Assembly (NCBI RefSeq): GCF_009826975.1
Contig: NZ_WUMO01000001.1
Location: 744,001-808,000 of the forward strand
From: Flavobacterium sp. HBTb2-11-1
GTDB lineage: Bacteria; Bacteroidota; Bacteroidia; Flavobacteriales; Flavobacteriaceae
DNA: 64,000 nucleotides
Reading direction: 5' to 3'
The notes under the pieces are model-generated. The model was not told the DNA's origin and did not search any database. It saw nothing but the letters and a program-made list of their open reading frames with translations. A program made the translations under genes and the position numbers. This document shows positions 1-64,000 of this stretch, one piece after another; position 1 is the first letter of the stretch, and each line of letters begins with the position of its first letter.

Positions 1-386
1 CTTGTAGCGTTACTTTTCACTTGGCAAAAAAAGCCATTCAGAAAGACAATAGAAGCGCAGTTACAGGATTACTTCTTGGAACTTTAGCTTTAGGGGTTTT
101 GTTTGTGGTATTGCAATTCAAAGGATTTGGACAAATCGTTGCTGAAGGGTATTATTTTACAGGAGAAGGTAGTTCAATTACTACAACTTTCCTTTATGTT
201 GTGACAGTTACACACTTGTTGCACTTAGCTGGCGGATTAATTTCACTTTTAATTATAATTTATAATCATTTTAAACAAAAATACAATTCGACTCAAACTC
301 TTGGCATAGAGCTAGGTGCGATGTATTGGCACTTTTTGGATTTATTATGGGTATATTTATTTTTATTTTTATATTTCTTTAAATAA
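1..386 (+). CDS. Cytochrome c oxidase subunit III, C-terminal part (cut by window edge)
   Basis: This is the C-terminal portion of a haem-copper oxidase subunit III, an inner-membrane subunit of the aerobic terminal oxidase. The frame is open from base 3 with no stop, and the residues before the TTG at 21 read naturally into the protein, so that TTG is not the start and the gene begins upstream of the window. Visible are hydrophobic helices, a histidine-containing helix (VTHLLHLAGG) and the typical final helix starting YWHFLDLLWVY. A second subunit III gene follows 42 bp downstream, then subunit IV, so this lies inside an oxidase operon. Family assignment is firm; the missing length is unknown. 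Confidence 0.9.
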   Translation, partial: CSVTFHLAKKAIQKDNRSAVTGLLLGTLALGVLFVVLQFKGFGQIVAEGYYFTGEGSSITTTFLYVVTVTHLLHLAGGLISLLIIIYNHFKQKYNSTQTLGIELGAMYWHFLDLLWVYLFLFLYFFK

Positions 387-428
387 GAAAAAAACGTAAA
401 TTTGGGAACTTTTTAACGAATATCTTTT

Positions 429-1412
429 ATGGGAGCGACAGTTACTACTGCAAACAACGACGAAAAAACTTGGGGAGGCGGTCACAATGAGCCTTTAGGA
501 GCAAGTTATGGTAAAATGATGATGTGGTTTTTTATCGTATCAGATGCCTTAACATTCTCTGGATTTCTAGGAGCTTATGGTTTTTCTAGATTTAAATTTA
601 TCGAAACTTGGCCTTTGGCTGATGAAGTGTTCACTCACTTCCCATTTATGCATGGTGTTGCGGCTCCAATGTATTATGTAGCTTTAATGACTTTTATTTT
701 GATCTTTTCTTCTGTAACAATGGTATTAGCTGTTGATGCAGGGCACCAATTGAAAAAGACAAAAGTTGCAATCTATATGTTCTTGACAATTATTGGAGGT
801 TTAATTTTCGTTGGTTCTCAAGCTTGGGAATGGAAAAACTTCATTAAAGGAGAATATGGGGCAGTTGAAACTGTTGGAGGAAGTTTACTTCAATTTGTGG
901 ACAAAGATGGTAAAAGAGTAGCTTTAGCTGATTTTGCTGTTAAATTGCCAGAACAAAGAGAAGCTTTAACAAGAAGCAAATCAACTTGGTTTATGGAAGA
1001 TGCTCAGACTCTTCCTACTTACACAGTTGCTGAAGTTCAGGCTGGTTTTAAAGCTCATCCTGAAATTTTAATTAGAACAGAAAAACTTACAGATAAAAAG
1101 AAAAAGACAATCTTATCAAGAGAAGAATCTGAAAAACATTTAGCTAGCGCTAAATATGTTGTAGAAGGAGCTAACTTGATCAGAAACGAGTACGGTAATA
1201 AACTATTTGCTGATTTCTTCTTCTTTATTACAGGTTTCCACGGATTCCACGTATTCTCTGGAGTTATCATCAATATCATTATTTTCTTTAATGTATTATT
1301 AGGTACTTACGAGAAGAGAAGAAGCTACGAAATGGTAGAAAAAGTTGGATTATACTGGCACTTCGTAGATTTAGTTTGGGTATTTGTATTTACAGTTTTC
1401 TACCTAGTTTAA
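429..1412 (+). CDS. Cytochrome c oxidase subunit III with a large soluble insertion
   Basis: Second subunit III of the haem-copper oxidase, 327 aa. Membrane helices are visible at about residues 29-51, 81-103, 112-133, 259-291 and 305-326. The ending YWHFVDLVWVF is the family signature shared with the preceding gene. Unlike the usual compact subunit, it carries roughly 115 hydrophilic, charged residues (about 141-255) between two helices, predicted to form an extramembranous domain. It sits between another subunit III gene and subunit IV and is probably co-transcribed with them. Tandem subunit III genes are familiar in Bacteroidota oxidase operons; the role of the insertion is unknown to me. 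Confidence 0.93.
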   Translation: MGATVTTANNDEKTWGGGHNEPLGASYGKMMMWFFIVSDALTFSGFLGAYGFSRFKFIETWPLADEVFTHFPFMHGVAAPMYYVALMTFILIFSSVTMVLAVDAGHQLKKTKVAIYMFLTIIGGLIFVGSQAWEWKNFIKGEYGAVETVGGSLLQFVDKDGKRVALADFAVKLPEQREALTRSKSTWFMEDAQTLPTYTVAEVQAGFKAHPEILIRTEKLTDKKKKTILSREESEKHLASAKYVVEGANLIRNEYGNKLFADFFFFITGFHGFHVFSGVIINIIIFFNVLLGTYEKRRSYEMVEKVGLYWHFVDLVWVFVFTVFYLV

Positions 1413-1430
1413 TTTTAGAATTTAATTATT

Positions 1431-1781
1431 ATGTCACACGAGCACGTATCAAATACAAAAAGAATCTGGTTTGTTTTTGGATTACTTTCAGTAGTAACTA
1501 CAGTAGAGGTTATCTTAGGTATCTACAAACCTGGAGCGTTAGAGTTTACTCATTTTATTGGCTTGAATTTGTTAAACTGGATTTTCTATATCCTTACAAT
1601 TTTCAAAGCATATTATATTGTATGGGCATTTATGCACATGGAAGGTGAAAAAAGCAGCCTTAGATGGTCTGTAGTTTCTCCTGTTATCTTCCTAGTTTTA
1701 TATTTATTGTTTATTCTGTTAACAGAAGGACATTATATTTATGGGGTTTTTAAAGATTCTACTATTAAATGGAATTTTTAA
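1431..1781 (+). CDS. Cytochrome c oxidase subunit IV family protein
   Basis: A 116-aa small membrane protein starting 18 bp after the subunit III gene. Three hydrophobic helices lie at about residues 10-32, 40-66 and 76-101, with the short motif WAFMHMEGE after helix 2, as in prokaryotic COX4/CyoD-like subunits. It is likely a structural or assembly subunit of the terminal oxidase in the inner membrane. It closes the oxidase operon: a strong intrinsic terminator follows 22 bp after its stop. The assignment comes from the three-helix layout, this motif and the operon position. Confidence 0.88.
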   Translation: MSHEHVSNTKRIWFVFGLLSVVTTVEVILGIYKPGALEFTHFIGLNLLNWIFYILTIFKAYYIVWAFMHMEGEKSSLRWSVVSPVIFLVLYLLFILLTEGHYIYGVFKDSTIKWNF

Positions 1782-1803
1782 CATGATATTAATTCGAAAA
1801 GAG

Positions 1804-1827
1804 TCCCGATAACATCGGGATTTTTTT
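1804..1827 (+). terminator. Intrinsic terminator of the cytochrome oxidase operon
   Basis: Perfect 7-bp GC-rich stem (TCCCGAT / ATCGGGA) with a 3-nt loop, followed by seven T residues. It lies directly downstream of the subunit IV gene and separates it from the Sco-like gene. Confidence 0.9.
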
Positions 1828-1834
1828 ATTTTTG
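1827..1834 (+). promoter_or_regulatory. Candidate Bacteroidota -7 box (TATTTTTG)
   Basis: Matches the TAnnTTTG consensus used by the Bacteroidota primary sigma factor. It lies 27 bp before the ATG of the Sco-like gene, just after the oxidase terminator, so it could restart transcription for the assembly block. No convincing TTG -33 element is visible at the usual spacing. Confidence 0.45.
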
Positions 1835-1860
1835 TACCTCAATAATTCTCCGTTAATACA

Positions 1861-2502
1861 ATGAAAAAAAATATAGTTCTCTTTGTACTTTTTGTATTGC
1901 CAATTGTAGCGTATTTATTTTTTGCTTCTGGTGTAAATAGTTTTACGACACTTCCTGTAATAACACCTAAAGTAGCCGATTTTGGAAATTGGAATTCATT
2001 AAACGGAAAAAAAGTCTCCCTTGATAAAAAAATTACTGTGCTAGGTTTTTCAGGTACAAACATTCTAGAAAATAGAGGTAATTATTTCAATCTAAACGAA
2101 AAAATCTACAAGCGTTATAATGGTTTTGAAGATCTTCAGTTTGTAGTGTTGTGTCCTACTGGAACTGAAGCCGAAGCTCAAAAAATTGTGGATGCTTTAT
2201 CTCCTTTTACAGACGTTAAAAACTGGAATTTTGTTTTTGCTCCAAAAGAAGATATTCAGAAATTTTACGACGGATTGCATTTAAAAGAGAAACTGAATGA
2301 GAATCTTGGAACTTCCAATGTTTATATTATCGATAAAGAACGTAATCTAAGAGGAAGAAAAGACCCGAAAGAGTATAAAGAAGGCTACGATACTTTTCAT
2401 CCATCAGAGTTAAGTAATGAAATGCTGGATGACTTTAAGATTATCCTTTATGAATACCGCGCCGCTTTAAAGAAGAATCATAACGCTACAAAGCAACTTT
2501 AA
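1861..2502 (+). CDS. Sco-like membrane-anchored protein lacking the CxxxC motif
   Basis: A 213-aa protein with one N-terminal hydrophobic helix (residues 4-22) and a soluble part whose layout (strand, helix, DUF-like core, then a VYIIDKERNLRGR stretch) resembles the thioredoxin-fold Sco protein encoded immediately downstream. The copper-binding CxxxC is absent: the corresponding position reads GFSGTNILEN, and the only later cysteine is isolated. It is therefore probably not a copper chaperone in the usual way and could be a structural partner or divergent paralogue. It starts a four-gene block (Cys-less Sco, Sco, DUF420, small CxxC protein). The relationship to Sco is my inference from similarity of layout. 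Confidence 0.6.
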   Translation: MKKNIVLFVLFVLPIVAYLFFASGVNSFTTLPVITPKVADFGNWNSLNGKKVSLDKKITVLGFSGTNILENRGNYFNLNEKIYKRYNGFEDLQFVVLCPTGTEAEAQKIVDALSPFTDVKNWNFVFAPKEDIQKFYDGLHLKEKLNENLGTSNVYIIDKERNLRGRKDPKEYKEGYDTFHPSELSNEMLDDFKIILYEYRAALKKNHNATKQL

Positions 2503-2513
2503 TATCATTTATA

Positions 2514-3200
2514 ATGTTTAAAAACAAATCATATATTGGGATCTCTTTTGTCATTCTGATTTTTGGGATTTATGCCGTACCTAAAATTGTTGATAGAATA
2601 AAAAACGGGGACGTAGTAAAAGGAAACCGTTTGGATAATGTTGGAGCAAAATCTTCCAAAGAAGCTAAACTTTTGACAATTGGCCCAGCGCCAAAATTCG
2701 AATTGACAAACCAAGATAATGTTAAAGTTTCAAATGAAACCTATAAAGGAAAAGTATATGTTTTGGAATTCTTCTTCACAACTTGCCCATCAATTTGTCC
2801 AAAGATGAATATGAGTATGCTGGAGATAGAAAAGACCTTTTTCGGAAATCCGAACTTCGGAATTGTTTCGATTACAATCGATCCAAAACATGATACGCCA
2901 CAGGTTTTAAAAGATCACGCGAAATTACTTGGAGTAAAGTCTTCTAATTGGAATTTCTTGACTGGAGACAGAAACGTAATTATGGATTTGTCAAATAAAG
3001 GATTTAATCTGTATGCAGGAGAAAATGATAAAGTAAGCGGCGGATTCGAACATTCCGGTTTGTTTGCTTTAATTGATAAAGACGGGAACATCCGTTGCAG
3101 AAAAGATGAATACGGAAATCCGAATATTTACTATGATGGGTTAGATAAAAAAGGAGTAAGAGATATTCAAGAAGACATTAAAATTTTATTAGAAGAATAA
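2514..3200 (+). CDS. SCO1/SenC family copper chaperone
   Basis: A 228-aa Sco protein that delivers copper to the CuA centre of cytochrome c oxidase or reduces its cysteines. An N-terminal anchor helix (about residues 7-24) is followed by a thioredoxin fold. Copper ligands are visible as C91 and C95 in TTCPSICPKMN and H180 in GGFEHSGLFALIDKDG. It starts 11 bp after the Cys-less paralogue and ends 2 bp before the DUF420 gene, so the genes are very likely one transcript. The location directly behind an oxidase operon supports a role in its assembly. Confidence 0.93.
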   Translation: MFKNKSYIGISFVILIFGIYAVPKIVDRIKNGDVVKGNRLDNVGAKSSKEAKLLTIGPAPKFELTNQDNVKVSNETYKGKVYVLEFFFTTCPSICPKMNMSMLEIEKTFFGNPNFGIVSITIDPKHDTPQVLKDHAKLLGVKSSNWNFLTGDRNVIMDLSNKGFNLYAGENDKVSGGFEHSGLFALIDKDGNIRCRKDEYGNPNIYYDGLDKKGVRDIQEDIKILLEE

Positions 3201-3202
3201 AA

Positions 3203-3745
3203 ATGGAAGATAATACTTTAGAGAAAAAATTTAGCAAATTTATTATTGCGGTTTCAATAATAATCCCTGTTGTTGTGGCAATTTTGTTTGGAGTTAAATT
3301 AAAAGATTTTGGTGTTGAAGTAGAACCGTTGTCATTTTTGCCTCCAATTTATGCAACTACAAATGGTATCACAGCTGTAGTGTTGGTTTGGGCTGTTTTG
3401 GCTATTAAAAAAGGAAACCAAAAATTGCACGAAAGATTAATGACTTTTGCTATTGCATTATCGGTTGCTTTTTTGGTTATGTACGTAGCGTATCATATGA
3501 CTTCGGATTCTACAAAGTATGGAGGAGAAGGAGCGTTGCGTTATGTGTATTTCTTTATCCTTATAACGCATATTTTATTGTCAATTGCCATTATTCCTCT
3601 TGTTCTAATAACTTACGTTAGAGCGCTTGCACAACGTTTTGACAGACATAGAAAAATAGCTAAAATCACTTTTCCGCTTTGGTTGTATGTCGCTGTTACG
3701 GGAGTAGTGGTTTATTTAATGATTTCGCCATATTATGCACACTAA
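3203..3745 (+). CDS. DUF420 family membrane protein (CtaM-like)
   Basis: A 180-aa integral membrane protein with five predicted helices at about residues 13-31, 48-68, 79-98, 115-138 and 158-176. Histidines H76, H98, H123 and H149 lie in or near the helices, as in DUF420 proteins. In Bacillus the DUF420 protein CtaM (YozB) is needed for assembly of active cytochrome aa3 oxidase; the neighbouring Sco and oxidase genes fit that role here. The start is 2 bp after the Sco stop, and its end overlaps the next gene by 11 bp, indicating translational coupling. Direct function in this organism is inferred. Confidence 0.85.
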   Translation: MEDNTLEKKFSKFIIAVSIIIPVVVAILFGVKLKDFGVEVEPLSFLPPIYATTNGITAVVLVWAVLAIKKGNQKLHERLMTFAIALSVAFLVMYVAYHMTSDSTKYGGEGALRYVYFFILITHILLSIAIIPLVLITYVRALAQRFDRHRKIAKITFPLWLYVAVTGVVVYLMISPYYAH

Positions 3746-3995
3746 AAATAAAATCAAAAATTCAAATTCAAACTTCCAAAGTTTTATTCTTGGAATTTGT
3801 GTTTTTTTAATTGGGATTTCTGCCAATGCCCAATGTGCTATGTGCCGAGCAGCATTATCTGGTGATTCTAATATTAAAAAAGCAGAAGCGGTAAATGATG
3901 GAATTGTTTACTTAATGGTAATTCCGTATTTGCTAGTATTAATAATCGGATATTTGATTTATCGAATGTATTCTAAAAAGAAAAAAGCAGCGTAA
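3735..3995 (+). CDS. Small secreted/membrane protein with a CxxC motif
   Basis: An 86-aa protein overlapping the DUF420 gene by 11 bp. An N-terminal hydrophobic signal (about residues 15-32, ending ISANA) precedes QCAMCRAAL, with C34 and C37 placed just after the likely cleavage site. A single membrane helix follows (about 57-76), then a lysine-rich cytoplasmic tail. The CxxC would face the periplasm. Position at the end of the oxidase assembly block suggests a redox or metal role there, but I know no characterised homologue. The stop codon lies inside the loop of a terminator hairpin. Confidence 0.7.
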   Translation: MHTKNKIKNSNSNFQSFILGICVFLIGISANAQCAMCRAALSGDSNIKKAEAVNDGIVYLMVIPYLLVLIIGYLIYRMYSKKKKAA

Positions 3996-4009
3996 TCGCT
4001 GCTTTTTTT
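3981..4009. terminator. Bidirectional terminator between assembly block and DUF4403 gene
   Basis: A-tract, GCAGCG, loop TAAT, CGCTGC, then T-tract. The loop contains the upstream gene's stop codon. The symmetric A and T tracts allow termination from both convergent genes. Confidence 0.88.
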
Positions 4010-4013
4010 ATGC

Positions 4014-5420
4014 TTATTTAAGTCCGTTTACTGAGACATTTACCGTTCCGTTTATTTTAATGAAAGCTATAATTGCCTGATTCGTTAGCTGTATTTTATC
4101 AAACTGAATGTCTTCCATTTTGCCATTGACAAATACGCCTGGCATTGGAGAATAATTCTTTAAATAACCTGCCATACTTTTTTTGCCTTCATCCAAATTA
4201 GGCTGAATAGAATAGCGACAGCTTTCTTCCATTTTTCTAAGAATGTATCCTTGCGCGAGCCAGTTTGCTGTACGCATCAATTTACTTTTCGTGTCCAATA
4301 CATAATCTAATTTTTCAAAGTAAATTTCCTTTGTCTGGGCATTATATGAAGGGAAGCCATTCAGATAAAGTGTTCCGTTAATAGAACCTAGAACGTCCAG
4401 TGCAATAACCATTTTGCCATCTTTGTGCCAAATAGAAACATTTTTTACAGTTACTTTTTTACCGCCAGAACCAAATTCCTGGCCAGCAAAATTTTTAGTC
4501 ATAATTTTAGATGCATCTACATAACTTGAAATAGCTGCGATATTGGCAGAAATCTGGTTTGGAATTTTAGCAACAGGCTTTAAAACGATTTTACTAGCAC
4601 TATATTTTGATTCTGGCTGTTTGCCAACAATAGTTTCCATGTTACATTTCATTCCCATATCAAGCAGGAACGAATCGTTTTTCAGTTTAGCGTTTGTCGA
4701 ATAGATTTCTATAGGAACAATTCGTAACCAACTTTCGTAGGTATCACTCATTTGAAAAGGAGTGCAGATTTTTTCAACTGCTTGAAGAACGTTCGGTTTA
4801 AAATCCATTGATTTTTCGATTGCTTCGTCTATTTTCTTTTCCAATTTGCTTTTAAAAATAGAAATCGCCGGATTGATCAAATACGTAATTGGCATGTTTT
4901 TGCCAAATATTGTCATAGTTGGACTTTCACTCCAATCTAGAGATTTGAATTCTGTTTTGGTGGTCAGTTTCCAATTGGTTAAAGCCGTTTCGCTAGAAAG
5001 AGTTATAACTCCGTTTAAGTTGAATTCTCTAACATCATACAATTCTACTCCTAGTTTTTTTGTGCCAATTCGATATTTGATATTCGCTTTAAGCGGTAAA
5101 ATTGTCCTGATTCTTTTATCAAGATTTGAAGGATCATTTTGAATTTTAATTGGAGCCTGTTTCCAGATTTTCATCTCAATATCATCATCTTCGATGTTAT
5201 TGTCTTCATAAATCAATCCGTTAAGCAAAGCGTTGGTCTGATTTTCAATATCGCTTAATTTGATCGTAATAGGGAGGTTGATAAAAGAAGGGCTACTGTC
5301 ATAAATTAATGGACTGGCATCGTCTGGTTCAGGTTTTAATGTTTCTAATTTTTGAGTTGAAGAACAGCTTGTCAGTACGGCAAACACCGAAAACATTGAA
5401 ATAATAGAACTAAGCTTCAT
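4014..5420 (-). CDS. DUF4403 family lipoprotein
   Basis: A 468-aa predicted lipoprotein: the signal ends in a lipobox VLTSC with C19 as the lipidation site. The mature part starts with a pattern typical of DUF4403 (SPSFINLPITIKLSDIE) and continues as a long beta-rich protein with repeated strands. The family is widespread in Gram-negative bacteria and has no established function that I know of. The gene is monocistronic, convergent with the oxidase block across a shared terminator and divergent from the efflux operon. An envelope location is supported by the signal; no catalytic motif is visible. Confidence 0.82.
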   Translation of the reverse strand: MKLSSIISMFSVFAVLTSCSSTQKLETLKPEPDDASPLIYDSSPSFINLPITIKLSDIENQTNALLNGLIYEDNNIEDDDIEMKIWKQAPIKIQNDPSNLDKRIRTILPLKANIKYRIGTKKLGVELYDVREFNLNGVITLSSETALTNWKLTTKTEFKSLDWSESPTMTIFGKNMPITYLINPAISIFKSKLEKKIDEAIEKSMDFKPNVLQAVEKICTPFQMSDTYESWLRIVPIEIYSTNAKLKNDSFLLDMGMKCNMETIVGKQPESKYSASKIVLKPVAKIPNQISANIAAISSYVDASKIMTKNFAGQEFGSGGKKVTVKNVSIWHKDGKMVIALDVLGSINGTLYLNGFPSYNAQTKEIYFEKLDYVLDTKSKLMRTANWLAQGYILRKMEESCRYSIQPNLDEGKKSMAGYLKNYSPMPGVFVNGKMEDIQFDKIQLTNQAIIAFIKINGTVNVSVNGLK

Positions 5421-5598
5421 TTAAGATGATTTTTATTACGAAGTAAAATTACGAAAACAATCATATTTTAATTCAAAAAGTGTAACAATAACTAAAAATT
5501 GAAGTCTAATACTAAATAGGTAACAAAAGTATTAACTTTTTATTATCATAAATTACTTAATAAAAATGTTATTATTGTCTAAAAAATTTAACAATACC

Positions 5599-6300
5599 AT
5601 GATCGAAATTAAAGATTTACACAAATCCTATAAGATGGGAAGTTCAGAACTACATGTATTAAAAGGTATTAATTTTAATATAGAAGAAGGAGAATTGGTT
5701 GCGATTATGGGATCGTCTGGTTCTGGTAAATCAACACTTCTTAACATCTTAGGAATTTTGGATGAAGCCGATTCTGGAAGTTATATTTTAGATAAAACTC
5801 CAATAAAAAAATTAAACGAAACTCTTGCTTCAAAATACCGTAACAAATTTTTAGGTTTTGTTTTCCAGTCTTTTAACTTAATTAATTACAAATCGGCATT
5901 AGACAATGTTGCAATGCCGTTATATTATCAAGGTATTAAAAGAAAGGAACGTTACGAAATAGCAATGAAATATTTAGAGAAAGTAGGTTTAGGATCTCAC
6001 GTTCATCATTTGCCAAACGAACTTTCTGGAGGGCAGAAACAGCGTGTGGCTATAGCAAGAGCATTGGCGTCAAATCCGAAAGTTTTGCTTGCCGATGAGC
6101 CTACTGGAGCCTTGGACACTAAGACTTCGTATGAAGTTATGGAACTTATTCAAGGAATTAATGATGAGGGAAAAACAATTTTGATTGTTACACACGAACC
6201 TGATATTGCCGCAATGTGCAAAAGAAATGTAGTCCTAAAAGATGGATTAATTATCGATGATAAAAAAGTAGAACAAGTTAGAGCTTCGTCTTATGTTTAA
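5599..6300 (+). CDS. ABC transporter ATP-binding protein (MacB/LolD-type)
   Basis: ATPase of a MacB-type efflux or lipoprotein-type ABC system. I choose the ATG at 5599 (233 aa) rather than one at 5566, because the family typically begins MIEIKDLHKSY. Walker A is at residues 38-46 (GSSGSGKST), Q-loop Q90, signature LSGGQ at 142-146, Walker B LLADE at 163-167 and switch H199. It overlaps the first permease by 8 bp. Operon order is ATPase, permease, permease, adaptor, TolC, adaptor, indicating a tripartite export pump spanning both membranes. Substrate cannot be told from sequence. Confidence 0.95.
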   Translation: MIEIKDLHKSYKMGSSELHVLKGINFNIEEGELVAIMGSSGSGKSTLLNILGILDEADSGSYILDKTPIKKLNETLASKYRNKFLGFVFQSFNLINYKSALDNVAMPLYYQGIKRKERYEIAMKYLEKVGLGSHVHHLPNELSGGQKQRVAIARALASNPKVLLADEPTGALDTKTSYEVMELIQGINDEGKTILIVTHEPDIAAMCKRNVVLKDGLIIDDKKVEQVRASSYV

Positions 6301-7537
6301 TATTGAACGCTGGCAGGAAATATTTGAAGCCATTTCTAAAAACCGTTTAAGAACATTCTTAACAGGAGTTTCTGTGGCTTCGGGGATTTTTATTTTGGTA
6401 ATTCTGCTTGGTGCAGGTAAAGGTTTGCAAAACGGAATTGAAAAACAATTTGAACGCGATGCCGCAGGAATCATTGAGGTTTGGTCTGGTACAACTACAA
6501 AAGAGTACAAAGGATTAAATCCAGGAAGGCAGATTCAATTTCGCAATAGCGATTACAATCAATCGGTACAGAAATTTGAAGATAAATTAGATCTGAGAGC
6601 TTCAACCAATAATTATTGGGGACAGCCTTTTGCTTACGGAAAAGAATCGGGCAGTTATCAGTTTAGAGGGGTAAATCCAGATTATGGCGGAATCGAAAAT
6701 TTAACAATAGTCCAAGGCCGTTATATTAATGCTAAGGATTTGGAAAGTAACGCCAAAGTGGCTGTCATTGGGATGAAACTAAAAAACGATTTGCTTAAAG
6801 ATAAGGAGGCAATAGGGGAAGAAATCCTAATTAACAATATCAACTTTAAAGTAGTTGGGGTTTTTACAGATCCAGGAGGTGAAAGAGAAGAAACTCGTGC
6901 TTATCTGCCATTGACTACAGTTCAGAAAACATTTGGCGGAGGCGACAAGATCAGCAATTTGTTTTTTACTTTAAAAAAGACAAAAGATTATGATGAAGCG
7001 CTGGCTCAATCGGAAAAGTTTACCCAAGATTTAAAAGATTTATTAAAGAGTAAAAATGTAGTGGCGCCTGAAGACGATGGAGGTGTGGGAGTTTATAATT
7101 CGGTTAAAGATGCCAAACAGTTTTACGATTTAAACTTATATATCAGACTCTTTTTCTGGTGGGTAGGTATTTGTACCATTATCGCTGGTGTAGTTGGAGT
7201 AAGTAATATCATGCTTATTATTGTAAAAGAACGAACAAAAGAAATCGGAATTAGAAAAGCATTGGGAGCTTCGCCTTTTTCAATTATTACCATGATTCTT
7301 CACGAATCGATCTTTATCACAACCATTGCAGGTTTTGTTGGACTATTAGCCAGTCTTGCATTATTAGAATTTGTTGGACCTATGGTTCAGAGTGAATATT
7401 TCAGAAATCCTGAAGTAGATTTTAGTGTTGCTTTAACTACTTTGGTATTACTTGTTTTTGCAGGAGCAATGGCAGGATTTTTTCCAGCCTATAGAGCAGC
7501 CAAAATTAAACCTATTGTAGCACTTAGAGACGAATAA
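6293..7537 (+). CDS. ABC transporter permease, MacB/FtsX type (first copy)
   Basis: A 414-aa permease with the MacB layout: one N-terminal helix (about residues 20-42), a large periplasmic MacB_PCD-like domain (about 50-275) and three C-terminal helices in the FtsX domain (about 282-310, 335-360, 377-402). The cytoplasmic loop KERTKEIGIRKALGAS, which contacts the ATPase, is fully conserved. It lacks a fused ATPase domain, so it must work with the preceding gene. A related permease follows 2 bp downstream, suggesting a heterodimeric channel rather than the MacB homodimer. Confidence 0.93.
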   Translation: MFNIERWQEIFEAISKNRLRTFLTGVSVASGIFILVILLGAGKGLQNGIEKQFERDAAGIIEVWSGTTTKEYKGLNPGRQIQFRNSDYNQSVQKFEDKLDLRASTNNYWGQPFAYGKESGSYQFRGVNPDYGGIENLTIVQGRYINAKDLESNAKVAVIGMKLKNDLLKDKEAIGEEILINNINFKVVGVFTDPGGEREETRAYLPLTTVQKTFGGGDKISNLFFTLKKTKDYDEALAQSEKFTQDLKDLLKSKNVVAPEDDGGVGVYNSVKDAKQFYDLNLYIRLFFWWVGICTIIAGVVGVSNIMLIIVKERTKEIGIRKALGASPFSIITMILHESIFITTIAGFVGLLASLALLEFVGPMVQSEYFRNPEVDFSVALTTLVLLVFAGAMAGFFPAYRAAKIKPIVALRDE

Positions 7538-7539
7538 TT

Positions 7540-8805
7540 ATGTTTAAAAAAGATAATTGGGACGAGATTTTACAGGCCTTAACCGCCAATCCTTTCAGGA
7601 CTATCCTGACGGCTTTTGGCGTTTTCTGGGGTATTTTTATCTTGGTAATTTTACTTGCTGCAGGTAATGGTTTGGAAAATGGTATCAAAAAGGGGTTTGA
7701 TGGAATTGCGACGAATACTATGTTCATGTGGAGTCAGACTACCTCTAAGGCTTATAAAGGTTTGCCAAAAACAAGACGTTATGATTTTAGAAATAGTGAT
7801 GTAACGGCTTTAAAAGCAGCATTGCCAGATTTATTATATGTTTCGCCGAGGAATCAATTAGGCGATTTTAACGGTACAAATAACGTAGTAAGAGGCACTA
7901 AAACTTCAGCTTTTACCATTTATGGAGATTATCCCGAGCTGATTAAACAGCAGCCGATGGATATCATTAAAGGAAGATTTGTAAATCAGCAGGATATTGA
8001 GCAAAGAAGAAAAGTCTGCGTAATTGGAAAAGGGGTTATCAGTGAACTTTATGGCAAAGAAGAGGAAGCTGTTGGAACATATATCAAGATTAACAGCATC
8101 AATTTTATGGTGGTCGGGGTTTATAAATCCAAACAACAAGGAGGAAATGCAGAGCAGGAACAGAAGAATATTTTTATTCCTTTTACAACTTTTCAGCAAG
8201 CCTTTAATTATGGCGATAAAGTAGGGTGGATGGCGCTTACCGCGAAAGATGAAACTTCAATAACCGATTTAAAGCCTAAAATTTTAGAGATTATAAAATC
8301 ATTGCATTCTATAAATCCAACAGATGATAGAGCAGTTGGAAATTTTGATTTGTACGAGCAGTTTAATAAAGTGCAAAGCTTGTTCAATATTTTAAAAGTA
8401 ATTGCCTATTTCGTAGGGACATTGGTTTTAATTTCAGGCGTAATCGGAATTTCGAATATCATGTTGATTGTGGTTAAGGAACGTACAAAAGAAATCGGAA
8501 TCAGAAGAGCTTTAGGCGCAACACCTGGAGCAATTAGAAGTCAAATATTAACAGAGTCTATATTTTTAACTATTATTTCGGGTATGCTCGGAATTGCTGT
8601 TGCCACAGGAATTATAGCGGTTTTAAATATGGTATTAGACTCGATGCCTCCAGATCAAAATACTATGTTTGCGAATCCAACTGTAGATTTAGGAGTTGTA
8701 TTTGTTGCATTAATCATCTTGGTCGGATCTGGTTTGCTTGCCGGATTTATCCCAGCACAGACTGCGATCAATGTAAAACCTGTAGATGCACTAAGAACAG
8801 AATAA
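7540..8805 (+). CDS. ABC transporter permease, MacB/FtsX type (second copy)
   Basis: A 421-aa paralogue of the preceding permease with the same topology: N-terminal helix (about residues 19-41), periplasmic MacB core domain and three C-terminal helices. The coupling loop KERTKEIGIRRALGAT is conserved. The two permeases share opening sequence and the coupling loop but differ in the periplasmic domain, so they probably arose by duplication and now form two halves of one transporter. The gene starts 2 bp after its partner's stop and is followed 37 bp later by an adaptor gene. Confidence 0.93.
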   Translation: MFKKDNWDEILQALTANPFRTILTAFGVFWGIFILVILLAAGNGLENGIKKGFDGIATNTMFMWSQTTSKAYKGLPKTRRYDFRNSDVTALKAALPDLLYVSPRNQLGDFNGTNNVVRGTKTSAFTIYGDYPELIKQQPMDIIKGRFVNQQDIEQRRKVCVIGKGVISELYGKEEEAVGTYIKINSINFMVVGVYKSKQQGGNAEQEQKNIFIPFTTFQQAFNYGDKVGWMALTAKDETSITDLKPKILEIIKSLHSINPTDDRAVGNFDLYEQFNKVQSLFNILKVIAYFVGTLVLISGVIGISNIMLIVVKERTKEIGIRRALGATPGAIRSQILTESIFLTIISGMLGIAVATGIIAVLNMVLDSMPPDQNTMFANPTVDLGVVFVALIILVGSGLLAGFIPAQTAINVKPVDALRTE

Positions 8806-8842
8806 ATTATCAATCAAAATAAATCGATTAAACCCAGAACAA

Positions 8843-9964
8843 ATGAAAAAAGGAGTAACCGTAACCATTTTAATATTTATTGCAATTGTTTTTTTTGGCG
8901 CGCTTTACTATTTGTATGCTAAAAACCAAGAATCGCCGATTGTGTTTAAAACGGAAAAAGCAGAAATTAAGACCATCGTAAAAAATACTATTGCGACAGG
9001 TAATATTCAGCCTGATGAAGAGGTTCTAATCAAACCAAATATCTCAGGGATTATTGAGGAAGTGTACATCAAAGCGGGTGAAAAAATTAAAGCCGGCGAT
9101 ATGATTGCTAAAATTAGAGTTGTAGCAAACGTTTCGAATGTAAGCAATTCTCAAAACCAGGTTCAGACCGCTAAAATTGCATTAGACAATCAGGAAAAAA
9201 TCTATAAAAGACAGAAAACATTATTTGAGAAAGATGTGATTTCTGCAAATGATTATGATGCGGCTTTGTTGGCTTACAATCAGGCAAAACAAAATTATTT
9301 GGCTGCAAAACAAGGTTTAGATATCGTTAAAACAGGAACAACTTCTTCTTTGGGAAGTTATGCTAATACATTAATTCGTTCTACAGTTAACGGAATGGTA
9401 TTGGATGTTCCGGTAAAAGTCGGTAACCAAGTTATCGAAAGTAATAACTTCAACGAAGGAACCACAATTGCAAGTGTTGCTGATGTTGGAAGAATGATTT
9501 TTATTGGAAAAATCGATGAATCTGAGGTTGGAAAAATTAAAGAAAAAATGCCAATTGAGATTACAATTGGTGCAATCGAAAATAAAAAATTTGATGCAGT
9601 TTTAAACTATATTGCCCCAAAAGGAGTTACTGAAAATGGAGCAATCCAGTTTGAAATCAAAGCACAAATGGTTAACAGAGATGATACTTTTATTAGAGCT
9701 GGTTTAAGTGCCAATGCTTCAATTATTTTAGAAAAAGCAGAGAAAGTTTTGGCAATTAAAGAGTCTTTAGTTCAATTTGACAAAAAAACACAAAAGCCTT
9801 ATGTAGAAGTTGAAACTGCTCCACAGAAATTTCAAAGAAGAGATTTGGTTCTTGGGGTAAGCGACGGAATCTACGTTCAAGTTAAAAGCGGTGTAAATGA
9901 TACAGATAAAATTAAAATCTGGAATCAAGGCTTAATTAACGAAGGAGACAAAGAAAAAAAATAA
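8843..9964 (+). CDS. Periplasmic adaptor (membrane fusion) protein, MacA/HlyD type
   Basis: A 373-aa adaptor linking the inner-membrane transporter to TolC. An N-terminal helix (about residues 7-25) anchors it. A biotinyl-lipoyl-like domain (ATGNIQPDEEVLIKP, then GIIEEVYIKAGEKIKAGD) is split by an alpha-helical hairpin (about 105-160), followed by beta-barrel segments. The sequence EKDVISANDYDAA is the typical hairpin tip. It is shorter than, and diverged from, the second adaptor encoded after the tolC-like gene. Operon context makes an efflux role secure, while substrate remains unknown. Confidence 0.9.
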   Translation: MKKGVTVTILIFIAIVFFGALYYLYAKNQESPIVFKTEKAEIKTIVKNTIATGNIQPDEEVLIKPNISGIIEEVYIKAGEKIKAGDMIAKIRVVANVSNVSNSQNQVQTAKIALDNQEKIYKRQKTLFEKDVISANDYDAALLAYNQAKQNYLAAKQGLDIVKTGTTSSLGSYANTLIRSTVNGMVLDVPVKVGNQVIESNNFNEGTTIASVADVGRMIFIGKIDESEVGKIKEKMPIEITIGAIENKKFDAVLNYIAPKGVTENGAIQFEIKAQMVNRDDTFIRAGLSANASIILEKAEKVLAIKESLVQFDKKTQKPYVEVETAPQKFQRRDLVLGVSDGIYVQVKSGVNDTDKIKIWNQGLINEGDKEKK

Positions 9965-10005
9965 GCTAATTTGAAGGTTAAGGATCTTTTTGGTTTTAAA
10001 AATGT

Positions 10006-10013
10006 TAAATTTG
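10006..10013 (+). promoter_or_regulatory. Candidate -7 box (TAAATTTG) before the TolC-like gene
   Basis: Exact TAnnTTTG match in the 84-bp gap between the first adaptor and the TolC-like gene. A TTG lies 13 nt upstream, which is closer than usual, so an internal promoter is possible but weakly supported. Confidence 0.35.
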
Positions 10014-10048
10014 CGTAGTTCGGTTTACTGCGCCTTCATTAAAAGTAT

Positions 10049-11431
10049 ATGAAAATAAATAAATATAATAGTCTGGTTATAGCATTGTTATTCGGTTTCG
10101 GATTAACTGGGCAGGCGCAATCAAAGAAATGGACACTAGAAGAGTGTGTGAGATATGCACTTGAAAATAATATCACAGTAAAACTATCTGAATTAGATGT
10201 AAAAAATGCTGAGATTGATAAAAGAGGAGCTTTAGGGAACTATCTTCCATCTGTAAACGGGAATGCTTCTCACTCTTGGAACATAGGTTTGAACCAAGAT
10301 GTTACAACAGGTATTTTACGTAATCAAACTACACAATACTCTTCAGTTGGGATAAATGCAGGAGTTGACATCTACAAAGGTCTGCAGAATCAAAACACAA
10401 TGAGGAAGGCAAAATTAAGTATCATTGCCTCTCATTATCAGCTATTAAAAATGCAAGAAGATATTTCTTTAAATGTGGCTAGTGCATTTTTGCAAATTTT
10501 ATCTAACAAAGAAGATCTAAAAGTTAAGAAAGAGCAGTTGGCAATCGATGAGAAAAGATTTGCCCGTTCTGAAGAAATGGTAAATGCAGGAACAATCCCG
10601 CGTGGAGATTTGTTCGATTTAAAAGCAACTGTTGCGACAGATAAACAAAACATAGCTGTTTCTGAAAATAATTTACTGATTTCTAAATTGAGTTTAGCGC
10701 AGCTGTTGCAATTAAAAGAATTTGCAGATTTTGATGTAGTTGATGATACTAATGTATCGGATGAAAATAATATTTTGGCGCAAACTCCTACTGAAATCTA
10801 TAACAAAGCCAAAGAAACGAGAACTGAATTAAAATTAGCTCAAACTAATCTTGAGATTGCTGAAAAAAATGTTGCCATAGCTAAAGGGGCTTATCAGCCA
10901 ACACTTTCTGGTTTTTATGGATTTAATACAAGAGCTAGTTACAGTGATCAAGTTAAATTAGATGCAAATGGTAATCCGTATACTGTTGGACCAGATCCTA
11001 TATTCCAACAGTTTAGTGATAATAAGGGACATAATTTTGGTTTACAATTAAATGTTCCTATTTTTAATGGTTTCTCCGTTAAAAACAATGTAGAACGTAA
11101 TAAAGTAAGTTTAGAAAAATCTAAAATAGATTTAGAGCAAAAAAGTTTAGATTTGCAACGTAACGTTTATACGGCATTTACAGATGCAAGAGGAGCTTTA
11201 AATACGTACGAATCGGCTACCGTAACTTTAGAAGCAAGACAACAGGCTTACAATTACGCAAAAGAGAAATATGATGTAGGTTTAATGAACTCTTTTGATT
11301 TCACACAAGCTCAAACCTTATTGACCAATGCACAGTCTGATGTTATCAGAACAAAATACGATTACATGTTCAAAATTAAAATATTAGAGTTTTATTTCGG
11401 AATTCCAATTGTTCCAATTATTACAAAATAA
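10049..11431 (+). CDS. TolC family outer-membrane efflux protein
   Basis: A 460-aa outer-membrane channel with a signal peptide (about residues 1-23, ending GQAQ). The mature protein starts WTLEECVRYALENN, the classic opening of OEP/TolC repeats. Two tandem long coiled-coil repeats (about 25-230 and 250-450) form the tunnel, and the second repeat carries a family-typical ending (KYDVGLMNSFDFTQAQ). It sits between two adaptor genes in the MacAB-like operon, so it is presumably the outlet for that pump. The gap before the second adaptor is only 6 bp. Confidence 0.94.
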   Translation: MKINKYNSLVIALLFGFGLTGQAQSKKWTLEECVRYALENNITVKLSELDVKNAEIDKRGALGNYLPSVNGNASHSWNIGLNQDVTTGILRNQTTQYSSVGINAGVDIYKGLQNQNTMRKAKLSIIASHYQLLKMQEDISLNVASAFLQILSNKEDLKVKKEQLAIDEKRFARSEEMVNAGTIPRGDLFDLKATVATDKQNIAVSENNLLISKLSLAQLLQLKEFADFDVVDDTNVSDENNILAQTPTEIYNKAKETRTELKLAQTNLEIAEKNVAIAKGAYQPTLSGFYGFNTRASYSDQVKLDANGNPYTVGPDPIFQQFSDNKGHNFGLQLNVPIFNGFSVKNNVERNKVSLEKSKIDLEQKSLDLQRNVYTAFTDARGALNTYESATVTLEARQQAYNYAKEKYDVGLMNSFDFTQAQTLLTNAQSDVIRTKYDYMFKIKILEFYFGIPIVPIITK

Positions 11432-11437
11432 TTTATT

Positions 11438-12730
11438 ATGCAGAAAAAAACAGTTTATTCTTTATTAGGTGCTGCAGTAGTGCTTATTGTGGCTTTGGTT
11501 GGTCTTTCTAAGGCTGGAGTAATAGGGAATAAGGACGAAGGAAAAGAAGTGGAAACTGCAAAAGTGATGGCATCAACAATTGTTGAAACAGTTTCTGCAA
11601 CAGGAAAAATCCAACCCGAAATTGAAGTTAAAATTGCCTCGATGGTTTCGGGCGAGATTATTTCACTTAATGTAAAAGAGGGGCAGGTGGTTAAAAAAGG
11701 CGATTTATTGGTAAAAATAAATCCAGATTTATATACCTCAGGATTAGAAAGATCTGTTGCAAATTTGGCAGGAACAAAAGCAAGCCTTACTCAATCTGAC
11801 GCCAGTTTTAAAGAAGCAAAAGCAAATTATGAGCGTAATAAGATATTGTATGACAAAGGCGTAATTTCAAAATCAGATTGGGATAAAGCCGTTTCTACTT
11901 TTGAAGTTGCAAAAGCAACCAAACAAAGTGCCTATTACAACGTTCAAAGTGCTTCGGCATCTGTTACCGAGGCTCGAGATAACTTAGGACGTACCACAAT
12001 TTATTCTCCTGCTGACGGAACGATTTCTGTATTGAATGTAGAATTGGGAGAAAGAGTTTTAGGAACACAGCAAATGGCAGGAACTGAACTTTTGCGTGTT
12101 GCCAACCTAAATAATATGGAGGTTGAAGTTGATGTGAATGAAAATGACATCGTAAAAATTAAAATAGGGGATGAAGCAAATGTTGAAGTGGATGCTTATT
12201 TAAAAAAGAAATTTAAAGGTGTTGTAACCAGCATTTCTAATTCTGCAAGCACTACATTGACTTCAGATCAGGTAACTAATTTTAAAGTTAAAGTTCGTAT
12301 ACTTAAAGATTCTTACCAAGATTTGTTAGAAGGAAAGCCAAGCACATATTCTCCTTTCAGACCTGGAATGACAGCTACAGTTGATATTGTTACAACTACA
12401 AAAACAAATGTTTTGGCAGTGCCAATTAGTTCTGTTGTAGTAAAATCGGATACTACAGCTGTAAAGGATTTTAAAGTAGAAGATCCAAATGAAGATAAAA
12501 AAGCAGCTCCAAAAAGCGATAAAAAATTCGAATGTGTTTTTGTGAAAGTTGGAGATAAGGCTAAAATTAGGATAATTAAAACCGGAATTCAAGACGATAC
12601 TAATATTGAAGTAATGTCTGGATTAAAACCTGGCGATGTTGTTATTACAGGCCCGTATACAACAGTTTCTAAAGAACTAAATTCTGGAGACAAGGTAAAG
12701 TTTAAGAAAGCTGAATCTCCAAAGAAATAA
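11438..12730 (+). CDS. Periplasmic adaptor protein, MacA type (second copy)
   Basis: A 430-aa membrane-fusion protein with an N-terminal anchor helix (about residues 7-27). Lipoyl halves are visible around ATGKIQPEIEVKI and GEIISLNVKEGQVVKKGD, separated by a helical hairpin (KGVISKSDWDKAVS). The barrel and membrane-proximal domain end at GLKPGDVVITG. A lysine- and aspartate-rich insert (about residues 345-365) distinguishes it from the first adaptor. The family usually works as hexamers between MacB and TolC; having two different adaptors in one operon suggests mixed or alternative assemblies. Confidence 0.92.
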   Translation: MQKKTVYSLLGAAVVLIVALVGLSKAGVIGNKDEGKEVETAKVMASTIVETVSATGKIQPEIEVKIASMVSGEIISLNVKEGQVVKKGDLLVKINPDLYTSGLERSVANLAGTKASLTQSDASFKEAKANYERNKILYDKGVISKSDWDKAVSTFEVAKATKQSAYYNVQSASASVTEARDNLGRTTIYSPADGTISVLNVELGERVLGTQQMAGTELLRVANLNNMEVEVDVNENDIVKIKIGDEANVEVDAYLKKKFKGVVTSISNSASTTLTSDQVTNFKVKVRILKDSYQDLLEGKPSTYSPFRPGMTATVDIVTTTKTNVLAVPISSVVVKSDTTAVKDFKVEDPNEDKKAAPKSDKKFECVFVKVGDKAKIRIIKTGIQDDTNIEVMSGLKPGDVVITGPYTTVSKELNSGDKVKFKKAESPKK

Positions 12731-12762
12731 TATAATACCGCAATAATTTAAAATTTAATACT

Positions 12763-13437
12763 TTGTCTTTTATTCTCAATATCGAAACGGCTACTAAAAA
12801 TTGTTCTGTATCTATTGCAAAAGATGGCCAGACCATTGTTTGCAGTGAATTGGCAGATGAAGGATATTCGCATGCCGAAAAGCTTCATGTCTTTATTGAA
12901 GAAGTAATCGCAAAAGCGGGAATATCGGCGCAGGATTTAAAAGCCGTTGCTGTTAGCCAAGGGCCAGGATCGTATACAGGTTTGCGAATTGGTGTTTCGG
13001 CAGCAAAAGGTTTGTGTTATGCTTTAAATATTCCGTTGATTGCGGTTGATACAATGCAGACTTTAGCATCGCAAGCAGGAGTTACAGACGGAAAAATTGT
13101 ACCAATGTTAGATGCGCGCCGTATGGAAGTTTACAGTGCCATTTTTAATTCTGATTTGACTGTCGAAAGAGCTATTAAAGCCGAAATTATTGACGAAAGT
13201 TCATTTCAGGAATATATAGGCAAACTTTACTTTGTTGGCGATTGTGCCGATAAATGTAAAACGGTTTTGACCAAAGACAATTTTGTATTTTTAGAAAACA
13301 TAAAATATCCTTCAGCACAAGCTATGAGTAAAATCAGTTTTGATAAGTATCAAAAAAGCGACACTGTAGATGTCGCTTATTTTGAACCTTATTATTTAAA
13401 AGATTTTATTATTACCGCTCCTTCAAAAAAGGAATAA
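12763..13437 (+). CDS. tsaB: tRNA threonylcarbamoyladenosine biosynthesis protein TsaB
   Basis: A 224-aa protein of the ASKHA fold that, with TsaD and TsaE, makes the t6A37 modification of ANN-decoding tRNAs. Recognition comes from the opening ILNIETATKNCSVSI and the segment AVSQGPGSYTGLRIGVSAAKG, both hallmark TsaB sequences. The start is a TTG, 32 bp after the adaptor gene; no ATG in frame lies near. The C-terminus ends with a typical YLKDF segment. It is probably read through from the efflux operon or from its own weak promoter, but is functionally unrelated to efflux. Confidence 0.94.
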   Translation: MSFILNIETATKNCSVSIAKDGQTIVCSELADEGYSHAEKLHVFIEEVIAKAGISAQDLKAVAVSQGPGSYTGLRIGVSAAKGLCYALNIPLIAVDTMQTLASQAGVTDGKIVPMLDARRMEVYSAIFNSDLTVERAIKAEIIDESSFQEYIGKLYFVGDCADKCKTVLTKDNFVFLENIKYPSAQAMSKISFDKYQKSDTVDVAYFEPYYLKDFIITAPSKKE

Positions 13438-13457
13438 TACTTTTTGCAATTATTTTT

Positions 13458-13590
13458 AACACATAGAAATATAGCTTTTGGGAGTTTACTAAGGTATTTT
13501 CACTTAGAATATCCACATAGAGCTATGTGTGAAAGCGTACTTTTTCTGTAATCTTAAACAGAGCTAATAAAATCTATATTTCTATGTGTT
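13458..13590. repeat. Intergenic element with 17-bp perfect inverted ends and nested palindrome
   Basis: Between the convergent genes tsaB and mscS, bases 13458-13474 and 13574-13590 are perfect 17-bp inverted repeats (outer end AACACATAGAAATATAG). A nested palindrome at 13514-13529 (CACATAG, AG, CTATGTG) reuses the same CACATAG core. The element is 133 bp with no coding capacity. It looks like a miniature dispersed repeat (REP or MITE-like); only one copy is present in this window. Confidence 0.7.
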
Positions 13591-13625
13591 TAAAATTGAA
13601 TTTCCAATTTTACTCAATAGGTAAT

Positions 13626-14438
13626 TTATTTCTGTATTGTGTAAGGCTGAATAGCAATTCCAGCTTCATCCAAAGCTGTTTTGCAATTTTCTAATGTTTC
13701 AGAAAAAACCGCTCCATAATTGGCATTTTTTGCCCAAGGACGAACAGCAAAATCTATTGAACTTGCAGAAAGATTTTTTACAAAAACTTCTGGTGCAGGC
13801 GTTTTTAATACTTTTGGATTATTGTTCAACACCGCTAAAAGTACTTCTTTAGCCTTTTTGATGTCAGAATCATACGAAATAGAGAAAGTCAAATCGGCTC
13901 TTCTTTCTCCTTGCATAGAGTAATTAATAATGTTTCCATTAGATAAAGATCCATTCGGAACAAATACCGTCTGGTTATTTCCAGTTAGCATCTTAGTTAC
14001 AAAAATCTGAATTTCAAGAACAGTTGCAATAACTCCTTGAGCTTCTATAGTGTCTCCAACTTTAAACGGTTTGAAAACGATAATAAGCATTCCGCCGGCA
14101 AAATTTGAAAGCGATCCTTGCAATGATAAACCAACAGCAAGACCCATTGCTCCTAAAATAGCTACGAACGAAGAGGTTTCAATTCCTAATTTAGAAATAA
14201 AGGTTACAAATAATAAAATTCGTAACGCCCACAATAAAATATCGGCTAAGAATTTTGTTAATGTAGGATCTAGATTTCGCTGAATCATTACTTTTCGAAT
14301 GATTCTGTTGATTAATCTGATGGCATATAAACCAACAAATAGAATTAAAAATGCAGAAATAAGTTTTGGCGAATAATCAACTAAAATGTCAATAAATCGA
14401 CTGATGTATTTACTGACTTGTTCTGGACTAAGATTCAT
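13626..14438 (-). CDS. Small-conductance mechanosensitive channel, MscS family
   Basis: A 270-aa channel of near-minimal MscS size. Three N-terminal helices lie at about residues 17-42, 60-80 and 88-120; the pore-lining helix contains the glycine/alanine pattern GAMGLAVGLSLQGSLSNFAGG. The beta domain follows (FKPFKVGDTIEAQG), then the alpha-beta C-terminal domain with FAVRPWAKNANYG. It releases solutes on hypo-osmotic shock through the inner membrane. It is a single gene, separated by a terminator from the upstream amphipathic protein gene, and is convergent with tsaB. Confidence 0.93.
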   Translation of the reverse strand: MNLSPEQVSKYISRFIDILVDYSPKLISAFLILFVGLYAIRLINRIIRKVMIQRNLDPTLTKFLADILLWALRILLFVTFISKLGIETSSFVAILGAMGLAVGLSLQGSLSNFAGGMLIIVFKPFKVGDTIEAQGVIATVLEIQIFVTKMLTGNNQTVFVPNGSLSNGNIINYSMQGERRADLTFSISYDSDIKKAKEVLLAVLNNNPKVLKTPAPEVFVKNLSASSIDFAVRPWAKNANYGAVFSETLENCKTALDEAGIAIQPYTIQK

Positions 14439-14450
14439 GATTTTAAAATA

Positions 14451-14474
14451 AAAAACCTTCTCAAAAGAGAAGGT
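14451..14474 (-). terminator. Intrinsic terminator after the amphipathic-repeat gene
   Basis: On the minus strand, ACCTTCTC, loop TTTT, GAGAAGGT, then a run of T. It lies downstream of the gene ending at 14524 and just before the mscS start. Confidence 0.8.
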
Positions 14475-14523
14475 ATATTAGCGGTGCAAATATAAAAATA
14501 TTTACATTATCAGAAAACTGTGT

Positions 14524-14931
14524 TTATGCTTTCTCAGCAGCTTCGTCGGCTATTTCTTCTGCTTCTGCAACAGCTTTTTCGCTTACATCAACAACGGTTT
14601 CAGAAATAGTTTCTGGGGTTTCAGAAGCCAGAGAAGCCGTTTTCTCCTTAACAGTATCTACAACGTTATTTATGGCTTCAGATGCTTTATCTGCATACTC
14701 GCTTACAGTTTCTTTTGCTTTTTCAGCATATTCTGAAGCGCGGTCAATAATCGGATCCGAAACTTCTTTTACTTTTTCTATTGTTTCTTCCGCAAAAGCT
14801 TCAGCTTTTTCAATATACGGTGCAGCAGCTTCTTTTGCTTGTTCAAAAGTCTCTTCGGCATTATTTGCCAATTCAGTTACAGACTCTTTGGTTGAGCCAA
14901 ATAAATTTTTAAAAAATGAAGATAATCCCAT
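14524..14931 (-). CDS. Amphipathic coiled-coil protein with LEA/apolipoprotein-like repeats
   Basis: A 135-aa hypothetical protein starting MGLSSFFKNLFGSTK. From about residue 20 it consists of Ala/Glu/Lys-rich imperfect repeats of about 11 residues (such as AEAFAEETIEKV, ASEYAEKAKETV), predicted to form amphipathic helix. It has no signal peptide or membrane helix, contains no cysteine and is very acidic. The pattern resembles LEA group 3 or YtxH-like stress proteins that coat membranes or protect proteins during dehydration. Low complexity makes homology uncertain. It has its own terminator and sits alone between mscS and nifU-family genes. Confidence 0.7.
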   Translation of the reverse strand: MGLSSFFKNLFGSTKESVTELANNAEETFEQAKEAAAPYIEKAEAFAEETIEKVKEVSDPIIDRASEYAEKAKETVSEYADKASEAINNVVDTVKEKTASLASETPETISETVVDVSEKAVAEAEEIADEAAEKA

Positions 14932-15030
14932 GGTTTTTAATTAATTGGTTAAGAATACAATATTAATTAATTTTATAGAATTACTGTTTTTTTAATGATA
15001 AATAATTGATATCTAGTGTTTAATAACAAT

Positions 15031-15056
15031 AAAAAAGCGCCTCAAGGAGACGCTTT
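15031..15056 (-). terminator. Intrinsic terminator of the NifU-family gene
   Basis: On the minus strand, AAAGCGTCTC, loop CTT, GAGGCGCTTT followed by T residues; the arms have one G-U pair. It lies 20 bp after the stop of the gene at 15076. Confidence 0.82.
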
Positions 15057-15075
15057 GAATTGTGTTTTTATGAGA

Positions 15076-15975
15076 TTAAGCATTTACAGCTTCCACTTTA
15101 ATAGCTTCATCATTCAGCATGCTTTTCAGCATATTCTCAATTCCGCTTTTTAAAGTAAATGTAGATGAAGGACATCCGCTGCAAGCACCTTGCAATAATA
15201 CTTTTACCGTTTTGTCATCTTCATTATAAGATTCAAAAGCAATGTTTCCTCCATCAGCAGCAACCGCTGGTTTTACATATTCTTCTAAGATGTTAATGAT
15301 TTGTTGTGATGTAACATCCAACTTATCAAAAGCTTCATCTTTTTTTGCTTCAGTTTTCGCTTTAGTTTCGATTAAGCTTTCATCTAAAACAGTTCCTCCG
15401 TTTTCAATAAATTGTTTAATGAAAGTTCTCAATTCTAAAGTAATTTCGTCCCAGTTATTGATTTCATATTTTGTAACCGAAATGTAATTTTCATCAATAA
15501 AAATTTCTTTCACATAAGGAAATTTGAATAATTCCTGAGCTAAAGGAGAAGAAGCAGTCTGATCAATATTTTTATATTCTACGGCATTGCGAGTAAGCAT
15601 TCGGCTCACAACAAATTTCAATGCGGATGGATTTGGAGTGGTTTCTCCGTATACCGTAATAGGCTGTTTTTTTGGTTTTGTTTCATCAATTTTAATGATA
15701 ACGCCACCTTTATCAACAAAAGCGCTGATTTGTTCTGCTACAGCATCTTTTACATCATCCCAATCTACAATGCTGTATCTTTCGATAGCGATAAAATTTC
15801 CAGAAATATAAACTGTTTTAACAAACGGCAGATAAAATAATTGCTGAGCTAGCGGAGAAGCTTGCGCTTCATCAATATTTTTGAACTCAAAATTTTGATT
15901 TTGAGTGATGAAATCCTCAAATTCAAACTTTAAAATTGTTGGATTTTGAGTCTCTTTTATAGTGATTTTAGTCAT
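15076..15975 (-). CDS. NifU-family Fe-S scaffold/carrier with duplicated Nfu N-domain
   Basis: A 299-aa protein for Fe-S cluster transfer. The C-terminal NifU domain (about residues 220-290) contains the cluster-binding C265 and C268 in GACSGCPSS. Before it are two tandem Nfu_N-like domains: residues 3-95 (TQNPTILKFEF ... ASPLAQQLF) and 107-200 (TPNPSALKFVV ... SSPLAQELF), clearly duplicates of each other. Usual Nfu proteins have one such domain. It is monocistronic with its own terminator. A CAAATTTA at 15992-15999 is a -7 box on the minus strand just upstream of the start. Confidence 0.9.
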   Translation of the reverse strand: MTKITIKETQNPTILKFEFEDFITQNQNFEFKNIDEAQASPLAQQLFYLPFVKTVYISGNFIAIERYSIVDWDDVKDAVAEQISAFVDKGGVIIKIDETKPKKQPITVYGETTPNPSALKFVVSRMLTRNAVEYKNIDQTASSPLAQELFKFPYVKEIFIDENYISVTKYEINNWDEITLELRTFIKQFIENGGTVLDESLIETKAKTEAKKDEAFDKLDVTSQQIINILEEYVKPAVAADGGNIAFESYNEDDKTVKVLLQGACSGCPSSTFTLKSGIENMLKSMLNDEAIKVEAVNA

Positions 15976-16118
15976 GATAATATATTTTTTGCAAATTTAC
16001 TAAAGTTATTTTCTACTAATGGCTATATTTGATTTTTTAATGAAATAATTAAGACTCTTTTCAAATAAATCGTGTTAAATTGCAAGAGTAAAAATTATAT
16101 AGAAAGAATTTTGTCTTT

Positions 16119-17108
16119 ATGAAATTAAAAATCAGGGTTTTATTAATTTTTCTCATTACTGTTTTTCACTCTTATTCCCAAGAGGGAATCCCTGTTTATT
16201 CTGATTATTTGTCTGATAATTATTACCTTATTCATCCTTCTATGGCTGGTGCAGCCAATTGTGCCAAAGTGCGGTTAACAGCCAGAAAACAATGGTTTGG
16301 AGAAGAAGATTCTCCATCGCTTCAAACTTTGAGTTTTAATGGAAGAATAGGGGAGCGTTCTGGAGCTGGGATTATTGTTTTTAATGACAAAAACGGATAC
16401 CATTCTGAAAAAGGGGTAAAATTGACTTATGCGCATCATATTATGTTTTCGAGAGATGAACTGGATTTGAATCAGTTGTCTTTTGGAATTAGTGGTGGTT
16501 TGATTCAAAATCAATTAGACGAAACAAAATTCGGCAACACATTTGATCCAATAGTTTTTGGTTCCATTCAAAAAGATTCTTATTTCAATATTGATGTTGG
16601 AGCTTCTTATAATTATTTGAATTTCTATGCTCATGCAACAGTTCAAGGTCTATTGGAAACGAGGAGAGAGTTATATTCAGATTATGAAAGTGATAACTTG
16701 AGGAAGTTTTTATTAAGCGCTGGTTATGTGTTTGGTAAAAATGAAAATTGGACTTGGGAGCCTTCGATCCTTTTTCAGCTGTTTGACCAGACGAAAGAAA
16801 AAACACTCGACATAAATATGAAAGCCTATAAAAACATGGATTTTGGAAGTCTGTGGGCCGCTTTATCGTATAGAAGAGGTTTTGATGGAGCACAATATAT
16901 TTCAGGAAGCGGTGTAGCGTCTCAGAAATTACAGTACTTTACACCAATTATTGGGGTAAACTTCAAGAATTTTATGTTTGCTTACACGTATTCTCAAGTA
17001 ATGGGAGATGTTAAGTTTGACACTGGCGGATATCATCAAATTACTTTAGGAATTAATTTATTCTGTAAAAAAGAACGCTATGACTGTAACTGTCCTGCCA
17101 TTAACTAA
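16119..17108 (+). CDS. PorP/SprF family type IX secretion membrane protein
   Basis: A 329-aa outer-membrane beta-barrel with a signal peptide (about residues 1-20, ending HSYSQ). Family features are the opening YSDYLSDNYYLIHPSMAGA, the stretch ARKQWFGEEDSP, and alternating hydrophobic strands ending with GINLFCKKERYD. SprF in F. johnsoniae is needed for surface delivery of the adhesin SprB by the type IX system, and paralogues usually sit beside large T9SS cargo genes. Here there is no cargo gene next to it: neighbours are a NifU-family gene and a carbonic anhydrase. Confidence 0.92.
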   Translation: MKLKIRVLLIFLITVFHSYSQEGIPVYSDYLSDNYYLIHPSMAGAANCAKVRLTARKQWFGEEDSPSLQTLSFNGRIGERSGAGIIVFNDKNGYHSEKGVKLTYAHHIMFSRDELDLNQLSFGISGGLIQNQLDETKFGNTFDPIVFGSIQKDSYFNIDVGASYNYLNFYAHATVQGLLETRRELYSDYESDNLRKFLLSAGYVFGKNENWTWEPSILFQLFDQTKEKTLDINMKAYKNMDFGSLWAALSYRRGFDGAQYISGSGVASQKLQYFTPIIGVNFKNFMFAYTYSQVMGDVKFDTGGYHQITLGINLFCKKERYDCNCPAIN

Positions 17109-17119
17109 ATTTATTTTTT

Positions 17120-17638
17120 ATGCTGATTAAATCTGTAAACGGAAAATCGCCTCTTATTCCAGAGGATTGTTATGTGGCCGAAAATGCTACTATTGTTGGA
17201 GATGTATCTTTTGGAACATCTTGCAGCGTTTGGTTTAATGCTGTTGTGAGAGGAGATGTTCATTTTATTAAAATTGGAAACAAAGTAAATATTCAAGATG
17301 GAGCTGTAATTCACTGTACGTATCAAAAGCACCCAACGATTATAGGAAATAACGTTTCAATTGGTCACAATGCAATTGTTCACGGTTGTACGATTCATGA
17401 TAATGTTTTAATCGGAATGGGAGCAATTGTAATGGATAATTGCGTGGTAGAAAGCAATGCCATAATTGCTGCTGGAGCTGTAGTAACACAAAATACGGTG
17501 GTAACTTCTGGAAGTATTTATGCCGGTGTTCCTGCCAAAAAAGTTAAAGACATCGATCAGTCTGATTTTGCTGGCGAAATTGAACGCATTTCGAATAATT
17601 ACGTGATGTATTCGAGTTGGTTCAAAAACGAAGAATAG
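17120..17638 (+). CDS. Gamma-class carbonic anhydrase family protein
   Basis: A 172-aa left-handed beta-helix protein built from hexapeptide repeats (for example ENATIVGDVSFG, NNVSIGHNAIVHG). Three histidines that bind the metal in the family are visible as H65, H83 and H88. It matches the YrdA/CaiE/PaaY subgroup, whose members may hydrate CO2 or bind CoA ligands; catalytic activity cannot be decided here. The gene starts 11 bp after the PorP/SprF stop and ends before a bidirectional terminator. Cytoplasmic, as no signal is present. Confidence 0.92.
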   Translation: MLIKSVNGKSPLIPEDCYVAENATIVGDVSFGTSCSVWFNAVVRGDVHFIKIGNKVNIQDGAVIHCTYQKHPTIIGNNVSIGHNAIVHGCTIHDNVLIGMGAIVMDNCVVESNAIIAAGAVVTQNTVVTSGSIYAGVPAKKVKDIDQSDFAGEIERISNNYVMYSSWFKNEE

Positions 17639-17665
17639 AAATTCCAAATGGAAATCTCAAAATAG

Positions 17666-17713
17666 AAAATCCAAATTCCAAGAGTTTTAGCTTTTTGGAA
17701 TTTGGATTTTTTT
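17666..17713. terminator. Bidirectional terminator between carbonic anhydrase and LytTR genes
   Basis: A 14-bp perfect stem (17667-17680 with 17696-17709) flanked by A- and T-rich tracts, sited between two convergent stop codons. Confidence 0.82.
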
Positions 17714-17732
17714 TATTTGCAATTTAAAAAAT

Positions 17733-18446
17733 TTAAAGGTTGATTTTTTCGAAGAAAGTATTCTTATAACTTTCGCTTATTGGAATTCTTTTATCGCTTA
17801 TTAACACTTTGTTTTTCTGAATTGATTTTACATGTTTGATATTAATAATATACGACCTGTGAATTCTCGCAAAACCTTTGTTTGAAAGCAAATTTTCTAG
17901 TTTTATTAAACTGATTAATGTCAGTGTAAATTTATTGTCTGTAGTGTAAATTTTGACATAATCTTTAAGGCCTTCAATAAAAAGAATATCGGCAAAATTC
18001 AATTTTACGTTTTCATATTCAGCTCTAACAAACATAAAATCCTGTTCAATTTCTGGCGTATTAGTGCTTTCTGTAAGTGCTGGAGTTGCCACAGGCTGTA
18101 AAACTTGCTGAGCACGAACTACCGCTTTTAAAAAACGATGAAACGGAATCGGTTTTACTAAATAATCGACCGCGCCAAGATTAAATCCCTCCACAGCATA
18201 ATCTGAATAGGCGGTCGTGAAAATAACTAGAGGTTTTTTCTCTATAGTATTTAAAAAGTCAATTCCAGAAAAATGGGGCATCTGAATATCCAGAAAAATC
18301 AAATCAACATTATTTTGATTGATAAATGAAACGGCATCGATAGCATTATTGAAAGTGCTGATCAGTTCAAGAGTATCTACTTTTTTGACAAAATCCTCTA
18401 ATAGTTCTACCGCTAAAGGTTCGTCATCAATAATTACACATTTCAT
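17733..18446 (-). CDS. LytTR family response regulator
   Basis: Response regulator of 237 aa if started at the ATG at 18446 (MKCVIIDDEP), the usual family start; an in-frame ATG at 18482 would add 12 residues. The receiver domain (about 1-120) shows the acidic pair D7/D8, phospho-acceptor D53 in IFLDIQMP and the lysine in DYLVKPIP. The C-terminal LytTR DNA-binding domain (about 138-236) contains FIEGLKDYVKIYT and RIHRSYIINIKHV. It pairs with the histidine kinase upstream, from which it is separated by a gap containing two inverted repeats. Target genes are unknown, though the envelope genes of the same locus are plausible. Confidence 0.93.
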   Translation of the reverse strand: MKCVIIDDEPLAVELLEDFVKKVDTLELISTFNNAIDAVSFINQNNVDLIFLDIQMPHFSGIDFLNTIEKKPLVIFTTAYSDYAVEGFNLGAVDYLVKPIPFHRFLKAVVRAQQVLQPVATPALTESTNTPEIEQDFMFVRAEYENVKLNFADILFIEGLKDYVKIYTTDNKFTLTLISLIKLENLLSNKGFARIHRSYIINIKHVKSIQKNKVLISDKRIPISESYKNTFFEKINL

Positions 18447-18496
18447 CTTTTCTGGATTAGTTTTTAAAATTTCATTTCGCATTCAAAAGTAGTTTG

Positions 18497-18540
18497 AAAC
18501 CAGTAAATTAAGTTTTAAAATTTTCATAAAATACTGGTTT
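18497..18540. repeat. 9-bp inverted repeat upstream of the LytTR gene
   Basis: AAACCAGTA at 18497-18505 and TACTGGTTT at 18532-18540, separated by 26 AT-rich bases, 51 bp or more before the regulator start. It could be an operator, possibly autoregulatory. A minus-strand TAATTTTG (18549-18556) lies next to it as a candidate -7 box. Confidence 0.4.
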
Positions 18541-18577
18541 TTACAAATCAAAATTATGTATTAACGGTTATCATTTT

Positions 18578-18609
18578 GTGAGTAAAAAATATTTTGATTT
18601 TTTGCTCAC
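18578..18609 (-). repeat. 13-bp imperfect inverted repeat after the kinase gene
   Basis: GTGAGTAAAAAAT (18578-18590) and ATTTTTTGCTCAC (18597-18609), one G-U-type mismatch, 6-nt loop. It lies 12 bp beyond the kinase stop on the minus strand. No T-tract follows, so it may stabilise the mRNA end or act as a weak terminator. Confidence 0.45.
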
Positions 18610-18621
18610 TGAAATCATTTT

Positions 18622-19737
18622 TTAATCTATTGCGGTTTTAATTTCATCTAATTTTAAATTCAAATGGACTCGGTAATAGTTATCATCTTGCGTAATGGTC
18701 AGTTCGTGTGCGTTTGGATAAAGAAGATCAAGACGGCTTTGAATGTTTACTAATCCAATTCCTGAATTTTCAGGATCTTTCACATAATTTTCGATTGTGT
18801 TTTCGATCCAAAAATCAAGATTGTAGTCTGTAATCAGAATTTTGATTTTTACGTGAGCCGCGCCTTTATAATCGGTTCCGTATTTAAAAGCATTTTCAAC
18901 AAATGAGATCAATAGTAAAGGCTCAATAAATTTGTTTTTAGTATCGCCATGCACATTGATCACAATGTCTTCAATATTATTTAATCGCAGTTTTTGCAAT
19001 TCGATATAGTTCTGAATATAATTGACCTCTTTTTCTAAAGCCACCGTTTTATTGTCTGTTTCATACAGCATATAGCGCATTAGTTCAGACAAGGTTACGA
19101 TGGCATCAGGGACCAAATCAGATTTTTTGTGTGCCAATGAATAAATACTGTTTAGCGAATTAAATAAAAAATGCGGATTGGTTTGTTTGCGCAAATAAAT
19201 TAATTCGGTATTTGTTCTATGAGTTTCAGCAATCAGTTTATTTTGCTGATTGTTATAAAATTCAGTTAATGTTCTAATAATTGCAGAAATTGTAATAATT
19301 AGAATGTAGAAAAAAGAAGGGGCAATCTTAAAAAAGAACGGCTGTCTCATTTCTATTCTGTGACGCATTCTGCCTCCTCTTGGAAAAAAATGCGGATCAC
19401 GAATAATGGTGTCAGCATGCATCATGTTTTCCGGCCTTAAATGTCTAAATTCAGGAATAAAATAATTTAATCGTATTACCATAAATAGCGCAATCAGACC
19501 AATGGCAAATGCGCCGTACAGCCAATATTTTTTTTGCAGCAAATAATTTGGAACCAAATAAAAATAGTTCAGATAAAACAAGAAAATCCCTGAAAGCCAT
19601 TGGGCATAAAAATCATTGTCGAGCTTAAACGGACTTTCATAAAACTGAATTAATGAAGTCAGAATAAAGAAAATCCAAATCATGAAATGGAATAATATTT
19701 TGTTATAGCCTGTATTTTTAATGGTATCGATCTGCAT
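18622..19737 (-). CDS. LytS-type sensor histidine kinase
   Basis: A 371-aa membrane histidine kinase. Four hydrophobic helices occur at about residues 14-33, 44-62, 72-93 and 138-155, with no large sensor domain, so the signal is probably sensed within or near the membrane or through partner proteins. The His_kinase box carries H189 in KQTNPHFLFNSLNSIYSL. The ATPase domain has the N box SFVENAFKYG and the G box SGIGLVNIQSRL. Its start codon directly abuts the stop of the DUF4907 gene, so translation is likely coupled. It pairs with the downstream LytTR regulator. Confidence 0.94.
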   Translation of the reverse strand: MQIDTIKNTGYNKILFHFMIWIFFILTSLIQFYESPFKLDNDFYAQWLSGIFLFYLNYFYLVPNYLLQKKYWLYGAFAIGLIALFMVIRLNYFIPEFRHLRPENMMHADTIIRDPHFFPRGGRMRHRIEMRQPFFFKIAPSFFYILIITISAIIRTLTEFYNNQQNKLIAETHRTNTELIYLRKQTNPHFLFNSLNSIYSLAHKKSDLVPDAIVTLSELMRYMLYETDNKTVALEKEVNYIQNYIELQKLRLNNIEDIVINVHGDTKNKFIEPLLLISFVENAFKYGTDYKGAAHVKIKILITDYNLDFWIENTIENYVKDPENSGIGLVNIQSRLDLLYPNAHELTITQDDNYYRVHLNLKLDEIKTAID

Positions 19738-20070
19738 TTATAATTTTATTTTTAATAAAATTAGTTCATTTTTGGTTACCGTTGGAGATAAGTTCTGTTT
19801 GAGTTTTTGCTTTACAAGCTCGGCAACTTTTAGAGCATCACTTTCTGTTTCAAAACTTTTAGTGTCACTTATTACGGGAATAATGGATTGTTTAATTAAA
19901 ACTTTTTCTTTATAGGCAATTGAATATCCCCATCCAGAATTTGTTTTAAAAGATGTGGCAGTTAAAGCTTCTTTTTTTGCACACGCAGCAAAAAGCAAAA
20001 GAACTGTAAAAACCATTAAATTCTTCTGGATATTACTCCAGAAGAATTGTTTAATATTAATTATCGTCAT
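19738..20070 (-). CDS. DUF4907 lipoprotein
   Basis: A 110-aa predicted lipoprotein: n-region lysines K7 and K16, a hydrophobic core and lipobox FAAC with C30. The mature part (about 80 residues) matches DUF4907 with GWGYSIAYKEKVLIKQSIIPVI and a C-terminal helix ALKVAELVKQKL. It overlaps the Kelch gene by 14 bp and its stop abuts the kinase start. I prefer the ATG at 20070 over the one at 20016, which would leave a signal lacking positive charge. A perfect 12-bp hairpin lies in its 5' coding part. Function is unknown; context suggests a periplasmic sensor component. Confidence 0.8.
   Translation of the reverse strand: MTIINIKQFFWSNIQKNLMVFTVLLLFAACAKKEALTATSFKTNSGWGYSIAYKEKVLIKQSIIPVISDTKSFETESDALKVAELVKQKLKQNLSPTVTKNELILLKIKL
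20019..20048 (-). promoter_or_regulatory. Perfect 12-bp hairpin in the DUF4907 leader coding region
   Basis: AATTCTTCTGGA (20019-20030) and TCCAGAAGAATT (20037-20048) with a 6-nt loop. On the mRNA the stem begins 8 nt after the Kelch stop codon and 22 nt inside the DUF4907 gene. It could tune translational coupling or protect the upstream message end; there is no T-tract. Confidence 0.5.
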
Positions 20071-21064
20071 CGCTTTGTTCGTCTAATGGCTTAAATTCCC
20101 AAGCATCATCAAAGTACGTAGAACCAACTCTTCCTAGCATATAGAATCCGCGATTATTTATTGAGAAACCAACAGCATCTGTTCGTGTAGCACCTTCCAT
20201 TGGAGTTCTTTCTGTCCATAAATCTGTTGACGGATTGTATTCCCAAACTGTTTTGATGTTTTCACCTCCTACAACATATCCTAGACCATTCATAGAAAAA
20301 CTTGAAGCATTAGAACGTACAATCGCATAATCGTCGTTGTAGCTGTAATCGTCATCAGTATCTTTATCAATATCACGTTTTCTTGTCCAAACATCTGTTG
20401 ATGGATCAAACTCCCAGAAATCTTCTTGATAAACACCATTATTTACACCAGTTACTAAATATGCTTTGTCTGCAATTGTAAATACAGTTGCATTACGTCT
20501 TTTGTTACCGCTAAAACCATTTACTAGAATCCAAGTATTGGCCTGATCATCGTATTGATAAAAATCTTTCAGATAATTCCCGTCATAGCCTGTTCCAAAA
20601 TACGCTTTACCACCAACCTGAAAACCTACAGCAGCATAACGTGCCGTTCCTGCAAAGTCTGTTTTTTGCGTCCAGCTGTTTGCAGTAGGGTCGTATTGAT
20701 AAAAGTCTTTCAGCTTGTTTGTTCCGTCATAACCAAGACCTACATAACCTTTTTCGTTTAATGCAAAACTAGAAGCAGAACTTCTTCCGATGCCACCAAA
20801 ATCAGCTTTCTGTTCCCAATAATCTCCATTTGAATTGTAAACCCAAAGATCTTTTAAATAAACGTCGCCAGTATAACCACCTACTACGTAAGCATAATCT
20901 CCGATAACAAAACTTGTAGCACTAGATCTTGCAGGGCCATCAAAGGCTGATTTTTTAATCCAGTTTCCTACCAAATCATCATCGTCATCATCATTGCTGC
21001 AGCTTATAAAAAAGAGGCTTGAAAAAAGCGCTGTGAATAAAATTCCTTTTTTTAGATTAATCAT
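20057..21064 (-). CDS. Kelch-repeat lipoprotein
   Basis: A 335-aa lipoprotein with lipobox FISC (C22) followed by an acidic stretch SNDDDDDD, which in Flavobacteria may act as a surface-export signal. The rest forms about six Kelch-type beta-propeller blades, each with a pattern such as YVVGGYTGDVYLKDLWVYN followed by a W-x-Q/E-K turn. It ends in an acidic tail. Kelch propellers bind proteins or sugars; no active site is recognisable. It lies 12 bp downstream of the DUF6268 barrel gene and overlaps the DUF4907 gene, so all are likely expressed together. Confidence 0.88.
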   Translation of the reverse strand: MINLKKGILFTALFSSLFFISCSNDDDDDDLVGNWIKKSAFDGPARSSATSFVIGDYAYVVGGYTGDVYLKDLWVYNSNGDYWEQKADFGGIGRSSASSFALNEKGYVGLGYDGTNKLKDFYQYDPTANSWTQKTDFAGTARYAAVGFQVGGKAYFGTGYDGNYLKDFYQYDDQANTWILVNGFSGNKRRNATVFTIADKAYLVTGVNNGVYQEDFWEFDPSTDVWTRKRDIDKDTDDDYSYNDDYAIVRSNASSFSMNGLGYVVGGENIKTVWEYNPSTDLWTERTPMEGATRTDAVGFSINNRGFYMLGRVGSTYFDDAWEFKPLDEQSDDDN

Positions 21065-21076
21065 AGTGTATTTAAT

Positions 21077-21919
21077 TTATTGTTTGTATTTGATCCCTAT
21101 TCCTAAAACATAACCGTTTCCGGTATTATAGTCGTAAACCTTATGGTCATTACTATCTAGTAAATTGTATTTTTTGTTGAAATCATAACCAGCTTTAAAA
21201 TTTAAAAACCAATTGCCGGCAACATTTCTTTCGTATTCTAAAGCCGAAGTCATTTGCGATAAAACAGCTTTTTCAGAATTGTTTCCTGTACTAGATGTTT
21301 TATCCAAATGATAAAAATTTCCATTAAAACTATTCGCAAGACTAAATTTGTTTCGATCATTATTAGAATAAGAAATCTTTGAGTCGGGGAATCCGATTTT
21401 AAAATCGGTTTTCTCATTCACTTTATAATCAAAAGCAACAATTGGTGTAATCTTGGGCGCTCCAAAAATTGATGTTCTGCCAGCTCCCGCAATTACACTC
21501 AGTTTTGAACTAATTTGCTGAATGATTTCTAAACTTCCTAAAACAGTAACGTCTGAAAAATCCAATTTGCTTTGAAAATTTGCCGTCGGAATAACAGAAA
21601 GTTTCCAATTTGTTCTTTCTGCTATTTCAGATGAATATTCAAATTTGTTTTGAACTTGGTTGAATTTGTCCTGATCCGCATAAAAATTATAAGGATTCAA
21701 TTCGTAATTCACCTTCAAATTAGAATATTCTAAAGTGTTCGCTATTTTGCTTTTTGCTCCTAATTTTTTCTGATAAAAAATAGCAAGGCCTGTTTCGCTA
21801 AAATTTATCTTTTCTGTTGGCTCGGTTCTAAAATTAAAAGCGGCGCCAAAATTTTCCTGAGCTTTTAAACCTAAAAATGAAATCAAAAAAAGAGAACAAA
21901 CTAAAAACCTTACTTTCAT
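21077..21919 (-). CDS. DUF6268-like outer-membrane beta-barrel protein
   Basis: A 280-aa secreted protein: signal peptide at about residues 1-20 (ending GLKAQ), then repeated amphipathic strands and a final strand GYVLGIGIKYKQ with an aromatic/positive outer-membrane-type C-terminus. The pattern matches small beta-barrels such as DUF6268. It is the first gene of the operon that continues through Kelch, DUF4907 and the kinase. The 231-bp upstream gap, shared with the divergent DUF4270 gene, must contain its promoter. Function unknown; the family name is a recognition by overall pattern, not by a motif. Confidence 0.75.
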   Translation of the reverse strand: MKVRFLVCSLFLISFLGLKAQENFGAAFNFRTEPTEKINFSETGLAIFYQKKLGAKSKIANTLEYSNLKVNYELNPYNFYADQDKFNQVQNKFEYSSEIAERTNWKLSVIPTANFQSKLDFSDVTVLGSLEIIQQISSKLSVIAGAGRTSIFGAPKITPIVAFDYKVNEKTDFKIGFPDSKISYSNNDRNKFSLANSFNGNFYHLDKTSSTGNNSEKAVLSQMTSALEYERNVAGNWFLNFKAGYDFNKKYNLLDSNDHKVYDYNTGNGYVLGIGIKYKQ

Positions 21920-22127
21920 TACTTATTTTATTGGCTCAAAATTAGACGGATGAAGTCCTTAAAAAAAAGAAGATATATATATGACGTGTTTTGATAGACA
22001 AAATCGCCGTTTTTAGGGTCGAATTAAATTTTGAGAATAGAATTCAGATTATAGATTGTTTTGTACAGTTTGTAGCCGTAAAAAGCGCAGTAGTATATGT
22101 TATAGTGTGTCGCCAAAGCGTGCAATT

Positions 22128-22135
22128 TATATTTG
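22128..22135 (+). promoter_or_regulatory. Candidate -7 box (TATATTTG) for the DUF4270 gene
   Basis: Exact TAnnTTTG match 15 bp before the ATG at 22151. No TTG at the usual -33 distance is visible. The leader would be very short. Confidence 0.4.
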
Positions 22136-22150
22136 CTCAAAAATTAAATT

Positions 22151-23479
22151 ATGCACAAGTTTATTTTGATACTGCTTTTGGTACTTAGCTTATTTTCGTG
22201 CGGTACGGATACAGATACTGGAGAATTTACTGTTGGGTCAGATTATTTGGCTTTAAGCAATAAAGTGATCATGATAGATACCGTTACGGTAGAAATGTCA
22301 ACCATCAATTTTGATTCGCTTGTAACTTCAAACATGAGTAGAATCTTGATAGGAAATTACAATGATCCTATTTTCGGAAAAGTAAAATCAGACAGTTATT
22401 TTCAGCTTTCAGGTACTAATTATGCTTTAAATAGTTCGGGTTCCGATACTGAATCGATAAATTATGTTTTCGATTCGATTTCTATGATTCTTAAATATGA
22501 TAAATATTATTATGGAGATACAACCAAAGTGCAAACGTTTGATATTCATCGCTTAATTCAGAAGGTGAAGCCTAATACTGACGACAGCAGTTTTTACAAT
22601 AATTCTACATTAAGTTATAGTCCCGAAAGCTTGGGAAAAATATCTTTTGTACCAAGGCCAACCGAAAAGGACTCTATAAATATTAAAATGAGCAATGAAT
22701 TTGGAGATGCTCTTTTTCAGAAAATAAAAAAAAGAGAAATTACAGATTTTGACAGCTTTACCGAATATTTGAAAGGGCTGGTTTTAGTTCCAGAAACCTC
22801 CAATTCTTCAAGCGTAATTGGATTTAGTGCGGGAAATAGCAAAGTAAGATTGTATTATTCAAAATATATGGGAGATTCAGATCAGGATTCTTTTTTTCTC
22901 GATTTTACGATTATAGATCATGCAAAGCAGTTTAATTCTATTTCTTTGAATAAAACGGGGACACTGCTGCAAAATCTTCCCGTCTCGAGCAGTAATTTAT
23001 CAAGTAACCTCACAAATAACCAAGGGTTTATTCAATCTGGAACTGGAGTAGCCTGCAGAGTTGAATTTCCTAATATTAAGCAGTTTAAAAATATTTCAAC
23101 TAATGGAGCTATTGTAAATGCTGAACTGATTTTGAAACCAGTAAATAATTCTTATTCTGAGAAATATCCATTGGCAGATTCGCTGGCTGTGTATGTGGGT
23201 GATAATTTAAATCGAATAAGCGGAACATTGGTAAATTCTGCTGGAAGCACTGTTTACGGAATATTGAATAAAAAAAGTGATGAGTTTAATGAAAATGTTG
23301 GTTATACCATTCCAATTGGGAATTTCCTTCAGAAAGAAATGCTCAAACAATCCGATTCAAGATCATCTCTCATCTTGACATTACCTGGAATTTCTAAATC
23401 TGTTGACCGCATTGTTTTGGGTAACCAAAAACATGCAAACAACAAAATTCAGCTGAAAATTTATTACATCTCTTACTAA
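22151..23479 (+). CDS. DUF4270 lipoprotein
   Basis: A 442-aa lipoprotein with lipobox LFSC (C17). It carries the DUF4270 opening (about residues 40-90: DTVTVEMSTINFDSL, then SRILIGNYNDPIFGKVKSDSYFQL). The rest is a long beta-rich protein with no catalytic motif I recognise. The family is common in Bacteroidota and uncharacterised. Its stop codon is immediately followed by the ATG of a beta-barrel gene, so the two products are probably made together and may form a surface lipoprotein-barrel pair. Confidence 0.88.
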   Translation: MHKFILILLLVLSLFSCGTDTDTGEFTVGSDYLALSNKVIMIDTVTVEMSTINFDSLVTSNMSRILIGNYNDPIFGKVKSDSYFQLSGTNYALNSSGSDTESINYVFDSISMILKYDKYYYGDTTKVQTFDIHRLIQKVKPNTDDSSFYNNSTLSYSPESLGKISFVPRPTEKDSINIKMSNEFGDALFQKIKKREITDFDSFTEYLKGLVLVPETSNSSSVIGFSAGNSKVRLYYSKYMGDSDQDSFFLDFTIIDHAKQFNSISLNKTGTLLQNLPVSSSNLSSNLTNNQGFIQSGTGVACRVEFPNIKQFKNISTNGAIVNAELILKPVNNSYSEKYPLADSLAVYVGDNLNRISGTLVNSAGSTVYGILNKKSDEFNENVGYTIPIGNFLQKEMLKQSDSRSSLILTLPGISKSVDRIVLGNQKHANNKIQLKIYYISY

Positions 23480-24715
23480 ATGAAAAATAGAATTGTTTTA
23501 TGGAGCTGCTTCTTTCTAATGTCGCTGACTTCATTTTCTCAAAGTATTTCAAGTTCTCCATATTCGCTTTACGGTGTTGGAAGTTTATATGATTCAGATT
23601 TTGGTTATCTGCCTTCCATAGGCGGTTCTGGAATTGCTTTGCCTTCAGATACTTTTATCAATAATCTAAATCCAGCTTCTTTAGGATTTATGTATCAGAA
23701 TCACTTTCTTTTTGATATTGGCGGAAAAGCTATCGCAACCACATATCAGAGTAGTAATCGTACAGAAAAGCGAAATAATTTTCAATTTTCTCATTTGGCT
23801 TTTGCTTTTCCGGTTTCTAAAAATTCTGGTTTTAGTTTAGCGCTTCGTCCATATTCTAGTTCTGTATTTAAAATTTCTAATTTAAAACTTCCAATTGCTG
23901 ACAGTCAGGAATATTACTATGTAACAGCACAAGGATCAGGAGGTTTAAACAATCTGGATTTTTCATACGGATATCGATTTGGAAAAAAATTGACGGTAGG
24001 GGCAACCGGAACAGTGCTTTTTGGAAATACGGTTGATGATCGCGCTTTTTTAATTTCAAATACAATTACTACGATACACAAAAAAACAGATTATAGAGGA
24101 GTTCGCGCAACTTTGGGTGCTCAATATAAAATAGATTCTACATTTACAATTGGAACTACAGTTAAAGTTCCAACAAGGATAAATGCTTCCAAAGTGCAAA
24201 CGGTAACAAGTATTGCAGATGAAGTAGAGACTTCTATAGAAACGGACAAAGCTACAGACGTAGATGATTACTATATGCCTTTAGAAATAGGTTTTGGAGC
24301 TAGTAAGCGATTTAAAAATAATCTGAATGTAACTTTAGATTACGAAAGGAGTTTATGGAAAGATACCAACCAGTCTGAGCTTTATGGAAAGTTTGTAAAT
24401 CAGGATCGTTTTGCTCTGGGGTTAACTTACAGTACCAAAAAGAATGTTAGAAGATATTGGGATAGAGTAGGATATGCAGCAGGTATAAACTTTGACAATG
24501 GTTATCTCGAAGTTGACAAACAGCGTGTTAACAGTGCTTCTATTTCTATTGGATTAAATCTGCCAATTGAAAATACGTTTTCATCACTCAATATTTCTTA
24601 TTCTTATGGACAGAAAGGGAGAATCGCAAATGATTTAATAAAAGAAAACTACCATAAAATATCACTCAATCTATCGTTAGACGGAATTTGGTTCGTCAAG
24701 CGAAAATTCGAATAA
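23480..24715 (+). CDS. Outer-membrane beta-barrel protein (OmpP1/FadL/PorV-like)
   Basis: A 411-aa protein with a signal peptide (about residues 1-20, ending TSFSQ). The mature start SPYSLYGVGSLYDSDFG, followed by NNLNPASLGF, resembles FadL-like and PorV-like barrels of Bacteroidota. Alternating strands run to the end. Its ATG follows the DUF4270 stop without a gap. PorV-like proteins can carry T9SS cargo to the attachment complex, but this protein could equally be a general porin. It ends 4 bp from the convergent murI stop. Confidence 0.72.
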   Translation: MKNRIVLWSCFFLMSLTSFSQSISSSPYSLYGVGSLYDSDFGYLPSIGGSGIALPSDTFINNLNPASLGFMYQNHFLFDIGGKAIATTYQSSNRTEKRNNFQFSHLAFAFPVSKNSGFSLALRPYSSSVFKISNLKLPIADSQEYYYVTAQGSGGLNNLDFSYGYRFGKKLTVGATGTVLFGNTVDDRAFLISNTITTIHKKTDYRGVRATLGAQYKIDSTFTIGTTVKVPTRINASKVQTVTSIADEVETSIETDKATDVDDYYMPLEIGFGASKRFKNNLNVTLDYERSLWKDTNQSELYGKFVNQDRFALGLTYSTKKNVRRYWDRVGYAAGINFDNGYLEVDKQRVNSASISIGLNLPIENTFSSLNISYSYGQKGRIANDLIKENYHKISLNLSLDGIWFVKRKFE

Positions 24716-24719
24716 TAAT

Positions 24720-25496
24720 CTAAAAGTCTTTTTTGATTACTGGATATTTATATTCTAAAATTGATTCTAAAACTTTAGGGTCAGAATTTACATAAAATAC
24801 TGGATCAATATCTGTACTTTCAGAAAATCCAACTTTATCTTTAAGCAGATTTTTAGTCTGGCGCGCAACAGCTTCTCCTGAATCTATTATTTTAATATGA
24901 TCTGGGAGAATTTTTTTTATCTGAGGAATCAGATAAGGGTAGTGGCTGCATCCTAAAACCAAGTAATCAATATTAGCTTCAATCATGGGCTGAAGATATG
25001 ATTCTAACAATTGAGTCATTTCTGGCGAATACAAATTGCCATCTTCAATAAGTTGTACAAGTCCATGCCCAACCTGCTCAATGATTTTTGTGTTATGAAA
25101 CATCTCAGCAGTTTTATTAAACAGCTCACTATTAAGAGTTCCTTTTGTAGCTAAAATTCCGATAACCTGAGTTTGAGAATTGTTGGCCGCTGGTTTGATA
25201 GCAGGTTCAATTCCGACAAACGGAACATCATATTCTGCGCGAAGTTCTACTATAGCATTTGTGGTTGCGGTATTGCAAGCAACAACAATTAGCTTGCAAT
25301 TATTCTCTAGTAAAAATTCTACATTTTTTTTGCTTAATGCAACAATTTCATCTTTGCTTCTTTGCCCATAAGGAGCATTTTTACTGTCAGCCAGATAAAT
25401 GGTTTTCTCATTTGGAAGAAGGTCATGAATGGCGCTCCAAATGGAAGTTCCACCAATGCCAGAATCAAAAACGCCTATAGGATTATTGTTTATCAT
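24720..25496 (-). CDS. murI: Glutamate racemase MurI
   Basis: A 258-aa cytoplasmic enzyme that makes D-glutamate for peptidoglycan. The two catalytic cysteines are C74 (VVACNTATTNA) and C183 (LGCSHYPYL), with D11 and S12 in FDSGIGG. Length is typical. The convergent beta-barrel gene ends only 4 bp away. A minus-strand TAAATTTG (25501-25508) ends 4 bp before the ATG, which would place the transcription start at or near the start codon. It lies downstream of the bamA-ompH operon but behind that operon's terminator. Confidence 0.96.
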   Translation of the reverse strand: MINNNPIGVFDSGIGGTSIWSAIHDLLPNEKTIYLADSKNAPYGQRSKDEIVALSKKNVEFLLENNCKLIVVACNTATTNAIVELRAEYDVPFVGIEPAIKPAANNSQTQVIGILATKGTLNSELFNKTAEMFHNTKIIEQVGHGLVQLIEDGNLYSPEMTQLLESYLQPMIEANIDYLVLGCSHYPYLIPQIKKILPDHIKIIDSGEAVARQTKNLLKDKVGFSESTDIDPVFYVNSDPKVLESILEYKYPVIKKDF

Positions 25497-25586
25497 AAAG
25501 CAAATTTAATATTTTTTAATAAAATTCGTTATTCTAAATTAAGCGAAATCTTGAAATAATACCAAAGATTAGGTTTAATTTTTTGT

Positions 25587-25621
25587 AAAAAAAAACTGCT
25601 CAAATTATATAAATTGAGCAG
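25587..25621 (-). terminator. Terminator of the DUF6089-uppS-bamA-ompH-ompH operon
   Basis: On the minus strand CTGCTCAA, an AT-rich loop, TTGAGCAG and then a long run of T. It begins 24 bp after the stop of the last OmpH gene. Confidence 0.88.
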
Positions 25622-25644
25622 CTTAATTATCGGAATTTAATTTC

Positions 25645-26148
25645 TTAGAATCCTAAATCTTTTTTAACATCAGCAGTGATGTTTGGACCATCAGCTAATA
25701 ATAAAGTAGAACCGTCTAAAACATATTGGAAACCTTTAGCTTTTCCAACTTTTTGGATAGAAGCTCTTACTTTTTCCATTAAAGGTTTTACGATATCTGT
25801 TTCTTTTTGTTGTAATTCTTTTTGAGCATTGTCTCTGTAATCAACAATTCTCTTTTGCATATCTTGAACTTCTTTAGAACGCTCACCGTTTACAGCATCT
25901 GTTACAGTTGCAGCTTCAGCTTCGTACTTTTTAATTTTCACTTGATATTCGTCAACCATTTTTTTGTATTCAGCATCATATGTACCACTTAATTTTTGCA
26001 GTTGATTTTGAGCATCTAGCATAGCAGGCATTTTCGACATGATCTCGCTTACATCAACATGAGCTACCTTCGCTTGTGCGTTCATTGTGTTACTTGCTCC
26101 TAAAATAAGAATTGCAGCAATTAGTAAAGTTTTGATTTGTTTCATCAT
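25645..26148 (-). CDS. OmpH/Skp family periplasmic chaperone
   Basis: A 167-aa Skp-like chaperone: signal peptide at about residues 1-24 (ending MNAQA), then KVAHVDVSEIMSKMPA, a long coiled coil (about 45-125) and the closing beta segment GFQYVLDGSTLLLADG. Skp trimers hold unfolded outer-membrane proteins during transit to the BAM machinery. It is the last gene of an operon with bamA and a longer OmpH paralogue 14 bp upstream. Length is typical for the family. Confidence 0.94.
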   Translation of the reverse strand: MMKQIKTLLIAAILILGASNTMNAQAKVAHVDVSEIMSKMPAMLDAQNQLQKLSGTYDAEYKKMVDEYQVKIKKYEAEAATVTDAVNGERSKEVQDMQKRIVDYRDNAQKELQQKETDIVKPLMEKVRASIQKVGKAKGFQYVLDGSTLLLADGPNITADVKKDLGF

Positions 26149-26162
26149 TTTTAAAATATTAA

Positions 26163-27194
26163 TTAATTATTGGTCGTATTTGTTTTTTGCGATTCGGCTT
26201 CTTTTGCTTTTTTAGCCGCTTCTCTTTCTTCTAAAATTTTCTTTCTTCTTTCTTCCAATTCCTTTTTACGCTGTTCGTACAGTAATTGTCTTTCCTCTGC
26301 TTTTGTCATTGCTGGCTGTTGAGCAGCAGGTGTTTCTCCAGTTGCTGTTGGCGTTGCAGTTTTAGCAGTTGAGTTTGTTTTGGCAGCATCTGCCGCTGAG
26401 GCAGGGACTGCTACTGGAGCTGTTCCAGAAACCGTGCCATTTTTTTTAGCTTCTCTTTCTTCTTGCAACGCTTTTCTTCTGTCGTCGTATTCTTTTCTCT
26501 TAGCTTCCTGCTCTAATTTTCTATCCTGAATTAGTTTTTCTCTGGCAGCTCTTTTCTCGTCAAGTGCTTTTTGGCGATCGGCCATTGCTGGATTTTCGTC
26601 AATAGCATTTTCCATATTTTCTTTAGCCTCTTGCTCCTTCAATTGCTTTTTGGTCAGCTGCTCACGTTTTTCAGTACGGTTTAAGATTCTTAAAACCTGA
26701 TCGCTGATGTCAAATCTTTTATTGCTGAAAAGCATAGTTAGATCGGATGATTTATCAAAAACAAAATCATAATTTTTTGCTTCGGCTATATCTTGTACGG
26801 CAGTAAAAACCTGATCTTGTATTGGCTTTGCCAAAGCCGCTTTTTGTCTCATTAGATTTCCATCAGAACCAAATTGCTTCTGCTGATAATCCATCATTTC
26901 CTGCTCAAGAAACTTAATTTCTGTTTCTCTTTCTTCTATTAATTCCTTTGTTAGTAAAGCTTTTTCTGTTTTTAAGCTTTCTTTCAAATTATTTATGTTT
27001 AATTTTTTGGCTTCAACTTCTTGTTTCCACTTTTGAGCTTTTTGCTCTAATTGTGATTTAGCTTCTTTATAATCGGAAACATTTTCTAAAATATATTCCA
27101 TGTCGATGTAGCCAATTCGAGTAGTCTTTCCTTGTGCCTGACTTGTATTTGCTACAATCAAGGCTAAAAATATAAATAAAAATTGTTTTCTCAT
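26163..27194 (-). CDS. OmpH family protein with long charged C-terminal extension
   Basis: A 343-aa paralogue of the next gene. Residues 1-20 are a signal peptide; the OmpH core (IGYIDMEYILENV ... YDFVFDKSSDLTMLF) spans about 24-165. The remaining 175 residues are very rich in Lys, Glu, Arg and Ala (for instance REKLIQDRKLEQEAKRKEYDDRRK), probably a long helix, broken by an Ala/Thr/Pro-rich linker around residues 250-290. The tail is atypical for Skp. It follows bamA by 42 bp and may serve as a BAM-associated chaperone or a peptidoglycan/envelope tether; the latter is speculation. Confidence 0.9.
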   Translation of the reverse strand: MRKQFLFIFLALIVANTSQAQGKTTRIGYIDMEYILENVSDYKEAKSQLEQKAQKWKQEVEAKKLNINNLKESLKTEKALLTKELIEERETEIKFLEQEMMDYQQKQFGSDGNLMRQKAALAKPIQDQVFTAVQDIAEAKNYDFVFDKSSDLTMLFSNKRFDISDQVLRILNRTEKREQLTKKQLKEQEAKENMENAIDENPAMADRQKALDEKRAAREKLIQDRKLEQEAKRKEYDDRRKALQEEREAKKNGTVSGTAPVAVPASAADAAKTNSTAKTATPTATGETPAAQQPAMTKAEERQLLYEQRKKELEERRKKILEEREAAKKAKEAESQKTNTTNN

Positions 27195-27236
27195 AACATA
27201 ACTTTATTTGATGATTTTTAACCAAACGTTATTTCA

Positions 27237-29906
27237 CTAAAATTGTTGTCCAATGATAAAGTGTGTTTCCCATCCATTCGCTTTTGTCTGTCCTGGAAGA
27301 GCGTCAAATCCATAACCAAAGTCAATACCCAATAAACCAAATGCAGGCATGAATACACGTAAACCAGCACCAGCAGAACGGCTTAAGTCAAATGGGTTGT
27401 AATCTTTAAATGTCGGATATGATGACCCTGCTTCTAAGAACGTTAAGGCAAAAATAGATGCCGAAGCTTTTAATGTAATTGGATAACGTAATTCCATAGA
27501 GAATTTGTTGTAAATCGTTGCTCCAATTGCATCACCATTTGCGTTTACAGGAGTCAATGAGTTGTTCGGATAACCTCTTAACTGAATGGTCTCTCTACCA
27601 TCCATTGAGTAGTTTGCCATACCATCTCCACCTAAGTAAAAACGCTCAAACGGAATTACACCTCTTTCTTGGTTATATGCTCCTAAGAAACCAAACTCAG
27701 TAAGGGTTCTCAATACTAATTTTCCATATACTTTAGTATACCAGTCTCCTCTAAATTTAACTTTATAGTACTCTAACCAATTGTATTTTTTCTGATCGAC
27801 TTTTGCTACATCTGTGTCAGCGCTTGCATAATCAGATCCAACGCTTACATATCCAGTTGTTCCGTTTATGGTTTCTGTTTTAACATAGTCGCCATTGTTA
27901 AGCGGTTTTCCGTCTATACCACTTCCAGATGTTCCTGTATATTGTGTTTTATATTCTTTTTGGTTTTGTAAATCACCATAATCAACTCCATTAAATAATG
28001 AATATGGAGGCGTAACTTTTGCTGTAATACTGAATTCAGAACCATATGTCGGGAATATTGGGTTTACCCCTTTATTGCTTCTTGAAAGTCCGATAGTATA
28101 CGCTAAGTTTCTTGATGCACCATTACCAAAAGTAAATAAACCAGTGTTATAATTGTTCAAATCATAGTGCTGATAACTTACGGATTGTGATAATACAAAG
28201 TAGTCATCTGGCACTGTTAATCTTTTTGCTAAACCAACTTGTACTGTAAAAATATTAAAACTTTTGCTTTTATCAACAGTTCTAGTGATGTAATTGTTAA
28301 GAAATTGCTTACTGTATGAAATCGATGAACTAAACTGTACCGGTTTTTTTCCTCCAAACCAAGGTTCTGAGAAAGATAAACTATAGGTTTGGAAGTAGGT
28401 GCTTCCTTGTAAACGAAGCGCTACTTTTTGTCCATCTCCCATTGGTAAAGGCTTATAAGCTTCTTTGTCGAATATTTTACGTGCCGAGAAGTTGTTGAAC
28501 GAAAGCCCTAAAGTCCCGATGAAACCTCCACCGCCATAACCTCCTTGAAGTTCGACTTGGCTAGATCCTTTTTCTACTACGTTGTATTCAATATCAACAG
28601 TTCCAGCACCAGCATCAACGTTTTTGAATTTAGGATCGATTGCCTCAGGATCAAAAAATCCTAATTGACCAATCTCACGAATCGTTCTAACTAATTGTTC
28701 TTTACTGTATTTCTCACCTGGTTTTGTTCTTAACTCACGGTAAATAACATGGTCATTTGTTTTGTCATTACCCACAACTGTAATTTTGTTGAAATAAGCG
28801 ATTGGACCTTCTGTTACTCTAATCTCAAAATCGATAGTGTCATTAACTGTTTTTACCTCTACAGCATTAATGTTCGAGAACAAATAACCATTGTTTTGGT
28901 ATAAGTTGGTAATGTCTTCTGCGTCTGGTTTTGTCTTATCGGCAATTCTTTTTTCAAGTAAAACTCCATTATAAGTTTCTCCTTTTTTGATTCCTAAATA
29001 GCGGCTTAAGAGCTGATCTGAATACACTGTATTTCCTAAGAATTTAATGTTTCCGAAATAATATTTGTTTCCTTCCTCTACATTAATCTTAATGGCAAGC
29101 GTATTTTTTTTCTTATTATATTGTACCGAATCGTAAATGATACGAGCGTCACGATATCCTTTTTCTTTATAGGCTGCGATTACTTTTTCTAAATCGGTTT
29201 TGTATTTCTCAGGAATAAATTTAGATGCTTTAAATACACGAATGAAATTTTTCTGCTTTGTGTCTTTCATTGCAGCTCTTAACTGATTGTCGGTAAGCTG
29301 TTTGTTTCCTGTGAAATCAATACTGCTGATTTTTACTTTGTCTCCTTTATCTATCCTGACAAGCATGTTTACTTGATGCCCGTTAATAGTATCTGGAGTA
29401 TTGGTGATAGTAACTTTTGTGTTATAAAATCCTTCTTTTTTGTATTTGTTTTCGATGTAATTTTTAGTGGTTGTAATTAAATTTTCATTGACAATTTTGT
29501 TCTTTGTCAGGTTGTTATCTTTAATTAAGCCTTCGACTTTACTTTTCTTAACACCAACAATTTTAACCTCGTTTAATTTAGGAAGCTCAACGATATCTAA
29601 ATCTAAATAGATACTGTCGTTTTCTACTTTATTAACGTAAAAAGCAATTTCATCAAAAAGGCCCAGTTTGCCTAATTTTTTAATTGCACTGCTGATTTCT
29701 TCTCCAGGAACAGTGATTTGCTGACCTTTTTGAAGCCCCGAAAAAGTAACAACAGTCTGTTCATTGAAACTTATTTTACCAACAACAGAAACTTTAGCTA
29801 GAATATATTTTTTCCCTTGATCAAAAGGAACTCTTTCTTGTGCTTTAATTTGTGAAAAACTACCCAAAAGTAAAAGGGTAAAGACTATTTGTATTTTTTT
29901 TTGCAA
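27237..29906 (-). CDS. bamA: Outer-membrane protein assembly factor BamA
   Basis: BamA inserts beta-barrels into the outer membrane. An N-terminal signal (MQKKIQIVFTLLLLGS, ending KAQ) is followed by about five POTRA domains (one visible at IKFLGNTVYSDQLLSRY) and the barrel with GGYGGGGFIGTLGLSFNN and the ending GWETHFIIGQQF. I place the start at the TTG at 29906 (889 aa), which gives a clean signal peptide and avoids overlap with uppS; a GTG lies 3 bp upstream. Longer in-frame starts would run deep into uppS. It forms an operon with DUF6089, uppS and two ompH genes. Confidence 0.93.
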   Translation of the reverse strand: MQKKIQIVFTLLLLGSFSQIKAQERVPFDQGKKYILAKVSVVGKISFNEQTVVTFSGLQKGQQITVPGEEISSAIKKLGKLGLFDEIAFYVNKVENDSIYLDLDIVELPKLNEVKIVGVKKSKVEGLIKDNNLTKNKIVNENLITTTKNYIENKYKKEGFYNTKVTITNTPDTINGHQVNMLVRIDKGDKVKISSIDFTGNKQLTDNQLRAAMKDTKQKNFIRVFKASKFIPEKYKTDLEKVIAAYKEKGYRDARIIYDSVQYNKKKNTLAIKINVEEGNKYYFGNIKFLGNTVYSDQLLSRYLGIKKGETYNGVLLEKRIADKTKPDAEDITNLYQNNGYLFSNINAVEVKTVNDTIDFEIRVTEGPIAYFNKITVVGNDKTNDHVIYRELRTKPGEKYSKEQLVRTIREIGQLGFFDPEAIDPKFKNVDAGAGTVDIEYNVVEKGSSQVELQGGYGGGGFIGTLGLSFNNFSARKIFDKEAYKPLPMGDGQKVALRLQGSTYFQTYSLSFSEPWFGGKKPVQFSSSISYSKQFLNNYITRTVDKSKSFNIFTVQVGLAKRLTVPDDYFVLSQSVSYQHYDLNNYNTGLFTFGNGASRNLAYTIGLSRSNKGVNPIFPTYGSEFSITAKVTPPYSLFNGVDYGDLQNQKEYKTQYTGTSGSGIDGKPLNNGDYVKTETINGTTGYVSVGSDYASADTDVAKVDQKKYNWLEYYKVKFRGDWYTKVYGKLVLRTLTEFGFLGAYNQERGVIPFERFYLGGDGMANYSMDGRETIQLRGYPNNSLTPVNANGDAIGATIYNKFSMELRYPITLKASASIFALTFLEAGSSYPTFKDYNPFDLSRSAGAGLRVFMPAFGLLGIDFGYGFDALPGQTKANGWETHFIIGQQF

Positions 29907-29916
29907 CACTAAAAAA

Positions 29917-30657
29917 TTATTTAATTTGTTCACTGGTTTTTCCAAATCTACGTTCTCTTTTTTGATAACTAATAATAGCCTCATATAAATCTTGGTCTTT
30001 AAAGTCTGGCCACAAGACATTAGTAAAATACAATTCTGCATAGGCAATCTGCCATAACAAAAAATTACTTATTCTATGTTCTCCACTTGTTCGTATTAAT
30101 AAATCTACGTCAGGTAAATTTTGCGTGTAAAGATGCTCATTTATAATTGAATCGTCAATAGTGTCTATTGAAATTATATTATTTTTAACTTTATCACTAA
30201 TTGCTTTTACAGCATTTACCAGTTCCTCTCTGGAGCCATAACTTAAAGCGAGGGTAAGGGTTAAACGAGTATTATTTTTAGTTTTTTCCATAACATCCAA
30301 AAGTTCTTTTTGGGCTGTTTTTGGTAATTTGTCAAGATTTCCAATTGCATTAAGTCTGATATTGTTTTCCTGAAGGGTAACAAGCTCTTTCTTTAATGAA
30401 TTGATCAATATTTTCATTAATGCCTGAACCTCCAATTTAGGACGATTCCAATTTTCTGTTGAAAAAGCATATAGGGTTAAATATTCAATTCCAAGTTTGG
30501 CTGAGGTTTTGATGATTTCTTTTACAGATTTTGTTCCATTTTCATGGCCAAACGCGCGTAAATAGCCTTGTTGTTTTGCCCAGCGTCCGTTGCCGTCCAT
30601 GATAATGGCAAGGTGTTTAGGTAAGTTTGTGTGATCTATTGATTCTGTTAAATTCAT
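29917..30657 (-). CDS. uppS: Isoprenyl transferase (undecaprenyl diphosphate synthase family)
   Basis: A 246-aa cis-prenyltransferase making the C55 lipid carrier for cell-wall and surface polysaccharide. The signature AIIMDGNGRWAKQQG carries the catalytic D21, and the C-terminal DVDLLIRTSGEHRISNFLLWQ is diagnostic. I choose the ATG at 30657 over one at 30678, because it begins right after the DUF6089 stop and matches the family's usual length. The gene continues the envelope operon with bamA 10 bp downstream. Confidence 0.96.
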   Translation of the reverse strand: MNLTESIDHTNLPKHLAIIMDGNGRWAKQQGYLRAFGHENGTKSVKEIIKTSAKLGIEYLTLYAFSTENWNRPKLEVQALMKILINSLKKELVTLQENNIRLNAIGNLDKLPKTAQKELLDVMEKTKNNTRLTLTLALSYGSREELVNAVKAISDKVKNNIISIDTIDDSIINEHLYTQNLPDVDLLIRTSGEHRISNFLLWQIAYAELYFTNVLWPDFKDQDLYEAIISYQKRERRFGKTSEQIK

Positions 30658-30659
30658 TT

Positions 30660-31352
30660 TTAGTATGCGCAATAGCATGGTTTTTTTCCAAAGGTATACG
30701 TTAAAGTGACACCTGAAAAAACATACCAGTCATTATTATTTAAATTTCCAAATTTCATAATATTTGGATTACTTGTATTAGGATTGCTTCCGTCAATATT
30801 ATCAGTAAAAGTATAACGCGCTCCGACTTCGGCGGCCAAAACAAAACGTGGCGATATATTTGATTTTATACCTAATATAATAGGTATGGCTATAGAGCTT
30901 TGATTTTTTAGTTCGTATACTGTATTTGGGCTTGTAGTGTATCGGTATAAGTTGCTAAAGAAAAAGTAATTTAACCCTGTAAAAACATAAGGCGTTATTT
31001 TTGTATGATAATCGTGGAGATTAAAATCGAAAAAATTGAACTCTAATCCTGCAGATAGCTCTTTAATGTCATTGTCAAAACGATAGCCCCTCTGATTTCT
31101 TCCTGTTTCATCAGATTTAAAATCATTTCCGGTAATATTTGATTGTGTGTAAGAAAATCTCCAAGAGTGCCTCGGACTTCTATTCCATTTGTAAAGAATA
31201 CCAAAAGCTGGTTTTTCAGGTGAGATGTAGGTTGTTTTTCCAACATCGCCTATAAAGTTACTTCCACCAAAAAAAACACCAATCTCGTTTATTTGAGCAT
31301 TTAGTGTAATAAGAGGGAAAAAACATAACAATAAATTAAAAATTTTCTTCAT
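30660..31352 (-). CDS. DUF6089 family outer-membrane protein
   Basis: A 230-aa protein with a signal peptide (about residues 1-19, ending LNAQ). The opening INEIGVFFGGSNFIGDVG and the stretch YKWNRSPRHSWRFSYTQ identify DUF6089, a small beta-barrel family found next to uppS and bamA in many Bacteroidota. Alternating strands follow up to the Cys-containing end KPCYCAY. As first gene of the operon it is directly downstream of a well-formed promoter. Function is unknown; conserved linkage suggests a role in outer-membrane biogenesis. Confidence 0.88.
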   Translation of the reverse strand: MKKIFNLLLCFFPLITLNAQINEIGVFFGGSNFIGDVGKTTYISPEKPAFGILYKWNRSPRHSWRFSYTQSNITGNDFKSDETGRNQRGYRFDNDIKELSAGLEFNFFDFNLHDYHTKITPYVFTGLNYFFFSNLYRYTTSPNTVYELKNQSSIAIPIILGIKSNISPRFVLAAEVGARYTFTDNIDGSNPNTSNPNIMKFGNLNNNDWYVFSGVTLTYTFGKKPCYCAY

Positions 31353-31370
31353 TTAATTCAAAATTGCGTG

Positions 31371-31399
31371 CAAATATAATAATTATCAATACGAATCAA
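31371..31399 (-). promoter_or_regulatory. Promoter of the DUF6089-uppS-bamA operon
   Basis: Minus-strand TTG (31399-31397), an 18-nt spacer and TATATTTG (31378-31371), an excellent match to the Bacteroidota TTG/TAnnTTTG promoter. It lies 19 bp before the DUF6089 start. Confidence 0.75.
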
Positions 31400-31525
31400 A
31401 GTTCCTTTAGTTAAATGTGCTTTTTTTTCATTTTATGATATGATTTTGAGCCATTTAATGATGATTCACTACATGCAGAACGAGAAAATGCGGTATTATC
31501 GTATAGTGAAGAATCAGAAAAGAGT

Positions 31526-32410
31526 TTAATTTCTTTTATCTTCTCCCCAGAGCAGTTTATTTCTTAAGGTTTTCAAGAAAGTTTCGCCTGGTATTTCAAC
31601 CATTTTAATTTTGTAATCTGTTTTTTTTATTTTTAAAATAGACTCGTTTTTTACAGAAGAAATCCTCGAGTCTAAAGAAACCAAATATTGGTCTTCTCTT
31701 CCTGATACACGCAATGTGATTTCAGTGTCGTCTGGAATTACAAGGGGTCTGGCAGTTAAATTATGTGGAGCAATTGGCGTAATAACTAAACTTTTGACAT
31801 CTGGCGTTAAAATTGGTCCGCCACAGCTTAATGAATATCCTGTTGAACCAGTTGGTGTAGAAATGATCAATCCGTCAGCCCAATAAGAATTTAGATACTC
31901 GTTATTCAAATACGTTTCTACAGTAATCATAGAAGTAGTGTCTTTTCTGCTCACTGTCACCTCATTCATCGCAAAATTTAGCTCTTCAAAAGCTTTATTG
32001 TATGGCTCGCAAGTTAAGCCTAATAAGGTTCTTTCAGAAGTCGTATAGTTTTGGCTAATAACGTATTGAAGTAAAATATCAATGTTTTCTTTCTGAACTT
32101 TAGCCAAGAAGCCTAATCTTCCAGCATTGATTCCTAATAAAGGAACTCCAGAATTACGAACAAAAGCTGCGGCTCTTAAAATCGTACCGTCACCTCCAAT
32201 ACTAATCAGCATCTCAAAACTATTGTCTAAAGCAGTACTTGGAGAAAAAGTTTTGTATTCTTTTTTTACAAGCTGTTTTTCATAAAGCATATTCAAGAAA
32301 TTTTCTTCAATTACCATTTCGACGTTGTTGGTGTTAAAGAAATTGAAAATGTCTTTTATAATAGGTTCGGTACTGTTCTGATAATATTGTCCGTAAATGG
32401 CTATTTTCAT
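31526..32410 (-). CDS. nadK: NAD kinase
   Basis: A 294-aa cytoplasmic enzyme phosphorylating NAD to NADP. The GGDGT motif is at residues 72-76 (ISIGGDGTILRAA) with catalytic D74. The second conserved block reads ADGLIISTPTGSTGYSLS. The C-terminal beta-rich domain ends with ETFLKTLRNKLLWGED. Length is typical. It lies 99 bp after the CBS-domain gene on the same strand, a gene order common in Bacteroidota. Confidence 0.96.
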   Translation of the reverse strand: MKIAIYGQYYQNSTEPIIKDIFNFFNTNNVEMVIEENFLNMLYEKQLVKKEYKTFSPSTALDNSFEMLISIGGDGTILRAAAFVRNSGVPLLGINAGRLGFLAKVQKENIDILLQYVISQNYTTSERTLLGLTCEPYNKAFEELNFAMNEVTVSRKDTTSMITVETYLNNEYLNSYWADGLIISTPTGSTGYSLSCGGPILTPDVKSLVITPIAPHNLTARPLVIPDDTEITLRVSGREDQYLVSLDSRISSVKNESILKIKKTDYKIKMVEIPGETFLKTLRNKLLWGEDKRN

Positions 32411-32509
32411 TCGTTGTTAAATTAGAGAATTAGTCAATGTGTCAATTAGATAATTGGGAAATGCGAAAATCATATGATTAACTAATTTTCTCATTGGCGC
32501 ATTCATAAC

Positions 32510-33169
32510 TTATATATTGAGATACTTGTCTAAGTAATCTGATCGTTCTTTTAAGCTGTTGATGTAAGTGTCTTCTTGATGTTCTGAAATGATTTCGTAA
32601 CCATACCTTCTATAGGTTTGGATGATTTCATTAATTGCCCCTAAACCAATTTTTACAGTAATCTGAACATTTTCTGTATCAGCCTCCGAAACAAAACATC
32701 CTAAAATTTTACCATTGTTGCTTTCTACAATTTGAGTCACCTCGCTCATAGAATAATCCAAAAGGCCTTTTTGAACAATAATAATCGCGCCCGGCTCTTT
32801 TAAAAATGGAGTTTCCTGAAAAAATTTCATGATATCTTCCATTTCGTAATACCCAATGTAATTATTATTCTCGTCAAGAATTGGGAGAAGGTTGGTGTGG
32901 TTTTTGGCAAAAACTTCTAGAACATCGAGCCAAATCATCGATTTTCTGGCAAAAAAACGTTCTAAAGTATATTTGTAATCAATTGCTTTTTTTTCAATGT
33001 CAAATGTTTCAACATCGTCAGAAGAGATGCTTCCAATAAAGACACCATCTTCTAAAATCGGAAAATGAGAAAAATTTACATCGACAAAAAAGTCCTGAAT
33101 CGACGCTATTGTTTCCTGACTGTCAATTGCCCTGAAATCGTTTGTGATATAATTTGTAATTTCTGTCAT
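32510..33169 (-). CDS. CBS-domain protein
   Basis: A 219-aa cytoplasmic protein. Two CBS motifs are visible in the first 130 residues (about 15-60, HFPILEDGVFIGSISSDD; and 75-125, LLPILDENNNYIGYYEMED). They are followed by an ACT-like C-terminal region (about 140-205). CBS pairs bind adenine nucleotides and usually regulate a partner enzyme; next to nadK, an NAD(P)- or nucleotide-sensing role is a reasonable guess but unproved. It is divergent from pdxJ. Confidence 0.85.
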   Translation of the reverse strand: MTEITNYITNDFRAIDSQETIASIQDFFVDVNFSHFPILEDGVFIGSISSDDVETFDIEKKAIDYKYTLERFFARKSMIWLDVLEVFAKNHTNLLPILDENNNYIGYYEMEDIMKFFQETPFLKEPGAIIIVQKGLLDYSMSEVTQIVESNNGKILGCFVSEADTENVQITVKIGLGAINEIIQTYRRYGYEIISEHQEDTYINSLKERSDYLDKYLNI

Positions 33170-33235
33170 AAATCAATTGAGGATATTTGATGCAAAATAA
33201 TCAAAAAATACCGAAAACCGCTCTGTTTTACTTTG

Positions 33236-33243
33236 TATTTTTG
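33236..33243 (+). promoter_or_regulatory. Candidate -7 box (TATTTTTG) for pdxJ
   Basis: Exact TAnnTTTG match 41 bp before the preferred pdxJ ATG at 33285. No clear TTG element at the expected distance. Confidence 0.4.
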
Positions 33244-33284
33244 TCGTAACAAATATAATGTTACTAGAATTAATATCTATTTAT

Positions 33285-33998
33285 ATGACAAAATTAAGTG
33301 TAAATATCAATAAAATAGCAACGCTTCGAAATGCCCGCGGCGGAAATGTTCCAGATTTATTAAAAGTGGCGGCAGATATTCAGCGTTTTGGAGGGCAGGG
33401 AATTACCATCCATCCTCGTCCAGACGAGCGCCATATCCGTTATCAGGATGCACGCGATTTAAAAGCAATTGTTACAACAGAATATAATATTGAAGGAAAC
33501 CCTCAGCATAATTTTATTGATTTGGTTTTAGAGTGCAAGCCCGATCAAGTAACATTGGTTCCAGATGCAATTGGAGCGATAACTTCGTCTGCAGGTTGGG
33601 ATACAATTAAAAATCAAGATTATTTAACTGAAGTTATTCAAGAATTTCAAAGAAACGGAATCAGAACATCGATTTTTGTTGATCCTATTTTGGAAATGAT
33701 CGAAGGTGCAAAGAAAACGGGGACAGATAGAATTGAATTGTATACGGAATCTTTTGCGCACCAATATAGTTTAGGAAACGAAAAAGGAATTGAGCCGTAC
33801 ACTAAAGCTGCGGAATTGGCAAACGAATTAAATTTGGGGATCAATGCTGGACACGATTTGAGTTTGGATAATATCAAGTTTTTCAAACAAAACATTCCTG
33901 GTTTATTAGAAGTTTCTATTGGCCATGCCTTAATTTCAGAGGCGCTTTATCTAGGTCTGGATAATACGGTAAATATGTATCTGAATAAATTGAAATAA
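33285..33998 (+). CDS. pdxJ: Pyridoxine 5'-phosphate synthase PdxJ
   Basis: A 237-aa TIM-barrel enzyme that condenses 3-amino-2-oxopropyl phosphate with deoxyxylulose phosphate to form pyridoxine 5'-phosphate (vitamin B6). The start at 33285 gives the canonical [20 protein letters not shown]; an in-frame ATG at 33258 would add nine non-conserved residues. Active-site segments [12 protein letters not shown] and [10 protein letters not shown] are intact, as is the C-terminal [11 protein letters not shown]. It is monocistronic with a hairpin downstream. Confidence 0.96.
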
Positions 33999-34010
33999 TA
34001 ATTAACATTA

Positions 34011-34053
34011 AAACAATTATAACCTGATGTAATTGGGTTATAATTGTTTATTT
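34011..34053 (+). terminator. AT-rich hairpin after pdxJ
   Basis: A 14-bp perfect inverted repeat (34011-34024 and 34036-34049) with an 11-nt loop, followed by TATTTT. Only four G-C pairs lie in the stem, so it may be a weak terminator or an operator for the TonB receptor gene starting 28 bp later. Confidence 0.6.
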
Positions 34054-34077
34054 TCGCACTTTTCTTATTAAAATTAA

Positions 34078-36360
34078 GTGTTGAAAATAATTACTTTCTT
34101 CTGTTTGTTCTGTTTGTTCTGTTTTTCTGGTGTATTTGCGCAATCAAAGGCAACTATTTCTGGTAATATAAAATCTTCTGAAAATGAAAGTTTGGTTGGT
34201 GGATATATTTCTTTTACAGCAAAAGACTTTCAAACTTTTTCTACAGCCGATGCTTTCGGCAATTTTTCGATAACTATTCCTTTAGGGCAAGTTGAAATTA
34301 AAATCGATCAATCAGGGTATATTCCAAAAAACATTCAATTTGAAGCAAAGAAAGATACTTTTGTTTCAATTGTTTTAGAAAAAGACATAGCTCATTTAAA
34401 AGAGGTTGTAATTTCTAACAATAAAAAAAATGCAATAACCCATCTTTCTAATGGAAAACTTTCTTTTAATGTAAAAGAATTGTCGGCAGTTCCAAGTGTT
34501 ATGGGAACAACAGATATTCTGAAAATTCTGCAGTTAACTCCAGGTGTCCAAAATTCGGGTGATGCAAATGGTTATTTTTATGTAAGAGGAGGAGATCCTG
34601 GACACAACGCAATATTGTACAACGGAACTCCAATTTATGGAATCTCTCATTTACTGGGAATTTTTCCTTTTTACAACGCAGATCATATAAAAGATGTTGA
34701 ATTTGACAAATCAAGTTCGAATTCAAAATATGGCGGACGATTAAGTTCTACAACTTTGCTAAATTCTAATAGAAAAATGCCTTCTGAATTTGGTGTTCAG
34801 GGAAATGTGGGCATTTTAGCTTCACAATTGAGTTTTAATGTTCCCTTAAATAATAAAAATGCGTTTTATATTTCTGGAAGAAAAACTTATATCGATGAAA
34901 TAGTTGGGCCAATATTAAAATCAGGATCAAAAAACAATGATGTTCAGGATATGAAATATGGTTTTTCAGACGGGAACTTCACCTTTTTATCTCAAATTTC
35001 TAAGAATAATTTATTTGTTGTGGATGCTTTTGCTAGTGGAGATGAATTGAAAGTTAAAGATGAAAATCTTGCGCTCCGAACTAGTTTAAAGTGGAGTAAT
35101 TTTACCGTATCTCCGTCTCTTATTACAACACTTTCTCCCAAAGTAAGTATGTCAAATGCTGTTTATTTTAGTCAATATTCTAATGATTTAAGTATGGAGC
35201 AGGCGACAATTCAGTTTAACGTTTCGTCGTTTGTGAAGGATTTTGGATTTACGAATTCTGTTCGATATTATATTAAAAATATACCTTTTGAATCTGGATT
35301 TCAATACGCTTATCATAATTTGCAACCACAGAAAATAAATGTCGAAAATTTCACAACCATAAATAACAATTCGCACGATATCATAAATGCTAATGAAGCT
35401 GCTGTTTTTACTACTGCAAGGCCTAAAATAATCGAAAATCTTACAGCAGATTTAGGGCTTCGCATTAATTATTATGCATCAGGATCAGATTCGTATTTGC
35501 ATTTTCAGCCTCGTGTAGTTTTGAATTATGTTCCAAGCGAAAAATATTCATTTTATGCTTCTTATAATAAACAGTATCAATATTTAAGTTTAATAACAAC
35601 TTCAAGTGTTGGAATTCCTACAGACTTTTGGATTGCAAGTTCAGATGGCATCAAACCTCAGAATTCTAATGAATTTGCTATTGGTTCCAATCAAAATATA
35701 ACGAGAAACTGGAGTTCTTCTTTAGGCGGTTTTTATCGTTCTATGAAAAATCTATTAGAGTATCCTTACGGAATTACTCAGTTTAATGAAATTACAACAT
35801 TCAAAAATGATTTGTATGTGGGTAGAGGAAAAGCTTACGGACTTGAAATGATGCTCAAAAAAAGCAATGGAAAGTTTAGCGGTTGGCTGAGCTATACTTT
35901 AAGTTGGTCCGACCGAAATTTTGATGAGCTTAACAACGGCAGAACATATTTTGCCAAATACGACAGACGCCATAATCTTTCCCTTGTCGGAATGTACGAT
36001 TTGAATTCTAAATGGAATTTTGGCATTACGCAACTATTTAGCTCTGGAAATAGATTTACAATGCCAACTTCGTGGTATTTTATTAATAACAATCCTGTAA
36101 AAGAATATTCGGGATATAATAATGCACAGATGCCAAATTATATTCGAACAGATATTGCGGCCAATTATTATTTTATAAAGACAGCAAAAAAAGAAAGCAC
36201 CTTGAATTTTTCAATTTATAACACTTTTAATATTGCTAATCCAATTTATGTGGTTTTGGATGTTGAAGTAAACGAGAATAAAGATAAAGTAGTAGTAACC
36301 CAGAAAGAGAAAGTGTTGTATAGAATACTGCCTTCTATTAGCTGGAGATTTAAATTTTAA
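34078..36360 (+). CDS. TonB-dependent receptor with carboxypeptidase-like N-domain
   Basis: A 760-aa outer-membrane receptor. A signal peptide (about residues 1-22, ending VFAQ) precedes a CarboxypepD_reg-like domain (about 25-105), the plug domain (VMGTTDILKILQLTPGVQNSG, then YVRGGDPGHNAILYNG) and a 22-strand barrel ending ISWRFKF. The start is GTG at 34078 or TTG at 34081; an in-frame stop lies just before, so no longer form exists. No SusD gene is adjacent; instead a DUF4249 lipoprotein follows 4 bp downstream, which is typical of an orphan receptor class. Ligand unknown. Confidence 0.9.
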   Translation: MLKIITFFCLFCLFCFSGVFAQSKATISGNIKSSENESLVGGYISFTAKDFQTFSTADAFGNFSITIPLGQVEIKIDQSGYIPKNIQFEAKKDTFVSIVLEKDIAHLKEVVISNNKKNAITHLSNGKLSFNVKELSAVPSVMGTTDILKILQLTPGVQNSGDANGYFYVRGGDPGHNAILYNGTPIYGISHLLGIFPFYNADHIKDVEFDKSSSNSKYGGRLSSTTLLNSNRKMPSEFGVQGNVGILASQLSFNVPLNNKNAFYISGRKTYIDEIVGPILKSGSKNNDVQDMKYGFSDGNFTFLSQISKNNLFVVDAFASGDELKVKDENLALRTSLKWSNFTVSPSLITTLSPKVSMSNAVYFSQYSNDLSMEQATIQFNVSSFVKDFGFTNSVRYYIKNIPFESGFQYAYHNLQPQKINVENFTTINNNSHDIINANEAAVFTTARPKIIENLTADLGLRINYYASGSDSYLHFQPRVVLNYVPSEKYSFYASYNKQYQYLSLITTSSVGIPTDFWIASSDGIKPQNSNEFAIGSNQNITRNWSSSLGGFYRSMKNLLEYPYGITQFNEITTFKNDLYVGRGKAYGLEMMLKKSNGKFSGWLSYTLSWSDRNFDELNNGRTYFAKYDRRHNLSLVGMYDLNSKWNFGITQLFSSGNRFTMPTSWYFINNNPVKEYSGYNNAQMPNYIRTDIAANYYFIKTAKKESTLNFSIYNTFNIANPIYVVLDVEVNENKDKVVVTQKEKVLYRILPSISWRFKF

Positions 36361-36364
36361 GCAT

Positions 36365-37231
36365 ATGAAAAAGTATCTGTTCTTTCTTTTAGCTTTAATT
36401 TTCGTAAGCTGTTCTAATGATGATGTTAAAACGGAGAAAAGTCTAGAATCTAAAATAGTAGTGGAAGGCTGGATTGAAGAAGGCGATTTTGCCAATGTTT
36501 TGTTGTCTACCAGTATACCTGTGACGGATGTTATTGATTCGACAAATGTTTTAAATCATGTCATAAGATCTGCAAAAATTACAATTTCAGATGGTGTAAC
36601 GTCTGAAGTTTTGAGGGTAAAAAATGATAAAAATAGAGTGCCACCGTTTGTTTATTTTGGTTCATCATTAAAAGGGGAAGCGGGAAAAGAATATTCATTA
36701 AAAATTGAATATTTAAATAGGATAATAGAAGCTGTCACAATTATTCCTAAGAGTGTTGCTTTAAAAAGTGCAGATTATATAAAGAGAAATCCTGCTGATA
36801 CGACGGGATATGTCTTTGTGAAATTCGATGATCCTAGTGATCAGAAAAATTATTATCAGATTGCAACTAAAATTGAAGGAGAGGAACCTATTTTTGTTCC
36901 CTCATTTTATGGAAACTTAGATGATAAAAATTTCGAAAATCCAGCTGTTTCAGTGCAAATAAATCGAGGAGTTATATTGTTTCCTAAAACTAAATTTACA
37001 CCTTATTTTGCTGATGGAGATTTAATTCACGTAAAACTAAGAACTCAAACAAAAGAATCCTTAGATTTTTGGAACAGCTGGCAAAATGAAATTGTCAATA
37101 GTCAGAATCCAATCTATCCAGCCAATATTAGTTTAAAATCAAATATCAAGGGAGGAATAGGAATTTGGTCAGGATATGGGCAGAGTACTATACTTGTTAG
37201 GACTCCTCCTAAGAAAGAAAAGCCGATTTGA
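36365..37231 (+). CDS. DUF4249 lipoprotein
   Basis: A 288-aa lipoprotein with lipobox FVSC (C16). The mature N-terminus (KIVVEGWIEEGDFANVLLSTS) is the DUF4249 hallmark. The protein is beta-rich, probably immunoglobulin-like, with a C-terminal segment GGIGIWSGYGQS. DUF4249 genes are nearly always next to a TonB-dependent receptor, as here, so the protein probably acts as a surface lid or capture partner, like SusD for SusC, although not homologous to SusD as far as I can tell. The stop codon is within a bidirectional terminator. Confidence 0.88.
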   Translation: MKKYLFFLLALIFVSCSNDDVKTEKSLESKIVVEGWIEEGDFANVLLSTSIPVTDVIDSTNVLNHVIRSAKITISDGVTSEVLRVKNDKNRVPPFVYFGSSLKGEAGKEYSLKIEYLNRIIEAVTIIPKSVALKSADYIKRNPADTTGYVFVKFDDPSDQKNYYQIATKIEGEEPIFVPSFYGNLDDKNFENPAVSVQINRGVILFPKTKFTPYFADGDLIHVKLRTQTKESLDFWNSWQNEIVNSQNPIYPANISLKSNIKGGIGIWSGYGQSTILVRTPPKKEKPI

Positions 37232-37250
37232 AAACTCAAATCGGCTTTTC
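37218..37250. terminator. Bidirectional terminator after the DUF4249 gene
   Basis: Perfect 14-bp stem (37218-37231 and 37236-37249) with A-tract and T-tract on either side; serves the convergent genes ending at 37231 and 37268. Confidence 0.92.
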
Positions 37251-37267
37251 TCAATTGTATTTAAAAA

Positions 37268-38626
37268 TTATTGCTTGTTGAAAGCGGCAAGAAAGTCATC
37301 AAATTTGGTTTGTAATTTTTCAAATCCACTAGAGAAATAAGCACTCATTTCAACCTCAGTGTTGTCGCTGAATTTCAAGTAATAAGCTTCGTAAAGATAT
37401 GGTCGAGCAAAAGATTCTCCAGTACTATTCCAATTATCCCAATACCCAAACTCAGCATCCCAAATTGGCAGGTTAAAAGTGTATTCACCATCTTTCTCTG
37501 AATGCTGAACAATATCAGCAATTTTTGTTCCATCTTTTTTAGAAACTAAAATCAGTTTCATGTTTTTGTTGAAATTAGCTGCATTTCCTTCAGAGATTTT
37601 TTTCTCATATGTGTTCAAGGCAGTGTAATAAGCTTTGTAGTCACTTTTAGGATCTTTATAGTCTAGATAAGCTGGACGGGTATTGTTTTTGTACAACGCT
37701 TCTTTATCGGCAGCTTCGGTAGCTAAATCCATATCAGCAACAATTACAAAATTGTCCATTAATTGGAATAAACCATTAGCTTTCCCTCTGTATTGAACAA
37801 GTTCGTCGTTATCAATTAATTTGTCAATTTCAGCAGAACTTCCAGCATTAAATGAAATTAAATTCTTTCCATTATAAGTAAGTGTAGCTTTTGAAGTACT
37901 TGCAGTTGCTTTTGTACCGCTCATTTCCCAAACATAACCATCGTTTAAGCTCATTTTGTATGAGAATTCAGTAGGAACTTCTTTTCCGTTAGCATACTTA
38001 GCTGTTTGAGTAAATACAGCAGCTTCTTTATTGTCAATTGTTAAAGTAGCATCTGCAGTATTAGGAAGGAAGAAGTAATCGTTAACTTCTACAGATCCGC
38101 CGTTTTCTGTCCAACTGTAGGTATCATTGTATTTTACTTTAATGTCAGAAGAAGTGCTTTTTGAAGAAAAAACCGCATTATTTGCTGTTTGAGATTCTTT
38201 TGCAGGGAAAACAAATTTTAATTCAGTTGTTGAAGCAGTTTTAACCCATTTTTTTCCAGCATTGTCCCAAGTGTATACACCGTAAACACCAGATACATTT
38301 AAAATATCTTCAACTTCATTGCCATTTTTTCCATTAAAAATATCGATGCTGCTTACATCAAGTAGACGGCTTAAATTTTCCATTGCTTCAATAGCGCTAG
38401 AAGATTTAGATTTGTCTAATTGAACCAACATGTCATTAGCTTCAATCTCTAGTTTTGTTTTTTGCTCAGTTGGAGTTAGTTTTGAGTAAGGCTGTTTTAC
38501 TAAGTTAGCAATTTGCTCTTCAAGAGTTAGTTCTTTAGTTGGATCTGTTGTTGGGCTGTCGTCATTTGAACAAGAAACCATAAGTTGAGAAGCAACTAAT
38601 GATAACAAAATGAATTTTTTAATCAT
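37268..38626 (-). CDS. Unrecognised lipoprotein, 452 aa
   Basis: A secreted lipoprotein with lipobox MVSC (C19) followed by SNDDSP. I do not recognise a family. Residues 35-100 look helical (LTLEEQIANLVKQPYSKLTPTEQ, a possible coiled region), the middle is beta-rich with Trp-containing strands (SGVYGVYTWDNAGKKW), and a C-terminal segment contains EFGYWDNWNSTGESF. No catalytic triad or metal motif is evident. It is monocistronic and convergent with the receptor/DUF4249 pair. Upstream (38627-38829) is a 200-bp AT-rich leader shared with a divergent hydrolase gene. Confidence 0.8.
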   Translation of the reverse strand: MIKKFILLSLVASQLMVSCSNDDSPTTDPTKELTLEEQIANLVKQPYSKLTPTEQKTKLEIEANDMLVQLDKSKSSSAIEAMENLSRLLDVSSIDIFNGKNGNEVEDILNVSGVYGVYTWDNAGKKWVKTASTTELKFVFPAKESQTANNAVFSSKSTSSDIKVKYNDTYSWTENGGSVEVNDYFFLPNTADATLTIDNKEAAVFTQTAKYANGKEVPTEFSYKMSLNDGYVWEMSGTKATASTSKATLTYNGKNLISFNAGSSAEIDKLIDNDELVQYRGKANGLFQLMDNFVIVADMDLATEAADKEALYKNNTRPAYLDYKDPKSDYKAYYTALNTYEKKISEGNAANFNKNMKLILVSKKDGTKIADIVQHSEKDGEYTFNLPIWDAEFGYWDNWNSTGESFARPYLYEAYYLKFSDNTEVEMSAYFSSGFEKLQTKFDDFLAAFNKQ

Positions 38627-38778
38627 GATTAGGTGTTTAAATTAGTTATTAAATCAAGATTTTTAAATCTTGATTTTGGCGCGAAGATAGATACTTTAAA
38701 CCGAATTTCCTTACGGAAAACCGTAAAACATAAAATATTTTTGTATTAAATTTCTTACAATGTTTTATAACGGTGTTT

Positions 38779-38811
38779 TTGAATCTTTTTTGCTCAACTT
38801 TTCTACCTTTG
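38779..38811 (+). promoter_or_regulatory. Promoter of the alpha/beta hydrolase gene
   Basis: TTG at 38779-38781, a 22-nt spacer and TACCTTTG at 38804-38811; it fits the Bacteroidota consensus and lies 18 bp before the start codon. Confidence 0.55.
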
Positions 38812-38829
38812 TAAAAGATATTAATACAA

Positions 38830-39600
38830 ATGCAAATGTTATACTCAAAAATAGAAGGCGAGGGAGAACCATTTATCATCATGCACGGATTTCTAGGAAT
38901 GTCTGATAACTGGAAAACTCTTGCAGGACAATATGTAGAAGCCGGATTTCAAGTTCATATTTTAGATTTACGAAACCACGGACGCAGTTTTCACTCAGAC
39001 GAATGGAGTTACGAAGCGATGGTTCAGGATGTATATGAATATTGCCAAGCAAATAATCTAACACGAATTGATATTTTGGGACATTCGATGGGTGGAAAAG
39101 TGGCAATGCTTTTTGCTACAACACACCCAGAAATTGTAGACAAATTGATTGTAGCAGATATTGGTCCGAGATTCTACAAACAGCATCACCAAGATATTTT
39201 GGCAGGATTAAATGCTGTTGATTTTTCGGTAAAACCAAGCCGAAATGATGTGGAGGCAATTTTGGCACAATATGTTTCAGATTTCGGAACACGTCAGTTT
39301 TTGCTAAAGAACTTATATTGGAAGGAATCTGGACAATTGGCTTTTAGATTCAATTTAGAAGCTTTCAACAACAATCTCGATACAATTGGAAAGCCTTTGG
39401 CAGATCATTTGGTTTTTAATAATCCGACATTATTTATTAGAGGAGGAAATTCGGGCTATATTCAAGATCAGGATATTGACGGAATCCGAAAGCATTTTCC
39501 GAATTTAAAATTAGAAACGATTCCAAATGCTGGGCATTGGCTTCATGCTGAAAATCCGCAGCTGTTTTTCGAATTGACCACTACGTTTTTAAAAGAGTAG
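38830..39600 (+). CDS. Alpha/beta hydrolase (YbfF-like esterase)
   Basis: A 256-aa cytoplasmic hydrolase. The oxyanion region reads MHGFLGMSDNWK, the nucleophile elbow is GHSMGG with S86, and the catalytic histidine is in NAGHWLHAENP near the C-terminus. Sequence pattern resembles YbfF-type acyl-CoA/short-chain esterases, but the substrate cannot be determined. The ATG at 38836 is an alternative start two codons in. Divergent from the lipoprotein gene; a small membrane protein gene follows 54 bp downstream. Confidence 0.9.
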   Translation: MQMLYSKIEGEGEPFIIMHGFLGMSDNWKTLAGQYVEAGFQVHILDLRNHGRSFHSDEWSYEAMVQDVYEYCQANNLTRIDILGHSMGGKVAMLFATTHPEIVDKLIVADIGPRFYKQHHQDILAGLNAVDFSVKPSRNDVEAILAQYVSDFGTRQFLLKNLYWKESGQLAFRFNLEAFNNNLDTIGKPLADHLVFNNPTLFIRGGNSGYIQDQDIDGIRKHFPNLKLETIPNAGHWLHAENPQLFFELTTTFLKE

Positions 39601-39654
39601 TCATTTTTGATAAAAATTTTATTACTTTTAAATAAATTTTAAACCTGAATAACT

Positions 39655-39999
39655 ATGAAATTATTACTTAGACTCCTTGTTACTGCGGCTTTGGTTTTGT
39701 TATTATCTAATATTTTGACAGGAGTGCACGTGGCTAGTTTTGGTACAGCTGTAATTGTAGCAGTAGTTTTAGGATTGCTGAACGTTTTTATAAAACCAAT
39801 TTTAGTGATTTTAACTTTGCCAGTTACGTTGGTCACATTAGGTTTGTTTTTACTGGTGATAAACGCGGTAATTATTTTGCTGTGCACTAATATTGTAGGA
39901 GGTTTTGCGGTAAATTCATTTTGGACAGCATTACTATTCAGTATTATTTTGTCTATACTTCAATCTCTTACTTATAAAATATTGGGAGACGATAAATAA
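39655..39999 (+). CDS. Phage_holin_4_2 (PF04020-like) family membrane protein
   Basis: A 114-aa protein with four hydrophobic helices (about residues 4-22, 28-48, 54-78, 85-105). The pattern GLLNVFIKPILVILTLPVTLVTLGLF is typical of the family misleadingly called phage holin family 4. No phage genes are nearby, so a lysis role is unlikely; family members are chromosomal inner-membrane proteins of unknown function in many bacteria. It is followed by the trigger factor gene, separated by a 114-bp gap with a palindrome. Confidence 0.85.
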   Translation: MKLLLRLLVTAALVLLLSNILTGVHVASFGTAVIVAVVLGLLNVFIKPILVILTLPVTLVTLGLFLLVINAVIILLCTNIVGGFAVNSFWTALLFSIILSILQSLTYKILGDDK

Positions 40000-40052
40000 A
40001 AACAAATCAGGCGGATTAAAACTGCTTCAAATACAATAAATTAAAAACTTGG

Positions 40053-40087
40053 TTGGGTTGCAAAAATTTTATAATTTTGCAACCCAA
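40053..40087 (+). promoter_or_regulatory. Trigger factor promoter embedded in a 13-bp inverted repeat
   Basis: TTGGGTTGCAAAA (40053-40065) and TTTTGCAACCCAA (40075-40087) are perfect inverted arms with a 9-nt centre. The -7 box TAATTTTG (40072-40079) lies across the centre and right arm; TTG elements lie at 40049-40051 (20-nt spacer) and 40053-40055 (16-nt spacer). An operator or a start-site hairpin is likely. Confidence 0.6.
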
Positions 40088-40113
40088 TTTTATTACGTAA
40101 ATTAAAGAAGAAG

Positions 40114-41436
40114 ATGGATATTAAAAGAGTAGCAATAGACGCTGTAAACGAGACGATTGTTATGAACGTTGTTCATATGGATTATAAAGGTCAAGTAGCA
40201 AAAAGAATCAACGAAAAAATGCCTTTAGCGCAAGTAAAAGGATTCAGAAAAGGACAAGTTCCTAAAGATCTTGTTGAAAAACAATACGGAAAAGCTATTA
40301 AGCAAGAAGAGATCAAAAAAGTAGTTGATTTGGCTTTAGAGCGTTATATTCAATCTGAAAGATTAAATCTTTTAGGAACTCCGCTTCCAAAAGTAAACGA
40401 AGATTTTAACTGGGATGCTGAAGAGTTAACTTTCGAATATGAAATTGGTTTAGTGCCAAACTTCGAAATTGATCTTGAAGCTAAAAATAATATCGTAAAA
40501 TACGTTGTTACTGCTGACGACAAATTGATCGACGGACAAGTGGAGCGTATCCAAAAACAATTTGGAAAAGCAGTTCCACAAGAAATATCTGATGCAAAAT
40601 CTGACTTAACTGGAACTTTCTCAAGCGAAGCAAACGGAATCAACAATACGACTACAATCTCTGTTGATACATTCAGTAAAAAAGCTCAAAAACAATTCAT
40701 AGGTAAAAAAGTTGGAGATGTTGTTACAGTAAGCACAAAAGGTTTGTTTGATGACGATCACCAATTAATGGATTACTTAAAAGTAGGTCACGAAGGTGTT
40801 CACGGTTTAGATGTTGAAGTAAACTTTACTATCAGCGCTATCAACGGTTCTGAGCCAGCTGAATTAAACCAAGAATTATTTGATAAACTTTTTGGTGAAG
40901 GAAAAGTAGCTTCTTTAGAAGATTTAAAAGCTAAAATTAAAGAAGATGCTGAAGCACAATTCGCGCAGCAAGCAGAGCAAAAATTATTATTAGATGTTCA
41001 GGATTTCTTAATCGAAAACACAAAATTTGATTTGCCAGCTGAATTCTTAAAAAAATGGTTGCAAACTGTTGGAGAGAAAAAATTAACTCCAGAAGAAGCT
41101 GAAGTAGAATACGCAAGATCTGAAAAAGGTTTACGTTTCCAGTTAATCGAAGGAAAAGCATTAGCTCAAAGCAATATCCAAATTACATTTGAAGATTTGA
41201 AAGAGTTTACATCAAACGCAATTAGACAGCAAATGGCTCAATTTGGTCAAACAAACCCAACTGACGAAGAAGTTCAAGGAATCGTAGCTAGAGTTTTATC
41301 TAACCAAGATGAAGTGAAAAGACTTTCTGAGCAAGTTGTAGCATCTAAAATGTTAGATATTTTCAAAGAAAAAGCTAACCCAACTACTAAAGAGGTTACT
41401 TACGAAGAATTTATTGCAGCTTCTTACGGAGAATAA
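40114..41436 (+). CDS. tig: Trigger factor
   Basis: Ribosome-associated chaperone, 440 aa. The N-terminal ribosome-binding domain (about residues 1-115) contains KGFRKGQVPKDLVEKQYG, a close match to the GFRxGxxP signature. The PPIase-like middle domain (about 150-235) is poorly conserved, as usual in Bacteroidota, and the C-terminal helical arms run to the end. It lies upstream of clpP and clpX, the common tig-clpP-clpX order, but a terminator and 327-bp gap separate it from clpP. Confidence 0.94.
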   Translation: MDIKRVAIDAVNETIVMNVVHMDYKGQVAKRINEKMPLAQVKGFRKGQVPKDLVEKQYGKAIKQEEIKKVVDLALERYIQSERLNLLGTPLPKVNEDFNWDAEELTFEYEIGLVPNFEIDLEAKNNIVKYVVTADDKLIDGQVERIQKQFGKAVPQEISDAKSDLTGTFSSEANGINNTTTISVDTFSKKAQKQFIGKKVGDVVTVSTKGLFDDDHQLMDYLKVGHEGVHGLDVEVNFTISAINGSEPAELNQELFDKLFGEGKVASLEDLKAKIKEDAEAQFAQQAEQKLLLDVQDFLIENTKFDLPAEFLKKWLQTVGEKKLTPEEAEVEYARSEKGLRFQLIEGKALAQSNIQITFEDLKEFTSNAIRQQMAQFGQTNPTDEEVQGIVARVLSNQDEVKRLSEQVVASKMLDIFKEKANPTTKEVTYEEFIAASYGE

Positions 41437-41540
41437 ATTTTAGTCTGAAAGTCAAAAGTTATAAAGTCGAAGTTAAGAAGTATACTTTTTAAAAATTAAG
41501 ATTTTATTACAGAAACTGAAAGATAAAAATAATTATATTT

Positions 41541-41582
41541 GAACGTCAATGGAATTTTTTATTCTGTTGACGTTCTTTTTTT
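41541..41582 (+). terminator. Terminator of trigger factor
   Basis: Stem GAACGTCAA / TTGACGTTC with a 17-nt loop, followed by at least seven T residues. It lies about 105 bp after the tig stop. Confidence 0.82.
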
Positions 41583-41763
41583 GTTTCAGGTTTCAAGTTG
41601 CTAAACGTTTCTTGGTTAAAAAAAACTTAGAATCTTAGCGCCTTAGAATCTTAGCATCTTTAGAAAGAAGACAAATTGGCATCTCTTATAAAAAGGTATG
41701 AACTTTGTTTAATTCGTTTTAGTCATTTTCTGACTTTAGACTTTTCAACTTTAAACTAAAAAT
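41583..41763. repeat. Intergenic stretch before clpP with short repeats
   Basis: The tig-clpP gap exceeds 300 bases. Beyond the terminator it contains GTTTCAGGTTTCAAGTTG (41583-41600), also found at 42463, and a tandem pair of CTTAGAATCTTAGC at 41626 and 41642 (16-bp period). No gene, tRNA or strong promoter box is visible in the rest. Confidence 0.6.
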
Positions 41764-42438
41764 ATGAACTACGGTAAAGAATTCAAAAAATTTGCTACAA
41801 AGCACCAAGGAGTAAACGCAATGTATTACGATAAAATCGTAGCGGCAATGACTCCAACCAACATGACTCCATATATTATAGAAGAGCGTCAGCTGAATAT
41901 TTCTCAATTAGACGTTTTCTCAAGATTAATGATGGACAGAATTATCTTTTTAGGAACTGGTATTGACGATCAGATCGCTAATATCGTTCAGGCTCAGTTG
42001 TTATTTTTAGAAAGCGCTGATGCTTCAAAAGATATTCAAATTTATTTAAACTCTCCAGGGGGAAGTGTTTACGCAGGTTTAGGAATTTACGATACTATGC
42101 AGTACATCAAGCCTGATGTAGCGACAATTTGTACAGGAATGGCAGCTTCTATGGGAGCAGTTTTATTATGTGCTGGAGCTGCAGGAAAACGTTCTGCATT
42201 GCCTCACTCAAGAGTTATGATTCACCAGCCGTCTGGAGGAGCGCAAGGTGTTGCGACAGATATGGAAATCAACTTGCGTGAGATGTTAAAATTAAAAGAT
42301 GAGCTTTACAACATTATTTCTCATCATTCTGGTCAGACTTTCGAAAGAGTTCATAAAGACAGTGAACGTGATTACTGGATGAAAGCAGACGAAGCAAAAG
42401 AATACGGAATGATCGACGAAGTATTAAGAAGAGGATAA
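41764..42438 (+). CDS. clpP: ATP-dependent Clp protease proteolytic subunit ClpP
   Basis: A 224-aa self-compartmentalising serine protease. The catalytic triad is S129 (TGMAASMGAV), H154 (VMIHQPSGG) and D203 (SERDYWM). The N-terminus is about 20-25 residues longer than in E. coli, ahead of IIEERQLNIS, and may be a propeptide. The product forms tetradecamers that work with ClpX, encoded 189 bp downstream. It lies behind tig in the same direction, but with separate regulatory gaps. Confidence 0.96.
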   Translation: MNYGKEFKKFATKHQGVNAMYYDKIVAAMTPTNMTPYIIEERQLNISQLDVFSRLMMDRIIFLGTGIDDQIANIVQAQLLFLESADASKDIQIYLNSPGGSVYAGLGIYDTMQYIKPDVATICTGMAASMGAVLLCAGAAGKRSALPHSRVMIHQPSGGAQGVATDMEINLREMLKLKDELYNIISHHSGQTFERVHKDSERDYWMKADEAKEYGMIDEVLRRG

Positions 42439-42456
42439 ATTTTTAAGGTTTAAATT

Positions 42457-42527
42457 GTTTCAGGTTTCAGGTTTCAAGTTTGGCACATAACACACCAGCT
42501 TGAAACTTGGAACCTGAAACTTGAAAC
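42457..42527. repeat. Imperfect 25-bp inverted repeat between clpP and clpX
   Basis: Arms 42457-42481 (opening GTTTCAGGTTTCAGG) and 42503-42527 (reverse complement, 23 of 25 matching) with a 21-nt loop. The GTTTCAGGTTTCAAGTT unit also occurs at 41583. It may act as a weak terminator or mRNA stabiliser and looks like part of a dispersed repeat family. Confidence 0.65.
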
Positions 42528-42588
42528 AAAAAATAATATTAAGCTGCAAGGAATTAAGTTTTTAAGTTTTAATTAAATCAAAAAGCTT

Positions 42589-42620
42589 AGAAACTTAGTA
42601 TCTTTGCAGCTTAGTAACTT
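42589..42620 (+). repeat. Dispersed repeat overlapping the clpX promoter box
   Basis: The 32 bases match 53709-53740 at 29 positions. It contains TATCTTTG (42599-42606), a TAnnTTTG -7 box 22 bp before the clpX ATG. No TTG -33 element is visible upstream. Confidence 0.6.
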
Positions 42621-42627
42621 AAATAGA

Positions 42628-43860
42628 ATGGCAAAAGTAGTATTAGAATGTTCGTTTTGTGGAAGAAAGAAGCCAGAAACTAATTTATTAATAGCTGGTA
42701 TCAATGCGCATATTTGTGATAAGTGTATTGAACAGGCGCACGGAATTGTTTTAGAAGAATTAAAATCTAGCGGAAGCGCAAAACTAGTTGGGGACTTGAT
42801 TTTAAAGAAACCAAAAGAAATTAGAGCTTTCCTAGATCAATATGTTATTGGTCAAGATCAGACTAAAAAAGTAATGTCGGTTGCGGTTTACAATCATTAC
42901 AAGCGTTTAATGCAACAGCAATTGGACGATGAAGTTGAGATCGAAAAAAGTAACATCATCATGGTTGGTCAAACTGGAACAGGAAAAACATTGGTGGCAA
43001 AAACTATTGCTAAAATGTTAGACGTTCCTTTGGCAATTGTTGATGCAACAGTATTGACAGAAGCGGGTTATGTTGGGGAAGACGTTGAAAGTATTTTGAC
43101 TCGTTTGCTTCAAGCCGCAGATTATGACGTAGCAAAAGCAGAAAGAGGAATCGTGTTTATTGATGAAATCGATAAAATCGCTCGTAAAAGTGATAATCCA
43201 TCTATAACTCGTGACGTTTCTGGAGAAGGTGTTCAACAGGCATTATTGAAGTTATTGGAAGGAACAGTGGTAAACGTACCGCCAAAAGGAGGACGTAAAC
43301 ATCCAGACCAAAAATTCGTTGAGGTAAATACTCAAAACATCTTATTTATTGCTGGTGGTGCTTTTGATGGAGTAGAACGTATTATTTCAAAACGTTTAAA
43401 CCGTCAGGCAGTTGGTTACTCTACTTCTAAAAACACTGACAATATTGATAAAGATAATTTATTGCAATACATCATACCAAAAGATATCAAAGACTTTGGT
43501 TTGATTCCTGAGATTATTGGACGTTTGCCAGTTTTAACGCACATGGATCCTTTGGATAAAGCAACGCTTCGTGCGATTTTAACACAGCCTAAAAATGCAT
43601 TGATCAAACAATATCAGAAATTATTCTTAATGGATGATGTTGAATTTACGATTACAGACGAGGCTTTAGATTTTATTGTAGATAAAGCTTTAGAGTATAA
43701 ACTAGGAGCTCGTGGATTGCGTTCATTATGTGAAGCTATCTTGACAGATGCCATGTACGAACTGCCAACTTCTGACGATATAAGTTTGACAATCGACAAA
43801 GAATATGCAGAACATACGCTTAGCAAAAACTTATTGAAGCGTATGGAAATTGCTTCTTAA
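42628..43860 (+). CDS. clpX: ATP-dependent Clp protease ATP-binding subunit ClpX
   Basis: A 410-aa AAA+ unfoldase that delivers substrates to ClpP. The N-terminal zinc-binding domain has C8, C11, C30 and C33. Walker A is GQTGTGKT at about 114-121 and Walker [10 protein letters not shown]; the pore loop GYVGED and sensor-2 region GARGLRS follow. The ATG at 42628 gives the canonical [12 protein letters not shown] start; an in-frame ATG 24 bp upstream lies inside the repeat. A terminator follows, convergent with the GlxA-like gene. Confidence 0.97.
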
Positions 43861-43916
43861 GGATTTAGAATAATTCACTTTGTCAAAGTTTTAAAACTTT
43901 GCTAAAGTTCTTTTAT

Positions 43917-43948
43917 AAACCTGTTCATTTATTTGAACAGGTTTTTTT
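43917..43948 (+). terminator. Terminator of clpX
   Basis: Stem AAACCTGTTCA / TGAACAGGTTT with 6-nt loop and a T-tract. An 18-bp perfect palindrome (CAAAGTTTTAAAACTTTG, 43884-43901) precedes it. Confidence 0.85.
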
Positions 43949-43951
43949 GTA

Positions 43952-44917
43952 TTATTGCACCCTAAACTTCTCTCGATATTCAATAGGCTTCATACCAACC
44001 ATTTTATAAAATACCTTTCTAAAAGCTTTTGGGTCGTTATAGCCAGTTTTTTCAATAATTTCCGAAATCGAAAGTTGCGTTTGTTCTAAATATTTCTTCG
44101 AACTTTCGACTCTAATATTCTGCAAATATTCAATTGGCGGAATTCCTGTCACTTGTTTGAAACGGCGTGTCATGTTTCTGGCACTTGTTGGAATATCTTT
44201 TGTGATTTCTTCTAGTTTTTCGATGGAATGATATTGGCTTTCAATTTTTTGCTGCAACATGGCCACTAAAGAATCATTGTGTAAATGGTTGGGTCTGAAG
44301 GTGCTGAAATAGCTTTGTTTGTATCTATTTAAATCGATAGAGAATGTTTTGGCAATTTTAACTGCCATTTCGTTACCGCAGAATTTCTGAACCAAAAGAA
44401 TCAATAAGTGAAATGTTGAGGTTGACCCACCGCTGGTGTATAAACTTCCGTCGGCTGTTAAGGTTTCCTCTGGTTTTAATTTTACCATCGGAAAAGCTTT
44501 TGTAAAAGCACTGCACGCGTCAACATGCGTTGTAGCTAATTTTTCATTTAGTAAACCAGAAGCAGCAAACAAAAAAGCTCCAGTACAAAAACTAGCTAAT
44601 TCAGCTCCAGCCTTATGCTGTTTTTGCAGCCACGGAATAAAACATTTATTCTTTTTAATCATCTCGCTCATATTATCTGTCGTAAAAGCGGGAATTAAAA
44701 TTAAGTCTAGAATACTATCCGAAGTTTCAATGGCATTGCTTTTATATCCAAATAAATTTCCTTGATCGGACTGCTCTTGAGATTGAAAAATCATAATTTC
44801 GAATGGTTTCTCCTCTCCAGCAGTAAGTTTATTCGTGGTTTCAAATACTTCTAATATTGCAGCAATGCTCAGTAATTTATAGTCGTGAGGTACGATTAAT
44901 CCTAGTTTCTTGCTCAT
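43952..44917 (-). CDS. GlxA-like AraC-family transcriptional regulator
   Basis: A 321-aa regulator with an N-terminal DJ-1/PfpI-like amidase domain (about residues 4-170, with SFCTGAFLFAASGLL at the nucleophile-elbow position, C-containing) and a C-terminal AraC helix-turn-helix domain (about 220-315: TSARNMTRRFKQVTGIPPIEYLQ, then FSISEIIEK-like second helix). Proteins of this kind sense metabolites and activate nearby genes. It is divergent from the VOC/SRPBCC cassette that begins at 45058 and may control it. The effector is unknown. Confidence 0.9.
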   Translation of the reverse strand: MSKKLGLIVPHDYKLLSIAAILEVFETTNKLTAGEEKPFEIMIFQSQEQSDQGNLFGYKSNAIETSDSILDLILIPAFTTDNMSEMIKKNKCFIPWLQKQHKAGAELASFCTGAFLFAASGLLNEKLATTHVDACSAFTKAFPMVKLKPEETLTADGSLYTSGGSTSTFHLLILLVQKFCGNEMAVKIAKTFSIDLNRYKQSYFSTFRPNHLHNDSLVAMLQQKIESQYHSIEKLEEITKDIPTSARNMTRRFKQVTGIPPIEYLQNIRVESSKKYLEQTQLSISEIIEKTGYNDPKAFRKVFYKMVGMKPIEYREKFRVQ

Positions 44918-45057
44918 GATTTTTGGTCTTTTGGAATTTCAGTATCTTACAAAAATAATCAAATTGTCTCAAATGCCCCTAAAAATGACTTTTATTGGCA
45001 TTTTTAAGTAATCTTAAAAAATTAAATTTGTTTTAATTAATTCGTAATTTTATCAAG

Positions 45058-45468
45058 ATGAAAACAAAAATCTTCTTAAATCTTGCTGTAAAAGATTTAA
45101 ATCGCGCAATATCTTTTTTTAACGAACTCGGCTTTCCAACCAATCCGAAATTTACTAATGATAAGGGAGCTTGCATTGTTATAAGCGAAAGCATCTTTGT
45201 GATGCTTTTGGTAAAAGAGTTTTATCAAACATTTACAAAGAAACAAATTTGTGATTCTACAACAACCAGCGAAGCTCTTATGGCGCTTTCTGTAGAAACG
45301 CGAGAACAAGTAGATGAAATGATTGAAAAGGCAGTTAAGGCTGGAGGAACAGATTACCAGCAATCTCAGGATTATGGCTGGATGTACCAAAGAACTTTTC
45401 TAGATGTAGACGGACATCACTGGGAAGTTTTCTTTATGGATGAAAGTCAGATTCCGGAAAACATGTAA
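45058..45468 (+). CDS. VOC (glyoxalase/bleomycin-resistance) family protein, copy 1
   Basis: A 136-aa vicinal-oxygen-chelate protein: two beta-alpha-beta-beta-beta halves, with FLNLAVKDLNRAISFF at the start and the C-terminal FLDVDGHHWEVFFMD. Metal ligands are not all conserved in this subgroup, so enzyme activity is uncertain. It is a clear paralogue of the gene at 46031. A TAAATTTG (45023-45030) -7 box lies 27 bp upstream. It is the first gene of an alternating VOC/SRPBCC run divergent from the GlxA-like regulator. Confidence 0.9.
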   Translation: MKTKIFLNLAVKDLNRAISFFNELGFPTNPKFTNDKGACIVISESIFVMLLVKEFYQTFTKKQICDSTTTSEALMALSVETREQVDEMIEKAVKAGGTDYQQSQDYGWMYQRTFLDVDGHHWEVFFMDESQIPENM

Positions 45469-45507
45469 TAATTAATACGAAACAAATCAAACAAAAATTA
45501 TTTAAAA

Positions 45508-45912
45508 ATGATAACAATTAAAAACACCGTGAATGCATCTCTTGATAAAGTTTGGAATTTTTGGAACACTCCAGAACATATTACAAAATGGAGCTTTGCT
45601 TCTCCTGATTGGCACACGCCTTATGCAGAAGCCGATGTGAGAGAAGGAGGAAGATTCAAATTGACTATGGCTGCAAAAGACGGAAGTATGAGTTTTGACT
45701 TTGAAGGAGAATTTACTTTAGTAAAGCCAAACCAAGCGCTTTCGTATGTTATGGGAGACGGAAGAAAGGTTGAAATTACTTTTACTGAAACTGCAAATGG
45801 TGTTGAAATAATTGAAAGTTTCGATCCAGAAACACAAAATCCAGAAGAAATGCAGCGCGCTGGTTGGCAGGCAATTTTGGATAATTTTAAAAGTTACATT
45901 GAAGCAAATTAG
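45508..45912 (+). CDS. SRPBCC (AHSA1-like) family protein, copy 1
   Basis: A 134-aa START/Bet v1-fold protein of the AHSA1 subgroup. It opens with ITIKNTVNASLDKVWNFWNTPEHITKW, the typical N-terminal strand and helix, and ends with GWQAILDNFKSYIE. Such proteins bind small hydrophobic ligands, and many bacterial members have no known role. It lies 39 bp after the first VOC gene and 118 bp before the second, in the same orientation, suggesting a functional cluster rather than one tight operon. Confidence 0.9.
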   Translation: MITIKNTVNASLDKVWNFWNTPEHITKWSFASPDWHTPYAEADVREGGRFKLTMAAKDGSMSFDFEGEFTLVKPNQALSYVMGDGRKVEITFTETANGVEIIESFDPETQNPEEMQRAGWQAILDNFKSYIEAN

Positions 45913-46030
45913 TTTTTAGACTCTAAAGTCTCAAAGTGACAAAGGTTCAAAGATTACAAACTTAAATTAGCTTACATTACTCATATGGTTTAAAAGAAAT
46001 AAATATCTAACCCAACAAAAAAAACAAAAA

Positions 46031-46441
46031 ATGACAAAACAAATATGGTTGAATCTTCCTGTAAAGGATGTAGCAAAAGCGAAAGATTTTTTTTGGAAAA
46101 TTGGTTTTTCGTTTAATGAACAACATGATACGCCAAGTTCGACGTGCATGGTTGTAGGTGAAGGACATTTTGTGATAATGCTTTTCGAAGAAATGCTTTT
46201 TTCAAGTTTTTCCAAGAACAACATTGCAGATACGAATTCAAGTTCGGAAGTCTTGATTTCAATTGATGCAGAAAGCAGGGAAGAAGTTGATGAATTAGCT
46301 GAAAAAGTCAAAGAAGCCGGCGGAACCATTTTTGCTCCTCCTGCAGAAAGCCAAGGCTGGATGTATGGCTGTGGTTTTGCCGATTTGGATGGTCATCGTT
46401 GGAATGTTTTATTTATGGATTTTAGTAAATTACCAGGTTAA
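46031..46441 (+). CDS. VOC family protein, copy 2
   Basis: A 136-aa paralogue of the gene at 45058, sharing the opening (WLNLPVKDVAKAKDFF), the internal ESREEVDELAEKVKEAGGT and the end FADLDGHRWNVLFMD. The two probably arose by local duplication. A glyoxalase/dioxygenase-like fold with no assigned substrate. It is followed after a single base by an SRPBCC gene, so they are certainly co-translated. Cytoplasmic, no signal. Confidence 0.9.
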   Translation: MTKQIWLNLPVKDVAKAKDFFWKIGFSFNEQHDTPSSTCMVVGEGHFVIMLFEEMLFSSFSKNNIADTNSSSEVLISIDAESREEVDELAEKVKEAGGTIFAPPAESQGWMYGCGFADLDGHRWNVLFMDFSKLPG

Positions 46442-46442
46442 G

Positions 46443-46907
46443 ATGGAAAAATTAGTGTTTAATACTGAGATAAAGGCTTCTAAAGAAAAAATTTGGAAAG
46501 TCTTATGGGATGATGAAACTTACCGAAAGTGGACAAGCGCTTTTTGTGAAGGAAGCTACGCTGAATCGAATTGGAACGAAGGGGACAAGATTTATTTTCT
46601 TGGACCAGGGGGAACAGGGATGAATAGTCTTATTGAGATTAAAATTCCGAACGAATATATGGCTTTTAAGCATCTGGGCGAAATCAAAGATTTTAAAGAA
46701 GTGCCGCCAAATGAGGAAACGGAAAAATGGAGCGGTTCAATGGAAACCTACAGACTGACTCAAAAAGGAGATGTGGTAGATCTTCATGTTGAGGTAGATG
46801 TGATTGAAAAGCATATTGATTATTTTAAAGAAGCTTTTCCAAAAGCGGTAGAATTGATTAAAGAACTGTCTGAAAAAGAGAATAAAGAAAGAGAATTGAC
46901 AACTTAA
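46443..46907 (+). CDS. SRPBCC (AHSA1-like) family protein, copy 2
   Basis: A 154-aa START-fold protein. The ATG at 46443 lies one base after the VOC stop and gives the canonical MEKLVFNTEIKASKEKIWKV; an upstream in-frame start at 46332 would overlap the VOC gene in another frame and encodes no family sequence. The C-terminal helix YFKEAFPKAVELIKELSEKE is typical. A paralogue of the gene at 45508 at domain level only. Ligand unknown. Confidence 0.9.
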   Translation: MEKLVFNTEIKASKEKIWKVLWDDETYRKWTSAFCEGSYAESNWNEGDKIYFLGPGGTGMNSLIEIKIPNEYMAFKHLGEIKDFKEVPPNEETEKWSGSMETYRLTQKGDVVDLHVEVDVIEKHIDYFKEAFPKAVELIKELSEKENKERELTT

Positions 46908-46939
46908 AAATTTATAATTAACAATTAAAGAGAAATATC

Positions 46940-47377
46940 ATGGCAACAGCAGTAAATCCATATTTAATGTTTAACGGAACTTGCGAAGAAGCATTTCTGT
47001 TTTATAAATCAGTTTTTGGTGGAGATTTTCCATATATCGGAAAATTTAAAGATGCTCCAGCAGAAGAAGGAGAAGTACTTTCTGAAGAAGCTTTAAATCG
47101 AATCATGCACGTATCGCTTCCAATTGGGAATACTACTTTAATGGGAAGTGACACGCATCCAAGATACGGAGATGTCGGTTTTGGCGACAACTTTTCTGTT
47201 TCTATTCACGCAGAAAGCAGAGAAGAAGCAGATAAAATCTTCAACGGACTTTCGGCAGGAGGAAAAGTAGAGATGCCTATGAATGACACTTTCTGGGGAT
47301 CTTACTTCGGAATGTTTAAAGATAAATTCGGCATCAACTGGATGGTGAGTTTTGATAAAAATGAAGGAATGAAATAA
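46940..47377 (+). CDS. VOC family protein, PhnB/UbiG-associated type
   Basis: A 145-aa protein of the PhnB-like VOC subgroup (3-demethylubiquinone-9 3-methyltransferase-like annotation, which is historical). It opens NPYLMFNGTCEEAFLFYKSVFGG and ends FGMFKDKFGINWMVSF, both typical. It lacks obvious metal-binding histidines at all usual positions, so catalytic activity is doubtful. It is the last member of the cassette, 32 bp after the second SRPBCC gene. Confidence 0.9.
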   Translation: MATAVNPYLMFNGTCEEAFLFYKSVFGGDFPYIGKFKDAPAEEGEVLSEEALNRIMHVSLPIGNTTLMGSDTHPRYGDVGFGDNFSVSIHAESREEADKIFNGLSAGGKVEMPMNDTFWGSYFGMFKDKFGINWMVSFDKNEGMK

Positions 47378-47533
47378 TATAAAAGTTATGTTATTTTAAT
47401 AGTAGAACATAATTGTTAAATTACTCTAAAAAGCACATGAAAATGTGCTTTTTCGTTTCAAAAAAACAAAGAATATTCTTTTTTATCAACAAGAGATTGC
47501 CGATTTTTGTCGCTTTAAAATCAAGAAGATAAA

Positions 47534-48763
47534 ATGGCAGCAGAAGACAAAGAAATAATCTTACTAAAAGTTTCTGGACACGATAAAATTGGAGTTACAG
47601 CAGGATTAACAGCTGTATTGGCAGCATACGATGCTAATATTTTAGATATCGGGCAAGCTGATATTCACGATACGCTTTCTTTAGGTATTTTGTTCGAAAT
47701 TGCTGCAGGATCATCATCTGCACCCGTTTTAAAAGATCTTTTGTTTAAAGCATACGAATTGGAAATCAAAGTAAAATTTATTCCGATTTCTATTGAAGAT
47801 TATGAAACGTGGGTAAAATCACAATCAAAACAACGTTATATCATCAATATTTTGGGAGAAAAACTGGCGGCATCACAATTGTCTGCAGTGACTCAGATAT
47901 TGTCAGACCAAAATTTAAATATCGATTCGATTATTCGATTAACAGGAAGAACTTCTGTTGTAGAAAAAGAAGAATATCCGCGTTCTTGTATTCAATTGTC
48001 TGTAACGGGTGAAATTGTAAACAAGATCATCATGACAGCGAGTTTTATGGAAATTTCCAGAACGCTAAACGTTGATATTTCTTTCCAAGAAGACAATATT
48101 TACAGAAGAAACCGCCGTTTGGTTTGCTTCGATATGGATTCAACTTTAATTCAAACCGAAGTAATCGACGAACTTGCGGAATTGAATGGAGTAGGAGATC
48201 AAGTTCGTGCTATTACAGAATCGGCTATGAACGGTGAAATTGATTTCAACGAAAGTTTCAAAAAGCGTATGGCACTTCTAGAAGGTTTGAGCGAAGAAGT
48301 TTTGCAAAATGTTGCTGTTAATCTGCCAATAACACAAGGAGCACACCGTTTGATGAAAGCTTTAAAATATTATGGCTATAAAACTGCAATTCTTTCAGGA
48401 GGATTTACCTATTTCGGAGAATATCTTCAAAAAGAATTAGGAATAGACTACGTTCACGCCAATCAATTAGAAATAAAAGATGGGAAACTGACGGGAAAAT
48501 ATTTAGGAGACATCGTAGATGGCCAGAAAAAAGCCGAATATCTAAAAGCAATTGCAGAAAAAGAAGGAATTCACATCAATCAGACAATCGCAGTTGGAGA
48601 TGGAGCCAACGACTTGCCAATGCTAAACTTAGCAGGTCTTGGAATCGCTTTCCATGCGAAACCAAAAGTAAAAGAAAGCGCCTCAACATCCATCTCAAGT
48701 TTAGGTCTTGATGGTGTTTTATACTTATTAGGATATCACGATAGATATATTGATATGATGTAA
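47534..48763 (+). CDS. serB: Phosphoserine phosphatase SerB with two ACT domains
   Basis: A 409-aa enzyme for the last step of serine synthesis. The N-terminal half carries two ACT-like regulatory domains (about residues 5-90 and 100-185). The HAD catalytic domain has nucleophile D200 and D202 in CFDMDSTLIQTEV and the C-terminal VGDGANDLPML with the metal-binding Asp. The long form with tandem ACT domains is common and allows serine feedback. It stands alone, followed by a repeat-rich gap and a bidirectional terminator. Confidence 0.95.
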   Translation: MAAEDKEIILLKVSGHDKIGVTAGLTAVLAAYDANILDIGQADIHDTLSLGILFEIAAGSSSAPVLKDLLFKAYELEIKVKFIPISIEDYETWVKSQSKQRYIINILGEKLAASQLSAVTQILSDQNLNIDSIIRLTGRTSVVEKEEYPRSCIQLSVTGEIVNKIIMTASFMEISRTLNVDISFQEDNIYRRNRRLVCFDMDSTLIQTEVIDELAELNGVGDQVRAITESAMNGEIDFNESFKKRMALLEGLSEEVLQNVAVNLPITQGAHRLMKALKYYGYKTAILSGGFTYFGEYLQKELGIDYVHANQLEIKDGKLTGKYLGDIVDGQKKAEYLKAIAEKEGIHINQTIAVGDGANDLPMLNLAGLGIAFHAKPKVKESASTSISSLGLDGVLYLLGYHDRYIDMM

Positions 48764-48773
48764 TTTGCAATCT

Positions 48774-48837
48774 GTCGCCCTGAGCGAAGTCGAAAGGCTT
48801 TCATGTCGAAAAAGGCTTCGACTCCGCTCAGCCTGAC
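48774..48837. repeat. Extragenic palindromic repeat
   Basis: Long imperfect inverted repeat of about 27-bp arms built on GCGAAGTCGAAAGGC and GGCTTCGACTCCGCTC. It is noticeably more GC-rich than its surroundings. This style of repeat is scattered through many Bacteroidota genomes. Confidence 0.7.
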
Positions 48838-48901
48838 AAAGTAAATGCATCTATGTTATTCGGCAAAGAAGAGATAGCATTCAGAATTCCATAATCAAAA
48901 T

Positions 48902-48949
48902 AAAAAACAAACCTCAGTCTTTGCAATAAAGGCTGAGGTTTGTTTTTTA
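48902..48949. terminator. Bidirectional terminator after serB
   Basis: Arms of about 21 bp (48902-48922 and 48929-48949) with one G-U position and a short loop; poly-A and poly-T on the two ends. It serves serB and the convergent TonB_C gene. Confidence 0.85.
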
Positions 48950-48950
48950 T

Positions 48951-49042
48951 GGGCATGCCCCTCCGGGTCGGGCTATCCGTTTCAATCTTTTTATTTTTAA
49001 AGAAAAAATAAAAAGGATTTCCACTTCTATCCCTCATGCGCG
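48951..49042. repeat. Flavobacterial intergenic repeat with palindromic head
   Basis: Begins with the palindrome GGGCATGCCC, continues through a GC-rich block (CTCCGGGTCGGGCTATCC) and an inverted AT-rich pair (48984-48998 with 49004-49019), and ends CCCTCATGCGCG. It resembles a dispersed repeat that I have seen in Flavobacterium genomes; its spurious translation is often mis-annotated as a small protein. Confidence 0.7.
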
Positions 49043-49061
49043 TTTAGTGGAATTAACGTTT

Positions 49062-49463
49062 TTAAATTATGTCAAAAGTAAAATCAACTTTAGTTCTAAC
49101 GTGATATCCTTCATGTTCTCCACAAAGCCATTTAGGAGATTTAAGCATCACATTTTTAAAATCTTGTTTTGCTTTGTTTGCAATATTGCTATTAAAAACA
49201 ACATCATTTATCGAGCCATCCATTTCAACAACAAAATTTAAAGAAATAGATCCTTTGAAATTTTTTCCCGTTTTTGTCTTTTTGAAGTTTTCCAAAATAT
49301 ATGCAACAAATTTATCTTTGCCACCAATGAATTCGGGTTTTACTTGAATTGTTTCAAAATCATAAATATTTTTCTGTATGGCACTTAATGGTTTAGCCTC
49401 TTGCGAATTGGATTTTTGTGTTAAAAAGACAAAAAAGAAAAAGAGCAATAGTTTTTTGGTCAT
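49062..49463 (-). CDS. Secreted TonB C-terminal domain protein
   Basis: A 133-aa protein with a signal peptide (about residues 1-20, ending SNSQ) and a TonB_C-like domain (about 40-130) with ILENFKKTK, FVVEMDGSINDVVF and ending in beta strands. Unlike TonB proper, it has no proline-rich spacer or retained N-terminal anchor, so it is periplasmic or surface-exposed and not a classical energy transducer. It follows the small membrane-protein gene at 49475 by 11 bp. Function unknown. Confidence 0.78.
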   Translation of the reverse strand: MTKKLLLFFFFVFLTQKSNSQEAKPLSAIQKNIYDFETIQVKPEFIGGKDKFVAYILENFKKTKTGKNFKGSISLNFVVEMDGSINDVVFNSNIANKAKQDFKNVMLKSPKWLCGEHEGYHVRTKVDFTFDII

Positions 49464-49474
49464 AAAGAGTTTTT

Positions 49475-49717
49475 TTATTTTCTAGATTCCAACTCCTTTT
49501 TAATTTCCTTTAAATTCTTGAGATTCAAGAAAAGAATAGGTAATAAAGCAATCGGAACAATACTCATGGCGCTAAAACCTTTCATAAAAATGATAAATAT
49601 ATTAAGAATGAACAGCATAAGAAGCACAACGCAAAAAACGGTATTTACGGTTTTTAATGTCTTCTGATTTTTAATCAGTTCTTCAGTGGTCATTTTGCTG
49701 AATTTTGTTTCTTTCAT
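49475..49717 (-). CDS. Small membrane protein with two helices
   Basis: An 80-aa hypothetical protein. Two hydrophobic helices (about residues 24-44 and 49-66) are flanked by charged ends; it begins with KFSKMTTEELIKNQKTLK, a short helix seen in small Bacteroidota membrane proteins sometimes labelled redox-active disulfide protein 2, although no CxxC is present here. Its stop lies 11 bp before the TonB_C gene and its start 13 bp after the GH3 gene, so the three may be one transcript. Confidence 0.7.
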   Translation of the reverse strand: MKETKFSKMTTEELIKNQKTLKTVNTVFCVVLLMLFILNIFIIFMKGFSAMSIVPIALLPILFLNLKNLKEIKKELESRK

Positions 49718-49730
49718 TTTATAAGTTTTT

Positions 49731-51242
49731 TTAGCACATTTCTTTCAATTGTTCCAAATAATCTCTCTGATTCGAAAGTCTCGGAATCTTATGCTGACCG
49801 CCTAATTTGTCTCTTTCTTTTAACCAGTCATAAAATAAATTTTCACGGGCAACATTCACAACCAAAGGATTTAAAGTCATATTATTGTAGCGTTTCGCTT
49901 CGTAATCAGAATTCAGCGTTTGCAAAGTTTCGTCCAGTACTTTTTGGAACAGGCCTACATCGGCAGGATTTTTCTTGAATTCAATCATCCATTCATGTGC
50001 GCCTTTTTCTTTGTCCTGCATAAAAATAGGAGCAACTGTATAATCTATAACTTCAGTTTGAGTCACTTGGCAAGCTTTTGCAATAGCTTGATCGGTATTT
50101 TCGACCATTAATTCTTCTCCAAAAACATTAATGTGATGTTTCGTTCTTCCCGTCACTCTAATTCTGTACGGATTTAAAGAAGTAAAACGAACTGTATCGC
50201 CAATTAGATATCTCCATAAACCAGAATTTGTAGTAATAACAATGGCGTAATTTTTATTTAATTCAACATCTGCTAAACGAACCACTTTTTGGTTTGGAGT
50301 TCCAAAAGTATCCATCGGAATAAATTCGTAGAAAATGCCATAATCCAGCATTAGTAATAAATCGCTCGAATTATTCAAATCCTGAATCGCAAAAAAGCCT
50401 TCAGAAGCATTGTATATTTCGTAATATCTAAAATCTTTGCTTGGCAATAATTTTTTGTATTGTTCTCTATAAGGAGAAAAGCTTACTCCTCCGTGAAAAT
50501 ACACTTCCAAATTTGGCCAAAGCTCCAGTAAGTTTTGCCTTCCGGTATTTTCTAAAACTTTATTCATTAAAACCAACATCCAAGACGGAACTCCTGCAAA
50601 ACTGGTTACATTTTCATTTTTGGTTTCATTAATAATGGCGGCGATTTTGGTTTCCCATTCGCTCATCAGCGAAGTTTTACTGCTTGGCGTACTGCTGAAT
50701 TCTGCCCAAATTGGCATATTCTCAATCAAAATTGCCGATAAATCGCCAAAAAAAGTATTGTTGTTTTCGTAAATCTGAGAGCTTCCTCCTAGGCGAAGGC
50801 TTTTTCCCAAAAATAATTCAGAATCTTCATTGTTATTCAAATAAAGACATAGAAGATCTTTACTGCCTTTATAATGGCAATCTTCCAGAGCTTCATTACT
50901 TACCGGAATAAATTTACTTTTTGCATTTGTCGTTCCGCTCGATTTGGCAAACCATTTAATTGGGCTTTCCCAAAAAACGTTTTGTTCGCCTAAGCGTGTG
51001 CGTTCAATAAGCGGCTGTAATTCTTCATAAGTTGCAATAGGAACTCTTTCTGCAAATGTCTGATAAGAATTAATGCTCGAAAATTCATATTTTTTTCCAA
51101 TAACTGTATTCTCAGATGCCGTCAATAAGTTATGCAATAATTCTTCCTGAACTTCATTAGGGTATTTTAAAAAAAGTTCTATTTGATGAATCCTTTGTTT
51201 TAGGACCCAAGATGCAAACGAATTGATAATAGATAAAGGCAT
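49731..51242 (-). CDS. GH3 family protein (auxin-responsive GH3-like acyl-adenylating enzyme)
   Basis: A 503-aa protein with the GH3 fold, an ANL-like adenylating family. The ATP-binding segment is KSSGTTNAKSKFIPVS (about residues 104-120), followed by YNASEGFFAIQ and a later GLWRYLIGDTVRF, all conserved in GH3 proteins. In plants these conjugate amino acids to hormones; bacterial members are found in Bacteroidota with no firmly established substrate. It is probably the first gene of a three-gene minus-strand unit. Confidence 0.92.
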   Translation of the reverse strand: MPLSIINSFASWVLKQRIHQIELFLKYPNEVQEELLHNLLTASENTVIGKKYEFSSINSYQTFAERVPIATYEELQPLIERTRLGEQNVFWESPIKWFAKSSGTTNAKSKFIPVSNEALEDCHYKGSKDLLCLYLNNNEDSELFLGKSLRLGGSSQIYENNNTFFGDLSAILIENMPIWAEFSSTPSSKTSLMSEWETKIAAIINETKNENVTSFAGVPSWMLVLMNKVLENTGRQNLLELWPNLEVYFHGGVSFSPYREQYKKLLPSKDFRYYEIYNASEGFFAIQDLNNSSDLLLMLDYGIFYEFIPMDTFGTPNQKVVRLADVELNKNYAIVITTNSGLWRYLIGDTVRFTSLNPYRIRVTGRTKHHINVFGEELMVENTDQAIAKACQVTQTEVIDYTVAPIFMQDKEKGAHEWMIEFKKNPADVGLFQKVLDETLQTLNSDYEAKRYNNMTLNPLVVNVARENLFYDWLKERDKLGGQHKIPRLSNQRDYLEQLKEMC

Positions 51243-51313
51243 GAATCTGTTTTTAAGTTAACTAATTTTAGTCTTTAAATCTCACAAACTTTGTAAAACA
51301 AAAAACTTAAAAT

Positions 51314-51343
51314 TTGAATATCGGGAGACAAATAGTAACTTTG
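51314..51343 (+). promoter_or_regulatory. Well-spaced promoter in the GH3-DUF2797 gap
   Basis: TTG at 51314-51316, a 19-nt spacer and TAACTTTG at 51336-51343. If it drives the DUF2797 gene it would give a leader of about 130 nt, in which I see no other gene. Confidence 0.55.
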
Positions 51344-51481
51344 TCTTCATATCAAAAATAATATTTTTTTGTAAAAAACAATTCTATTTGAAGTAAAGAT
51401 TCTAACTATATAAACGAATTTTAACACAAAAAATTTTAAATCTTTGATAAATCTAAATCAGCAATTATAAATAAAATACGA

Positions 51482-52276
51482 ATGCAATATCAAGGCGTAC
51501 TGACAAAAATGCAAACTGAACTTGGAAGTCCAATTCAATATTATTTGGTGTTCGAGGATAGTTTCTTAAATGTGAATCAATTATTGGATAAAGAAATTGA
51601 AATCAATTTTGTAGGCTGCCAATGTTTGAATTGCGGTAAGAAGAAAAAAATATACAGACAAGGCTTTTGTTACGAATGCTTTTATTCGAGCCCAGCAGTG
51701 GGAGATTGGATTATGAGGCCAGAATTGAGTACAGCACATTTAGGAATTGCAGATAGAGATTTAGAGTATGAATCAAAAGCGCAGTTACAGCCTCACATTG
51801 TTTATTTGGCTTCGGCTTGTGAGATAAAAGTAGGTGTAACCCGTAAATCTCAGGTTCCAACCCGTTGGATCGATCAAGGTGCTTCGCAAGCAATTGCAGT
51901 AGTCGAGGTTCCAAACCGATATTTGGCTGGAATAACAGAGGTGGCATTAAAAGATCATTATACAGATAAGACGAATTGGAGAAAAATGCTGCAGAATTCT
52001 GTTGAGACTTTTGACCTGATTGCAGAAAAAGCCAAAATCGAAAGTTTGATTCCGGCAGAAGTCAAAGATTATTTTTATGCCCAAAAAAATGATGTTTATG
52101 AACTTCAATACCCAGTTTTAAGTTATCCTGGAAAAGTGAATAGTTTAAACTTAGACAAAACTCCTTCTTTCAGTGGAAAACTAACCGGAATTAAAGGCCA
52201 GTATTTATTATTTGAGAACGGAACAGTGTTTAATATCCGAGGTTCTGAAGGTTATGTTGTCACAATAGATGTCTAG
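51482..52276 (+). CDS. DUF2797 family protein with zinc-ribbon-like cysteines
   Basis: A 264-aa cytoplasmic protein. Residues 43-65 hold five cysteines (VGCQCLNCGKKKKIYRQGFC, then YECF), probably a zinc site. The middle part carries conserved DUF2797 blocks (HIVYLASACEIKVGVTRKSQVPTRWIDQGA), which have a GIY-YIG-nuclease-like look (I note KVGVTR and the later R-x-x-D), an interpretation I hold loosely. It is monocistronic with a long leader. The function of the family is unknown. Confidence 0.85.
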   Translation: MQYQGVLTKMQTELGSPIQYYLVFEDSFLNVNQLLDKEIEINFVGCQCLNCGKKKKIYRQGFCYECFYSSPAVGDWIMRPELSTAHLGIADRDLEYESKAQLQPHIVYLASACEIKVGVTRKSQVPTRWIDQGASQAIAVVEVPNRYLAGITEVALKDHYTDKTNWRKMLQNSVETFDLIAEKAKIESLIPAEVKDYFYAQKNDVYELQYPVLSYPGKVNSLNLDKTPSFSGKLTGIKGQYLLFENGTVFNIRGSEGYVVTIDV

Positions 52277-52524
52277 GTTTATTAGGTGTTTGTCTATAAT
52301 TTTTATGCAAGCGTCTATTAAAGTGTTAAATATATTATAATTTATTGTAATTTTAACTCAATTCCAAAAACAAAAAGATGTAAATGTTGATACATTTCGT
52401 TACAATTTTGTAACAAATGCTTATTGGAAGAATTTATTTTTAAAAAATAAAAGGAGGTAGATTTGAGTTTGCCACTATTTTAAATTTTAATTGAGATTTG
52501 TAATCCCCCTAAATTATTCCATAA

Positions 52525-53607
52525 ATGAGTGTTTTAAGCAAAATTAATGTACATAGAAGAAACATAATGCGGAACCTGACAAAGAATGTTGGGAAAGCAA
52601 ATATACAGGACGATTTTATTTTGGTCGACAAGAGCGAAATCAAGAAAGTTCTTATTTGCAGACCAAACGGAAGGTTAGGAAACCTTTTATTAATCACGCC
52701 ACTTGTTCAGGAAGTGTCTGAAATGTTTCCAAATTGCAAAATTGATTTATTTGTAAAAGGTACATTAGCTCCCATTATTTTTGAAAAATATGATAGCGTT
52801 GACAAAATAATTCATCTGCCTAAAAAGCCATTTAAAAGTTTAGTGGAATATTCAAAGGTTTGGATTTCATTAAAAAAAGCACACTACGATTTAGCTATCA
52901 ATGTAGATCAGAACTCTTCTTCGGGCCGATTGGCGGTTCAATTTTCAAATGCAAAATACAAGTTTTTCGGAGATTCAATCGATGAGTCTGTAGGGCAAAA
53001 AAATGATTTTGAACACATTGCAAAATATCCGGTCTATAATTTCCGAAATTTTTTGTCGAAACTTAGATTGCCAACGAACAGCAATAAAATAATTGCACCT
53101 ATAGACCTCAAATTATCCGCTTCTGAAATTACAGAAGGCAGAAAAAAACTAAAAGAAATTACAGACAACGATAAAAAAACGATTTGCATTTTTACTTATG
53201 CAACGGGAGCAAAGTGTCTTTCAGAAGAGTGGTGGGAAAAATTTTATTCTCAGCTTACTGCAGAATATAAAGATTATAATATCATTGAGATTCTGCCGGT
53301 CGAAAACGTATCGCAAATCGGGTTTAAAGCACCATCATTTTACAGTAAAGACATTCGCGAGATAGGATCTGTTATTGCAAATACTGAACTATTTATTGGT
53401 GCCGATAGTGGAATTATGCATTTATCGAGTGCGGTACATACACCAACTATCGGGCTGTTTTCAGTATCAAATCTGAAAAAATATGAACCCTATGATAATT
53501 GCAGTATCGGAATCGATGTTAATCTGTACACGAAAAAACAGTACATAAAAACAATAAACTCAATTTTGAATAACGGACGATTAAATAGTTTATCAAAAGC
53601 AATATAA
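52525..53607 (+). CDS. Glycosyltransferase family 9 (heptosyltransferase-like)
   Basis: A 360-aa GT-B enzyme of GT9, which normally adds heptose to LPS core. The N-terminal GRLGNLLLITPLVQEVSEMFP is the typical first strand-helix after RPNGR. The C-terminal sugar-nucleotide-binding half holds FIGADSGIMHLSSAVHTPTIGLF, the GT9 signature. Start at 52525 is uncertain, as ATGs also occur at 52567. It stands alone between a 248-bp gap (52277-52524, containing only a weak TAGATTTG at 52458) and a terminator. Acceptor unknown. Confidence 0.9.
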   Translation: MSVLSKINVHRRNIMRNLTKNVGKANIQDDFILVDKSEIKKVLICRPNGRLGNLLLITPLVQEVSEMFPNCKIDLFVKGTLAPIIFEKYDSVDKIIHLPKKPFKSLVEYSKVWISLKKAHYDLAINVDQNSSSGRLAVQFSNAKYKFFGDSIDESVGQKNDFEHIAKYPVYNFRNFLSKLRLPTNSNKIIAPIDLKLSASEITEGRKKLKEITDNDKKTICIFTYATGAKCLSEEWWEKFYSQLTAEYKDYNIIEILPVENVSQIGFKAPSFYSKDIREIGSVIANTELFIGADSGIMHLSSAVHTPTIGLFSVSNLKKYEPYDNCSIGIDVNLYTKKQYIKTINSILNNGRLNSLSKAI

Positions 53608-53610
53608 AAC

Positions 53611-53645
53611 AAAAAAAACCTGTTTGAAAGAACAGGTTTTTTTTG
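53611..53645. terminator. Bidirectional terminator between GT9 and AsmA genes
   Basis: A-tract, ACCTGTT, 6-nt loop, AACAGGT, T-tract; just after the GT9 stop and before a repeat cluster. Confidence 0.88.
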
Positions 53646-53649
53646 TTTT

Positions 53650-53740
53650 TAAGATGCTAAGTTTCTAAGGCGCTGAGCTGCTAAGTTTTTTTTAGCTTCG
53701 AGAAAATCAGAAACTTAGTATCTTAGCAACTTAGTAGCTT
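53650..53740. repeat. Inverted dispersed repeats after the AsmA gene
   Basis: Two opposed copies of a CTTAGnAnCTTAG-type unit: one inverted (53650-53685) and one direct (53709-53740). The latter matches 42589-42620 at 29 of 32 positions. No coding capacity. Confidence 0.6.
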
Positions 53741-53744
53741 TTTA

Positions 53745-56351
53745 TCACGGATTCTTCTTCTTAAACAATCCATTCAATAAATCACTTGCTTTTTTGGTTA
53801 CTTCCTGAGTTTTCTGCTCTTTTTCAGTTTTAGCAGCTTGGGTAGTATCTTTTGCTTTTGTGTTTTTATTGATTAAATCGGTAAGTGCTGAAGTTCCTTT
53901 CTGAGTCAGTTTTTCTTTTTGCTGATTTACCAATTGTGTAGTCAGATTGCTCACAGCAGCTTTCATATCTGTACTGACTTTAGGATTTGAAAAATTCCCT
54001 GTCAAAGAAGCATTAATCGGAATGTTATCTAGTTTTGCAGCATCTGCAGGAGACATTTTCGCAATTAAGTTGTTGGCTTCCGTTCCTAAATATTTGGCAG
54101 GAACATCAAATTTTAGATTGTAATTCATGGTTTGATCAAAGCCATGAGTTCCGCCAACGGTTACTTTAATGTCTTGATATTTAATGTCAAACGGTTTAAT
54201 ATTTACTTTTCCGTTATCAAAAGTCAATGCCATTTTTAAATCATTCAGATTCAATTTGTTTAGGTCAAGAAACTTCACATTCGAAGTAAGCGAATTTAAA
54301 ACTGTTGAGTTTTTAGCATTTACAGTAGTAGATAACAGTTGGCCTAATAAATCTCCTGAAATCGATTTTAAATCTGGAGTCAATTCTTTTGCATCCAAAT
54401 TACCATTCAGTTTAATAGTCGAATTTAATTTTCCGTTGATGATTCCAGCAATTGGCGCAATTTTTTTCATCATATCCAACTGCGTAAAAGTCTGCGCAAT
54501 ATCAACTTGATTGAAACCTAAATTCATATCAAAAGTCGGCACTTTTTCTTTTGTAGAAACCGCTCCGTTAAGACCGATAGACCCTCCGAAAATGTTTGTT
54601 TTAAAGTTTTCAAGCGTTGCTTTTTCATCCTTAATAAGCAATCTTCCAGAAACATCCTTTAATTTCAAATTATCATATAAAACTGTTGTTGCTTTTGCAT
54701 TTAACGTACAGTTTAAGAAAGCAGGAATCTTCATTGCATCAGCTGGTTTTGCAGGAGTTTTGGTTTCCTCTTTTGCAGGTTCGCTAGCAGTCATGAAATC
54801 ATCAACAGCTAATTGGTTTGAGCTCATATTGAAGTTTCCTTTCAGTTCTTGTTTTTTAAACATAAAACCATAGAAATTCTCTAAAACTCCGTTAATGCTG
54901 ATATCGCTTTTTCCAGTCGTAGCATCAAACTGCTTTAAGTTAATTTTGCTCGGATTGAATTCAACCAACGCTGTGCTGATGTTCATTGATTTGTTGTTTT
55001 CATCAGTATATTTAAATCCTGACAAACTCATTGTACCAGCATTTTTGATATTTTGGTACTGGCTCTTTTCTACAGAAGCCATATCAAAATTGGTAGTAAC
55101 ATCTGCTTTTAAAATACCTGCCAAAGGTTTATCCATTTTAATTGGATATGCTTTTGAAAGATTAGCTAAGTTGATTGTTCCTTTTAAAGCCGCATCGATA
55201 ATAGGATTTACAGTAATGTTTTTGATATTCGCTTTAGCGTTAAAAACATCTTGGTCAATTCTAAATGATAGCTTGTCTAGGTTCACATAAGTATCATTTA
55301 AAATTCCAGTTTCGTTAATGATTTTCGTATCAATTACAATATTTTGAACCGATTTTGGAAGGTTTGGATATTGGAAAGAAGCATTGTTTGATGCGATTTC
55401 AATATTAAATTTAGGTACAGTTGTATCTGTAAGTTCTCCTTTTGCAAAACCATTTACGGTAAAATCTCCAGTTGTTTTTACGCCATCTAAACCAGCAGCG
55501 TAAGCCGAAGGAATTAAGCCTAAGAAATTGGTAAAAGATGAAGTAGGAGTTTTAAACTTTAAGTCGTAAATCTGAGCTTTCTCTGCCATTTGAATGAATC
55601 CATCGAATTCTAAAGGCAATTGATTGATTAAAGCTTTATTTTCTTTGAAAGTATATTTGCTTTTCTCTAAATCGATTCCAAGGACAGCGTCTAAAGTTAG
55701 TTTCACATTTTTCATGTAATTTATTTTATCCATGTCCAATGAAACTTTTGCAGTAGATTTTGTAGCCAGATCTAATTTTGAATTGGTAAAATCTCCAGTT
55801 CCTTCGTGGTTTAAACTGTCAATTACCATTTTAATTTTAGAACCTTGATCGATGTATCTAAAAGTAAAATTCTCAATTTTATAGTTTTGAATTTTCAAGG
55901 CAAGAGGTTTGCTTGCTTCGTCTTTGGCATTTTCTTCTTTTTTGTCTTTTAGAGCAATATCAAAGTTTCCGATACCATCTTTATTGAAGATAATATTTAC
56001 TAATCCGTTTGTAGAACTAATTCCCTGAATGCTTAAAGGTTCATCTTTTCCTTTGAAAAGTTCTTTAATGCTCATTTTTAAATTCAATTCTCCTAATGAA
56101 ACCAAAGTGTCGCCTTCAAAAGGAGCTTTGTTGATGATGACTAATTTCTCGATTCCAACTGTTGCGTTTGGAAAATTCTTAAACAAACTTAAATCAGCAT
56201 CTGTAAAACTTACTTTAGCATCAACACTTTCGTTGATGGCTTCGACAATTTTAGCCTTAATCTGGTCTTTAAACAAAAACGGAATGGCAAATAATGCAGC
56301 AACAAATACCACAAGGACTATGGCACTTATTTTTAGAACTTTTTTTAGCAT
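53745..56351 (-). CDS. AsmA-like family protein
   Basis: An 868-aa protein with an N-terminal helix (about residues 8-27), followed by an AsmA-type N-terminal domain (SVDAKVSFTDADLSLFKNFPNATVGIEKL) and a long beta-rich body with repeated short strands, ending in AsmA_2-like segments (LKFDVPAKYLGTEANNLIAKM, then NIPINASLTGNFSNPKV). AsmA/TamB-like proteins form lipid-conducting beta-helical bridges between inner and outer membrane. The last 70 residues are Lys/Gln/Thr-rich. Single gene on the minus strand behind a shared repeat region. Confidence 0.9.
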   Translation of the reverse strand: MLKKVLKISAIVLVVFVAALFAIPFLFKDQIKAKIVEAINESVDAKVSFTDADLSLFKNFPNATVGIEKLVIINKAPFEGDTLVSLGELNLKMSIKELFKGKDEPLSIQGISSTNGLVNIIFNKDGIGNFDIALKDKKEENAKDEASKPLALKIQNYKIENFTFRYIDQGSKIKMVIDSLNHEGTGDFTNSKLDLATKSTAKVSLDMDKINYMKNVKLTLDAVLGIDLEKSKYTFKENKALINQLPLEFDGFIQMAEKAQIYDLKFKTPTSSFTNFLGLIPSAYAAGLDGVKTTGDFTVNGFAKGELTDTTVPKFNIEIASNNASFQYPNLPKSVQNIVIDTKIINETGILNDTYVNLDKLSFRIDQDVFNAKANIKNITVNPIIDAALKGTINLANLSKAYPIKMDKPLAGILKADVTTNFDMASVEKSQYQNIKNAGTMSLSGFKYTDENNKSMNISTALVEFNPSKINLKQFDATTGKSDISINGVLENFYGFMFKKQELKGNFNMSSNQLAVDDFMTASEPAKEETKTPAKPADAMKIPAFLNCTLNAKATTVLYDNLKLKDVSGRLLIKDEKATLENFKTNIFGGSIGLNGAVSTKEKVPTFDMNLGFNQVDIAQTFTQLDMMKKIAPIAGIINGKLNSTIKLNGNLDAKELTPDLKSISGDLLGQLLSTTVNAKNSTVLNSLTSNVKFLDLNKLNLNDLKMALTFDNGKVNIKPFDIKYQDIKVTVGGTHGFDQTMNYNLKFDVPAKYLGTEANNLIAKMSPADAAKLDNIPINASLTGNFSNPKVSTDMKAAVSNLTTQLVNQQKEKLTQKGTSALTDLINKNTKAKDTTQAAKTEKEQKTQEVTKKASDLLNGLFKKKNP

Positions 56352-56473
56352 ATAAATAGATTTGAGGGTTTACATTTTTAAAATCGACTCCTGCAAAAAT
56401 AGTTTTTTTTACTAGAGTTTGAAGATAAAGTTTTCTTAATTGTGTAGGAATTTTATTAAAATTTGTGAAATAA

Positions 56474-56510
56474 AAAAATCCGTTGAGAACTATTATCAAA
56501 ACGGATTTTT
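56474..56510 (-). terminator. Terminator of the alpha/beta hydrolase gene
   Basis: Stem AAAAATCCGTT / AACGGATTTTT (56474-56484 and 56500-56510) with a 15-nt loop, then T residues on the minus strand. It lies 17 bp beyond the hydrolase stop at 56527. Confidence 0.78.
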
Positions 56511-56526
56511 TAGGGTATTTATTTTA

Positions 56527-57474
56527 TCATTTCTCAATAAAAGAGACAATCTTCTCAACTAAGGCTTCAGAAATTGGAAGCGTTTCATTATTATAACTAG
56601 CCATATTATCTTCCTGATTGCCATCAACAATTTTCATAATATGGTTCATCTTGTCAATAATTTGCAAATCTGCATTTTTGTTGGCTTGCTTTAAATTCTC
56701 GGCATCTTTTACCGCAATCTGAATATCATTGTTTCCTTGTACGATTAAAACAGGAATAGTAAGCTTTTGGATTTCGGTCTGCGGATTGTATTTGAACCAA
56801 GAAATTAGATAAGGCTGAACGCTTGGTCTGAAAAGCGAATTCAGCATTGGATCTACTTTTTTTACCTCAAATCCGTTTTTTAAGCTATCGATAATCGGAA
56901 AAGTCATGTCATTTAACTGTTTCATTGACTTTGCTCCAATCTGTGTTTTTAGAATTTGATCTGCTGGTTCGCCTGCTCCTGCAATCGAAATAAACTTATC
57001 GGCTTTTGCACTGGCAACCATTCCAATTAAAGAACCTTCGCTGTGTCCAATTATAATTATTTTAGAAAAACGTTTATCTTGTTTTAAATAATTAATCCAG
57101 CTTTTGGCATCTTGGATGTAGTTTTCAAAAACTAGACTGCTTTCAGATCCGCCTGCTGCTTTACTTTCCCCAATAGCTCTTTTATCGTAACGCAATGATG
57201 CAATTCCGTTTTTGGCCAACGCTTCTGCCAGCATTTTCAACGAATTGTTTTTCATCATCGGATTATTTCCGTTTCTGTCTGTTGGGCCAGAGCCCGCAAT
57301 GATTAAAGCAACTGGGAACTTTTTGGTCAAATCTGGCGTTGTCAGCGTACCAAAAATCTGGTCATTATTTATTTTTAAGATTGCTGGCGTTTCCTTAAAC
57401 GTGATTTCTTTTTTGGTTTGGGCATTTAAGAAACTCCAAAACAAAACCGTTAGAAAAAGAATTACTTTATTCAT
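56527..57474 (-). CDS. Secreted alpha/beta hydrolase
   Basis: A 315-aa hydrolase with a signal peptide (about residues 1-18, ending LNAQ). The core shows the oxyanion segment IAGSGPTDRNGN, nucleophile elbow GHSEGS (Ser catalytic) and the final KMNHIMK with the catalytic His. The layout resembles dienelactone hydrolase/S9-like esterases of Bacteroidota. It is probably periplasmic. It lies 12 bp after the sppA stop in the same direction and is probably co-transcribed with it. Substrate unknown. Confidence 0.9.
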   Translation of the reverse strand: MNKVILFLTVLFWSFLNAQTKKEITFKETPAILKINNDQIFGTLTTPDLTKKFPVALIIAGSGPTDRNGNNPMMKNNSLKMLAEALAKNGIASLRYDKRAIGESKAAGGSESSLVFENYIQDAKSWINYLKQDKRFSKIIIIGHSEGSLIGMVASAKADKFISIAGAGEPADQILKTQIGAKSMKQLNDMTFPIIDSLKNGFEVKKVDPMLNSLFRPSVQPYLISWFKYNPQTEIQKLTIPVLIVQGNNDIQIAVKDAENLKQANKNADLQIIDKMNHIMKIVDGNQEDNMASYNNETLPISEALVEKIVSFIEK

Positions 57475-57486
57475 CTTTTAATCCAA

Positions 57487-59244
57487 TTAATAAATATTGA
57501 TTCCGTAAGGCAATATGGCTTGTATTCCTTTTTGTTTTTGGAATTTTTTCACCTGTTCAATAAGAAGATAATTTTCTTCTCCAATTTCTTCTTTTATAAA
57601 CGCTTCTTTCGATTTTGCAAAAGGGAGATTACCCAACAGATCGTTTAAGGTTTTTTCATATTCAGGATAATTCTGAGTGCTGTATTTTTTCACTTTAGCG
57701 ATTTTTGCAGCTTCAGCAATCGCATCATTCAAGCCGCCGATTTTATCAACCAAACCAATTTTTAAAGCTTCAGTTCCAGACCAAACTCTACCTTGAGCAA
57801 TAGAATCAACTTGTGCAAAAGACATTTTGCGGCCTTCAGCAACATGGCTTACAAATGTGTTATAAATTTTTTCTACTCCTTCTAAAGTAAACGCTTTGAA
57901 TTTTTCATCGACAGGTAAAAATGGACTATAGTTTGCAGCATTTTCATGCGTTTTAACTTGCTCAGAATTGATTCCTAATTTGTTAGCCAATGGGCTAAAG
58001 TTTGGAAGCATCCCGAAAACTCCAATAGATCCTGTGATAGTGTTGTTTTCAGCAAAGATTTTATTGGCATTACAAGCGATGTAATAACCGCCAGATGCAG
58101 CATAATTCCCCATAGAAACCACAACTGGTTTTACTTTTTTCGTGATTTCTATTTCTCTCCAAATTAAATCAGATGTTAGAGCGCTTCCGCCTGGGCTGTC
58201 AATTCTAAGAACAATCGCTTTTACATCGTCATTTTTTCTTGCTTCCTGTAGAGAACGTCTCATCGAACCTTCTCCAATCGTATTTACATCTCCTTCGCCG
58301 CTTCCAATTTCGCCTTGAGCGTAAATAATAGCGATCTGATCTGTTGCAGTATTAGCTAAAGCTGTTGTTACGTGATTTTGAGTATAATCTGTGATCGAGA
58401 TTTTATTGTAATCTTCGTCTTTGTCTACCTTTAAGGCTTTTCTAATCGCATCATGGTAAACGTCTTCATAGGCAACAATATCAACCAAATGCTGTTGTTT
58501 GGCCATTTCTGGAGTTCTTGCCAGAAGACCATTTGCAATTTCGTTTAGTTTAGGCAACGGAATATTTCTGCTTTTTGAAATATCAGCCGAAACGGTAGCC
58601 CAAATAGAGTTCAAAAGTGCAGTGATTTGTTCTCTATTGGCATCACTCATTTTATTTTCTAAGAAAGGCTCAACGGCACTTTTATATTTTCCGTGGCGAA
58701 TCACTTCCATGTGGATGCCTGATTTATCCTGAAAATCTTTGAAAAACATAACTTCAGAAGAAAGACCTTTAAAATCTAAATCTCCTGCTGGATTTATATA
58801 AATCGTATTAGAAACAGAAGTTAAATAATATTCTTTTTGAGAATAAGTATTGGCATAAGCCCAGACAAATTTTCCAGATTTTTTAAAGCTTTCAAGAGCA
58901 TTTCGTAAATCTTTATATTGTGCAAGACCAAGAGAAGATTCGTCATTTAAAATCGAAATTCCTTTGATGTTATCATCTGTTTTTGCCGCTTCGATAGCAT
59001 CAATAACATCGGTCAGACCAATGCCTTTTTTGTCTGAAAAAACAGTTACCCACGGATCTTTGTATTTTCCTGCGTAATCGTTTTTGATTTCTTTTAAGTT
59101 CAATTCGATAACCGAATCAGATTTAACAGAAACCGTATCGTCTCCGCCAAAAATGGCTCCGATAAAGATTACTCCGAAAAAGAAGAGCATAATAAAAACA
59201 AAAATACCAATTACTGTGGCAATTACATTTCCTAAAAACTTCAT
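57487..59244 (-). CDS. sppA: Signal peptide peptidase SppA (67K type)
   Basis: A 585-aa membrane-anchored peptidase that degrades released signal peptides. A single N-terminal helix (about residues 8-32) anchors it. The general base K188 lies in RHGKYKSAVEPF and the nucleophile S384 in MGNYAASGGYYIA, the same tandem-domain arrangement as E. coli SppA. Length is normal for the long form. Co-directional with the secreted hydrolase downstream. Confidence 0.95.
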   Translation of the reverse strand: MKFLGNVIATVIGIFVFIMLFFFGVIFIGAIFGGDDTVSVKSDSVIELNLKEIKNDYAGKYKDPWVTVFSDKKGIGLTDVIDAIEAAKTDDNIKGISILNDESSLGLAQYKDLRNALESFKKSGKFVWAYANTYSQKEYYLTSVSNTIYINPAGDLDFKGLSSEVMFFKDFQDKSGIHMEVIRHGKYKSAVEPFLENKMSDANREQITALLNSIWATVSADISKSRNIPLPKLNEIANGLLARTPEMAKQQHLVDIVAYEDVYHDAIRKALKVDKDEDYNKISITDYTQNHVTTALANTATDQIAIIYAQGEIGSGEGDVNTIGEGSMRRSLQEARKNDDVKAIVLRIDSPGGSALTSDLIWREIEITKKVKPVVVSMGNYAASGGYYIACNANKIFAENNTITGSIGVFGMLPNFSPLANKLGINSEQVKTHENAANYSPFLPVDEKFKAFTLEGVEKIYNTFVSHVAEGRKMSFAQVDSIAQGRVWSGTEALKIGLVDKIGGLNDAIAEAAKIAKVKKYSTQNYPEYEKTLNDLLGNLPFAKSKEAFIKEEIGEENYLLIEQVKKFQKQKGIQAILPYGINIY

Positions 59245-59382
59245 ATGTATATTTTTTTAATAAGTAGCGAAAAAGGGCAAATTGTTACAAATTAGACATC
59301 TAAATTTATGATTTGATTTGAGACGTCGTTTCACAAATATATTGGTTAATTCTAAAATAGTTTTAGTTAATTTGCATTAATT

Positions 59383-60519
59383 ATGAAATTACAGCATCAA
59401 GTCGTTTTATCGATAGGCAGCAACCAAGGCAGCAGACTAGAAAACATTCAGAAATGTATTGATTTAATACACCAAAATGTGGGAACTGTCATTCAGGTTT
59501 CAAAACTTTACGAGACTCCTGCATGGGGTTTTGAGAGTGATGCTTTTTATAATTGCGCACTTCTTTTGCATACCTATTCATCTGCACAAAAAATACTCAA
59601 TCAAATTTTAAAAGTCGAAAAGGAACTGGGAAGAATCCGCTTGAATCAAGAAGGGTATCAGTCTAGAATTATTGATGTTGATTTAATTGCTTTTGATGCT
59701 GAAATAATTGATACAGAAAAACTTCAGGTTCCGCATCCATTAATGCAGAATAGAAATTTTGTTTTACTGCCAATGCAAGATTTAAAGTTAAATTGGAAAC
59801 ATCCTATTTTGCAGAAAACAGTTTCAGAATTGATTGCCATTACTACAGACGACAGTGTATGTACAGTTGTTCAGGATTTGAAAAGTCCGATTGGGGAAAT
59901 TCCGTTAAACCAATTTAATTATGTTGCTTTTGAAGGCAATATTGGAGCAGGAAAAACTACTTTGGTGCATAAAATTGCAGAGGATTTTAATGGGAAAACA
60001 GTTTTAGAAAGATTTGCTGATAATCCGTTTCTTCCAAAGTTTTACAAAGATCAAAGCCGATATGCGTTTCCTTTAGAAATGTCTTTTTTAGCCGATCGCT
60101 ATCAGCAGTTAGCCGATGATTTGGCGCAATTTGATTTGTTTAAAGATTTTATTGTTGCCGATTATCATATTTTTAAATCGCTGATTTTCGCAAAAATAAC
60201 GCTTGCTGAAGACGAATATCGTTTGTACAGAAATTTATTCGATATTATTTACAGAGAAATGCCAAAACCAGATTTGTATATTTATTTATATCAAAATACG
60301 GATCGTCTTCTTCAAAATATCAAAAAACGCGGACGCGTTTATGAACAGAATATTGAAGCGGCATATTTAGAAAAAATCAATAACGGTTACTTGGAATACA
60401 TAAAATCTCAAACCGATTTGAATGTTTTAATCATCGATGTTTCTGACCGTGATTTTGTAAAAAATCACGAAGATTATCTTTATATTTTAAATGAAATTAA
60501 GAATAAAACGGCTTCTTAA
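59383..60519 (+). CDS. folK: FolK-deoxynucleoside kinase fusion
   Basis: A 378-aa bifunctional protein. Residues 1-155 form 6-hydroxymethyl-7,8-dihydropterin pyrophosphokinase (VVLSIGSNQGSRLENI; YETPAWGFES; metal-binding D98 and D100 in SRIIDVDLI). Residues 177-378 form a deoxynucleoside kinase with P-loop EGNIGAGKTT (about 184-193), LERFADNPFLPKFY and the RGRVYEQNIEAAYLEK lid. It links folate synthesis to deoxynucleotide salvage in one chain, an arrangement I know from Bacteroidota. Its stop is 2 bp from the convergent MmcQ/YjbR stop. Confidence 0.94.
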   Translation: MKLQHQVVLSIGSNQGSRLENIQKCIDLIHQNVGTVIQVSKLYETPAWGFESDAFYNCALLLHTYSSAQKILNQILKVEKELGRIRLNQEGYQSRIIDVDLIAFDAEIIDTEKLQVPHPLMQNRNFVLLPMQDLKLNWKHPILQKTVSELIAITTDDSVCTVVQDLKSPIGEIPLNQFNYVAFEGNIGAGKTTLVHKIAEDFNGKTVLERFADNPFLPKFYKDQSRYAFPLEMSFLADRYQQLADDLAQFDLFKDFIVADYHIFKSLIFAKITLAEDEYRLYRNLFDIIYREMPKPDLYIYLYQNTDRLLQNIKKRGRVYEQNIEAAYLEKINNGYLEYIKSQTDLNVLIIDVSDRDFVKNHEDYLYILNEIKNKTAS

Positions 60520-60521
60520 AT

Positions 60522-60872
60522 TTATATTATTCCGAGCTGTTTTCTAAGTTTTGCAGATAATTTTTCCTGAACAAGACGATAAGATTGTTGAATGTATTTT
60601 TCCCATTCTGATTTTTTCATTCGAGTGATATCATCAATTAAAACCCATTTGTATTTGGCAACATAAGGCGCAGGTTTAAATCCAGGTCTATTGCTCATTT
60701 CCTCAAATTCTTCGTCCAAAACTTTAAATGAAGCAGAAGTGGGATTTTGGTCAAGCCCAACAACACAATACATTTTTGAGCCCACAGAGAATACTAGGTC
60801 GTGTTCCCATTTAATATCTTCAGTTGTGCCAGTTAGTTTTTGACAGATTTCTCGAATGGTTTCTATATTCAT
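60522..60872 (-). CDS. MmcQ/YjbR family DNA-binding-like protein
   Basis: A 116-aa protein of the MmcQ/YjbR family, fold CyaY-like. The ATG at 60872 gives MNIETIREICQKLTG, a family-typical start; an in-frame ATG at 60941 would run into the T9SS gene. The core KWEHDLVFSVGSKMYCVVGL and APYVAKYKWVLIDD are characteristic. The role is unclear; the name refers to a structural similarity to DNA-binding proteins. It begins just after the T9SS gene stop (2 bp) and may be cotranscribed with it. Confidence 0.9.
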   Translation of the reverse strand: MNIETIREICQKLTGTTEDIKWEHDLVFSVGSKMYCVVGLDQNPTSASFKVLDEEFEEMSNRPGFKPAPYVAKYKWVLIDDITRMKKSEWEKYIQQSYRLVQEKLSAKLRKQLGII

Positions 60873-60874
60873 AA

Positions 60875-63058
60875 TTATCTTTTTAATGTAAAATGTCCTC
60901 TTAAAACCGGCATTGAATCGTCTACTTTTAAAGCGTACCAATAATCAGATGCGGGAAGCGGAACTTGGTTTAGAGTGCCATCCCAACTCATTTTGAAACG
61001 GCTTAATTGAGCTATTAGTTTTCCGTAGCGATCAAAAATTGTAACGACAGCTTGAGGATAATTTTCCATTCCGGTAACCTCCCAAACATCGTTATATGAA
61101 TCATTGTTTGGCGTAAAAAATGCAGGAAAAGCAAGTACTACAAATTGTTTGATAGTTCCTCCGCATCCATTTTTTTCTCGTGCATAAGCAGTTTGCAATC
61201 CGCCAGGAACATCGTAAAAAACAGTAGAGTTTTGATAATTGACACCATCAACAGAATATTCAAAATAATCTTCTTCTTTTACAGGATAAATAATAGCTCT
61301 TGTTCCTTCAACATCAACACGTGCAATTTGCGGAATCTTGTGTTCTTCTACTACAATTGTTTTTGTGCTCGAACAGTTTTCAGGACTTGTAACAACAACA
61401 GTATAGGTTCCTTCTTTGGTAACCGTAATTTGTTGAGTAGTTTCATTAGCATTTGACCATAAATAACTCATTCCAGGAATTCCCGCATCTAATGTTATGG
61501 ATTGAAATTGACAAAGAGTCAAAGTCTCATCTGTAACAGTTGGAGGCGTATAGATTACAATGTCTATAGGGGTTCTAGTTGGATTTGTGCATCCATTATT
61601 TGAAGACTCAGCATAATAAGTTGTATTGGATGAAATTGTTGGAGTTGTAAAAGTTGTTCCTTGCAAAACGCTTGTTCCACCAGTTGCCGAAGTATACCAG
61701 TTTATAGTTCCAATATTTGAAGTTGCTTTAATTGTTAGAGTTCCTGGACCGCAATTTGTATAAGTATTTTTTTCAGCTATTGGAGCTGTAGAGGTGGGAT
61801 ATACAGTTGCTTTTACTGATTTACGGTTAGATTCGCAACCAGCATCAACATAATAAGTCGTAGTTGCGTTTATTGGTGGTGTAGTGTATGTTGGGCCAGT
61901 AGCTAATAAATTTCCTCCAACAGCGGCATCAAACCATCTAATTGTCGTTCCAGCAGTTGCTGTTGCATTGAAGGTAAAGCTTCCCGAATCACAAACTGGA
62001 GTTGGATCAATAGCTGGAGTTGCTGTAGGGATGGTAATTTTAGTGCTTGTGGCAATTTCTAACGGAGCTTCTCCTGGCATTCCGCCATATTCCACCACAT
62101 AACCTTTTGGCTGATAATTACCCGTGGCATCTCCTGTATTTGATAAATCATTCCAAGAGCCTCTTATTCCAACACCAGGCTGAGTGATATGGGCATAATC
62201 TTCATCACCTTGTTGGTTAGGTTCGCCTGTGTTCCAAAAAGCAAAATTAGGAGTCGAACCATTTGCGTTGCCATTCCAAAAAACAGTTCCAGATTCAGGG
62301 CCGGTAACCCATTTCCAGATACCTTCAGTTTCAGCATCGCTTCCTCCAATCCATCCAGTTCCAGAAGCTTGCTCACCGATTAGTTTTGCTTCATCCGCAG
62401 ATAAAATGGTGGCTAAGTATCCTTGAAGACCATAATAGGTGCTTGATGTGGCTAAATCTCGTGCACTTGTCCAAGTTACACCCACATTTGGGATAAAGAG
62501 ATAGTAATGTCCAGTAGATGGCAAATAATTAGCTTGTCCAATAGTAATCGAAAATGTTCTTGTTCCATTAGCTGTTGCGGAAGAGTTAGTAAATACAACA
62601 TCCTTTACTGCTGAAACAAAATCATCATAAGGAATGTCAGCAGTAGTTGTTCCCGACAACCTTAGCTTTCCGGAAGTAGCGTCCCAACTGGTTACAATAT
62701 TAGGATGCAAGGTCGGATTTGTTAGTTCTAATCGGTCAAAGCCATTTGAATATCCAGACGAAATCTGAATATAAAGTACTTGTGTCCCATTTTCGGCTAT
62801 ATCATGATTAATTGTAAAGTCGGTTACAATCTTTATAGATGTTTGTGGGCAGTAAAATTGATCTCCTTGCGCAATTAGTTTTGGAGGGTCAATGGCAAAA
62901 TTGCTTTTCTTTTGTTTTTTTATTTTTGAATTTACGATAGGTTTTGAAAAGTATATATTCTTTTTGTTAAAAGTTTTTGATTTTTCATTTGCATTAGAAA
63001 AATTAAAACTTAAAACGGAAAGTAAAACGGCAAATGCTGTTAATTTGATATTCTTCAT
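60875..63058 (-). CDS. T9SS type B secreted protein with C-type lectin and Ig-like domains
   Basis: A 727-aa surface or secreted protein. A signal peptide (about residues 1-23) is followed by a cadherin-like beta region (about 60-180), a C-type lectin domain (about 185-325 with EPN at 279-281 and WND at 302-304, matching calcium-site motifs), Ig-like repeats (about 345-510) with the pattern TTYYVDAGC and a PKD/SprB-like repeat (510-600). It ends in a CHU_C type B sorting domain (about 640-727: FFTPNNDSYNDVWEV ... RGHFTLKR). Such proteins are exported by the type IX system; no PorP/SprF gene is adjacent. Confidence 0.9.
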   Translation of the reverse strand: MKNIKLTAFAVLLSVLSFNFSNANEKSKTFNKKNIYFSKPIVNSKIKKQKKSNFAIDPPKLIAQGDQFYCPQTSIKIVTDFTINHDIAENGTQVLYIQISSGYSNGFDRLELTNPTLHPNIVTSWDATSGKLRLSGTTTADIPYDDFVSAVKDVVFTNSSATANGTRTFSITIGQANYLPSTGHYYLFIPNVGVTWTSARDLATSSTYYGLQGYLATILSADEAKLIGEQASGTGWIGGSDAETEGIWKWVTGPESGTVFWNGNANGSTPNFAFWNTGEPNQQGDEDYAHITQPGVGIRGSWNDLSNTGDATGNYQPKGYVVEYGGMPGEAPLEIATSTKITIPTATPAIDPTPVCDSGSFTFNATATAGTTIRWFDAAVGGNLLATGPTYTTPPINATTTYYVDAGCESNRKSVKATVYPTSTAPIAEKNTYTNCGPGTLTIKATSNIGTINWYTSATGGTSVLQGTTFTTPTISSNTTYYAESSNNGCTNPTRTPIDIVIYTPPTVTDETLTLCQFQSITLDAGIPGMSYLWSNANETTQQITVTKEGTYTVVVTSPENCSSTKTIVVEEHKIPQIARVDVEGTRAIIYPVKEEDYFEYSVDGVNYQNSTVFYDVPGGLQTAYAREKNGCGGTIKQFVVLAFPAFFTPNNDSYNDVWEVTGMENYPQAVVTIFDRYGKLIAQLSRFKMSWDGTLNQVPLPASDYWYALKVDDSMPVLRGHFTLKR

Positions 63059-63100
63059 TCGCTAAAAATATCAATAAATTGAGAATAAAAAAATAAATTT

Positions 63101-63637
63101 TTATTCAGACCAGTTTATTTTTTGAAATAAATCCCAGACAACAATTCCGGCACTTACAGAAATATTAAGAGAATGCTTTGTTCCCAGTTGAGGAATTTCA
63201 ATGCACCCATCACAGATGGCAACGGCCTCCTGAGATACGCCATAAACTTCATTTCCAAAAACTAAAGCATATTTCTGATTTTTTTCAATTTTGAAATCCT
63301 GAAGAAATACCGAGCTTTCAACTTGCTCGATAGCCATTGTTAAAACATTTTCTTTCTTCAAATTTTCAATTACTTCCAAAACATTCTCGTGATGTTCCCA
63401 TGCAACAGTTTCAGTTGCGCCAAGAGCTGTTTTATGAATTTCTTTGTTTGGAGGAGTGGCAGTAATACCGCATAGAATTATCTTTTCAATCAAAAACGCA
63501 TCAGCTGTTCTAAATACAGAACCAATATTATGCAGACTTCGAATATCATCTAAAACCAAGATTAAAGGAGTTTTCTCCGATTTTTTAAAATCTTCAATTG
63601 ATTTACGGTCAAGTTCGCTGTTTTCGAGTTTTCTCAT
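63101..63637 (-). CDS. SpoU-family (TrmH) RNA methyltransferase
   Basis: A 178-aa SPOUT methyltransferase. Motif 1 is SLHNIGSVFRTADAF, motif 2 YALVFGNEVYGVS and motif 3 IPQLGTKHSLNISVSAGIVVWDL, all intact. It is short, with only the catalytic domain; members of this length methylate tRNA or rRNA 2'-O positions, with the target undetermined. It is a single gene on the minus strand, upstream of the T9SS gene, with a terminator from the DUF1573 gene in front of its start. Confidence 0.94.
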   Translation of the reverse strand: MRKLENSELDRKSIEDFKKSEKTPLILVLDDIRSLHNIGSVFRTADAFLIEKIILCGITATPPNKEIHKTALGATETVAWEHHENVLEVIENLKKENVLTMAIEQVESSVFLQDFKIEKNQKYALVFGNEVYGVSQEAVAICDGCIEIPQLGTKHSLNISVSAGIVVWDLFQKINWSE

Positions 63638-63657
63638 TGTTTTTGAATTGTAGTCAT

Positions 63658-63690
63658 AAAAAAAGCTTCCAAAGATAAGGAAGCTTTTTC
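63658..63690 (-). terminator. Terminator of the DUF1573 gene
   Basis: Stem AAAAAGCTTCC / GGAAGCTTTTT with an 8-nt loop; on the minus strand it is 24 bp after the DUF1573 stop. Confidence 0.85.
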
Positions 63691-63712
63691 ATTATTTTAA
63701 ATGTTTTTCAGA

Positions 63713-64000
63713 TTAGCTTTTTACTGGATCTGGTAAAACAGTACCTTTAATAGTAAGGATTTTTGTTGGTTGTCCTTCAGCATTAGAAGTAACAGTTACA
63801 GTTTTTGTAAAAGCACCAACTCTGTCAGTCGCATATTTTACACCAATAACACCTTTAGCTCCTGGAGCGATTGGCTCTTTTGGAGTAGTTGGAACAGTAC
63901 ATCCGCAAGATCCTTGAGTGTTTGTAATGATTAATGGTTTAGTTCCGTTGTTAACAAAAACAAACTCACGTTTTCCATCAGCATTGTGCGCGATAGTTCC
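63713..64000 (-). CDS. DUF1573 domain protein, C-terminal part (cut by window edge)
   Basis: The minus frame is open from base 64000 to the stop at 63713 (95 residues), so the gene continues beyond the window and its start is not seen. The sequence carries the DUF1573 Ig-like signature: FVFVNNGTKPLIITNTQGSC followed by GCTVP, then PIAPGAKGVIGVKY and a final TILTIKGTVLPDPVK-type strand. DUF1573 proteins are small periplasmic or surface proteins of Bacteroidota with an ASPM/SPD-2/Hydin-like fold and unknown role. No start codon lies in the visible part. Confidence 0.85.
   Translation of the reverse strand, partial: GTIAHNADGKREFVFVNNGTKPLIITNTQGSCGCTVPTTPKEPIAPGAKGVIGVKYATDRVGAFTKTVTVTSNAEGQPTKILTIKGTVLPDPVKS

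Follow-up and report, generated by a model that had tools for sequence, protein, structure and literature searches.

The locus studied here probably encodes an inducible alternative accessory module of the BAM machine with a switch of its own, a dedicated two-component system. It lies in a stretch of 64,000 nucleotides of Flavobacterium sp. HBTb2-11-1 (the window). Judged from their sequences, BamG2 and BamH2 are second copies of two BAM parts, present beside the main machine, and the conserved repeats before both operons suggest that the two-component pair may switch these spare subunits on under some condition. BamG and BamH, the barrel and extracellular subunits that distinguish the BAM machine of Bacteroidota, are essential in F. 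johnsoniae. The locus offers a candidate regulator, a candidate partner (a Kelch lipoprotein) and defined candidate operators for the silent BamG2-BamH2 pair, through which the questions of what switches this pair on and what it assembles become testable.

The open reading frame check revealed five genes on the minus strand. These encode a DUF6268 outer-membrane barrel (21077..21919; 53.8 bits, cut-off 22.8), which is an optional member, a Kelch beta-propeller lipoprotein (20057..21064; Kelch_1 96.9 bits), a small DUF4907 protein predicted to be periplasmic (19738..20070; 84 bits, cut-off 25), a LytS-type histidine kinase (18622..19737; His_kinase PF06580 84.7 bits, and alignment) and a LytTR response regulator of 237 aa from the preferred start (17733..18446; Response_reg 76.2 and LytTR 68 bits). 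The positions and families are in accordance with a preliminary description of this DNA, as are the 12 bp between DUF6268 and Kelch, the 14-bp overlap of Kelch and DUF4907, the 0 bp between DUF4907 and the kinase, the 175 bp between kinase and regulator, and a kinase with four hydrophobic N-terminal membrane segments and no separate sensor domain. The 175-bp gap is counted from 18446, which was preferred as the regulator start because relatives begin at MKCxIIDDEP in the alignment. The adjacent genes for a His_kinase protein and a receiver-LytTR regulator constitute a LytS/LytTR two-component system. The single conserved envelope locus with such a pair, as previously described, was borne out, and no published function for the gene set was found in the open-access literature. 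The proposed five-gene unit is present and proved too short, as the conserved unit crosses the divergent promoter into two plus-strand genes (22151-24715). These are a DUF4270 surface lipoprotein gene (bamH2, 22151..23479; Pfam DUF4270 103 bits, cut-off 27) and the gene of a FadL-type outer-membrane barrel homologous to BamG (bamG2, 23480..24715). The preliminary description had overlooked these second BAM subunit copies and the candidate operators between the two operons.

The conservation of the locus was analysed in 80 loci collected around DUF4907 matches from genus, family and phylum searches. The neighbours were Kelch in all 80, DUF4270 (BamH2) in 75, BamG (BamG2) in 73, the LytTR regulator in 72, the kinase in 70 and DUF6268 in 41, and the canonical divergent layout was complete in 66 of the 80. 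DUF4270 and the BamG homologue are steadier members of the locus than DUF6268. The gene order is not a product of chance, for it recurred in most of these loci, in genera across the Flavobacteriaceae and beyond, and DUF4907 and Kelch did not occur mostly apart from the kinase pair, the kinase lying near DUF4907 in 70 of 80. Outside the Flavobacteriaceae some loci had no kinase pair nearby; many of the loci of this kind (e.g. L071, L076, L077, L080) retained BamH2 and Kelch. The genes downstream, for a hexapeptide protein and PorP/SprF, were kept within the genus only.

At the genome level, at least two DUF4270 matches were found in 52 of 54 genomes of the genus with DUF4907 compared to 3 of 146 without (Fisher p 9e-42), and in 33 of 40 compared to 3 of 261 genomes of the family (p 1e-33), both p values being uncorrected for kinship. 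The genome scan undercounts DUF4270, because all 7 family genomes with DUF4907 and a single listed DUF4270 carry a DUF4270 gene in the locus. The 3 family exceptions, with a second DUF4270 and no DUF4907, all have Kelch, kinase and regulator beside bamH2-bamG2. The DUF4907 alignment was too divergent for a scan of named genomes, so Kelch was used as the query for a second, independent sample. This sample spans Cytophagales, Bacteroidales, Chlorobiota and Ignavibacteria and is biased to close Kelch relatives, since the best 80 of at least 543 loci were kept. Among these best 80 of at least 543 loci, BamH2 was found in 79, BamG in 76, DUF4907 in 66, and kinase and regulator together in 67, so that Kelch and BamH2 form the steadiest pair; the sole locus without BamH2 is a 3.8-kb contig. 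The closest named relative of the Kelch protein among the matches listed was in F. tistrianum, with 99% identity.

The location of the proteins was predicted using a published surface-export rule (PMC12578637), which asks for two or more acidic residues within the six positions that follow the lipid cysteine. The Kelch lipoprotein bears the signal CSNDDDDDD, and two or more acidic residues follow the cysteine in 63 of its 72 lipobox-bearing homologues; the mean column identity of Kelch was 55%. The signal of BamH2 is CGTDTDTGE, and 53 of 71 homologues reach the same minimum of acidic residues. By this rule Kelch and BamH2 are predicted to be surface lipoproteins, and DUF4907 is not. Kelch and BamH2 would thus lie outside, BamG2 and DUF6268 would occupy the outer membrane, DUF4907 the periplasm and the kinase the inner membrane. 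The window's DUF4907 protein has the lipobox C-AKKE. A lipobox was scored in 27 of 80 DUF4907 proteins, in many cases with basic residues behind it; the remainder, like the relatives outside the genus, mostly carry an N-terminal membrane helix. The DUF4907 model (beta3-alpha2, pLDDT 87.6) had no PDB match at E 0.001, hence the fold gives no function. The open-access literature yielded no paper on DUF4907 and, by title and abstract, no relevant paper on DUF6268.

These predictions bear on a rival explanation built on the earlier proposal of a sensing arm, in which the barrel, Kelch and DUF4907 report to the kinase and the main targets of the regulator lie elsewhere. The proposal is partly supported: the Kelch, DUF4907 and kinase genes are packed head to tail, and DUF4907, predicted to be periplasmic, membrane-anchored and adjoining, may serve as an input to the kinase. 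DUF6268 was rejected as an integral sensing part or core member, being absent from about half of the loci (present in 41 of 80) and having a far better match elsewhere in the genome. DUF4907 is missing from several loci that retain the kinase, and Kelch is predicted on the outer surface and not in a periplasmic relay because of its lipoprotein export signal. The only clear arrays of the genome sit in the locus (150 of 6069 candidates scored), which argues against main targets elsewhere. Taken as a whole, the sensing-arm explanation is unlikely.

The identity of the two plus-strand products favours the alternative BAM module. BamG2 scored 410.8 bits with the NCBIfam BamG model (cut-off 250), and its profile matched the solved BamG chains 9hjm_F (9e-81), 9hiv_F (1e-79) and 9n2d_B (3e-66) ahead of TbuX and TodX. 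For BamH2 the profile gave nothing relevant against PDB sequences, and the match to BamH came from fold comparison only. The predicted structure (pLDDT 85.8) best matched BamH of F. johnsoniae (9n2d_C, 1e-21), with 9his_G of B. thetaiotaomicron and 9hjm_G of P. gingivalis also among the best PDB matches, and TM values of 0.62-0.65 by query length indicated a BamH fold. The F. johnsoniae BamH equivalog model gave 38.1 bits compared to its cut-off of 420, and BamH2 is therefore regarded as a paralogue and not BamH itself. The genome holds exactly one further BamG family match (463 bits, contig C1), the canonical BamG, and exactly one further DUF4270 match, the canonical BamH on contig C27, with an open frame of 552 aa compared to 442 aa for BamH2. 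The same results make it improbable that the pair falls outside BAM and works as a FadL-like transporter together with its surface lipoprotein and with Kelch as a NanM-like sugar epimerase, the compound transported being the inducer. BamG is indeed a member of the FadL family (PMC12611786) and Kelch is weakly similar to NanM/YjhT; however, its score of about 49 bits is far below the cut-offs of 256 and 416, BamG2 is far above the BamG cut-off with solved BamG chains matching far better than TodX/TbuX, and the BamH2 model is BamH-shaped.

In a tree of 52 proteins, BamG2 from loci of several families and orders was split from canonical BamG by one branch with moderate support (92/96), some of the 52 rows being long. 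The duplication of BamG and BamG2 looks old from the tree, because the locus-linked BamG2 proteins of several families and orders share one side. The window pair was read as bamH2-bamG2 because a BamG2/BamH2 pair is reported in F. johnsoniae in addition to BamG/BamH (PMC12611786). Copy number, length and genus are the grounds for the putative orthology with the F. johnsoniae pair; F. johnsoniae was absent among the named Kelch loci (best 80 of at least 543). Its BamG2/BamH2 showed no appreciable expression in rich medium and could be deleted (PMC12611786), and proteomics of B. thetaiotaomicron did not detect BamG2/BamH2 (PMC12578637). A conditional module fits these data, and a dedicated inducible switch would explain the silence in rich medium. 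The bamH bamH2 double deletion of B. thetaiotaomicron equalled the bamH deletion under detergent (PMC12578637), so BamH2 is no simple backup of BamH there. An iron study, the one paper with DUF4270 found in the open-access literature, lists BT1785-86 with a 3.6-fold change that was not significant (p 0.437). A LytTR/kinase pair of F. johnsoniae mutated in parallel, FJOH_RS09515/09520 (PMC10197871), was set aside, as its locus-tag numbering misfits the bamA neighbourhood.

The divergent intergenic region was aligned within the genus, revealing conserved blocks and -7 boxes. In 45 regions from outside the genus, a de novo search recovered a motif of two repeats with a 21-bp period and a log-likelihood of 460, compared to 102-107 in refitted shuffles. 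In most loci of the genus itself, which was outside the training, the peaks of the matrix lay at almost constant positions. The repeat unit has the consensus TMTACSAA, and each promoter has one array of three direct repeats, the two arrays being inverted relative to each other. In the window, candidate operator array 1 (21974..22023, plus strand; 31.4 bits, E 1.1e-6) faces DUF6268-Kelch and candidate array 2 (22048..22097, minus strand; 24.7 bits) faces bamH2, both with the 21-bp period. The -7 box of the promoter of DUF6268-Kelch-DUF4907-kinase-regulator is TAATTTTG (21937..21944, minus strand), and the Bacteroidota -7 box of the bamH2-bamG2 promoter, which is without the -33 TTTG, is TATATTTG (22128..22135, plus strand). 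The three-repeat extension (50 bp) detected at least one array in 71 of 73 regions and both, inverted, in 66. The distance from the array edge to the TAnnTTTG -7 box was 29 bp on the Kelch side in 57 of 60 regions with the box, and 29-30 bp on the bamH2 side in 39 of 39. The offset between the two arrays was in most cases 63-65 or 74 bp, values about one helical turn apart. TTTG at -33 occurred in 2 of 39 regions on the bamH2 side and 4 of 59 on the Kelch side, and owing to this rarity the promoters suit activator dependence.

Genome scans of seven members of the genus placed the strongest array sites at the locus. Apart from the two arrays, the window's genome showed no clear site (150 of 6069 candidates scored); all matches elsewhere among the scored candidates were weaker, reaching at most 18.7 bits with E of at least 0.013. 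The neighbourhoods of canonical bamG and bamH had nothing comparable to the arrays (best 3.0 and 7.1). As a held-out test, the 50-bp matrix was refined on Flavobacteriaceae only and run on 23 loci of other groups; its starting two-repeat motif had also seen a few DUF4907 loci of other groups, though not the test records by name. The best match fell in the divergent gap, which makes up 2-4% of each locus, for 16 of the 23. In Cytophagales loci of this test with a changed order, bamG2 being divergent from bamH2-Kelch, the arrays follow the promoter. Several Bacteroidales loci, some of them with the pair, had no array with the 50-bp matrix.

Direct repeats with a period of about 21 bp upstream of a promoter are the expected form of a LytTR operator, and the arrays have this form. 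The 9-bp direct repeats that LytTR regulators recognise mostly lie 12 bp apart, and autoactivation is common among these regulators (PMC6193735). The locus's own regulator is the putative binder of the arrays. It is very improbable that the arrays are repressor sites, or are bound by another LytTR regulator with the neighbouring pair as a passenger. Binding by the neighbouring regulator is a prediction and some array-bearing loci have no adjoining kinase, but among the 67 loci that have the pair (many of them Flavobacterium, overlapping the training genus) 64 had array scores above 17, compared to 6 of 13 without, and the upstream arrays and absent -33 box suit an activator.

In the proposed mechanism of the inducible module, an envelope signal would cause the kinase to phosphorylate the LytTR regulator, which would bind both arrays and bring RNA polymerase to the two promoters. 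Levels of the Kelch lipoprotein, of BamG2/BamH2 and of the kinase and regulator themselves would rise, the last giving positive feedback. On BamA, BamG2-BamH2 might then replace BamG-BamH or sit alongside them, and the Kelch propeller, once exported, might act at the surface either as a partner in the canopy or as a client. The task of the alternative module would be the assembly of some particular class of proteins of the outer membrane or the surface. With its predicted anchoring in the periplasm and its gene adjoining that of the kinase, DUF4907 would be the likeliest co-sensor or brake. The stronger statement, that Bacteroidota and relatives have a switchable version of their essential assembly machine, whose extracellular canopy the two-component system exchanges on BamA for BamG2-BamH2 and Kelch, thereby changing which outer-membrane or surface proteins can be assembled, is offered tentatively, as a possibility less probable than the inducible module itself.

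The locus was compared with known systems. It shares with the Bacteroidota BAM the same families, a barrel BamG2 and a surface lipoprotein BamH2, already named as homologues of BamG/BamH (PMC12611786, PMC12578637); a word search of the main texts of both papers found neither Kelch nor a two-component system. The subunits here differ in being second copies, silent or undetected in the published conditions, and in sharing one locus with Kelch, DUF4907, a two-component pair and dedicated candidate operators. LytS/LytTR two-component systems and LytTR regulatory systems likewise have a LytTR regulator, direct repeats that mostly lie 12 bp apart ahead of the promoters, and proposed positive autoregulation (PMC6193735). 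LytTR regulatory systems use a membrane inhibitor, whereas here a true histidine kinase is present; the two arrays between the divergent operons are inverted, each has three repeats, and the candidate targets are outer-membrane assembly subunits. In E. coli, sigma-E and Cpx respond to an envelope signal by inducing outer-membrane assembly factors. The logic proposed here is similar, sensing of assembly stress being hypothetical for this locus; the proteins are different, the regulon is a single locus as far as seen, and alternative subunits would be induced instead of the main machine.

As a separate observation, the median genome size in the genus was 5.3 Mb with the DUF4907 locus compared to 3.3 Mb without, a correlation only and uncorrected for kinship; larger genomes would fit a role of the locus in handling a richer surface proteome.

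The genes lying directly after bamH2-bamG2 (window 24720-31352) are murI, two skp genes, bamA, uppS and a gene for a PorG-like barrel, and the bamA neighbourhood is therefore the setting of the pair in Flavobacterium. At the loci read outside this genus, a different gene occupies the flank. Median genome size in Flavobacterium was 5.3 Mb with the DUF4907 locus versus 3.3 Mb without it, a correlation uncorrected for kinship.

The loop joining membrane segments 3 and 4 of the kinase (window 19300-19480) is long and abundant in His, Met and Arg, and the alignment indicated that it is highly variable across relatives. This loop is a possible sensing site. A DUF6268 match elsewhere in the same genome (contig C24, 50149-51015) scored 321 bits, far above the barrel of the locus itself; the latter thus belongs to a general family as one of its divergent members.

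In two loci (L072 and L090), other Kelch proteins adjoin DUF4907 with neither Bam genes nor a kinase in the vicinity; this arrangement is perhaps a second type of Kelch-DUF4907 pair. A second three-repeat array of 22.9 bits (L236:15315, a locus of genome G120) adjoins another LytTR regulator and may mark a related system.
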